This document shows, one piece after another, positions 1-32,092 of a DNA stretch of 32,092 nucleotides; position 1 is the stretch's first letter; every line of letters starts with the position of its first letter. The DNA lies in IMG/VR virus record IMGVR_UViG_3300044533_001301, positions 1-32,092 of that record; one strand, written 5' to 3'. This DNA comes from a virus. The notes under the pieces are model-generated. The model ran no database searches and was not told where the DNA came from. It was given only the letters and a program-made list of their open reading frames with translations. The position numbers and the translations under genes are program-made.

Positions 1-127
1 TTATCCTTCTCATATTTTCTAGTTTTCTTTAGGTTGTCTGGATTTATATCCTTTCCTTCTCTAAAGTCAATCATCCAATGACCTTGCAGCACTCCATCAC
101 TTACATAAGTCTCATAAATCATCTTTA
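1..127. repeat. Terminal direct repeat, left copy (circular overlap)
   Basis: These 127 bases are identical to the last 127 bases of the window. An exact overlap of 127 is a common assembler k-mer size, so the simplest reading is a circular or circularly permuted genome whose ends overlap in the contig. A true packaged terminal repeat of this length is possible but less likely. Confidence 0.95.
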
Positions 128-305
128 AAACATCTAGTGAATATGTCTTTCCCATAGTTGTCCATAAAGCAATTGGTCCCCTAGCTGAGCACTGATGGAG
201 TGATATTAAATTAATCCACTTCATCTGAGTCGAGTCATATATTCTCCCATCCATGTATACCATTAACTCTGGATGCCTTGGACTTGGTTTTGGTTCTAAT
301 TTCAT
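1..305 (-). CDS. Hypothetical protein, N-terminal part (gene crosses the circular junction)
   Basis: The ATG is at 305-303, with AGAGG seven or so bases upstream. The frame is open to base 1 and continues, through the repeat, into 31965-31896. Joined as complement(31896..31965,1..305) it gives a 124-aa protein ending DDIYIW. It is Trp-rich and polar, with no signal peptide or membrane segment, and I recognise no family. It belongs to the leftward early block, downstream of several tiny proteins and upstream of the Lys-rich protein at 31732. Function unknown. Confidence 0.8.
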   Translation of the reverse strand, partial: MKLEPKPSPRHPELMVYMDGRIYDSTQMKWINLISLHQCSARGPIALWTTMGKTYSLDVLKMIYETYVSDGVLQGHWMIDFREGKDINPDNLKKTRKYEKD

Positions 306-337
306 TTTACCTCTATTTCTTTTAGTGCTTTCCTAAA

Positions 338-478
338 TTATAACTCACCAATTTTAACAACAAAACATTCTTCAAAATCATAAATTAGCATAAGTTCTTC
401 TGCCGCATCTGCGGTTATTGAACTTGTTGATACATGTAACTGATTGTATAATTGACAATAATAAACATATTCGGTCAT
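338..478 (-). CDS. Small hypothetical protein (46 aa)
   Basis: The start ATG at 478 overlaps the stop of the upstream gene as ATGA (475-478), the same coupling used by its neighbours. The product begins MTEYVYYCQL and ends VVKIGEL. It contains an acidic helix-like stretch (AAEELMLIYDFEE) and two Cys. No known family. The tight overlap and the spacing before the next gene support a real coding sequence, although it is short. Confidence 0.6.
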   Translation of the reverse strand: MTEYVYYCQLYNQLHVSTSSITADAAEELMLIYDFEECFVVKIGEL

Positions 479-804
479 TTTTCACCTGCTTCTTTTAGTG
501 CTTCTAATGTGTGGCCTATTTTAAGTTTTGCAGCGTATGAAGTAATATAAATATCACGCAAATCCTTTAAAGAGTCCTTCGATATATTTAAAGCTTCACG
601 TAGCTTTTTGTTCTCAGCTTGGATTCTGTTCACTTCATCCGCTTCTGATCTTGCCGCTTCTTTCCATTCTAAAATCTCTTTCTGCTTATACCCACAAGCG
701 TCTTGCCATGTTTTCAGTTCAGGGCAATGGTAGGATACGTAATAGCTAAATGGTAAGTTTTCTCCCATATATTTTACAAATGCTTCTTTGTCTTTATTGT
801 TCAT
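475..804 (-). CDS. Hypothetical coiled-coil protein (109 aa)
   Basis: This soluble, charged protein has heptad-like helices over roughly residues 45-90 (Glu/Lys/Leu-rich, around NRIQAENKKLREAL), consistent with a coiled coil. The start overlaps the upstream stop as ATGA (801-804). Its first 20 bases match the first 20 bases of the upstream gene at 19 positions, so the two N-termini (MNNKDKE and MNDKDKD) may come from a local duplication or a shared translation-start signal. Early leftward block; function unknown. Confidence 0.65.
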   Translation of the reverse strand: MNNKDKEAFVKYMGENLPFSYYVSYHCPELKTWQDACGYKQKEILEWKEAARSEADEVNRIQAENKKLREALNISKDSLKDLRDIYITSYAAKLKIGHTLEALKEAGEK

Positions 805-986
805 TTTGATTTCCTTTTATGAAGTTCTCTCAATCCTTCGGTCGCCAACTCTCTAGCTTTATCAATTAAACAGTTTATAACCGAGTTATAGTGTTCTCCT
901 CTATTGTCGTGAATCGCTGAAATTCCTTCCAGGCAATCATAAATAAGCTTAAATTGTTCTATAGTATCTTTGTCTTTATCGTTCAT
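801..986 (-). CDS. Small hypothetical protein (61 aa)
   Basis: The protein starts MNDKDKDTIEQF and ends LHKRKSK, is highly charged and mostly helical by composition, and has two Cys. Both ends overlap their neighbours by four bases (ATGA at 983-986 and 801-804), which places it in the translationally coupled early chain. The opening of the gene is nearly identical to the opening of the downstream gene. No family recognised. Confidence 0.65.
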   Translation of the reverse strand: MNDKDKDTIEQFKLIYDCLEGISAIHDNRGEHYNSVINCLIDKARELATEGLRELHKRKSK

Positions 987-1144
987 TCATTCCATCCTAA
1001 TGCTTTAGAAAGATCTTTAACCAGGTGATTATTAATCTTTTCAAGCTTTTCAATTCTATCTTCAAGATCTTGAATCAATTTAGTGGCTTCGATTATTGAA
1101 TCAACCAATTGATCCTTTTCTTTATTCTCATATAATTCCTTCAT
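983..1144 (-). CDS. Small coiled-coil protein (53 aa)
   Basis: The ATG at 1144 overlaps the stop of the XRE regulator gene as ATGA, and its own stop overlaps the next start in the same way. The product (MKELYENKEKDQ... to ...LGWNE) has a clear heptad region around LIQDLEDRIEKLEKINNHL, so a short dimeric coiled coil is likely. Co-translation with the regulator suggests, by inference only, an accessory or antagonist role for that regulator. Confidence 0.65.
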   Translation of the reverse strand: MKELYENKEKDQLVDSIIEATKLIQDLEDRIEKLEKINNHLVKDLSKALGWNE

Positions 1145-1404
1145 TTTAATGCCTCTGTGGTTATGTTGTTCTTATAGTCATTAATCATAAGTGATATAAT
1201 CTCATCCCTTGAAACCATGATTGAGCATGACAATCTATTTATCATCTTTGGTGGAAGTTGCTGCAATCCTCTCTCGATGTTTGATATGGTCTGACCATTC
1301 CTGGTTGACCATCCCATCATAGAATTAAGCTTTCCCTGGGATAAATTTAACTCTGATCTTTTTTGTTTGATTAGTTTGGCAAGTTCGTTTGATCTTGATC
1401 TCAT
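1141..1404 (-). CDS. XRE/Cro-family helix-turn-helix regulator (87 aa)
   Basis: An HTH_3-like domain spans about residues 9-60. A first helix (LAKLIKQKRSEL) is followed by LSQGKLNSMMG, then a recognition helix around QTISNIERG, with the usual Pro-containing helix after it. It is a single-domain protein with no cleavage or dimerisation domain like that of lambda CI, so a Cro- or phage-activator-like role is more likely. It is the only clear HTH repressor in the genome and the best candidate to read the dyads at 3970-3996 and 31382-31398. Its ribosome site lies inside a hairpin (1411-1426), hinting at control of its own translation. Confidence 0.85.
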   Translation of the reverse strand: MRSRSNELAKLIKQKRSELNLSQGKLNSMMGWSTRNGQTISNIERGLQQLPPKMINRLSCSIMVSRDEIISLMINDYKNNITTEALK

Positions 1405-1410
1405 TTAATA

Positions 1411-1426
1411 CCTCCAATGGTGGAGG
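1411..1426 (-). promoter_or_regulatory. Hairpin that hides the ribosome site of the XRE gene
   Basis: On the minus strand the dyad CCTCCA-N4-TGGAGG lies just before the XRE start codon (1404). The right arm GGAGG is the Shine-Dalgarno of that gene and the left arm CCTCC is its exact complement. In RNA this would mask the ribosome site; as DNA it could be an operator. The geometry is seen directly; the function is inferred. Confidence 0.55.
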
Positions 1427-1459
1427 AATTTATAAAACAATTCTTTTAGGATTTAAAGC

Positions 1460-1693
1460 TTAATCTTCTGATTCGGTAATTTCTTCTTGATTGCCAATGA
1501 TTTTCATGCGTTGTCTCCAAAGATTGTGGCTTTTCTGCTTACTTATTGCTCTTTGGTATTGATTGTAATCCCTAGTCTCATAATCAAACTTTGCTTTCTC
1601 TTCGTTGATCATGACTTGCATTAAATCGTGTTCTCTTTTCTTTTCATCTGGACAATTTAACCATCTGTTTAGGAAGATGACCTGAGCAGTCAC
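1460..1693 (-). CDS. Hypothetical protein (77 aa)
   Basis: The protein is charged, Gln/Lys/Glu-rich and helical (MTAQVIFLNRWLNC... ending ITESED). There is no signal peptide, and the few hydrophobic residues lie only at the N-terminus. Its start overlaps the stop of the HExxH gene as ATGA (1690-1693). Fifty-five non-coding bases separate its end from the XRE gene. No family recognised. Confidence 0.65.
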   Translation of the reverse strand: MTAQVIFLNRWLNCPDEKKREHDLMQVMINEEKAKFDYETRDYNQYQRAISKQKSHNLWRQRMKIIGNQEEITESED

Positions 1694-1989
1694 AAACCCT
1701 CTTTTTTAATATCATTGAAAAAAGCAGTTAGAAGTTGGCAGTACATCTCATTTTCATTGTCGCTTAATTTTTGGCTGATCCCGGTTAGTTCTAAAAAGAA
1801 ATGAGCAGCTTCATGGCATAAAGTCTCATACTTCATTGCCTCATCTTGATTCTTTTCTAGATAAATTGTTTTCTCATCATAGTTGCATAAACCCAGGCAT
1901 GGTTGACCCTGATAAACCAAGCCAACTCCTTGCTTGATTTTTACAACTCTCCCAAGGATGCTTAATTGCTTTGGGAATTTCTTTTTCAT
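1690..1989 (-). CDS. Small HExxH zinc metallopeptidase-like protein (99 aa)
   Basis: The protein has HEAAH at residues 59-63, followed by acidic residues (Glu79, Glu81) that could be the third zinc ligand. This layout resembles the minimal ImmA/IrrE-like or phage-type gluzincin proteins often found in early regions. The N-terminal half forms beta-type sequence around LGRVVKIKQGVGLVY. ImmA-like peptidases cut XRE-family repressors, and an XRE gene lies two genes downstream, so a regulatory protease is a reasonable inference. A non-catalytic fold cannot be excluded. The start overlaps the upstream gene by four bases. Confidence 0.6.
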   Translation of the reverse strand: MKKKFPKQLSILGRVVKIKQGVGLVYQGQPCLGLCNYDEKTIYLEKNQDEAMKYETLCHEAAHFFLELTGISQKLSDNENEMYCQLLTAFFNDIKKEGL

Positions 1990-2954
1990 TTAGCAAAACC
2001 CTTTCTGATGTCTTTATCAATTAAGTTTTCTTTTGCAACGAAGCTCTTGGAGCATTTAGAACATTTGAAAACTTGAAACGCCCCCTGCTTTGTGTACTTC
2101 AATCCATTCTTTATAAATGTTTCATTTTTACAAACGCATACTGTCTTTTGATAATACGCTTGGAAACTTATAGAGGAGTCATAGCGTATGAGTTTATTAT
2201 AAACTTCAATTAATGTTTCCACATCTTGTTTGTTGTATAATTCCATTTCCTCAAAAGCTTTTTTGTTGCCTTTCAAACATTCTGACCACATAGAAAAGCC
2301 GACAAACTCGCTATGTTTTGACTTTTCTGTGCATCCAAGAAACTTTGCAATGTACTCAAGTTTGTTGCTTGTAAATGAGAACAATCTTCTTGCTATTTTA
2401 AGTGTGTCTATGGATTGCTTTGGGGTTATAGGATCTAGATTAAAATAGATAAATCTAGCATTGAGCTTTTTTATATCAAACTTATCCCCATTGTGGGTTA
2501 GTAGAATATCTGCCTCTGATATTAAGTGATGAATCCCTTCCATCAGCATCCTGTCATCCTCAACTGGATTGGAGTGCCTTTGGTCCATGTAATGGATCTT
2601 ATCTTCATCAAGAAACCTGGCAGAATAGCTTAAAACAAACCAGTCCCTATCAATTTGATTCAACCCTACATTCTGATCGTAAAGACCCCAGACATGAGCT
2701 TTAATCGGTGCAGTCTCAATATCAAATGCTAGTATCTTTGGTGGTCTTATCACCACCTCCACAGGTTCAGATGTGTGGGCTGATCTATTGGCTTCTAATC
2801 CTGCTGCTTTTACAATCTCTGAGAATTTATATTTATTGATTTGTCTCTTTGATGCTCCACTGGCCGTAAACTCTCTCAAGGTTGGAGACTTATCAAGCTC
2901 ACTAGCAAGTTGCTTTAGCTTACATACTAAGTCATGAAAGGTAACTTTCTCCAT
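1986..2954 (-). CDS. RNase H-fold 3'-5' exonuclease with N-terminal HNH-repeat-like domain and C-terminal zinc finger
   Basis: Three parts are visible. Residues 5-55 resemble the small helical repeat seen beside HNH and homing endonucleases (Leu-rich helix, SPTLREF, ending AAGLEAN). Residues 73-255 form a DnaQ/YprB-type exonuclease: AFDIE (Asp78, Glu80), HNGDKFD (154-160) and YNKQDV (240-245) supply the acidic metal-binding residues. Residues 273-301 carry CxC and CxxC pairs that should bind zinc. The combination suggests DNA binding plus nuclease activity, perhaps in recombination or host DNA degradation. The exonuclease fold is well supported; the biological role is inferred. Confidence 0.75.
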   Translation of the reverse strand: MEKVTFHDLVCKLKQLASELDKSPTLREFTASGASKRQINKYKFSEIVKAAGLEANRSAHTSEPVEVVIRPPKILAFDIETAPIKAHVWGLYDQNVGLNQIDRDWFVLSYSARFLDEDKIHYMDQRHSNPVEDDRMLMEGIHHLISEADILLTHNGDKFDIKKLNARFIYFNLDPITPKQSIDTLKIARRLFSFTSNKLEYIAKFLGCTEKSKHSEFVGFSMWSECLKGNKKAFEEMELYNKQDVETLIEVYNKLIRYDSSISFQAYYQKTVCVCKNETFIKNGLKYTKQGAFQVFKCSKCSKSFVAKENLIDKDIRKGFAK

Positions 2955-2963
2955 GATCTTATC

Positions 2964-2982
2964 GTTGCAACTTAGTTACAAC
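2964..2982. repeat. Paired 8-bp boxes before the exonuclease gene
   Basis: The gap between the HNH gene and the exonuclease gene contains GTTGCAAC, three bases, then GTTACAAC. The first box is a perfect palindrome and the second differs by one base. They could form an operator or a mild hairpin; nothing else in the 39-bp gap looks functional. Confidence 0.35.
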
Positions 2983-2993
2983 ATGGCAATAAG

Positions 2994-3287
2994 TTATGTT
3001 GAGTGTATCCATTTACCCATGATCAACTCCCATCCATTTGAGATAAGCCAATCGTTTACAGATGAATACTTTTTAGCAAATGAGACTGTTCCAATCTTAT
3101 GAGTTTCTACATGATGCCATGAGCATAGTGACATTAAGTTCCAAGATAACTCACTACACTCTGGATAGGCTTTTCTAGAATATACATGATGGAAGGTAAC
3201 CATCTGGGATTGATTTAATCCGCATACTATACAAGGTGAGCTAGATTGATAGTTCTTCATTATTTCTTTGGAAAATATTCCATCCAC
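2994..3287 (-). CDS. HNH-type nuclease-like protein (97 aa)
   Basis: A zinc-bound HNH core is visible: Cys19-x2-Cys22, the His33-His34 pair, Asn50, then Cys55 with His58-His59 and His63. The arrangement resembles compact phage HNH proteins (NinG/DUF968-like) that cut branched or nicked DNA. A GAGGT ribosome site lies about eight bases before the ATG at 3287, supporting this start with a 28-base overlap onto the upstream gene. An alternative ATG at 3260 would give a TAATG junction. The exact substrate is unknown. Confidence 0.7.
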   Translation of the reverse strand: MDGIFSKEIMKNYQSSSPCIVCGLNQSQMVTFHHVYSRKAYPECSELSWNLMSLCSWHHVETHKIGTVSFAKKYSSVNDWLISNGWELIMGKWIHST

Positions 3288-3676
3288 TTATACCTCAATC
3301 CAATAATTGGCTTAAAGCTCACCTTTCCAGGTTTCTTTATCCTTTTAAACCTTGCATTTGACTTATTTGACTTGATTTGGTTACAGGTCTTGCAAAGTAT
3401 TTGAAGGTTATTGTGGTGTAAGGCAAGTGAAGGTGCTTTTGTTATAGGTTTTATGTGATCTATTTGAAGCTCTTTATCTGAACCACAACAGACACAGATG
3501 TTCTCATACTTTGAATACACATAATTCTTTAATAATCTCCAATCATTTGAGTAGAAGAATCTTTTTTTGTTTTCAACTGAAAGATCAAAATTATCCAAAA
3601 CATTCTTAATCTGTTTATTTCTTATTTTGACTTTCTCATACCTCTGATCTGGTAATAACTTGATTACTAAATCCAT
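3260..3676 (-). CDS. HNH endonuclease (138 aa)
   Basis: A classic HNH motif occupies residues 61-103: CVCC, then QIDHIKPI (Asp73-His74), Asn90 in HHNNLQILC, and Cys95-x2-Cys98-Asn99. The N-terminal 50 residues are basic and probably bind DNA. It is the first gene of the leftward early block, with AGGAG upstream of the ATG. Phage HNH proteins serve in packaging, host DNA nicking or homing; here it is far from the terminase and opens an early operon, so early DNA processing or homing is more likely. Confidence 0.85.
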   Translation of the reverse strand: MDLVIKLLPDQRYEKVKIRNKQIKNVLDNFDLSVENKKRFFYSNDWRLLKNYVYSKYENICVCCGSDKELQIDHIKPITKAPSLALHHNNLQILCKTCNQIKSNKSNARFKRIKKPGKVSFKPIIGLRYKWMEYFPKK

Positions 3677-3969
3677 AAATACTTACTCCTAATATAATTG
3701 CTTTTAGGTGAGAGGGAATAGAAGAGCAAGGGAGATGAACTAAGCTTAGTAATTATTACCTACTTAATCATTCCTTGCCTATTCGCCTTGTATCACCTTA
3801 AGCATTTGCTTTTCGGAGCCGAGGTTTATAGGTTGCTTCTGAGGTTTCATAGCAGTATCAACGGACTCTTTCTGCTAATCAATGGCGAAACAACAATCCC
3901 ATAGGTCACGTAATTCTGTTATAATCAATTCAACACGATTTGTAAGATATAATTTTTATGCATTATCTA

Positions 3970-3996
3970 TCTAATAATTAGATTGTAATAATTACA
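3970..3996. promoter_or_regulatory. Two adjacent 13-bp operator-like dyads
   Basis: TCTAATAATTAGA (3970-3982) and TGTAATAATTACA (3984-3996) are both perfect inverted repeats around a three-base centre (5-3-5). They lie one base apart, 14 bases centre to centre, and share the core TAATAATTA. The second matches the TGTAA-N3-TTACA dyad at 31384-31396 beside the late promoter. They sit just upstream of the early rightward -10 box, where a repressor or activator would act. Confidence 0.65.
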
Positions 3997-4018
3997 TATT
4001 TAGATTTTAAGAATAATG

Positions 4019-4046
4019 TATAATAATTCACCCAGAAATTAGGAGG
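4019..4046 (+). promoter_or_regulatory. Early rightward -10 box and strong ribosome site
   Basis: A perfect TATAAT at 4019-4024 lies upstream of AGGAGG at 4041-4046, which is six bases before the ATG at 4053. No good -35 hexamer is placed 16-18 bases upstream. This fits a promoter that needs an activator bound at the dyads 3970-3996, or an AT-rich promoter tolerant of a poor -35. Confidence 0.5.
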
Positions 4047-4052
4047 TATGAA

Positions 4053-4685
4053 ATGAATATTAACGCAGTAGTTAATTACAATAAATCATGGGGCGATCAT
4101 GAGTCCAATAGACGCATTGCTAACTCAGATAAAGGTCAAGGCTTCCATGAGGCTGAGATAGAGAACGCACTAAAGGATATGGCTCTAAGGTTTGAGAGAT
4201 CCCCGGGACAATCAACCATCAAGCTTTGGGCAGCTGATCTTGCCTCGCTAGGTTATAAGTGTGACCTGGTTAGAATGGTATGCAAATCAGTTCCATACAA
4301 AATGGATAAGCATCCTACTTTAAATGAGTTAATGGCTCTAATTAAGCCATATTTGGCTAAGGATGAAGTTATAGTTGATGAGCTGACTGATCTATCATAT
4401 CGCTGTTATCCTCATTTAAAAGCCAAATTCCTAGCTGTGGGGGATCAAAATACCCTAACCCTCATGACCAAATCCTATGCCATCCATGTTTTCCCTTTCT
4501 GTGAGCATTTCACTGAGATGCATAAAGAGATGCTAGTGCTCAATGATTGGCTTAGATCATATTTCAAGGCATCTCCCCAGGCTATAATTGATCAAGGAAG
4601 AATATCCAATGATGCTTTTGACCGAAAAGATTTAGATTACTTTGTTAACCCATTGAAAAGATATGCAAAAGAGAATAAACTTTAA
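4053..4685 (+). CDS. Early protein of unknown function, possibly helicase-loader-like (210 aa)
   Basis: This is the first gene of the rightward early block, with an AGGAGG ribosome site. The central part (about residues 36-100) is helical: LKDMALRF, then LWAADLASLGY, then KHPTLNELMALI. That pattern (helix, W..L motif, then a conserved Pro followed by a helix) resembles G39P-type helicase loaders and related replication proteins. The C-terminal half has no clear motif. Leading the block that holds ERF and SSB fits a replication role. The similarity is by pattern only, so the assignment is tentative. Confidence 0.4.
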   Translation: MNINAVVNYNKSWGDHESNRRIANSDKGQGFHEAEIENALKDMALRFERSPGQSTIKLWAADLASLGYKCDLVRMVCKSVPYKMDKHPTLNELMALIKPYLAKDEVIVDELTDLSYRCYPHLKAKFLAVGDQNTLTLMTKSYAIHVFPFCEHFTEMHKEMLVLNDWLRSYFKASPQAIIDQGRISNDAFDRKDLDYFVNPLKRYAKENKL

Positions 4686-4692
4686 ATACTTG

Positions 4693-4721
4693 TTGATTCG
4701 TAACACGTTATGTATTAGAAT
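4693..4721 (+). promoter_or_regulatory. Candidate internal early promoter
   Basis: TTGATT (4693-4698), a 17-base spacer, and TAGAAT (4716-4721) match the sigma-70 pattern well. The spacer contains a small dyad TAAC-AC-GTTA (4701-4710). It precedes the gene at 4753 and could raise expression of the small proteins and ERF/SSB genes. Confidence 0.45.
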
Positions 4722-4752
4722 AGGTTCATACGAAACAACAAAGAGGTATAAA

Positions 4753-4992
4753 ATGAGAAACACATCTGCTGAAAACAATTTAAAAAACATTTTTAATAAA
4801 TTTAATTTTAAAACATTACAAATATCAGTTGTAAAAGACGTTGTGCTGGTTAGATTTGAAAACTCTGAAATGATTACAGCTGAAATGATGATGGTCTTCA
4901 TATCAAAATCTGGTTTTGTTGATGTTGAAATTGAGAGAGTAAATAAAAAAGACTGGTCCATGTTAAGTTTTATTATCCCAGAGGCAGCTTAA
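4753..4992 (+). CDS. Small hypothetical protein (79 aa)
   Basis: The frame is open from 4663, but the ATG at 4753 is preceded by AAGAGG at a good distance, and the candidate promoter at 4693-4721 would exclude the earlier start. The product (MRNTSAENNL... ending FIIPEAA) alternates helix and beta-strand segments, around LQISVVKDVVLVRF and DVEIERV, suggesting a compact alpha/beta fold. No family recognised. It is followed two bases later by the gene at 4994. Confidence 0.65.
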   Translation: MRNTSAENNLKNIFNKFNFKTLQISVVKDVVLVRFENSEMITAEMMMVFISKSGFVDVEIERVNKKDWSMLSFIIPEAA

Positions 4993-4993
4993 T

Positions 4994-5161
4994 ATGCCTG
5001 CAAAACTTAAGGGAACAGAAGTTAGACAGCCAGTGTCCATCCGACTTCAACCATCTGATAAGAAATTAATAATAGAACACTTTGGATCTTTACAGGTTTG
5101 GATTGATCAGTGTTTAGATGTACTTAAAAAAACAAAAGAGGTAAAAAATGAAATCAAGTAA
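4994..5161 (+). CDS. Small putative DNA-binding protein, ribbon-helix-helix-like (55 aa)
   Basis: The ATG follows the previous stop by one base, with GAGG nine bases upstream. A short N-terminal strand (VSIRLQ, residues 14-19) is followed by two helices (PSDKKLIIEHFG and SLQVWIDQCLDVLKK). This order is that of ribbon-helix-helix (Arc/CopG-like) proteins, which bind DNA as dimers. Its last codons contain the ribosome site and start of the next gene. It could be a second regulator acting on the genome's dyads. The fold is inferred from pattern only. Confidence 0.5.
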   Translation: MPAKLKGTEVRQPVSIRLQPSDKKLIIEHFGSLQVWIDQCLDVLKKTKEVKNEIK

Positions 5162-5333
5162 AATGATTATGATGAATAAAAAAGGTGATTTGCTAGTGTT
5201 CTGGTGGACCAGAAAAAAACTTTATATCGAAAGCAAGTTTGGAACAATTTTTACTGAGCAAGTTGACGAAGTGTTACACCAAGTCGCATACGACCTAAGC
5301 CAAGATGAACTTACTTATATTGGTGATGTATGA
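5148..5333 (+). CDS. Small hypothetical protein (61 aa)
   Basis: AGAGG precedes the ATG. The gene overlaps the previous one by 14 bases and the next by four (ATGA at 5330-5333). The product has a Met-rich start, then a Trp-pair strand (LLVFWWTRKKLYIESKFG) and an acidic helical end. No signal peptide, no recognised family. Confidence 0.6.
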   Translation: MKSSKMIMMNKKGDLLVFWWTRKKLYIESKFGTIFTEQVDEVLHQVAYDLSQDELTYIGDV

Positions 5334-5572
5334 CTTCAGAGATTATTATTTGCCCAATATGCAAATCAGAAAAGGTTCTGAATTATGGCGGCAAAATGGC
5401 GGCAGATGATGAAGTAGCATCAGAAGAAAAATGTATGTGCAGAAAAAAGCATTTACTTATTAACGGAAAAAAGATACTAGATCATGCGCTAATGATTATA
5501 AAACAAAATGAGGTAAAAAATGAAAAATCTAAACCTGTTTCAAAAAATAAACGAAATTCAAAAAAAGGTTAA
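5330..5572 (+). CDS. Small Cys-motif protein, possible zinc ribbon (80 aa)
   Basis: The N-terminus contains CPIC (residues 8-11) and, about 24 residues later, CMC (35-37), a spacing that could form a zinc ribbon. The C-terminal third is very basic (from NEVKNEKS to the end), partly because it is read through the ribosome site and first codons of the ERF gene. The ATGA start overlap couples it to the gene before. Possibly a DNA- or protein-binding adaptor; function unknown. Confidence 0.55.
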   Translation: MTSEIIICPICKSEKVLNYGGKMAADDEVASEEKCMCRKKHLLINGKKILDHALMIIKQNEVKNEKSKPVSKNKRNSKKG

Positions 5573-6185
5573 GTCAGTCCATAAGGGATCGACTGTAAAA
5601 ATAAATGATCGGTCATCTTATACGGCCGTTTCGCATGACGATGTTACTTCTTTGCTCCATGATCCGATAGCTGAATTTGGAATTGTTGCAATGCCTAGAA
5701 TGGAAACTTGCGAGCTTGAAATAATTGAAACACAAAAAGAATACCAAGGTAAAATTACAACCCAGAAAAATTACCTAGTGAGAGTTTGGGCTTCTGTAAC
5801 ATTTTTTAATTCAGAAGATAAGTCAGATCAATTTCAAACTCAATGCTTTGCCTATGCTATTGATTCAGGAGATAAAGCCACTGGTAAAGCTTACTCTATG
5901 GCGATTAAATACTGCTATCTTAAAACATTCATGCTTGAGTCTTTAGATGATGAAGAGTCTAGAGACTGGGAAAATTCTTGGAAAAATGAACCATCAATCA
6001 AACAATGGGGCCACGTTTCTTCCGCTGTAAAGATTGACACCCAGAAGCCTTCGGTGGGTGCAGCAACTACACTGGCTTCTGATGCTCAGAAATCACTTTT
6101 AAAAAGATTAGGCGTACAATTTAATAATGATATTTCAAAAAATGAAGCTTCTAAGCTTATAGAACAGAACAATAAAAGAGGGTAA
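5520..6185 (+). CDS. erf: ERF-family single-strand annealing protein (221 aa)
   Basis: The diagnostic ERF core is visible at residues 117-139: GDKATGKAYSMAIKYCYLKT, preceded by FAYAIDSG. After a linker, the C-terminal part (about 185-217) has the ASDAQKSLLKRLG pattern that many phage annealing proteins carry. ERF proteins form rings that anneal complementary single strands for recombination and genome circularisation. The start has GAGGT and lies 53 bases inside the preceding gene. It is followed directly by SSB and an exonuclease, a usual phage recombination set. Confidence 0.9.
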   Translation: MKNLNLFQKINEIQKKVKSVHKGSTVKINDRSSYTAVSHDDVTSLLHDPIAEFGIVAMPRMETCELEIIETQKEYQGKITTQKNYLVRVWASVTFFNSEDKSDQFQTQCFAYAIDSGDKATGKAYSMAIKYCYLKTFMLESLDDEESRDWENSWKNEPSIKQWGHVSSAVKIDTQKPSVGAATTLASDAQKSLLKRLGVQFNNDISKNEASKLIEQNNKRG

Positions 6186-6187
6186 TG

Positions 6188-6508
6188 ATGTTAGGTGTTA
6201 ATTCGGTTACTTTGATGGGTAAAGTTTACAACATTAAGAAGATGGTAAGTAAGAATGGAAAGCCAATTACTTTTTTCACTCTCACTACATATTCAAAGCA
6301 AGGTGAGGATAAAAAGGATAAAGCCCTATTTCATAATTGTGTATCTTACGGCAAGTTAGCTGAGATTCTAGGAGAGCATTTGACCGAGAAAAAAGAGTTA
6401 TTTGTTGATGGTGCGATTGATTACTATGACAAAGATGGGATAACAAAGACCCAGATTGTAGTTAAAGAATCTCAATTTATTGGGGATAAAAAGAATGATA
6501 ATATTTGA
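6188..6508 (+). CDS. ssb: Single-stranded DNA-binding protein (106 aa)
   Basis: OB-fold pattern: NSVTLMGKV at the start, then ITFFTLTTYS, then FHNCVSYGKLAEILGEHL and the KELFVDGAIDY strand, as in bacterial and phage SSB. Two ATGs lie in tandem (6185 and 6188). The second has GAGGG five bases upstream and is the better start, although the first overlaps the ERF stop. The protein is shorter than host SSB and lacks the acidic DDIPF-type tail, so it probably does not recruit host partners through that tail. It coats single strands for ERF. Confidence 0.85.
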   Translation: MLGVNSVTLMGKVYNIKKMVSKNGKPITFFTLTTYSKQGEDKKDKALFHNCVSYGKLAEILGEHLTEKKELFVDGAIDYYDKDGITKTQIVVKESQFIGDKKNDNI

Positions 6509-7148
6509 CCTTGAGACTACTGGGACAAATGTCTTTGATGCGGAAATCATTACAGGACATTTTCTTGCAGTAGATTCAAAGTTTAATTTAAGGTCAGAGT
6601 ATGTTATCCAGTGTAACCCTTGGAAGTGGTCTTATGAGGCTGAGCAGATTCATGGGATCACTAAAGAGCAAGCATCAAAGTATAAAAAGTTTAGTGAAGT
6701 TTATCCAGGATTATTGACTTGGCTTCAAGCAATGGATGATAACCAGATGTGGATGCATACTAATGCAAAGATGTTTGGTAAGTTAACCTTTTATGACCAT
6801 GCTGTTTTGCGCCTTAGAATGATGGATATGGGTGATGAGCCGTACTTTGAGATTGAAAAGCATAAGCCATATTCAACGCATACACTATGTAAAGTTTTAC
6901 AATCCCATTTTAACTTTGAGGGATTTAGTCTAGACTTGATTTGTAAAGAATTAGGAATTGAGTTAAAACACCATGATGCTAAGTCAGACACTTTTGCTTG
7001 TTATGAGATAATTAAAAAACTACTTCCAATGACAACACTGGAAGATTTATACAACTATGAAAGAGAGGTAGAAAATGAGTCTGTGGGAACTATCAAGAAG
7101 CATCCAAAAAAATCCAGAAAATTATCTTCAGTTGATCGACTCTTTTAA
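6495..7148 (+). CDS. DnaQ-like (DEDDh) 3'-5' exonuclease (217 aa)
   Basis: FDLETTG at residues 4-10 supplies the first Asp-Glu pair, FYDHAVL contains Asp101, and HHDAKSD (159-165) matches the Exo III signature His-x4-Asp. The start is taken at ATG 6495; a TTG at 6480 in the same frame would add five residues. It overlaps SSB by 14 bases and the next gene by 74. Probable role: trimming ends for ERF-dependent recombination, or repair; proofreading is less likely because no phage polymerase is visible. Confidence 0.85.
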   Translation: MIIFDLETTGTNVFDAEIITGHFLAVDSKFNLRSEYVIQCNPWKWSYEAEQIHGITKEQASKYKKFSEVYPGLLTWLQAMDDNQMWMHTNAKMFGKLTFYDHAVLRLRMMDMGDEPYFEIEKHKPYSTHTLCKVLQSHFNFEGFSLDLICKELGIELKHHDAKSDTFACYEIIKKLLPMTTLEDLYNYEREVENESVGTIKKHPKKSRKLSSVDRLF

Positions 7149-7443
7149 AACCGATACCAAAGAGATTAGATTATTTCTAGATTCCATTAGATCAAATGTT
7201 GTCTATGTAATCCCTGCGCTAATTGAGACCTTTGCTGAGAAATATAGATACCATGACCCAAAGACTTTAAAAGAGTTGATGGATTCTGAGTCAAATATTG
7301 GGAGCCTATTTGTCTTGGTGAACGATCAAAGTGACTGGACATATGTCGGGGTTAGTACCAATGGAAAGCCAATGGCCAGATTAATTAATTCAGATCTTGT
7401 ACTAGAATTGAATCCAGATGAGGAGATCAGATGGGTATTTTAA
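7075..7443 (+). CDS. Hypothetical early protein (122 aa)
   Basis: GAGAGG lies before the ATG, which sits 74 bases inside the exonuclease gene. The product starts MSLWELSRSI, is helical over the first 75 residues, then has beta-type sequence (SLFVLVNDQSDWTYVGVS... to the acidic C-terminus). No signal or membrane segment. No family recognised. The end overlaps the next gene by 13 bases. Confidence 0.65.
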   Translation: MSLWELSRSIQKNPENYLQLIDSFKTDTKEIRLFLDSIRSNVVYVIPALIETFAEKYRYHDPKTLKELMDSESNIGSLFVLVNDQSDWTYVGVSTNGKPMARLINSDLVLELNPDEEIRWVF

Positions 7444-7583
7444 AAATTTTAATAATTTTTTTACTTTCTTTTACGCTTGGTCAGCGCAAAGGTTACATGG
7501 AAGGCGTAGAGTCAATCGAGTTTGATAGGATCAATGCCAACATGAAGCTTCAGCAATGCCTAAGAATAGTGAGATCAGAGTGA
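7431..7583 (+). CDS. Small membrane or exported protein (50 aa)
   Basis: A strong site, GAGGAG, precedes the ATG. Residues 2-15 are strongly hydrophobic (GILKILIIFLLSFT) followed by a charged region, so the protein is either anchored in the inner membrane by its N-terminus or exported. The remainder is polar and contains one Cys. It is followed eight bases later by another tiny hydrophobic reading frame and then by the zinc-peptidase-like gene. Together they look like a small membrane module at the end of the early block. Confidence 0.6.
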   Translation: MGILKILIIFLLSFTLGQRKGYMEGVESIEFDRINANMKLQQCLRIVRSE

Positions 7584-7591
7584 GTTGGATA

Positions 7592-7663
7592 ATGTGGGCT
7601 TATCTTGTATTGGTATTAATAACATCATTAATTGTGGCTTATCATACGCCAATAGGAATGTAA
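7592..7663 (+). CDS. Possible 23-residue single-pass membrane peptide
   Basis: The ATG at 7592 opens a frame encoding an almost wholly hydrophobic stretch (MWAYLVLVLITSLIVAYHT) that ends in TAA overlapping the next ATG as TAATG (7661-7665). The hydrophobic run is the right length for one membrane helix. The ribosome site is weak. It may be a real peptide coupled to the peptidase-like gene, or a leader whose translation sets that gene's level. Confidence 0.4.
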   Translation: MWAYLVLVLITSLIVAYHTPIGM

Positions 7664-8085
7664 TGAGATTCAGAAATTGCCTTATCAGTAACGAAGTAAA
7701 CCATGCAATCAAGCAAGTTGAGAAGCTTTTGACAGAAGAATCATCAATGATAAAAGAATTATCAACCAAAAATGACTTCAAATATGGGTCTGGATCTGGT
7801 GAGTCAGTGGTTAAGAAATTACTCAAGGAAAGAGATCTGATCAATATCTATTCGTATCGCCCATGGAATCCACTAACTAAGGCAGTTGGGTATTATGATG
7901 GAAAGTATATTCACATAAATGTCAAAGCACTCGCCACATTCGATTTTGAAAAGCTTTGTGGTCTATTGCTCCATGAGTATTCACATTATTGTGGATTCTC
8001 GCATGGATCTAACTGGAAGGATAAAGATAAGACATTATACAGTGTGCCATATTATTTATCAGAAAATATAACTCGATGGGTTTAA
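7663..8085 (+). CDS. Metzincin-type zinc metallopeptidase-like protein (140 aa)
   Basis: HEYSHYCGFSH at residues 104-114 is a full HExxHxxGxxH zinc motif, the hallmark of metzincins (His104, Glu105, His108, Gly111, His114). The preceding helix and strand (KYIHINVKAL) fit the usual layout. The frame is open from a TTG at 7585, but ATG 7663 has AGGA five bases upstream and couples by TAATG to the tiny upstream frame, so I choose it. No signal peptide is seen in this form, so it would act in the cytoplasm unless the longer start is used. Target unknown; a role against host proteins or at lysis is possible. Confidence 0.65.
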   Translation: MRFRNCLISNEVNHAIKQVEKLLTEESSMIKELSTKNDFKYGSGSGESVVKKLLKERDLINIYSYRPWNPLTKAVGYYDGKYIHINVKALATFDFEKLCGLLLHEYSHYCGFSHGSNWKDKDKTLYSVPYYLSENITRWV

Positions 8086-8088
8086 GAT

Positions 8089-8162
8089 GGTAGGCAACTT
8101 CTCATCGTGATCTATCACCTACCAGACAGAATTAATCCAGGGAGGATTGATTAAATTCTCTG
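8089..8162. terminator. Convergent terminator region (two hairpins)
   Basis: Between the convergent early rightward and late leftward blocks lie two foldable elements. GGTAGG (8089-8094) pairs with CCTACC (8118-8123) around an inner GTGA-TCTA-TCAC hairpin. A longer imperfect stem (8123-8162) has the core AATCC-AGGGA-GGATT. Neither has a long T-run, so efficient intrinsic termination is uncertain, but the position fits a bidirectional stop. Confidence 0.5.
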
Positions 8163-8163
8163 A

Positions 8164-8589
8164 CTAATGATAGCTAGTGTCAAACTTTGACGATAATAAG
8201 TGCGTTCTAAGTATGACAATGATTGTTGGATCGCTTGAGTATTGAACTGATGCTGTTATATCTAGATTGTAGCAATCATCTATTCCCAGAGTCTCAAATA
8301 TCCCATCTTCTAGTGCTTTGATGCAGTTTGAAGTGTCGGCCTTAGACTTGCTGATCTTTCCCTGCTTAGTGATGAGCTTTGGAGTATAAAAAAAGAATTC
8401 AGTTGTGATGTATTGACTCTCAGAGTTAAAGGTAAATCCCTGATCCAGATAAGCATCCCTAGTTGCAACCTGTACAAGCCTTTTATAATTTGCCCCTTCT
8501 TTGCTTAAAAAACGCCTTCCTGAGGCATTTGTAGGGTATAGCCTATTAAGTGGTAAGGCATGGGCATCAATCTTTATTTTAAGCATCAT
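8164..8589 (-). CDS. rusA: RusA-family Holliday junction resolvase (141 aa)
   Basis: The RusA signature is present: KADTSNCIKALEDG (residues 83-96) followed by LGIDD (101-105), supplying the catalytic Asp residues (85, 95, 104/105). The N-terminus (ALPLNRLYPTN) matches the substrate-binding start of the family. RusA cuts four-way DNA junctions to give linear packaging substrates. It is the last gene of the late block, lying next to the convergent terminator. The start overlaps the upstream gene as ATGA, with a second Met next to it. Confidence 0.88.
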   Translation of the reverse strand: MMLKIKIDAHALPLNRLYPTNASGRRFLSKEGANYKRLVQVATRDAYLDQGFTFNSESQYITTEFFFYTPKLITKQGKISKSKADTSNCIKALEDGIFETLGIDDCYNLDITASVQYSSDPTIIVILRTHLLSSKFDTSYH

Positions 8590-8717
8590 AGTCTTGGAAC
8601 CTTTCCACCAAGTTTCACAATTAGAGCTTCAAACATTTTCATCCTGGTCTTATCCCCTGATGCCTTTGCTTGTAAATATTGCTCAATCCAATACTCTATC
8701 TGCTTAGGTTTAGTCAT
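8586..8717 (-). CDS. Small hypothetical protein (43 aa)
   Basis: A compact, basic, helical protein (MTKPKQIEYW... ending GGKVPRL). Its stop overlaps the RusA start as ATGA and its last codons contain a purine-rich site for RusA. Its own ribosome site is poor. No family recognised; the coupling is the main support. Confidence 0.55.
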   Translation of the reverse strand: MTKPKQIEYWIEQYLQAKASGDKTRMKMFEALIVKLGGKVPRL

Positions 8718-8731
8718 AGCAGTTTTGGGCT

Positions 8732-9100
8732 TCAAGGCATATCTCTTTTTTTAAGTCCGAATGAATTATTGATGAACCATTGCATCTTTTCTTTGTCATC
8801 AAATCTAAATATGACCTTTTTTTGTTTCCACTTAAAGCAGATTATAAATTCTTTGACACACTCTCTCCATTTGTATTCAACTCCCGAGCCATCCTTTGCC
8901 ATCGGATAAAAAGCAGCTTCTTTATTAAAAGGAATATTAATACCAGGATCACTAGCTTTATCTGAAATATGAACCAGTTTATTCTCTTCACTTTCTTGGA
9001 GTATATTTTGCGAATGTGGATGCGATTGTTCTAAGTTCGAGCATGATGCTATCAAGATGAAGATCAGACCGCTCATCATCAGGTTTGGATAACTCTTCAT
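8732..9100 (-). CDS. Putative outer-membrane lipoprotein, spanin-like position (122 aa)
   Basis: A type II signal peptide is clear: hydrophobic run LMMSGLIFILIASC with lipobox IASC and lipid-attachment Cys20. AAGGA precedes the ATG. The mature part is polar with two further Cys in CVKEFIIC. It lies after holin and endolysin genes, and its first 37 codons lie out of frame inside the preceding 73-codon gene, an arrangement like Rz/Rz1 spanins. It is longer than typical Rz1 and not Pro-rich, so an o-spanin role is inferred from position only. Confidence 0.65.
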   Translation of the reverse strand: MKSYPNLMMSGLIFILIASCSNLEQSHPHSQNILQESEENKLVHISDKASDPGINIPFNKEAAFYPMAKDGSGVEYKWRECVKEFIICFKWKQKKVIFRFDDKEKMQWFINNSFGLKKRDMP

Positions 9101-9209
9101 GGAAATCCTTTTCTAAGTCAATAACTCGGTCCAGATACTTTCTATCCACGATAGTATTGGATAACTTTAATCCTTCTTTCAAGATAGAAAGCACCAGACC
9201 GATTTCCAC
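8988..9209 (-). CDS. Small lysis-region protein (73 aa)
   Basis: The start is GTG at 9209, sharing one base with the holin stop (TAGTG). The product is an amphipathic helical protein (MEIGLVLSILKEGLKL... EELSKPDDERSD... to FAKYTPRK) without an obvious full membrane helix. The last 113 bases are shared with the start of the lipoprotein gene in another frame. It could be a diverged inner-membrane spanin partner or a holin accessory; neither is proved. Confidence 0.55.
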   Translation of the reverse strand: MEIGLVLSILKEGLKLSNTIVDRKYLDRVIDLEKDFHEELSKPDDERSDLHLDSIMLELRTIASTFAKYTPRK

Positions 9210-9355
9210 TATCTGCCCATTACTTTCTTAAGAGCATTCTTGATCAATTGAAATACGCCATTGGCTTCAACTGATGGGATAAAGCTTAGTGCTTCAGATA
9301 AGCACCATAAAAAACCAAGAATAGCGACTTTGTTTGCAATAATTACATCTAGCAT
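9209..9355 (-). CDS. Putative holin (48 aa)
   Basis: The short protein has a single hydrophobic segment (VAILGFLWCLSEALSFI, residues 10-26) followed by PSVEANGVFQLIKNALKK. The Leu-Ser-Glu-Ala plus Ile-Pro-x-x-x-Ala-Asn pattern is typical of small phage holin-like proteins I recognise. GGAGAT lies before the ATG. Location directly after the M15 peptidase gene supports a role in membrane permeabilisation at lysis. Confidence 0.65.
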   Translation of the reverse strand: MLDVIIANKVAILGFLWCLSEALSFIPSVEANGVFQLIKNALKKVMGR

Positions 9356-9363
9356 AATATCTC

Positions 9364-9762
9364 CTATGGATTAAAAATCCTGTTTTTTCTTTCCTTAATA
9401 TCTAAATGGACCCAATGTACTCTGTTTCCATCTTTGTCAGTTTTAACTGTGTAGTTTGGATTTTCTAGCCATAAACCGCATTGCTCTAGAAGATCAGTTC
9501 TTTTTGATAGCAATATTCCTATCTTCCCAAACTTGTCTAGAATATCAATCCCAGCGCATACTGTGTGTGTGCTTAATTTGGCACCACCAATTGTTTTATT
9601 AATCGCACTTGGTCTATACCCTGATGACACTGGTGCAGATATGTTCAGCCTTCCGAAAAGATAATTAACGCAACCTAATAGAATGGCAGCATTTCTTGCT
9701 TGAAGCATATCAAGGGGAAAATCTTTGTCCCTTCCCATCAAATATTCTTCTAGGGTGATCAT
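9364..9762 (-). CDS. Endolysin, M15A-family peptidase (132 aa)
   Basis: The peptidase M15A pattern is complete: SSGYRPSAIN (46-55) with GG, STH (His66), AGIDI (Asp73) and VHWVHLDI (His116, His119), giving the zinc ligands and catalytic residue. The family cuts peptide cross-links or stems in peptidoglycan. There is no signal peptide, so release depends on the neighbouring holin. Typical length for a single-domain phage M15A enzyme. Confidence 0.9.
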   Translation of the reverse strand: MITLEEYLMGRDKDFPLDMLQARNAAILLGCVNYLFGRLNISAPVSSGYRPSAINKTIGGAKLSTHTVCAGIDILDKFGKIGILLSKRTDLLEQCGLWLENPNYTVKTDKDGNRVHWVHLDIKERKNRIFNP

Positions 9763-9765
9763 TTA

Positions 9766-9915
9766 CTAAATCTTTTTAAGAAATTTTCCGGCTTTGTCTA
9801 ATTGCTTGGCTTCCCAACATGGTGAAGATTTAAATGATTCAGCTTTGCAAACTTCATAATTTCTTGTGCCGTTATGTGCTGACGTAACTAAAAAAGCAAA
9901 TAAAAATAAAAACAT
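9766..9915 (-). CDS. Small exported Cys-containing protein (49 aa)
   Basis: GGAG, overlapping the stop of the upstream gene, precedes the ATG. The first 13 residues are a strong signal-like run (MFLFLFAFLVTSA), so cleavage after Ala13 is likely. The remaining 36 residues carry two Cys (CKAESF, SPCWEA) able to form one disulfide. It lies next to the endolysin gene and may act in the periplasm during lysis or exclusion of other phages. No family recognised. Confidence 0.6.
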   Translation of the reverse strand: MFLFLFAFLVTSAHNGTRNYEVCKAESFKSSPCWEAKQLDKAGKFLKKI

Positions 9916-9923
9916 AAATACTC

Positions 9924-10262
9924 CTAGCAAGGTTTAATCATCAAGCCTTTTGCAAAATAAACAATTGGTTCGATGGTTTTATCAATTTCATAAGTTTTAA
10001 TTTCTTGTTGAGTCACTACATCTTCACCAAGTTCGTTTTGTGTCACAACTTCATTGATTGTGATAATTTCTTTTTTGATGATTAGTTTTTTGTCTTGATC
10101 AAATTCGTAAAACTTTGGAACCGAATCAATTCCAAAATAGAAATTCATATCAATTACTGACTTATCAAGCTTTAAACCTCGGCAAGTTGCATCAATAAAA
10201 ACATCGCCAACTTGATTTGCCCAAAAATTTCTAAAAATATCATTTACGAAAATACTAAACAT
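9924..10262 (-). CDS. Hypothetical virion-region protein (112 aa)
   Basis: The protein begins MFSIFVNDIF, has a mixed central part with NFYFGIDSVPKFYEF, then a charged Glu/Thr/Val-rich stretch, and ends FAKGLMIKPC. No signal peptide. It is the last gene of the fibre/tail-tip group before lysis genes, so a minor tail or fibre-assembly protein is possible. No family recognised. Confidence 0.55.
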   Translation of the reverse strand: MFSIFVNDIFRNFWANQVGDVFIDATCRGLKLDKSVIDMNFYFGIDSVPKFYEFDQDKKLIIKKEIITINEVVTQNELGEDVVTQQEIKTYEIDKTIEPIVYFAKGLMIKPC

Positions 10263-10271
10263 TATAAACCC

Positions 10272-10826
10272 CTAAGAAATCATATTGTATTCTTCAACGA
10301 TGTACTCGTTCCCCGTCAGAACGGTTCCTGACGGAACCCACAAGCCACTTACTAACTCATGAGCCGAAATAACTGAAAATGAAATCGACCCTGTCGAACC
10401 TGCGTTGGATGAACTAAGAACATAGCGAATTGTTCCGGCCCTTACATTGGTATTGAACGCCGTCCCTGTAGTTGTCCCTAGTGCTGACCTTGTGATAAGT
10501 GTGGTATTGTTTAAGCGTCCGTCATAACCGCCCGAGTAAATATAAATTGAACTCGATCCACTCGCTACTGATCCCGACCTAACGACCGACCACGCCGAAA
10601 CGTAAGCATATTCACCCATGCTTGCATAAACGTCTTGGGTTGCTCCGTTCCCTGCAATTGAAGCCGACTCCGAAGACGTATAGTAAAAATTAAATGAGTC
10701 CACAGAAAAGTAAGCCGATCTAGATGTGACTCTTGCATACTTTCCTGCCGGTATGGTGTATGAAGACGTTTTAATACTTGTCGATACAGGGCAGTTATTA
10801 AATGGAATTATAAAAGGTGCTGGCAT
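10272..10826 (-). CDS. Putative tail fibre or tip protein (184 aa)
   Basis: Very rich in Ser, Thr, Tyr and Gly with alternating beta-strand pattern, and few charged residues, as in receptor-facing fibre or decoration domains. The N-terminus (MPAPFIIPFNN) resembles that of the protein at 20630 (MPAPIIPDNK), which may be a virion-attachment signal. The gene is notably CpG-rich (five CpG in 10501-10560). Likely exposed on the tail tip; exact function unknown. Confidence 0.5.
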   Translation of the reverse strand: MPAPFIIPFNNCPVSTSIKTSSYTIPAGKYARVTSRSAYFSVDSFNFYYTSSESASIAGNGATQDVYASMGEYAYVSAWSVVRSGSVASGSSSIYIYSGGYDGRLNNTTLITRSALGTTTGTAFNTNVRAGTIRYVLSSSNAGSTGSISFSVISAHELVSGLWVPSGTVLTGNEYIVEEYNMIS

Positions 10827-10828
10827 AA

Positions 10829-11344
10829 TTATTCTCCGTAAACTGTGATTAAAAATTTACTCATGACACCACTTGCAGGCGTTTGAGTAATATCAAAACG
10901 CAAATAATTTCCCGGAACCATTGAAATCTTTGTTGGGTCAAAAACTTGGTTTGTGCTTTTTGCATAATCAGCAACAGAGGCAAAAGTTATTGATGGTTTT
11001 GTAGTAAAAATTGAAGTGAATGAAGTTGAGTTTAAATCAGTTGTACTTTTCTCAATATCAACTTCAAAAGTTCCTGATAATGAACCTTTTTCAAAAATCT
11101 GAACATATGCACTTGTTATTGTAAACGTGTCGTTAGATTCCCAATAAAAAAGACCTGTAGCCGTTGAAAATGATGAAGCATTTAAAACATAAAATTTTAT
11201 TATGGGAATTTTGCTAGTTGTCGACTCGATTGCATTTATCCGAGTTTCATGGTCATCAAAGTTATCTTTGACCTTCCCCCAAAGCTCGGCCTTAATGGCC
11301 TGGCCAACTGCAATCACTGCGGAAGAAATTGAACTGAATGCCAT
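10829..11344 (-). CDS. Putative tail fibre protein (171 aa)
   Basis: The N-terminal pattern (about residues 8-40: SAVIAVGQAI, LWGKVKDNFDDHETRI) recurs at the start of many phage fibre proteins, where it forms a virion-binding or trimerising helix. The remainder is beta-rich with a C-terminal strand ending VYGE. It lies between the large hub protein and the Ser/Thr-rich protein, as expected for a fibre at the tail end. Confidence 0.6.
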   Translation of the reverse strand: MAFSSISSAVIAVGQAIKAELWGKVKDNFDDHETRINAIESTTSKIPIIKFYVLNASSFSTATGLFYWESNDTFTITSAYVQIFEKGSLSGTFEVDIEKSTTDLNSTSFTSIFTTKPSITFASVADYAKSTNQVFDPTKISMVPGNYLRFDITQTPASGVMSKFLITVYGE

Positions 11345-11347
11345 AAC

Positions 11348-14300
11348 CTATCCTATGATGTTATTCCCTAAATTTTCTTCTGATGTTGGGTCAGGTGTCA
11401 ACACGTAATCGTCAACGATATAACCCCACCTTATCTTTTCATCGCTTGTCGCTGTCGAATAATCATTTGATGTGTCGGGGGCAATTGATGGAACGCGATT
11501 GAACACATTTCCAAGGTCAGAAATGACAATTTCAACGTCAGTTTGACCCTTTTTTGTCTCTGTTATGACACCGATCTTCATGTTGTCTTCACCGCCAAAC
11601 CTGTTAAAAAGCCTGTCTAAATTTAGAAAAAGCTTATCATTTAAAGACTTGGTGAAAAGGTTCATCTTTGATTTTAGTTTTACTTTTGTATTTGATAGTG
11701 AACTAAATAGCGCAAAGCGTTGGGCAATTATTTCAGATTTGTCAGATTCATAAAGATACAATTTCTTTTCAAGTTTATTTTTAATTCCAACAAACTTGTC
11801 AACAAAGCTTGAATTGTAGTCAAACGTTTCAAATGTGTCGTTTGTTGTGGCGTGGTCAACGAATGGCCTATAGGTTACGTTTATTTCATTGTAAATATTC
11901 GTGATTGATTCTGAACTAAAAGAAATTATATCATCATCTTTTATAATGTCTGTTTGGGATGGTTTAACAGAATTCAAAACATTGTATGAAATTTCTTGTG
12001 AACTGTTTCCGCAAATACTTCCAAAAATTGATTCGCTTATTTTTGTGATTGTGTCCCTTATTGAAGGCGGTTCACCCTCAAGGTTTTCAGGGATAATCAT
12101 CGACACAATAAAATCACAATCGGCTTTTGCTTGTAGGAATGAAGCTTCATTGACTGAAGGGAAACCGGCATCATTTAAAATCATGTGTCTAACGCAATCT
12201 GATGGCGTCTTAAGCCATAAAGATGAACTTTCATACCCTAAACAGTTGCATGTGATTAGTGAATCGTCAGTAACGTAATCAATGTTTTTTCTAAATGCTA
12301 GGGTTGTTTCTGTTGACCCTGTAAAAGGAATTCTTAAAACAATTTCCTGTTCTTTTACATCAATGATTTCAAAATAAGTGTTTTCGCCTGATGCGATTGA
12401 ATTTTTTCTTATGAAGTCTCTCGGCTTTAATATTGATCTAAAGTCAACGATTGATGATGTTGTAACGCTTCGGCTTCCGTTTACAAATGAAACGCTAACA
12501 CCAAGCATTTTTTCGTCAACAATATTAAATTCAGCGTTTGAGTTTAAAATAATTTTTGCATCGGAGGTGGTGTTTGAGTAAGTCCAATCGCGCGAGTAAA
12601 TAAGCTCTTTTTGACCAAAGAAAACGTTCTGAATTGGTAACTTTTTAATGGTCGCACCGACTGACGGTGAAGGTATAAGGGCGTTTTGTGTTACAAGTTC
12701 ATTCCCTGAAATTCTTCTGACGGAAACTAGGTTTCCATTTATCAAAACCTGATCACCATTAAAAATATCTTCAGTTGATGCCAAGATAAATCTGTTATTT
12801 GAAACAACTGATGTTATTGTTGTTGTTGGTTCTCTTAATTTATGTCCTGCAACATGCCATTCTCGGTTTGTGTTGTAGAACTTCACGTTTGGTTCGACGA
12901 TAAATGATTTTCCAACAATTGAAGGTTCAATCGAGTCAGACAATAAGGCCAAGGTGTTGCTTGAAACAAAGTCAATCGTTCCACTTATTTCCTTATTATC
13001 AACCTTTAAAATTTCTCCATTTTCTAGGAATTTTACCGTGTCACCTGAACAAAATTCAGAGATAAATTGCGTTCCTGTTCCAACAAGTCTTATATTTTTT
13101 TGGTCTGTGTTTGTTATGGTAAAAGCTGAAAATGTTGAAGGAATAAATTCCGTCATAGTCAATTCAGTGTCGCTAACAATGTATTCAACCTTCATATTTA
13201 TATCGGTTACACCATTGGAAAATTCAACCGAAGAACCTTGTTGGAGTTGTGACAAAAAAGACGTCCCGACACCATAAACTGATTTGTTTCCGGCCGACCA
13301 ATTTTTTGCTGTGAATGCTGAAAAAGAAATGCTGATGTCTGATGTTAGCGTCAAAGATGTGTTTGAAGTGACTGCAAAGACCTTGTAAAAGTAAGTTGCA
13401 ATACCGTTCGTAATTCTTATTTTTTGATTTGGTGAAATTTGCGTTAGAAATGACGTTCCAACACCTGTCACGGTTCTCGACCCTGCTCCTGCAGTTCCAG
13501 AGACTGTTCCTGTTAAATCGTTCGATACGTATGTTCCTGATGCTGTCCCTGTCACAACGCTTGCACTGATGTCGATTGTGATTGTTCCTGTTCCTGTATA
13601 ACCATCAAGTAAAGAATCAACACTTGCGCATTTTAACTGCTTGGCCTGGCCGTAAATTCTTCTTTTTGGTGTTCCAATAAGTGAATCGGCCAAAAACCCA
13701 TCAGATTCGCTAAATGTTGGAAGATTTAGTTTATCCCTAAGCCTAAAAATAAAATCTTTTACTTTGAAAACAACAGATTGTGATTCATAATTTTTTGATT
13801 CGACATAACCTTCAAATATTTTTCTTTTCTCGCTTAAAGCGGTAACAGGAAACCAAATGTAAAAATTGACAGATTTGTTTTCGAAAATATGGGTGTCATA
13901 AATCTGATCAAATAAACCAGTGTTGATAAGAGAAATCTCACTTGATGATTCAAGCACAACCCCCGTTGATTGGTCGTCAAGTCTTTGCCCGATAGAACCA
14001 ATTGAACTGATATAAGGAAGCCATTCTACGGCCTGGCCAGATGATAAATCATGAGGAAGATTTACAGGCTTATTTGAGAAAAAGTGAGTGTAAACAACGC
14101 TGATTTCTACAGTTTTTGGGTCAACATTTCCGACTGTATTTAGATACAATCTTTTATTCACTATGTCGTAAAAGAATTTTCCACTTGTAACAAGACCAAT
14201 CGAGGCAACACTTTGAAGCTCAATACCTGATTCTTTTACCGTAGAAACAAAAAAATCAACGTCACGATAGTAAACTGAACCAGAATAAAGCGTAAAAAGC

Positions 14301-14380
14301 TTTGCGAATTTTTCCGATTGAATTGTGACAAGTGTCACTTTTTCGCTAACTAAAAGTTTTGAAGCTTGTTCAAATGTCAT
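11348..14380 (-). CDS. Large tail-tip hub/baseplate protein (1010 aa)
   Basis: The position after the distal tail protein, and the size, fit a tail hub/Tal-type protein. Residues 1-250 form a beta-rich domain including YESQSVVFKVKDFIFRLRDK. Residues about 303-495 contain three tandem copies of a beta repeat with GVGTSFL/GTGTQFI at the start and a SNTSLTL/SDTELTM turn. The C-terminal quarter (EINVTYRPF, VEIVISDLGNVFNR) matches the end of many siphovirus hub proteins. It probably forms the tip that contacts the cell and carries fibres. No lytic motif recognised. Confidence 0.65.
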   Translation of the reverse strand: MTFEQASKLLVSEKVTLVTIQSEKFAKLFTLYSGSVYYRDVDFFVSTVKESGIELQSVASIGLVTSGKFFYDIVNKRLYLNTVGNVDPKTVEISVVYTHFFSNKPVNLPHDLSSGQAVEWLPYISSIGSIGQRLDDQSTGVVLESSSEISLINTGLFDQIYDTHIFENKSVNFYIWFPVTALSEKRKIFEGYVESKNYESQSVVFKVKDFIFRLRDKLNLPTFSESDGFLADSLIGTPKRRIYGQAKQLKCASVDSLLDGYTGTGTITIDISASVVTGTASGTYVSNDLTGTVSGTAGAGSRTVTGVGTSFLTQISPNQKIRITNGIATYFYKVFAVTSNTSLTLTSDISISFSAFTAKNWSAGNKSVYGVGTSFLSQLQQGSSVEFSNGVTDINMKVEYIVSDTELTMTEFIPSTFSAFTITNTDQKNIRLVGTGTQFISEFCSGDTVKFLENGEILKVDNKEISGTIDFVSSNTLALLSDSIEPSIVGKSFIVEPNVKFYNTNREWHVAGHKLREPTTTITSVVSNNRFILASTEDIFNGDQVLINGNLVSVRRISGNELVTQNALIPSPSVGATIKKLPIQNVFFGQKELIYSRDWTYSNTTSDAKIILNSNAEFNIVDEKMLGVSVSFVNGSRSVTTSSIVDFRSILKPRDFIRKNSIASGENTYFEIIDVKEQEIVLRIPFTGSTETTLAFRKNIDYVTDDSLITCNCLGYESSSLWLKTPSDCVRHMILNDAGFPSVNEASFLQAKADCDFIVSMIIPENLEGEPPSIRDTITKISESIFGSICGNSSQEISYNVLNSVKPSQTDIIKDDDIISFSSESITNIYNEINVTYRPFVDHATTNDTFETFDYNSSFVDKFVGIKNKLEKKLYLYESDKSEIIAQRFALFSSLSNTKVKLKSKMNLFTKSLNDKLFLNLDRLFNRFGGEDNMKIGVITETKKGQTDVEIVISDLGNVFNRVPSIAPDTSNDYSTATSDEKIRWGYIVDDYVLTPDPTSEENLGNNIIG

Positions 14381-14548
14381 TTAAAAAACCTTGCTGAAAA
14401 CGAATGAAACAACCGAACCAACAAACGCGCTAAATGATGCAACCTTGATCTTCAATGTCATCATTTCTGATTTAACATCAGCAAGGTCTTTTCTAATTTC
14501 CTTCATTTCACTTAGCAAATGCGAACGCCATTCTTGATCATTATTCAT
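14381..14548 (-). CDS. Small coiled-coil and membrane-helix protein (55 aa)
   Basis: Residues 8-35 are a charged helix (SEMKEIRKDLADVKSEM) and residues 36-55 a hydrophobic segment (IKVASFSAFVGSVVSF). This layout resembles XhlA-type membrane-associated phage proteins. It is odd for such a gene to lie between distal tail and hub genes; it might act at the host membrane during DNA entry or be an assembly aid. Confidence 0.6.
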   Translation of the reverse strand: MNNDQEWRSHLLSEMKEIRKDLADVKSEMMTLKIKVASFSAFVGSVVSFVFSKVF

Positions 14549-14549
14549 T

Positions 14550-15308
14550 TTACATCGCTTCCTCTAATGAGATTGAGACAGAATAACGACCGAAAGACGT
14601 ATTTGTGATGGTGGGAATTGCATTCATGTAAACCATTCCAGAAAAACGCCTGTGGTCTGTTGTCATTGTATCATCACCAATTGCAACGTAAAAAGGTTTT
14701 GTCGTGCTTTTTTCGTCATAGAATTGAAATATTTGATCTAATTGTGTTTTATCTAAAAGCGTCAGTTGAATATTAAGAGCTTTTTGTCTCGAAATGATGT
14801 CGACGAATCTTTGACCGTATCGGTTTTCTTTTATGTTTGAAAGTTCTTTGTCTTGATAAGACCAATTAAAGTTAGGCCCACGACCAAGATCAATTTGTTG
14901 ACCTAAAAAAACTTTGCTTAATTCACAATATCCAAGCGTTGATGTTAAAACCAAACGACCATAACGATAGTTTTGATTTGCGAATATTTTATACCCGACA
15001 CCATGAGACGTTGAAAATGTTAGCGTGTCGGAATAAGCAGGCGAACCCCATGAGTCAGACGAATTGAACTGAAAAGATAATGAAGAAATTCCAAAACCTG
15101 AACGCGGTTCGTCGACTAAAAAAATCGAGTCAATGTTTTTTGCCGTTCCAAAATCTAAAACAACATTATCAGAATTTGATGTTGATCTAAAAACCTTTGA
15201 CCTTCGTGGGTCAGTCAGGTTTGAAACAGGAAAATTTAAGTTTTCCGTTGATGGTGTTAGTGTTGCGCTATCGACTAAATTTAAGCTAAAAAATTTTAAA
15301 CAACTCAT
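14550..15308 (-). CDS. Distal tail-like protein (252 aa)
   Basis: This follows the tape measure by a four-base overlap, the usual place of the distal tail protein. Residues 20-135 look like a discoidin/galectin-type beta sandwich (NVVLDFGTAKNIDSIFL, then YRYGRLVLTSTLGYCELSKVF). The second half has QRFVDIISR and KPFYVAIGDD, a pattern I know from siphovirus tail-tip adaptor proteins. It would join tail tube to hub. Confidence 0.65.
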   Translation of the reverse strand: MSCLKFFSLNLVDSATLTPSTENLNFPVSNLTDPRRSKVFRSTSNSDNVVLDFGTAKNIDSIFLVDEPRSGFGISSLSFQFNSSDSWGSPAYSDTLTFSTSHGVGYKIFANQNYRYGRLVLTSTLGYCELSKVFLGQQIDLGRGPNFNWSYQDKELSNIKENRYGQRFVDIISRQKALNIQLTLLDKTQLDQIFQFYDEKSTTKPFYVAIGDDTMTTDHRRFSGMVYMNAIPTITNTSFGRYSVSISLEEAM

Positions 15309-17320
15309 GCGATTTTATAACCTTGTTGAACTTGTGTTCTGACCGCTCTTGCTATTTCTCGACCATCAACCTGGATGACAATATCACCACCAGATGAGCC
15401 ATTATTAATCATGTCAAATAAGTTTTTTTGTTGATCTGCATTGAGTACCATCTCACCTGTTCTAACTGTAGCCATTTGATTATCTGGCCCTGGTGTTGCG
15501 CCAATAATGCCACCATTAGCAAAACCTTGAATACCTGCAACCCTGGCTGCCTGAGCAGCCTGCGCAGCGTAGGCAATACCTGCAAAGACGGCACCTATTG
15601 CAGGGTTCCCACCTGAGATATTTTGACCAAATATGTATGCAGCAGATGCGGCTTTAGGTGTATTGATAGCAATCTGAGTTAAAGCAGCAGCCTTACCAAT
15701 TGCAGCAAGTTCTTTATTATTTGAACTAGCTAAACTTGTCGCAGACGCAAAGAAAGCGTTTTGATTATCTAGCTCATTTTTTCTAATATCAGCAATGCCT
15801 TTATTCTTAATATTGGCATCTCTCAACTCTCTATCATAGCCAGCTTTCTTTCTAGCAAGGTCAACTTCCTGAGCAGTTCCTAGTAATTTGGAAGCAGCAA
15901 TGGCGGCATCATATTGGATTTGAGATTTTTGAAGCTCAAAATCTGTTATCTTTTGTATATCAGCAGTAGTTTTTGCCTGAAATCTAGCATCCTCATCTAG
16001 TTGGTTCTGTGCTTCTAGTTGAGCTTTAGATACTAGGAAGTTTTGCTGTGCTTCTAATAGTTGCGCATTTAAAGCATCAACTCTTTTTAACTCAGCATCA
16101 TCTAAGCCTGTCACTGATGGTGCAGGGTTATTTTTTAAATCTTCCTGCTTTGTCTTAATATCATTATAAAATGTGTTAAACTTATTGTTAGCGTCTACAA
16201 TATCAGTTGCTAATCCACCTAAAGTTGTATCACCTGAAAATGCATCCTGGATACCCTGTGCATTAGCATTAGCAGCTTCAGATAGTCGATTCATCTCAGA
16301 AGTTGCAGCATCAGCAGCACCTCTGAAAGCCTCACCAACCTTAGGGATGGTGGAAATAAGTTCTAATAATCCTGCAATGGGTGTAACAACACCCAAAGCT
16401 AGTAGTCTAATAGATCCTAGAATAGCCTCAATTGACGCTGTTGCTATTCTTCCAAATGCATCAATGACTGTAACTAATCCAGCCAATCCATTTAATGATG
16501 CTGAAATAAAATTGGCCAATTGATCTGAATTTTCTTTTCCAAATGTTGAGTTGATTGAATCACCCAATGATACCAATACAGCACTAATTGTTTTGAATGA
16601 TGCAATAACAGCAGGATTCTTAATAATCACATTACCTATATTCTCTTGAACACTATTAAACACGTTTGATAACTGAGCAATAGACCCAGAGAATGTTTTA
16701 ACCTGTGCTTCTGCTGATCCTCCGAATCTTGATTCTAATGTAGTTAGAACATTGGCGAATGTTTCGGCATCTGACTTGCCTTTCTCAAATGCTATTCCTA
16801 GCTTCTGTAGTGCTGTAGTATTGCCCTCAGCAGATTTTGCCACAATGGTTGATGCAGACTCAAGATCAATTCCTAGTGCAGCAGATAAGTCAATGGCAGC
16901 CTGAGTTGCTCTCTGAAGACCATCAGTGTCTAGTCTTGCGAGTGTTTGGATGTAAGCAGCGGTTGATATAACAGCATCATCTTCAAATGCTGTAGTGTTT
17001 TGAATCTCAGCAGCAAAGTCTTGAAGTGATTTAACATTTTCTTCTGTTAAGTTTCCGGTTTGGGATAATGCTAGATTTAAACTATTTAATGCATTTTGTG
17101 AGTCTGATGCAGCTTTAACTGAGTCTAGAACAAACGAGTTTAACTGCCTAAATCCATCCGATACTAAACTAATACCTTTAATGGCAGCAGCAGATGCGAA
17201 TGATCCAAGTGCAACATTGATTGCAGAACCAAGTGATTTAGCTTTCTTTTCGTTATTATCTAGTGCTAATCCGAGCTTATCTTCTATGACCTTAAGTCTA
17301 AACTCAATGTTTTCTGCCAT
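15305..17320 (-). CDS. Tape measure protein (671 aa)
   Basis: The ATG at 17320 has GAGGG eight bases upstream; a TTG at 17326 is less likely. The protein is Ala-rich and helical with hydrophobic stretches (around LLALGVVTPIAGLLELI), coiled-coil regions, and a C-terminal part with GGIIGATPGPDNQMATVRTGE typical of tape measures. By the rule of about 0.15 nm per residue the tail would be roughly 100 nm. It sits directly after the frameshifted chaperone genes, as in lambda-like phages. Confidence 0.9.
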   Translation of the reverse strand: MAENIEFRLKVIEDKLGLALDNNEKKAKSLGSAINVALGSFASAAAIKGISLVSDGFRQLNSFVLDSVKAASDSQNALNSLNLALSQTGNLTEENVKSLQDFAAEIQNTTAFEDDAVISTAAYIQTLARLDTDGLQRATQAAIDLSAALGIDLESASTIVAKSAEGNTTALQKLGIAFEKGKSDAETFANVLTTLESRFGGSAEAQVKTFSGSIAQLSNVFNSVQENIGNVIIKNPAVIASFKTISAVLVSLGDSINSTFGKENSDQLANFISASLNGLAGLVTVIDAFGRIATASIEAILGSIRLLALGVVTPIAGLLELISTIPKVGEAFRGAADAATSEMNRLSEAANANAQGIQDAFSGDTTLGGLATDIVDANNKFNTFYNDIKTKQEDLKNNPAPSVTGLDDAELKRVDALNAQLLEAQQNFLVSKAQLEAQNQLDEDARFQAKTTADIQKITDFELQKSQIQYDAAIAASKLLGTAQEVDLARKKAGYDRELRDANIKNKGIADIRKNELDNQNAFFASATSLASSNNKELAAIGKAAALTQIAINTPKAASAAYIFGQNISGGNPAIGAVFAGIAYAAQAAQAARVAGIQGFANGGIIGATPGPDNQMATVRTGEMVLNADQQKNLFDMINNGSSGGDIVIQVDGREIARAVRTQVQQGYKIA

Positions 17321-17830
17321 TTTCAATTCCCTCTTTTATCCATGAGAAAATCATAATCTTGTCGAAATCTAACTCTGAATGATGGACTGTTAACCCTAAA
17401 TCAATCATAGTTCTAAATTCTAAATACTCTGAAACATCAACTGAAGTTTCTAGTAGCATGTCGATATTTTCAGCTTCAACAAGATTCTCAAGGTCACTTC
17501 TAGATAAGTTATTCCTGATGATGTTGATGGCATCAGGTATTAGGCTTTTTTTGCGAAAGCACCAACCAACTTATTAAGTATCTCATCAGCTATTATTGAT
17601 AATGGTAAAGTCATTTCATCGCCATGAGCATTTAGGTCTTCAAATGATTTAATATCATTCATTTCGCTAAAGTCTAGTAATGGTCCAAGCTTTTCCATTA
17701 TCGAGATTTTAGCACCAATAGGATCTTCAGTTCTGAAAAAATCTTTTGCTTCTTTAAGCAGCTTCATATTTTCAATTACTGTCGGGTTTCTGTATTTCAA
17801 AATTCCCATTGGTGTTTCAATCTTATTCAA
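17304..17830 (-). CDS. Tail assembly chaperone, frameshifted long form (gpGT-like, 175 aa)
   Basis: Ribosomes reading the 17830 gene meet A-AAA-AAA (17552-17546) two codons before the stop. A -1 slip continues from Lys95 into SLIPDAINII and stays open for 80 codons to a TGA at 17306-17304, which lies inside the start of the tape measure gene. The extension has no good start of its own. This is the G/GT arrangement of lambda-like tails: the long form binds the tape measure and brings the tail-tube protein. Confidence 0.85.
17540..17830 (-). CDS. Tail assembly chaperone, short form (gpG-like, 96 aa)
   Basis: The start is TTG at 17830 with AGGAG six bases upstream; no upstream ATG is open in frame. 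The product is a small helical protein ending GAFAKKA. It lies between the major tail protein and the tape measure, the conserved place of gpG-like chaperones, and ends at the slippery heptamer. It is made in excess over the frameshifted form and is not normally in the virion. Confidence 0.85.
   Translation of the reverse strand: MNKIETPMGILKYRNPTVIENMKLLKEAKDFFRTEDPIGAKISIMEKLGPLLDFSEMNDIKSFEDLNAHGDEMTLPLSIIADEILNKLVGAFAKKA
17546..17552 (-). promoter_or_regulatory. Programmed -1 frameshift site A-AAA-AAA
   Basis: Seven consecutive A on the minus strand are phased as GC[A AAA AAA] G in the zero frame, an ideal slippery heptamer, followed at once by GCC TAA. The nearby zero-frame stop may help pausing. 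No strong downstream hairpin was evident by eye. Confidence 0.85.
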
Positions 17831-17839
17831 TCAATACTC

Positions 17840-19333
17840 CTAGACAAAGTTAATATAAACATCTTTATCTGTAGTAGTTACATAACCTTTTAGAGTTACA
17901 TTTACTTGGATGAACGAATCACCAGATGTTGTATATTTACTAACAGTACATTTTTGAAGGTAAGCTGAAAAGCATTTTCCTGGAACCCAGTTTCCACCTG
18001 TCTTAGGGCCAGCATTTAACATTGCAGAAATGCCTTCATTTTTTAGAAGTGCATCTAGTAAAGCAACATCATGCTTCTTAAGAACAGCAACAACTTCCAT
18101 AGTTGCTTCACGTGCTGTAGGAATTTTCTCTAAAACTCCCGATTCTTCACAGATACAATCAACATCTTCAACTGTTTTGGAGATGGTAAGGCTAACTGAT
18201 TGGGCACAGAAACAGATATTATCTGATTGATTACCAATGAATAGTTCAGAACCCTTAATGATGATTGAATCACCTGAATCATATACTGGGGCAACTGGTG
18301 CAACGTATGACTGAGCATTGTTAGATGTATATGAGAGAGATCCAGTTTTATTTGTAGCGGTAAATCCTATTTTAGTACAAATTGAATTTGCTGCATTTAC
18401 TCCAGTTGCAAAAAGTAAACTTAATGTAACTGCATCAGATGATGCAATTGTAAATTTACCGTCAACACTTGAGAAAGAAACTGTGTATGTCTTTGTTGAT
18501 GCTGATGCATTTAAAGCAACTTCAATGGCATCTGAAAGCTCAATAGGTGTTTTATAGATCTTTTCCTCGACAGAAACCGCGTATGTTCCAGAGTCATCAG
18601 TGAAGTCAAGATACTTATTTGTTGCCGTTATTGTGATTGGGTTGAAAAAGTACTTTGTTCCTTCAAATGAGAAAGAAACCTCTCCAAATGTTCCGGCATC
18701 TAGCTTAAACGAGGCTTCTGTAACTGTGTTACCAGCAGAAACTTCTTTAGCAAAACCATTTCCAAGGTATTTTGTAGTTGAAAAAGTAGGATGACCCTGA
18801 GCAACTGGAATGTAAACAATAGCCTTCCCAAGACCAACACCAGCAGCAGGGGCAGAACCAATTGAGAAGTTCAAATTAAGATCATTTCCTGAGATTGATG
18901 CTACGTTTCTAATATCATAACCAGATGGCTTTTTAATTAAAAGAGCCTGGCCTTGTCTGAAGTCTGTACCATCTGCAACTTTAATTACATTTACAGTTGA
19001 TGATGCGGCTGTTACTTCCTCAGATGGAACAACGTATTTGTCACCAAGGATTGACTCATAAAGCACGCTAGTTTGAGGAGCTTGACCTTCAACACCTGAG
19101 TGCTTTAGGTAAATATCGTGCTTTCCTGATACTTTCTCTTTACCAACAAAAGATTTTGCTGCGCCAATATCATTTAAAAGCTCATCACTTTTAAGCTCCT
19201 CTGGTTCATAGGCAACTTCATTTCCCGGTCTAAGTGGAAGGAATTCAGATCCAACACTAGGCTCAACATAAGTGCCAGATGTTGCTTCCTCAACTACCGC
19301 AAAGACTGATGCTTTATTTAATCCAACTGTCAT
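17840..19333 (-). CDS. Major tail (tube) protein with inserted domain (497 aa)
   Basis: The N-terminus (VFAVVEEATSGTYVEP) and the end (VTLKGYVTTTDKDVYINFV) match major tail proteins of siphoviruses. A central insert at about residues 225-335 (strand-rich, with NAANSICTKIGFTATN) matches a small beta domain found in several virion proteins, likely displayed on the outside of the tube. At nearly 500 residues it is about twice the size of a minimal tube protein. Two Cys-rich stretches (ICFCAQ, DCICEE) are unusual. Confidence 0.75.
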   Translation of the reverse strand: MTVGLNKASVFAVVEEATSGTYVEPSVGSEFLPLRPGNEVAYEPEELKSDELLNDIGAAKSFVGKEKVSGKHDIYLKHSGVEGQAPQTSVLYESILGDKYVVPSEEVTAASSTVNVIKVADGTDFRQGQALLIKKPSGYDIRNVASISGNDLNLNFSIGSAPAAGVGLGKAIVYIPVAQGHPTFSTTKYLGNGFAKEVSAGNTVTEASFKLDAGTFGEVSFSFEGTKYFFNPITITATNKYLDFTDDSGTYAVSVEEKIYKTPIELSDAIEVALNASASTKTYTVSFSSVDGKFTIASSDAVTLSLLFATGVNAANSICTKIGFTATNKTGSLSYTSNNAQSYVAPVAPVYDSGDSIIIKGSELFIGNQSDNICFCAQSVSLTISKTVEDVDCICEESGVLEKIPTAREATMEVVAVLKKHDVALLDALLKNEGISAMLNAGPKTGGNWVPGKCFSAYLQKCTVSKYTTSGDSFIQVNVTLKGYVTTTDKDVYINFV

Positions 19334-19341
19334 ATTGACTC

Positions 19342-19797
19342 CTAATTAATTAACTCACTGATTAATATGTTAAATGTTATTTCTCCAAAAAGGTACTTTT
19401 TTTCACCAGTAACAACTTCTTGAATACCAGATATATTGGATATTTCTATCCTGTCGATAATTGATGTCTCTCCGATCTCTGATGGAGAGTAAAAAGTATT
19501 ACAAAATGTTTGCTGATCTTCAAGAATTGATAGAGTTACTGCATCAAAACCATCTTCTTTCCCTGCTAGTGACACGAATTGCTTCAATAAAACGATTGTA
19601 AATGTCCTGTTTAGACTAAGATTGCAAAATTCAGTTTCCTCTCTAGAGGCAGATTCAACCTTCAAACCCCATGAGTCTTTCCTAATTATGTCGGGATTTT
19701 CCTCGATATTGTATGGATTGTGGAGTCTAGCCTTTGTTGGATAGAGAGCTTCTATTTGGTCAATTATAGCTTCATAAACATCTGTGATTTTGCTCAT
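19342..19797 (-). CDS. Tail terminator/completion protein (151 aa)
   Basis: The ATG at 19797 overlaps the upstream stop as ATGA; an earlier ATG at 19809 has no ribosome site. The length, the alpha/beta pattern (VYEAIIDQIEAL, then NRTFTIVLLKQF, and a C-terminal ITFNILI strand) and the location just before the major tail protein are those of gpU-like tail terminators, which cap the tube and join it to the head. Confidence 0.6.
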   Translation of the reverse strand: MSKITDVYEAIIDQIEALYPTKARLHNPYNIEENPDIIRKDSWGLKVESASREETEFCNLSLNRTFTIVLLKQFVSLAGKEDGFDAVTLSILEDQQTFCNTFYSPSEIGETSIIDRIEISNISGIQEVVTGEKKYLFGEITFNILISELIN

Positions 19798-20618
19798 CGA
19801 GTCAACCATCCTTGGACTGCCATTACATCAGTTGCATCCTCAATCCCATCATTGTTTCCATCAACTGAATACCTGGAAAGATCTATTCTTCTTTCATATT
19901 CCTCACGTGCAATCAATCTTTGCTGTGAGTAATCATTACCAAACGCATTAAATATGATCTCAGCAACCTTGCAAACAGAGGCAGGAAGCATCACAGATCT
20001 ATCAAGAATTTGCTCTGGTCCTATGATTACATTCTTCTTTTTAAGGTCTTGAATAATTAAAGACGCTGCTTTAACGTGCTGTTCTTCCCAGTCAACCTTA
20101 CCAGCCTCGAATGATGTTAAAAACGATTGGTCATTAAATATTGGATACTCAGCAAATAAATCTGAGTCATCAGAGAAAAGATTACCTATCCATTCCAGGT
20201 CAATGTTTGCATCAAGGTTATTAGTAAATTGAATTCTGGTCCAGTATTTATCGTAAACAACAATTGATTCAAGACCATCAACACTTTGACCATTTGAGTT
20301 TGTGTTCTCTCTAGTCCAGCTGTGGTTTCTGTCTGGTGTAAACTCAACAAATCCAGACATTGAAAAGGCTTCTGTATAATCATTCTTATTAACCACTGGC
20401 AACCATCCTTGGCTGGACCAATAGTCAATAATCATTTCAGATGATGATTCATTTACAGTTTCACCCATCTTGACGAATAAATGGTTAAGAGGAAAGTCTG
20501 TGGCTATATAAATGGCATCGCTTGATGTCATCGTCAGCATATAAGTGTCTGATTTATACTTATTAAGCTGCTTTGTTATTTCTATGACATTCGAACCATC
20601 TTTAAAAAAGATTCTCAT
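19794..20618 (-). CDS. Head-tail connector-region protein with dockerin-like calcium loop (274 aa)
   Basis: The N-terminal 110 residues are beta-rich. The middle (about 165-245) is helical with ILDRSVMLPASVCKVAEI and FGNDYSQQRL, resembling connector adaptors. The last 24 residues contain D-G-N-N-D-G-I-E-D (253-261) and Asp264, a DxNxDGx5D loop as in EF-hand or dockerin calcium sites. It precedes the tail terminator, so it probably joins head and tail. The calcium site is inferred from the motif. Confidence 0.55.
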   Translation of the reverse strand: MRIFFKDGSNVIEITKQLNKYKSDTYMLTMTSSDAIYIATDFPLNHLFVKMGETVNESSSEMIIDYWSSQGWLPVVNKNDYTEAFSMSGFVEFTPDRNHSWTRENTNSNGQSVDGLESIVVYDKYWTRIQFTNNLDANIDLEWIGNLFSDDSDLFAEYPIFNDQSFLTSFEAGKVDWEEQHVKAASLIIQDLKKKNVIIGPEQILDRSVMLPASVCKVAEIIFNAFGNDYSQQRLIAREEYERRIDLSRYSVDGNNDGIEDATDVMAVQGWLTR

Positions 20619-20629
20619 TTATTTATTCC

Positions 20630-20962
20630 TTAAATGTTGTAATACTGATCATACGATTGAAGACAATATTTAAAAAATCTATCTAAGTATTTAAACATTA
20701 GTCTTTTTTCTGATGGTGTTACCGAAGAGTATGTATTGTTATTAATAACTATTTCAGAGTAACCAGTGTCATATTTTAAAAAGTAATTTGTGTTAGGGAT
20801 TCTCCACTCAATAGGGGAAGGCATTGACCCTGCACCAGTAGGGTTATAATTATTCAATGCTGAATATGCTTGATTTAAAGCGTTAAGTCTTTGCCAATAA
20901 ATCGCAGAGTGGTTGTCGGATAATTGCAAATATTTATTATCAGGTATGATTGGAGCTGGCAT
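20630..20962 (-). CDS. Hypothetical structural-region protein (110 aa)
   Basis: An Asn/Tyr-rich protein starting MPAPIIPDNKYLQL. The central part contains WRIPNTNYFLKYDTG and a helical Tyr-rich end. The N-terminus resembles that of the fibre-like protein at 10272. It lies in the neck/fibre group, with no charge or membrane features to suggest another place. Probably a virion part; family unknown. Confidence 0.5.
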   Translation of the reverse strand: MPAPIIPDNKYLQLSDNHSAIYWQRLNALNQAYSALNNYNPTGAGSMPSPIEWRIPNTNYFLKYDTGYSEIVINNNTYSSVTPSEKRLMFKYLDRFFKYCLQSYDQYYNI

Positions 20963-20971
20963 AAAATTTCC

Positions 20972-21247
20972 TTATGGGTATAGAACTTGTTCAGAGCCAA
21001 TTACGATTAACTGAATAAGTTGAGGAAAATATTTTAATTGCTGATCTGGCGACCAAGTAGAGTGCTGTTGGCCTGTCTCAATAATAGTAAACTGACTGGC
21101 TCCTGCGTCCCATGAAATATCTCGAAACGAGCAAGAATCTATGGAATTATTTAAAAAAGTAGTTTTTGCTTCATCGTAACCATTTGTTACAAAATTATCT
21201 CTTTTGACCTTTACTTCGTCATAAACTTGATCTGTCCACGTTGCCAT
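20972..21247 (-). CDS. Hypothetical structural-region protein (91 aa)
   Basis: A small acidic alpha/beta protein (MATWTDQVYDEVKVK... ending GSEQVLYP). The start overlaps the stop of the upstream small gene as TAATG. No family recognised. Its context between fibre-like and neck genes suggests a minor virion or assembly role. Confidence 0.5.
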   Translation of the reverse strand: MATWTDQVYDEVKVKRDNFVTNGYDEAKTTFLNNSIDSCSFRDISWDAGASQFTIIETGQQHSTWSPDQQLKYFPQLIQLIVIGSEQVLYP

Positions 21248-21408
21248 TATTGCTCCAATATCTCAGAGTTTGCGCCATCTATTCTTTCAATTCGATATTC
21301 ATTGCCGTCAACTTTTAATTGCTCTACTTCAAAAAGAGCGTCATTAATGTTTTCAAATGAAGAAATCAAAATCCACTCATCGCCAGATTTTTTAAACACG
21401 CTAAACAT
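21247..21408 (-). CDS. Small hypothetical protein (53 aa)
   Basis: The frame begins at ATG 21408, joined to the fibre gene stop as TAATG, and ends at TAA joined to the next start in the same way. The product (MFSVFKKSGDEW... ending NSEILEQ) has short strands and an acidic helix. Double coupling is the main evidence that it is translated. Confidence 0.6.
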   Translation of the reverse strand: MFSVFKKSGDEWILISSFENINDALFEVEQLKVDGNEYRIERIDGANSEILEQ

Positions 21409-22742
21409 TACTCTCTTCCCTTGATTACAATATTATTTAAAGTTGAACCTGTCCCGGCACCTGTAACAATAGCCCTTACATACCTGCAATACAGCCCAAC
21501 GGTAGAGGCAATAGAAACAGAGCTACTAATAACACCAAGTAAGCCTGTGCTTATTACAAACCAGTTTATAGAATCTTCTGACCCTTGTAGGGTTATGGTT
21601 GGCATTACAGACCCACCACCATTCATCGTAACAATCAAATTGAATGATCGGCATCCTTCGGCAAAATAACTTGGAGTGGCAGAACTTGCTGTATTAGGTG
21701 CTAGGGTTCTATCAATGAAGTTCCTGTGATAGTCTCCTTCGCTTGCGTTTGATACCCTAGAGACTAGTGTTGTTCCGAAGCTTGGAGATGTACCGCCTAT
21801 GGTTCTAACGTATCTAAAATTTTGTCCAACAAAACGTATATTAGGAGATCTGTGGACTTGGTTTGATGAAGTAATTCTAGGAAATTGATAAGACGTAAAC
21901 CATGTAGTTCCATCAAAAGACTCCTCAAGACTGTAATCCATCGTCGGGTTTGTTCCTGTGACTGTTCCTACTCGTATTTGAAAATTTTGAGATCTATATC
22001 CGCTTGTTGAAAAGGCTGAACTTGTAGCGGAGGTTGTGAATGTTGCATTAAAATCACTAAAATTTAGTGTGCTTGTACTTGTGCCCGTCAATGAGTTATT
22101 TGCAAGGACTACTCTTTGAGTTGTCGAGTCAGAAGCCCCAGCATCAAAAGCCGCAATGATACCGCCAGAGTTGCATGGGGCAGATACCCAAGGAATTGTG
22201 TTTTGAGTAACTGCAACACCCCCAATAGTGGAAACTTGTATTGGCCCATTTTGACCTACATCAACAATTAACTGACTTGATACTGGATCAATGGCAGGGC
22301 TTAAAAGTTTTCCACCGCTGTTGATTGCTACAGCTAGAGCCGAGTCTGCAAAAGGATAGGGCATTGTCCTACCAATCTGACCGCCAAAACTTGAGTTTAA
22401 AATATTAACATCAAGACCAAATTTTTCAGATGGAATATCTAAAGTCGAAAGAATTGGATTTTCTTCTGAGTCTGAAATAGGTTGAGATGCCATCTCGTAA
22501 ATGATCTGCAATTCATCTGATGATGAGAAACCAGTAACGTCGAAAACAAGATTTAAGTATGGCGTAGAGAATGATCCATCTAAACCAGATGCTTGCCCAG
22601 ATGTTGAATATATTAATTTCCCTTCAGTTATATCAATGACTGCATATAGCTTTTGAAACTCGAATTCAGGAAAATTAGTAAAATCTATTCTGTTATTTCC
22701 GGCATCAAAAACATAATAATTAGAATTCAATATTTTTTTCAT
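21408..22742 (-). CDS. Virion surface or fibre-like protein (444 aa)
   Basis: Beta-rich, Ser/Thr/Gly-rich and poor in Lys. The second half has two similar sandwich-like units, one around MDYSLEESFDGTTWFTSY with FRYVRTIGG, the other around ITLQGSEDSINWFVIS with YCRYVRAIV. Such EDS-x-x-W-F units occur in phage decoration and fibre proteins. Its place between capsid and neck genes suggests a head- or neck-bound fibre rather than a tail-tip one. Confidence 0.55.
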   Translation of the reverse strand: MKKILNSNYYVFDAGNNRIDFTNFPEFEFQKLYAVIDITEGKLIYSTSGQASGLDGSFSTPYLNLVFDVTGFSSSDELQIIYEMASQPISDSEENPILSTLDIPSEKFGLDVNILNSSFGGQIGRTMPYPFADSALAVAINSGGKLLSPAIDPVSSQLIVDVGQNGPIQVSTIGGVAVTQNTIPWVSAPCNSGGIIAAFDAGASDSTTQRVVLANNSLTGTSTSTLNFSDFNATFTTSATSSAFSTSGYRSQNFQIRVGTVTGTNPTMDYSLEESFDGTTWFTSYQFPRITSSNQVHRSPNIRFVGQNFRYVRTIGGTSPSFGTTLVSRVSNASEGDYHRNFIDRTLAPNTASSATPSYFAEGCRSFNLIVTMNGGGSVMPTITLQGSEDSINWFVISTGLLGVISSSVSIASTVGLYCRYVRAIVTGAGTGSTLNNIVIKGRE

Positions 22743-22751
22743 TCTTAAACC

Positions 22752-23822
22752 TTATCCGAATATTATAGCGTTTACAATCGAGTTTAAGTTCTGGGCAACA
22801 CTGACCGGCTTGGTCAAATCTGAAGTATTGTCCACATTCCCTAACCCAATGTCATTTGGTGAAACATAATCTGTTACCTGAACCCAATTTGCAGGATAAG
22901 CAACAGGGTTGTAACCTGCAGCACCAATTGCAATGATCATTCTAAAAGATGCGCCATTGTACATGACACCCTGGCCAACACTGTAAGTTGTGCCGTTATT
23001 ATAATCACCTGTCCAATTTACATTTGTTATTAAATTTAATGCATTTTGGGTCGCAGTCGAGATAGGCTTGCTCGCATCAGAAGTATTATCGACCGACCCC
23101 AACCCAACATCAGATTTTGTTAGTGTGTGATTTTTCCAAAGCTGAGTAGCTGATTCATATCTAAGATATTGATTGTTAGCTATGCCATTGATTAGGACAT
23201 TATGCAGCTCTTGAAGCTCTAGGCCATTCTGAATAGTTACGATTATTTTTCCCTGAGTGGGATTTGAGCGAACCACATACCCTATAAACACTGCATGATC
23301 TGGCGCAGGTGGGCGAGTTGTTGTGACTAAACCCGGAGTTGTTGGCGATAACCACAAAAGATCGCCGGCAGTGAAAGATGATGTGTCTAGATTATCGATC
23401 TCACCATTGTGTACGACTGTACCATTGGTATTGTTATTAATTACTAGAGGAGTTACTCCAAAAGTTTTTGAGGAGTTTGGATCATTGTTACCTTGAGCTA
23501 ATGTTATATTTGGCTCATTACCAGTCGAACCGCTAATATATACAACACGAAAAGCTTGTATTGGAACACCAGTGGAATTTCGGCAAGTGAAGGCTACTGC
23601 GCCAGCGCCAGTATCACCCTTTGACGCCAGCAATTGCCAATAGGTCGTATTTGTTGGGACATTGCCTGTCGTTGTCTGAAGTGCCACATATGATGAGCCA
23701 TTATAGCTTACTGACATTCCTGCTTGATAGGTCGTGCCGGACAAATATTCACCCTGAAAATTAGGGCCTGTTAAGGTCAGAGAAATTGGGTCTAATAGTT
23801 TAACAATCTTAAAATCAGACAT
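22752..23822 (-). CDS. Fibre protein with two carbohydrate-binding-like modules (356 aa)
   Basis: Near residues 23-65 (FQGEYLSGTTYQAGMSVSYN to the Trp) and 270-318 (WTGDYNNGTTYSVGQGVMYN to NWVQV) are two copies of a pattern seen in type 5/12 carbohydrate-binding modules: Y-x-x-GTTY, V-x-YNG-S and a closing Trp. Each copy is near a VGLGSVDNTSD or IGLGNVDNTSD segment, the usual fibre repeat. Probably binds sugars on the host surface or in the environment. Relatively CpG-rich. Confidence 0.65.
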   Translation of the reverse strand: MSDFKIVKLLDPISLTLTGPNFQGEYLSGTTYQAGMSVSYNGSSYVALQTTTGNVPTNTTYWQLLASKGDTGAGAVAFTCRNSTGVPIQAFRVVYISGSTGNEPNITLAQGNNDPNSSKTFGVTPLVINNNTNGTVVHNGEIDNLDTSSFTAGDLLWLSPTTPGLVTTTRPPAPDHAVFIGYVVRSNPTQGKIIVTIQNGLELQELHNVLINGIANNQYLRYESATQLWKNHTLTKSDVGLGSVDNTSDASKPISTATQNALNLITNVNWTGDYNNGTTYSVGQGVMYNGASFRMIIAIGAAGYNPVAYPANWVQVTDYVSPNDIGLGNVDNTSDLTKPVSVAQNLNSIVNAIIFG

Positions 23823-24096
23823 AGGTTAAACTCGCTCGGTTATCCCAGATTTGATTGAATTCTTCTGACGCCGCTGTAATGACGACACCACTTGATAAGT
23901 CGATTTTTTTAATTTTCCACTTGGCTTCTGAAGTCAAAGCACCAAAAAGACCTTCGCCCAAATAAATAACTGTCGAGCTTGCTTGATCAACACGCAAACC
24001 TGACGCATCGTCTTCATTTGTGACAGCGACCTTTGATTTATCATTACTGGCAGGTCTATATGAATCAAACTTTCGATCTTGAATTGAGTTCTTCAT
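23815..24096 (-). CDS. Small virion-associated protein (93 aa)
   Basis: It ends FNQIWDNRASLTYV, a tail I associate with small phage structural proteins encoded near capsid genes, and contains a KWKIKKIDL strand. It overlaps the fibre gene by eight bases and the upstream gene by 32. CpG-rich compared with the capsid gene. Likely an adaptor or fibre-linked protein. Confidence 0.5.
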   Translation of the reverse strand: MKNSIQDRKFDSYRPASNDKSKVAVTNEDDASGLRVDQASSTVIYLGEGLFGALTSEAKWKIKKIDLSSGVVITAASEEFNQIWDNRASLTYV

Positions 24097-24295
24097 TGCC
24101 TAGCCTTTGAATTTCTTTTTTAAGACTATCCTCTGCATCAAACTCAAACCATGCATACCAATTTTGTCCATCATGAGTTATTAGGTAATCATGATAAGTC
24201 TGAGTTTTTAAACTATTCTTAAGCATTAATATCTTAAGATTCTCAGGAGACTTTGCTTTAAGGTAATCCTTAATATGCGTTGGCTTTTTTGTCAT
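24065..24295 (-). CDS. Small hypothetical protein behind the capsid terminator (76 aa)
   Basis: A charged helical protein (MTKKPTHIKDYL... ending LNSRSKV) with WYAWFEF in the middle. Its ATG at 24295 directly follows the U-tract of the capsid terminator, and it has no ribosome site, so translation from here would be poor. An internal ATG (codon 24) also lacks one. Low expression or re-initiation is likely. Confidence 0.55.
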   Translation of the reverse strand: MTKKPTHIKDYLKAKSPENLKILMLKNSLKTQTYHDYLITHDGQNWYAWFEFDAEDSLKKEIQRLGNEELNSRSKV

Positions 24296-24325
24296 AAAAA
24301 AAGGGTAGCCATTTCTGGCTACCCT
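24296..24325 (-). terminator. Strong intrinsic terminator after the capsid gene
   Basis: On the minus strand AGGGTAGCC (24325-24317 as read) pairs perfectly with GGCTACCCT (24310-24302) around a six-base loop, followed by seven T (24302-24296). The T-run ends at the next ATG. The nine-pair stem and T-run are a textbook rho-independent signal, likely leaky since neck and tail genes lie downstream. Confidence 0.92.
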
Positions 24326-24338
24326 GTCACTAATTTAA

Positions 24339-25196
24339 TTAGTCGTTAAGACCGATAATGAGTGGAGACTTAGTAGCACCTACAGACTTCTGTCCTAATT
24401 GCATACCTTTAACACCCATAACTTGGTCAATTGCTGCCTTCATAGCACCAACACCATAACCGATTTCAGCTTGCTCTCCATAGCTTGCGTTCTTTTGGAA
24501 AGCGTAAGCAACAGCAGATTTTTCAGCAAGGAAAAGCTCTTTACCAGCAAGACCATTGTGCATAACAACAGGAGATCCAAGGATTGTCCCGATTACACCA
24601 GATGGAAGTGAAGCTTGACCGAATTGGTATTGGTTTTTAAACTCAGCAAGTGCAAAGATAGCAGCTTTTTGTTGTGGAGATACTAACCAAACAGTATCTT
24701 CCATTGCAGCATCTTTCTCTTCAAGGTATTTAACCATGGCAAGCACGTTAGCATATGTAACATCTGCATCTGTACCCACGTTAAGGAAAGATGAACAAAC
24801 ATTGCGGATTTCAGCAATCAACAATTCATCAACTTTACGAGCTTGAGCAGCAGCAGCGCGCTGAGCAAAAAGAACTTGAGCAGGAATGTTTGATTGAAGG
24901 GCAGTTGTTGCGTCAATGATCCAAGAAACATAAAGGTTCTGGTCCAATGAAAGCACATCGTTTGCTGTCGACAATTGAGACGAATCTCCATAAACACCTT
25001 CAGATCTGTCAATAACAGAAAAGCTAGATAGTTTAGGAATAGCAATTGACGTAGCGCCAGGGATTGCCATAGCAGATAAATCTGTAAAGAATGGAGTTAG
25101 CTTTGCTTTGAAAGCTAGTTCTTTCTGAACCATTGCTGCGATAAGTGCTTGTTTGGTTCCACCGATTTCGGTGTTGCCGGTAATAAGATCAGCCAT
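24339..25196 (-). CDS. Major capsid protein, HK97-fold (285 aa)
   Basis: AGGAG lies before the ATG. The sequence has the features of T7/P22-like HK97-fold capsids: an N-terminal helical arm, ATSIAIPKLSSFSV, the spine-like helix AAAAQARKVDELLIAEI, then DTVWLVSPQQKAAIF and VIGTILGSPVVMHNG. The preceding gene encodes a separate scaffold, and no protease is seen. It is followed by a strong terminator, consistent with very high expression. Confidence 0.88.
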   Translation of the reverse strand: MADLITGNTEIGGTKQALIAAMVQKELAFKAKLTPFFTDLSAMAIPGATSIAIPKLSSFSVIDRSEGVYGDSSQLSTANDVLSLDQNLYVSWIIDATTALQSNIPAQVLFAQRAAAAQARKVDELLIAEIRNVCSSFLNVGTDADVTYANVLAMVKYLEEKDAAMEDTVWLVSPQQKAAIFALAEFKNQYQFGQASLPSGVIGTILGSPVVMHNGLAGKELFLAEKSAVAYAFQKNASYGEQAEIGYGVGAMKAAIDQVMGVKGMQLGQKSVGATKSPLIIGLND

Positions 25197-25213
25197 TGTA
25201 TTCTCCTAGTTAG

Positions 25214-25807
25214 TTATTTAATTTTTCCAAGTTTACCTTGTTCAATAATAAAATCTGCAAGCTCTTTAGGGTCCATCTTGTCTAGTGATTTACTAGCAAA
25301 ACTAGATCCAGAGTTAGCAGCAACATTTGGCATCTTTGCAGTTCCTTGAAACTCCACTAAATGCGAATGTTTCTTAACAAAGTTTGATACGACTCCTTTT
25401 ACGGATTCCTCATCAATTGACTTTGTTTCAGGGTTAATGACAATTTTATCGAAATCAATAAAAGTGGCATAGTCCCGATCTTTGAGTCTTCCCCCTAAAT
25501 GCTTCTCAAATTCTTGAAACTTCATTCCATTGACAATTTGTTCTTGCTGCTCTTTATAAAGCTTCTCGAGTTGTTCAGCCTGTGATGCTTTCGCTTCTGC
25601 CAATGCTTTCCACTCATTCTGCTCTTTGAGCTTAGATTCATGACTCTTCTGCTCTTGTTCTTTGATAGCTCTTAACTCATCTTTGAGTTTCTTAGCTTCA
25701 CTCAGAACACGCCTGTAAGTGTCATAAGCAACTTTGTCATTAGATTGATTTTCAAGTGGAACACTGTTCGCTTGATTGTCGCCACTGGCGGCATTGTCGG
25801 TACTCAT
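25214..25807 (-). CDS. Capsid scaffolding protein (197 aa)
   Basis: Residues 25-95 form a long charged coiled coil (around AKKLKDELRAIKEQEQ and EQLEKLYKEQQEQI), followed by a short folded end with DPKELADFII. It directly precedes the major capsid gene, has a Ser/Asn/Gln-rich flexible start, and is free of Cys and Trp-rich cores apart from one Trp. These are scaffolding-protein traits. GGGAG precedes the ATG. Confidence 0.82.
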   Translation of the reverse strand: MSTDNAASGDNQANSVPLENQSNDKVAYDTYRRVLSEAKKLKDELRAIKEQEQKSHESKLKEQNEWKALAEAKASQAEQLEKLYKEQQEQIVNGMKFQEFEKHLGGRLKDRDYATFIDFDKIVINPETKSIDEESVKGVVSNFVKKHSHLVEFQGTAKMPNVAANSGSSFASKSLDKMDPKELADFIIEQGKLGKIK

Positions 25808-25833
25808 AATAATATTTCTCCCATGTTATTGAC

Positions 25834-25854
25834 TTGTCAAACTAATTGTGACAA
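25834..25854. promoter_or_regulatory. Inverted repeat upstream of the scaffold gene
   Basis: TTGTCA and TGACAA are separated by nine bases in the 48-bp gap before the scaffold gene. On the minus strand this includes TTGACA, a perfect -35 box (25840-25835), but no good -10 is at the correct distance. It may be a weak or regulated promoter for scaffold and capsid, or an RNA stem. Confidence 0.35.
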
Positions 25855-25855
25855 A

Positions 25856-26407
25856 TCACTTTAAAATATCGCTCAACATCATTTTTAGTTGTTCTGCTGT
25901 AAACTTTCTTAAATCTTCCTTCTCTTTCTCTGATAGTGCAAGAAACTCTCTTCCAGCATCTTCAGTGTATTCTCTTACTTGGTCATTGGTTAGAGTTGAT
26001 TCATAACCAACAACTTTCTTTTTACCTTTCTTGTTTGTCTTCGTGATTGTTACTAGCTTCTCACCACCAAGACCTTCTGATCTTTTCTTTGAATTAACCT
26101 TGATAAAAAATCTTGGTCCAACAACTCTAAAATAAAGTGCTTCCAGTAATTGTCCTGTAGCTGTTAAGTTTGATTTTGCCGGGCTTGTATCTTTGGCAAG
26201 AAATGCAGCCCACTTTCTTCTGAATCCAATATACTTTCCAGACAGAGCTTTAAGTTGTTGACCATTACTTCCAATACCTAATTTTGTCCTGGAAATAACA
26301 TCATTCATGGCTTTCTCAGCAGCAATCTTTGCCGCTTCATTTAGTGAATCTTTAATTCTTTTGGCATACTTTATTTTAAAGTCTCTGATCTTTTCCTCTG
26401 GTGTCAT
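25856..26407 (-). CDS. Head-tail joining protein, HK97 gp10/virion morphogenesis-like (183 aa)
   Basis: A basic helical start (KIKYAKRIKDSLNEAAKIAA) is followed by SNLTATGQLLEALYFRV and a beta region, then a Glu-rich helical end. The L-x-x-TG-x-LL-x-x pattern is typical of gp10-like head-tail joining and related minor capsid proteins. It is adjacent to a protein with the same pattern, and both follow the portal. Start and upstream stop share one base. Confidence 0.6.
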   Translation of the reverse strand: MTPEEKIRDFKIKYAKRIKDSLNEAAKIAAEKAMNDVISRTKLGIGSNGQQLKALSGKYIGFRRKWAAFLAKDTSPAKSNLTATGQLLEALYFRVVGPRFFIKVNSKKRSEGLGGEKLVTITKTNKKGKKKVVGYESTLTNDQVREYTEDAGREFLALSEKEKEDLRKFTAEQLKMMLSDILK

Positions 26408-26901
26408 TAGATCTCACTCGCTAGAAGTTCGTTAAGGACATCTTCGACATTAAACCCGGGCTCTCCATTTAAGTTTTCATCATCTTGATAAGCACTAACA
26501 AGAATATCCAGTTCATCAGGATCAATGCCCAAAAAATCCCTAGCTTTTCCAGGGATGGGCTTACTTTGTCCATAAGTTCCTCTTCGATTTCCTTCAACTT
26601 TTCCAGCAAGTTCATCAGATGCTCCTTTGTAACCAATTACAATTTCACCTGGTTTGCTTGATATGTATTCAATTGAGTCAAGCATCTCGCCTGTGAGGAT
26701 TAGATCCACATCACTAACACCAACACCTTTTTTATCGGCATAGTTTTTTGTGTAGTCTTTGAATTCTTTGTTGTTTTTATCTAGACCAGCAGCAGAACGA
26801 TTGATGATATGCTCAATAATTACATTGGCAATTTTCTTTCTATCCTCAATCTTGAGTGCTCTAGGAAGCTTAATTCTTTCCTTGGTCCAGTCTTTTGCCA
26901 T
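26407..26901 (-). CDS. Head-tail joining protein, second gp10-like copy (164 aa)
   Basis: Helical basic N-terminus (IANVIIEHIINRSAAGLDKN), then DLILTGEMLDSIEYIS and IVIGYKG, and a later KPIPGKARDFLGI motif typical of phage virion morphogenesis proteins. The start and the portal stop share one base. Together with the next gene it forms a tandem pair with the same TG-x-(L/M)-L core. Confidence 0.65.
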   Translation of the reverse strand: MAKDWTKERIKLPRALKIEDRKKIANVIIEHIINRSAAGLDKNNKEFKDYTKNYADKKGVGVSDVDLILTGEMLDSIEYISSKPGEIVIGYKGASDELAGKVEGNRRGTYGQSKPIPGKARDFLGIDPDELDILVSAYQDDENLNGEPGFNVEDVLNELLASEI

Positions 26902-28247
26902 TAAATAAGTGCTCTATTGCCTAGAATTTCATCCACAGTTTCTTGCTCATATTCTGGATGAAGTACCTTGATTGCTTGCTCTAAAGTCATAGTGCCTAGT
27001 TCAATCTCAGCTTTAATCTCATTGATCTCTTCTGTTCTAGACTTCATTGGTTTTGGTTCTTCAAATTCAACACTAATATCAAGATCATAGTCAGGCATTA
27101 ATCCCGGAACACTTGAAGGATTTACCATCCCTGATTTAATCCAATAGTTGTGGATCTTAGGAAGCTTGATATTCCATAGCTCCTTTTCATCCTTCTCAAA
27201 CCATTCCTGAGACTTTTTAATGATCTCGTAAACATCAAGCTCATCGATCATCTTTGCAATGCCTGATGCCTGAGACATTCCATTTATCTGACCCATTGAA
27301 CCAATTCTGATTCCTTTGGTTTCAAGCCAAAGTGTAAAGATAGTAATTACAAAGTCGATTACTTTTTGAGTATCTGCCTCTGGTTTAATTGTTCCAACCT
27401 GTGGAGACTTGTCTGATTCTCTGTCGGATTTAAGAGACCAAATCACATTAGGTCCAATCCTTGCATTTTCAAATGAAATATCGATCCCAAAGATTTGGCT
27501 GAAACATTGGTAAAACTGAGCACCAGCTGCATCCGTAAGCATTACTGGAATAGCTTTACAAACTTTAAGCATATCTGAATCAAGTACTGGCAAAAGTCTG
27601 TTTTTTTGACGCTTACCATAAACGAATGGAATTACACTAATTGGGTTGATTCCTTCATTGTCAATTAGATACTCAGAAGCCTCATTTCCATTTAAATAAA
27701 ACGCATCAAATTCTTGGTCTGTATAAACAAACAATAGAAGAGAATCTTCCTCATCTGACTTTCTACCCATGAATTTGATGAAGATTGTTTCTTCCTCTGG
27801 ATTTACCGCTGAGTCTGACATAACTAGGAAAGAATTTCCTGCAAGTTCTCTGATAGCTGGTTTTCCATTCTTATCAATGTATGGCTCCCATGCGTACATC
27901 TTGAACATATTGCTGTATGCATCTGCAATATATCCAGATTGGTCAATATCCAAAGCATCCTCGTAGAAATCAACAAACTCCTGATTCCTCTCGTCCATTG
28001 ATGTTCTCTTTGGAGACTTTGAATATGTGACTGATACCTTATCAACAAATCTTTGAAGAATATTGATTGGCAAAACTCTATCTCTGATTGAGTTATAATA
28101 ATTTGCAGATAGTGATTGGCTCAATATTCTGTCAACATAAGGAAGCAAATTGCCTTCATAGATGTCTAGTGCCTCAGTATTCTTTGAGATGAATTCTCTA
28201 TTTGCTTTAATGTATTCAATGATTTCTTTTCTTTTTTGCTTAAGCAT
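26901..28247 (-). CDS. Portal protein (448 aa)
   Basis: The position between the large terminase and head-joining genes, the length, and the sequence pattern (YVDRILSQSLS, NILQRFVDKVSVTY, then IPFVYGKR and a long helical region with GSMGQINGMSQASGIAKM) match phage portals of the SPP1/HK97 type. The dodecameric portal is the DNA gate and packaging motor docking site. The C-terminal 60 residues are acidic and helical (EINEIKAEIELG). Confidence 0.85.
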   Translation of the reverse strand: MLKQKRKEIIEYIKANREFISKNTEALDIYEGNLLPYVDRILSQSLSANYYNSIRDRVLPINILQRFVDKVSVTYSKSPKRTSMDERNQEFVDFYEDALDIDQSGYIADAYSNMFKMYAWEPYIDKNGKPAIRELAGNSFLVMSDSAVNPEEETIFIKFMGRKSDEEDSLLLFVYTDQEFDAFYLNGNEASEYLIDNEGINPISVIPFVYGKRQKNRLLPVLDSDMLKVCKAIPVMLTDAAGAQFYQCFSQIFGIDISFENARIGPNVIWSLKSDRESDKSPQVGTIKPEADTQKVIDFVITIFTLWLETKGIRIGSMGQINGMSQASGIAKMIDELDVYEIIKKSQEWFEKDEKELWNIKLPKIHNYWIKSGMVNPSSVPGLMPDYDLDISVEFEEPKPMKSRTEEINEIKAEIELGTMTLEQAIKVLHPEYEQETVDEILGNRALI

Positions 28248-28254
28248 ATAATCC

Positions 28255-29520
28255 TTAAAGTTGAATTGTAGATGATTTAGGTTGTTCCATTTTTAGTGGT
28301 TCGATTGCCCAACACCAGTATCCTAGTGCATCAGAAATGTGTGTGACCATCTTATCTGTTTTCTGGTCAAGTGATCCATCTTTCCATGATACCTTTTCAA
28401 GATCATTAATGAGCTTCCTGCATGATGGATCAATTACAATTCTTTCCTCTCTTAATAGTCTATTTAAATTATTCACTCGGTCAACAACTAGTGGATTTCT
28501 AGTAAATTGAATCTTGAATCCATCATTCTGAAGAATCTGGTGGTCTGATATGCCTGATGTTTTCCTGTTTGACCCAGTAGAATCCGGGTAAATGTTAGCA
28601 CCTTTGTGACCATTCTTGATTAGATGCGTCGACATCTTAAAAGTATCTGAGTTTTCAAGAAATGCTTCTGATATAACATAGAACTTTTTGTTAACATAGT
28701 GACCAATAACTGCTGTCATAGGCTGCACGTTAAAGTCCATCCCTATGCATCTTTGTCCAGTGTGGAATGATTTATCGATTTCCTTTACGTGCATATCTCT
28801 ATCAAATGCATAGTAAGCAGCACCATCATCATCAGAACTAAACTCTCCATCCTTAAACCGCTTTCTTTGAGCTTCTGGAAGGTTGTCTAGTATCTCTGTG
28901 ATGTACTCTGGATCTATGTTTTCCAGGTTGTCTTTTGGATTCATCAGAATTGATGAGTATTTAGAAACATCTACTGGAACATTATCAATTGGGTCCAAGT
29001 GTTTTTGGAACAGCCAATAGGACCAGTGTTTTTTCCCCGGTGGATTCTGATCGTAGTAAGCTTTCTTATTTAGTTTATTCTTTTCAGCTAGTCGTGTTAG
29101 TGCCACTTGAATTGACTTATAAGGTATCTGTGAGCACTCATTGAAGTAAAGTGTTGAGTATTCCTTTCCCAGGATCTTCTCGACTCTTTTCTCATCATCT
29201 AGTCCTGCACACCAAATCTCTGATCCATTTGGAAGTGTCACATAGTAGTCAGTCTTATTCCATTCGACTGCTAGATCCGGGAATGATACCTTCAAAACTT
29301 TGGGCAATGTATCAAGCCAGATTGAAGTTTTAATGTGGTTAAAATTTAACCTTAATATGGCATGGCGAGACTTTTCTTTGGATGCCCTAATAATTAGTGA
29401 CCTGACAGCTAAAAATGTCTTGCCCGATCTGGAACCACCAAACAACATTATATGCCTAGCATCTGATGATAGAATCTTAACTGCCTCCATTTGCTTTGGA
29501 GTTAGTTTAAATTCACTCAC
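28255..29520 (-). CDS. Terminase large subunit (421 aa)
   Basis: Walker A GGSRSGKT (28-35) and Walker B LYFNE (124-128) mark the ATPase; the coupling segment has YYDQNPPGKKHW. The nuclease half has GMDFNV (Asp262), YPDSTG (Asp313) and HISDALGY (Asp397), the acidic residues of the RNase H-like terminase nuclease. It cuts and pumps DNA into the procapsid. The start overlaps the small subunit by four bases. Confidence 0.95.
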   Translation of the reverse strand: MSEFKLTPKQMEAVKILSSDARHIMLFGGSRSGKTFLAVRSLIIRASKEKSRHAILRLNFNHIKTSIWLDTLPKVLKVSFPDLAVEWNKTDYYVTLPNGSEIWCAGLDDEKRVEKILGKEYSTLYFNECSQIPYKSIQVALTRLAEKNKLNKKAYYDQNPPGKKHWSYWLFQKHLDPIDNVPVDVSKYSSILMNPKDNLENIDPEYITEILDNLPEAQRKRFKDGEFSSDDDGAAYYAFDRDMHVKEIDKSFHTGQRCIGMDFNVQPMTAVIGHYVNKKFYVISEAFLENSDTFKMSTHLIKNGHKGANIYPDSTGSNRKTSGISDHQILQNDGFKIQFTRNPLVVDRVNNLNRLLREERIVIDPSCRKLINDLEKVSWKDGSLDQKTDKMVTHISDALGYWCWAIEPLKMEQPKSSTIQL

Positions 29521-29885
29521 AGATCTGATTCATCTTTGATGATTGAAATATGAACGCCAGATGACTCACCTATTTTAACATCATTTTCATGTTTATCTTT
29601 TTGACCTAAATGTTGCTTCCCTAGCCATATAAGCATTGCAGTATTCCCAGACATTGCAACATCATATTGCTTCTTTAGTAGATTGATGCGCATTGGCTCT
29701 TGTACTTTCTTTTTATATTCCGCAAAACCATGACCATATTTCTCTTTTAATCGTCTATCCAAAGAGTCGGAACTCATGCCTAATTGGTCTGCACAATACT
29801 CAGCAGTCGCCCAAACAGCTAGGACTTTAAGCTGATCCCAACCATTAAATTCCATATCTTCAAGCTCTAAACGTGGTCTAGCCAT
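29517..29885 (-). CDS. Terminase small subunit-like protein (122 aa)
   Basis: The N-terminal half looks like a helix-turn-helix (VWATAEYCADQLGMSSDSLDRR would span it), then a helical region and MLIWLGKQHLGQKDK, a hallmark near the C-terminus of many small terminases. It directly precedes the large subunit with an ATGA junction. It would recognise the packaging site. It overlaps the dioxygenase gene by eight bases. Confidence 0.8.
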   Translation of the reverse strand: MARPRLELEDMEFNGWDQLKVLAVWATAEYCADQLGMSSDSLDRRLKEKYGHGFAEYKKKVQEPMRINLLKKQYDVAMSGNTAMLIWLGKQHLGQKDKHENDVKIGESSGVHISIIKDESDL

Positions 29886-30732
29886 TCTTTTTTTTCGCTT
29901 TGTTGTAGTATTCTCTAAGTTTTTCTAAGTTTTCTTTCTTGTTTATTGCTTGTTTGCTTTTTACTTCCTTGAGCCTTTTAAGCTCTTGGTCGTAAGGGTA
30001 ACAATGTTTTAAGTTTTTTAAGGTGTAGTTAACTATCGAACAACGAAAAGCTGTTTTATTTTTAAATGTGCAAGGTGTAACACCATGCAAAACCTCTTGA
30101 CCACGAAAGAAGCACAACCAGCCGTCGCCTTGGTGAAGCGTTAAGCCTAGTTCAGGGCAATCTAGGAACCCACCGTCTACGCCTTCCTTTACTATTAAAA
30201 CATTGGATAAGTCTTCGGGGTTGTTTCCTTTGTCACAATGGTATTTTATAACTTGGTTTAGGTTTATGTTTACGTTTGTCCAGGGTGTTTTTGCTGTAAA
30301 GTAATCTTCGTTTATTTCGTTTTTAACTTTCTCTAAAGCTTTGCCGTAAAGGTTTGGGTGTTTGCTTTCATAGAAGGCGGCTAACATTTCATTCAGCTTT
30401 ATGGCTTTTGTGTAGTTAACCCTTTCTTCTTTGCTTTTGTTTGAAAAACGGCAATAGTCTTCTCTTATTGGTATTCTTGGCAATGGTCCGTAGACTGTAG
30501 AGAGTTGTGGTACCCCGTGTCTAGTTCTGGTGCTTTTTGTTGGCTTAGTATTTTTGCATATTTCTTTAGCAAGCAAATATATTTCTTTAGGTGCTTTGTA
30601 ATAACCTAAAACTAATTCACCTGTTTCATTAAATACTTCAACTTCATAGTCAACCATTTCACCAGTAGGCTTAGATGGGTAGTCACCCGGCTTAAACTTT
30701 GTAGGTTCAATTCTTTTTATAATTCTTTGCAT
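29878..30732 (-). CDS. Predicted TET/JBP-like 2-oxoglutarate Fe(II) dioxygenase (284 aa)
   Basis: The double-stranded beta-helix core lies at about residues 155-240. HCD (His165, Asp167) followed by KGNNPEDLS, then GGFLDCPELGLTL (187-199), LHGV (His216) and AFRCSIVNYT (Arg230) give the iron triad and the 2-oxoglutarate-binding Arg. HxDxGN, GG-x-L-x-x-PE and HGV-x-P are the pattern of TET/JBP base dioxygenases, which oxidise 5-methylcytosine or thymine. Residues 1-150 are a basic, mixed domain that may bind DNA; the tail is Lys-rich. Start overlaps the ParB gene by 16 bases with no ribosome site, so translation is probably coupled. CpG-rich relative to the terminase genes. Another 2OG enzyme type is possible. 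Confidence 0.7.
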   Translation of the reverse strand: MQRIIKRIEPTKFKPGDYPSKPTGEMVDYEVEVFNETGELVLGYYKAPKEIYLLAKEICKNTKPTKSTRTRHGVPQLSTVYGPLPRIPIREDYCRFSNKSKEERVNYTKAIKLNEMLAAFYESKHPNLYGKALEKVKNEINEDYFTAKTPWTNVNINLNQVIKYHCDKGNNPEDLSNVLIVKEGVDGGFLDCPELGLTLHQGDGWLCFFRGQEVLHGVTPCTFKNKTAFRCSIVNYTLKNLKHCYPYDQELKRLKEVKSKQAINKKENLEKLREYYNKAKKKNG

Positions 30733-31331
30733 TGTTTTAAATAGGCTAAAAGGGCGTCGCTTAATATTTCGGTGTTCATTTCTTTCATTACTTCAGAAGC
30801 TAAGAATATAAAATCATCATACTCTTCTTTGTTGTATTCTAGTTTTACTTCTAAAAAGTCTTTGTCTAAATACTTTTCAAGTTTATCAAGGGCACCTTTG
30901 CCATTTTCTTCGTTCTTTGATTCATACTTTTCGGCTGGTTCAATGCTGAAGTCTTTAATACCTAGTAAATCAATGTCGAAATCGGGCCCTAGATCCAACA
31001 TCTCAGTATTAACCGCACTTAAATCAAGCTCAGCCCATGCAGCGATTGCGTTGTCTGATGTAAGGTAAGCATATTCCTGAGCTTCATTGTCAAAGTCTTG
31101 AAACATAGCAGGAACCTCTTTAAGACCAGCCATTTTTGCCGCCTCAATTCGTCCATGCCCTGCCAATACAAATCCAGTTCTATTCGATACCACAACAGGG
31201 TTCCTAAATCCCTGGTATTGAATTAATTTAGCCAGTCTTTCAATTTGTTCTTTTGGGTGCTTATTGTTGTTTTTTGGATTTAAGACAAGTGAATCAATGC
31301 CCACTATTTGGATATTTTTTGCCTGGATCAT
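30717..31331 (-). CDS. ParB/Srx-fold protein (204 aa)
   Basis: The ParB N-terminal fold is clear: NPKNNNKHPKEQIERLAKLI, GFRNPVVV, then LAGHGRIEAAKMAGL (residues 56-70) containing the nucleotide-binding GHGR motif, and VPAMFQDF. There is no helix-turn-helix domain; a short C-terminal part ends at Leu204. Such single-domain phage ParB proteins are found beside DNA-modification and terminase genes. It is the first late gene and overlaps the dioxygenase gene, so it may guide that enzyme or regulate packaging. A plasmid-partition role is less likely without HTH and ParA. Confidence 0.85.
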   Translation of the reverse strand: MIQAKNIQIVGIDSLVLNPKNNNKHPKEQIERLAKLIQYQGFRNPVVVSNRTGFVLAGHGRIEAAKMAGLKEVPAMFQDFDNEAQEYAYLTSDNAIAAWAELDLSAVNTEMLDLGPDFDIDLLGIKDFSIEPAEKYESKNEENGKGALDKLEKYLDKDFLEVKLEYNKEEYDDFIFLASEVMKEMNTEILSDALLAYLKQCKEL

Positions 31332-31355
31332 TCATTCCCACAGGGTTAAATGTTG

Positions 31356-31370
31356 AGAGTCACCGACTCT
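31356..31370 (-). promoter_or_regulatory. Stem-loop at the probable 5' end of the late transcript
   Basis: AGAGTC-ACC-GACTCT forms a perfect six-pair stem. It begins about seven bases after the proposed late -10 box, so the late mRNA would start with this hairpin, which could protect it from decay. It may instead be a second operator. Confidence 0.4.
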
Positions 31371-31377
31371 TTATATC

Positions 31378-31407
31378 AGCCTATGTAAGATTTACATACC
31401 TTGTCAA
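31378..31407 (-). promoter_or_regulatory. Candidate late promoter with overlapping operator
   Basis: On the minus strand a perfect TTGACA (31407-31402), an 18-base spacer, and TAGGCT (31383-31378) form a sigma-70-like promoter reading into the ParB gene and the 23-kb late block. The 17-bp dyad 31382-31398 fills the spacer, so a bound protein would block polymerase. The -10 is weak. Confidence 0.55.
31382..31398. promoter_or_regulatory. Operator-like dyad TATGTAA-GAT-TTACATA
   Basis: A perfect 7-3-7 inverted repeat whose inner part, TGTAA-N3-TTACA, is shared with the dyad at 3984-3996. The two sites are the divergent promoter regions of the genome. Likely binding site for a phage-coded regulator. 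Confidence 0.7.
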
Positions 31408-31427
31408 TCGAATATATTCTATAAAAA

Positions 31428-31667
31428 ATGAAGAATATCATCATGTTTATTCTATTATTTCCATTTAACTCAATAGCACAGGATGCATTGCTTCAAGCAA
31501 TATACGGGAATTGGTATAATCCAAATAAATACGAAAATGAGGATAAGGCTGAATCTGTGGAATCATATGATGAATCTGAAGCTGAGATTTACCACTGGGA
31601 ACTTGGAACACCAGACAACATTCCTGAGATTGAAATCATCTACGAAGACTCTCCATGTAATTTATAA
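31428..31667 (+). CDS. Small secreted acidic protein (79 aa)
   Basis: The only rightward gene in this part, divergent from the late block. Residues 1-18 are a signal peptide (MKNIIMFILLFPFNSIA), with cleavage likely before or after Gln18. The mature part is very acidic (around ENEDKAESVESYDESEAEI) with a single Cys near the end. No ribosome site; AT-rich promoter-like sequence runs up to the ATG. Its separate promoter and export suggest a host-modifying or superinfection-exclusion gene. This is inference from layout only. Confidence 0.55.
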   Translation: MKNIIMFILLFPFNSIAQDALLQAIYGNWYNPNKYENEDKAESVESYDESEAEIYHWELGTPDNIPEIEIIYEDSPCNL

Positions 31668-31669
31668 AA

Positions 31670-31701
31670 GGATGCATCCAGATGGAGGATAGGATGCACC
31701 C
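31670..31701. repeat. Repeated GGATGCAYCC boxes
   Basis: GGATGCATCC (31670-31679), a perfect 10-bp palindrome, is repeated 22 bases on as GGATGCACCC (31692-31701). The pair lies in the 3' region of the secreted-protein gene, before the terminator. Purpose unknown; a protein site or part of a larger RNA fold. Confidence 0.4.
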
Positions 31702-31703
31702 AT

Positions 31704-31740
31704 AAAACCAAAGAAGGAATAACTCTGGTTTTTATTTTTT
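31704..31740. terminator. Bidirectional terminator between convergent genes
   Basis: AAAACCA (31704-31710) pairs with TGGTTTT (31726-31732), extended by a two-pair AG/CT step after one mismatch, then a T-rich run on the plus strand and an A-rich run before the stem that serves the minus strand. It separates the convergent 31428 and 31732 genes. Confidence 0.7.
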
Positions 31741-31878
31741 CTTTTTAGCAGCTTTTTTGGCTTTCTTTGCAACATTCAGAGCAATTGCCACAGATTGTTT
31801 TTGGCTCTTTCCACTCTTCATTTCTGTCTTAATGTTCTTTGAGATTGTTTTTTTTGAATAACCTTTCTTAATAGGCAT
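31732..31878 (-). CDS. Lys-rich small protein, DUF6496-like (48 aa)
   Basis: AGGAG lies upstream of the ATG. The product begins MPIKKGYSKKTISKNIKTEM, then KSGKSQKQSVAIALNVA and a Lys-rich tail. This pattern is that of a small phage and bacterial family (DUF6496) of unknown function; the strong positive charge suggests nucleic-acid binding. It is the last gene of the leftward early block after the junction-spanning gene. Confidence 0.75.
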   Translation of the reverse strand: MPIKKGYSKKTISKNIKTEMKSGKSQKQSVAIALNVAKKAKKAAKKKK

Positions 31879-31895
31879 AAATTCTCCTTAGTTTA

Positions 31896-32092
31896 TTACC
31901 AAATATATATGTCATCATTCCCATTCATCCAGCAAGTTCTTTCTGTGACTGGTCTAATTATTTTATTATCCTTCTCATATTTTCTAGTTTTCTTTAGGTT
32001 GTCTGGATTTATATCCTTTCCTTCTCTAAAGTCAATCATCCAATGACCTTGCAGCACTCCATCACTTACATAAGTCTCATAAATCATCTTTA
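31896..32092 (-). CDS. Hypothetical protein, C-terminal part (same gene as at 1-305)
   Basis: This is the downstream end of the 124-aa gene that crosses the circular junction. Codons about 61-124 are seen here, including the part that lies in the repeat. A Met at 32087 is internal, not the true start, which is at 305. The end has WMNGNDDIYIW. No family recognised. Confidence 0.8.
   Translation of the reverse strand, partial: KMIYETYVSDGVLQGHWMIDFREGKDINPDNLKKTRKYEKDNKIIRPVTERTCWMNGNDDIYIW
31966..32092. repeat. Terminal direct repeat, right copy (circular overlap)
   Basis: Identical over 127 bases to the start of the window. Removing one copy gives a 31,965-bp circle in which the gene at the junction is intact and in frame. 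Confidence 0.95.

Follow-up and report, generated by a model that had tools for sequence, protein, structure and literature searches.

Phage loci in which DNA-modification genes lie between ParB and terminase were described as ParB-TLS loci (Iyer et al. 2013, as covered by PMC6536676); they include ParB-methyltransferase fusions, and ParB has already been proposed to target modification during packaging. The locus studied here resembles them, as PMC6536676 describes them: its modification gene has a ParB-like gene on one side and the terminase genes on the other, and sister phages encode ParB-methyltransferase fusions. Both the kind of locus and the packaging idea are hence already published (PMC6536676). 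The Paracoccus phages of the same paper have loci with methyltransferases, whereas ours has a lone TET enzyme and a hybrid ParB. Our contribution is of two kinds. Firstly, we report a TET that stands alone in what is probably an entire phage genome. Secondly, we present sequence-level evidence for exchange of enzymes behind one ParB module. A direct test of ParB-guided modification during packaging was not found in the accessible literature.

Enzymes of the TET/JBP family are known from several settings. The phage TETs of Burke et al. 2021, as far as they are reported via PMC12730594, share fold and predicted chemistry with ours but belong to a type with a C5-methyltransferase and glycosyltransferases; neither was found in the window, by which we mean the whole analysed stretch of 32,092 nucleotides. 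NgTET1, CMD1, CcTet and human TET2 share the fold from residue 1 of our model and the HxD/H/R set, but they are eukaryotic, only about 10-18% identical and act on 5-methylcytosine (5mC). The actinophages Nigel, Terij, MakoManhole, Tonitrus and Prince have ParB-TET operons in which a homologous TET (21-28% identity) is preceded immediately or at a short distance by ParB and has terminase downstream. They differ by a P-loop kinase (Pfam Ploopntkinase3), often together with an amino acid:DNA transferase (ADDT), between TET and terminase, and the window has neither. The same holds for the operon of in situ thymine hypermodification, where kinase and ADDT stand beside TET; neither was matched in the window or in its closest relative, G001. 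In metagenomic phages (e.g. L040 and L083), ParB-TAGT-TET-TerS-TerL loci contain the same family in the same order relative to terminase, but TAGT, a TET-associated glycosyltransferase absent from the window, is located between ParB and TET.

The window is the record IMGVR_UViG_3300044533_001301. Its ends are an identical direct repeat of 127 bp (1-127 and 31966-32092), as expected of a circular assembly, so that the record is probably a complete circular genome of about 31,965 bp. G001 (IMGVR_UViG_3300032288_004831; 31,929 bp) carries a 123-base terminal repeat. Pfam and PHROG scans, which took in most window ORFs of roughly 90 or more amino acids, recognized structural genes, Erf, SSB, two exonucleases, HNH, RusA and an endolysin-like peptidase. 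One structural-region protein (22752-23822) has chitin-binding CBM5/12 modules (E 5.9e-12) and is perhaps a receptor-binding protein. A scan of bacterial genomes returned three distant relatives only (two Siphonobacter and one Ignavibacteria MAG) and revealed no host.

The block of interest is encoded on the minus strand. A ParB-like protein of 204 aa (30717-31331) is followed by the TET/JBP-type 2OG-Fe(II) dioxygenase of 284 aa (29878-30732), the terminase small subunit TerS (29517-29885; 85% identical in the sister contig L099), the large subunit TerL (28255-29520; Pfam Terminase_3, E=2e-16) and a probable portal protein (26901-28247), the latter assigned by position and a weak PHROG match and homologous in sister phages. 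Neighboring genes overlap, ParB and TET by 16 nt, TET and TerS by 8 nt, TerS and TerL by 4 nt. The original prediction had noted the first two overlaps and the missing ribosome site of the dioxygenase, and had taken ParB and TET as probably co-translated. The overlaps and the missing site were borne out, and coupling is supported: Shine-Dalgarno pairing is +1.3 kcal/mol at the TET start, -1.8 at TerS and -0.9 at TerL, which amounts to no site in all three, compared with a mean of -4.8 kcal/mol over 33 genes of the phage and -1.4 at random sites. Because TET, TerS and TerL lack the Shine-Dalgarno sequences on which the phage normally relies, coupled translation likely extends beyond ParB and TET to the whole block, terminase genes included. 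Promoter-like sites in 28000-32092 were no commoner than in shuffled sequence.

Sequence and predicted fold place the 284-aa protein among the TET/JBP dioxygenases, as had been claimed. It matches Pfam Tet_JBP with E=1.4e-11 (44.3 bits against a curated cutoff of 34.9), and the residues named in the original prediction, H165 and D167 of the HxD motif (30232-30240), the distal H216 (30085-30087) and the 2OG-binding R230 (30043-30045), are invariant across 32 homologous phage sequences. The structure prediction suggested as a check was carried out and gave a confident AlphaFold2 model (mean pLDDT 90.5), for which the best solved matches are CMD1 (Z 20.4), NgTET1 (19.3), TET2 (19.3) and CcTet (17.9), within a TET/JBP range of 17.5-20.4; FTO and ALKBH come next at about 14.8. 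The basic N-terminal 150 residues, to which no role had been assigned, turned out to be part of the TET/JBP fold, since the matches to solved TET/JBP enzymes span model residues 1-272. A separate N-terminal domain was rejected, as this part aligns with phage homologues and superposes on the solved enzymes. A 2OG family that does not act on nucleic acids, such as prolyl hydroxylase, was considered and rejected: TET/JBP enzymes head the structural matches, followed by FTO and ALKBH, and prolyl hydroxylases are missing from the 50 matches listed, an absence which alone does not exclude them.

Compared with its 80%-identical homologue in G001, the TET gene has a pN/pS of 0.19, at synonymous sites near saturation, and is therefore under purifying selection. 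In the TET tree these two pair off by themselves, on a long branch with no resolved position, so the type of partner cannot be read from phylogeny. The family is labelled 'queuine tRNA-ribosyltransferase' in phrog_6059 and several RefSeq records, apparently a misannotation; Nigel gp2 (L012 776-1744) is affected, as are its counterparts in many related mycobacteriophages.

The neighborhood of the enzyme is conserved. A profile scan of IMG/VR gave 365 relatives, 80 of which were fetched and combined with cultured phages into 92 loci, many of the IMG/VR records being fragments. ParB is present in 87 of these loci, TerL in 73, TAGT in 60 and P-loop kinase and ADDT in 20 each; the counts are approximate, as they come from iterated HMMs and a few short ADDT or TAGT matches are overlapping frames. 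Recurrent orders include ParB-TAGT-TET-TerS-TerL and ParB-TET-ADDT-kinase-TerL, with TerL downstream in most loci. One further locus, L029, is apparently another ParB-TET-TerS-TerL block with no recognized decorator, and the lone-TET form is thus not unique. Nigel was considered as an exact match to our block and rejected, since its annotated 'terminase small subunit' is a P-loop kinase. This product, gp3, matches the kinase HMM with E 1.7e-85, and Terij gp3, noted as a HicA-like toxin, does so with E 5e-26; both annotations look wrong (stretches concerned: L012 1786-2382, L004 1577-2155 and L003 8566-9150). An unusual partner occurs in L032, where an FkbM-type methyltransferase (7290-7973) is placed between ParB and TET.

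What, then, might the enzyme act on? The original prediction saw no methyltransferase, and our searches agree in a genome that is probably complete. PF00145 (C5-methyltransferase) had no match in the record at E<=1. HMMs for TAGT, ADDT, P-loop kinase, N6/N4 methyltransferase, Mom and D12 had no match in six-frame translations of either the window or G001, and the Pfam and PHROG scans described above yielded no DNA methyltransferase, kinase or glycosyltransferase. That a methyltransferase was lost from a fragmentary record is unlikely in view of the exact 127-bp terminal repeat. TET is the only DNA modifier recognized in this probably complete genome, while many of its relatives have a kinase, ADDT or TAGT gene alongside. 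The literature connects the kinase and ADDT families with thymine hypermodification.

For a phage without a recognized C5-methyltransferase, thymine is the likeliest substrate, and the product would be 5-hydroxymethyluracil. The same enzyme might instead oxidize host-made 5-methylcytosine to 5hmC, for example in escape from modification-dependent restriction. The characterized phage TETs do oxidize 5mC (Burke et al. 2021, as reported in PMC12730594 and PMC11404850), and a C5-methyltransferase (L142) occupies the position of TET in one sister phage, which shows that the group is no stranger to 5mC chemistry. Against this, a C5-methyltransferase is missing not only from this genome but from almost all relatives (it was found in one of 50 virus records of relatives and in none of 12 cultured phage genomes, one of which, Cr30, is only a distant relative), and the kinase and ADDT partners of related TETs point to thymine. 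We consider the 5mC alternative improbable and retain thymine as the favored substrate.

The ParB-like protein matches Pfam ParB_N (E=1.1e-8). Its AlphaFold2 model resembles, with Z of about 14 over residues 4-101, the N-domains of CTP- or CDP-bound ParB, thus the nucleotide-binding fold of canonical partition proteins, and G58 and R61 are invariant. No HTH domain was recognized in the model, the confidence of which is low between residues about 100 and 160, and there was no ParA-like Pfam match among the scanned window ORFs, a set without the smallest ones. The gene reads as a hybrid. Codons 1-138 (30918-31331) encode an N-module in common with sister phages that have ParB-methyltransferase fusions; its amino acid identity is 91-94% to L099-L101 and 92% to L103, and it is nearer to the methyltransferase-bearing L099 (94%) than to the TET-bearing G001 (80%). 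The C-terminal region (residues 139-204, 66 aa; 30717-30917) shares 89% identity with that of G001 and has no detectable counterpart in 14 non-TET sister contigs, being found here only with TET. An HMM built from the C-ends of other TET-linked ParBs, with the window and G001 left out, matched only the window (3.6e-4) and G001 (1e-4) among 423 proteins, the next value being 0.077, and BLAST agrees. ParB is therefore a hybrid gene, and its end travels with TET.

Breakpoints of an exchange slot (29868-30917, minus strand) are evident from blastn comparison with L099. DNA identity of 83% ends at ParB codon 138 (about 30918), no homology is found inside, and it resumes at TerS codon 7 (about 29867) with 82% identity. 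G001 aside, most of the closest relatives of the window ParB are sister-contig proteins in which ParB is fused to a methyltransferase. A search based on TerS found 22 contigs, some of them near-duplicates, with ParB upstream: 15 have N6/N4 methyltransferase fusions, two have Mom, and TAGT, C5-methyltransferase, D12 methyltransferase, a P-loop protein with GNAT, and ParB alone occur once each. To judge from these families, DNA modifiers can replace one another in the slot, and some of them are fused to ParB. TAGT is located in the ParB slot of L103 (2223-3092), L111 (1670-2536) and L117 (4719-5600), with no TET in the fetched stretch, and in L111 a cytidylyltransferase-like gene adjoins it. The P-loop ATPase and GNAT-like acetyltransferase, separate in L107 (4506-5563) and apparently fused in L132 (2388-3491), are possibly an unrecognized DNA-modification pair.

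In sister phages this slot is occupied by DNA methyltransferases, by Mom or by glycosyltransferases, which lends weight to the assumption that our enzyme works on DNA. One could still imagine a 2OG oxygenase acting on RNA, protein or free nucleotides, and the second rank of FTO and ALKBH among the structural matches would fit this. The nearest relatives by both sequence and fold are, however, DNA-base oxidases and the slot is otherwise occupied by DNA modifiers, which makes a non-DNA substrate very improbable.

The role of ParB is more difficult to substantiate. Tentatively, we propose that its N-module is a general front end for interchangeable DNA modifiers, that the TET-linked C-region is an adapter replacing covalent fusion, and that undecorated 5-hydroxymethyluracil is made in DNA. 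A somewhat more doubtful idea is that ParB, rather than being a targeting factor, acts on its own account during packaging or DNA entry, as an NTP-regulated nickase or clamp, and that its place beside modifiers reflects nothing more than mosaicism at a hotspot. It draws on the ParB part of a Bacillus cereus ParB-methylase, reported to be a nonspecific nickase (PMC5512222), on the lack of a recognizable HTH, and on the fact that TerS, TerL and portal are mosaic among sister phages as well; for example, TerS of the window has no detectable similarity to its counterpart in G001, although the two TETs are 80% identical. It accounts poorly for direct ParB-methyltransferase fusion in sister phages, for a ParB C-terminal region that travels with TET and for the presence of ParB in nearly all TET loci. 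We therefore keep to ParB as a partner of the modifying enzyme. The original prediction had it place the enzyme on phage DNA during or before packaging, essentially the hypothesis published for ParB-TLS loci. The N-domain resembles CTP-binding ParB but no HTH was recognized, so that targeting to DNA is an inference.

Taken together, we find it fairly probable that the locus is a ParB-TLS locus whose TET/JBP dioxygenase, linked to ParB and produced by coupled translation, is most likely a hydroxylase of pyrimidine 5-methyl groups in the DNA of the phage. Enzyme activity, target base, timing, the role of ParB and the benefit to the phage are inferred in the following model. The ParB-TET-TerS-TerL message would yield the enzyme by coupled translation. 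ParB, as the shared partner, may take whichever enzyme occupies the slot to phage DNA near packaging. There the dioxygenase would hydroxylate its pyrimidine, with conversion of thymine to 5-hydroxymethyluracil as the likeliest reaction. Since our searches detected no decorating enzyme, the bare hydroxymethyl base should be the end point. The product might then impede restriction by the host, or other nucleases that attack phage DNA.

The lineage offers a compact comparison, in which a 32-kb phage with a lone TET can be set against sisters in which this ParB N-module is joined to a methyltransferase or has Mom or a glycosyltransferase behind it. As the sole recognized modifier of a genome that is probably complete, the TET is also a clean test case. 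If thymine is the substrate, then this phage would represent, in minimal form, a viral counterpart to the thymine hydroxylation of the JBP type, performed in DNA and not at the nucleotide level.
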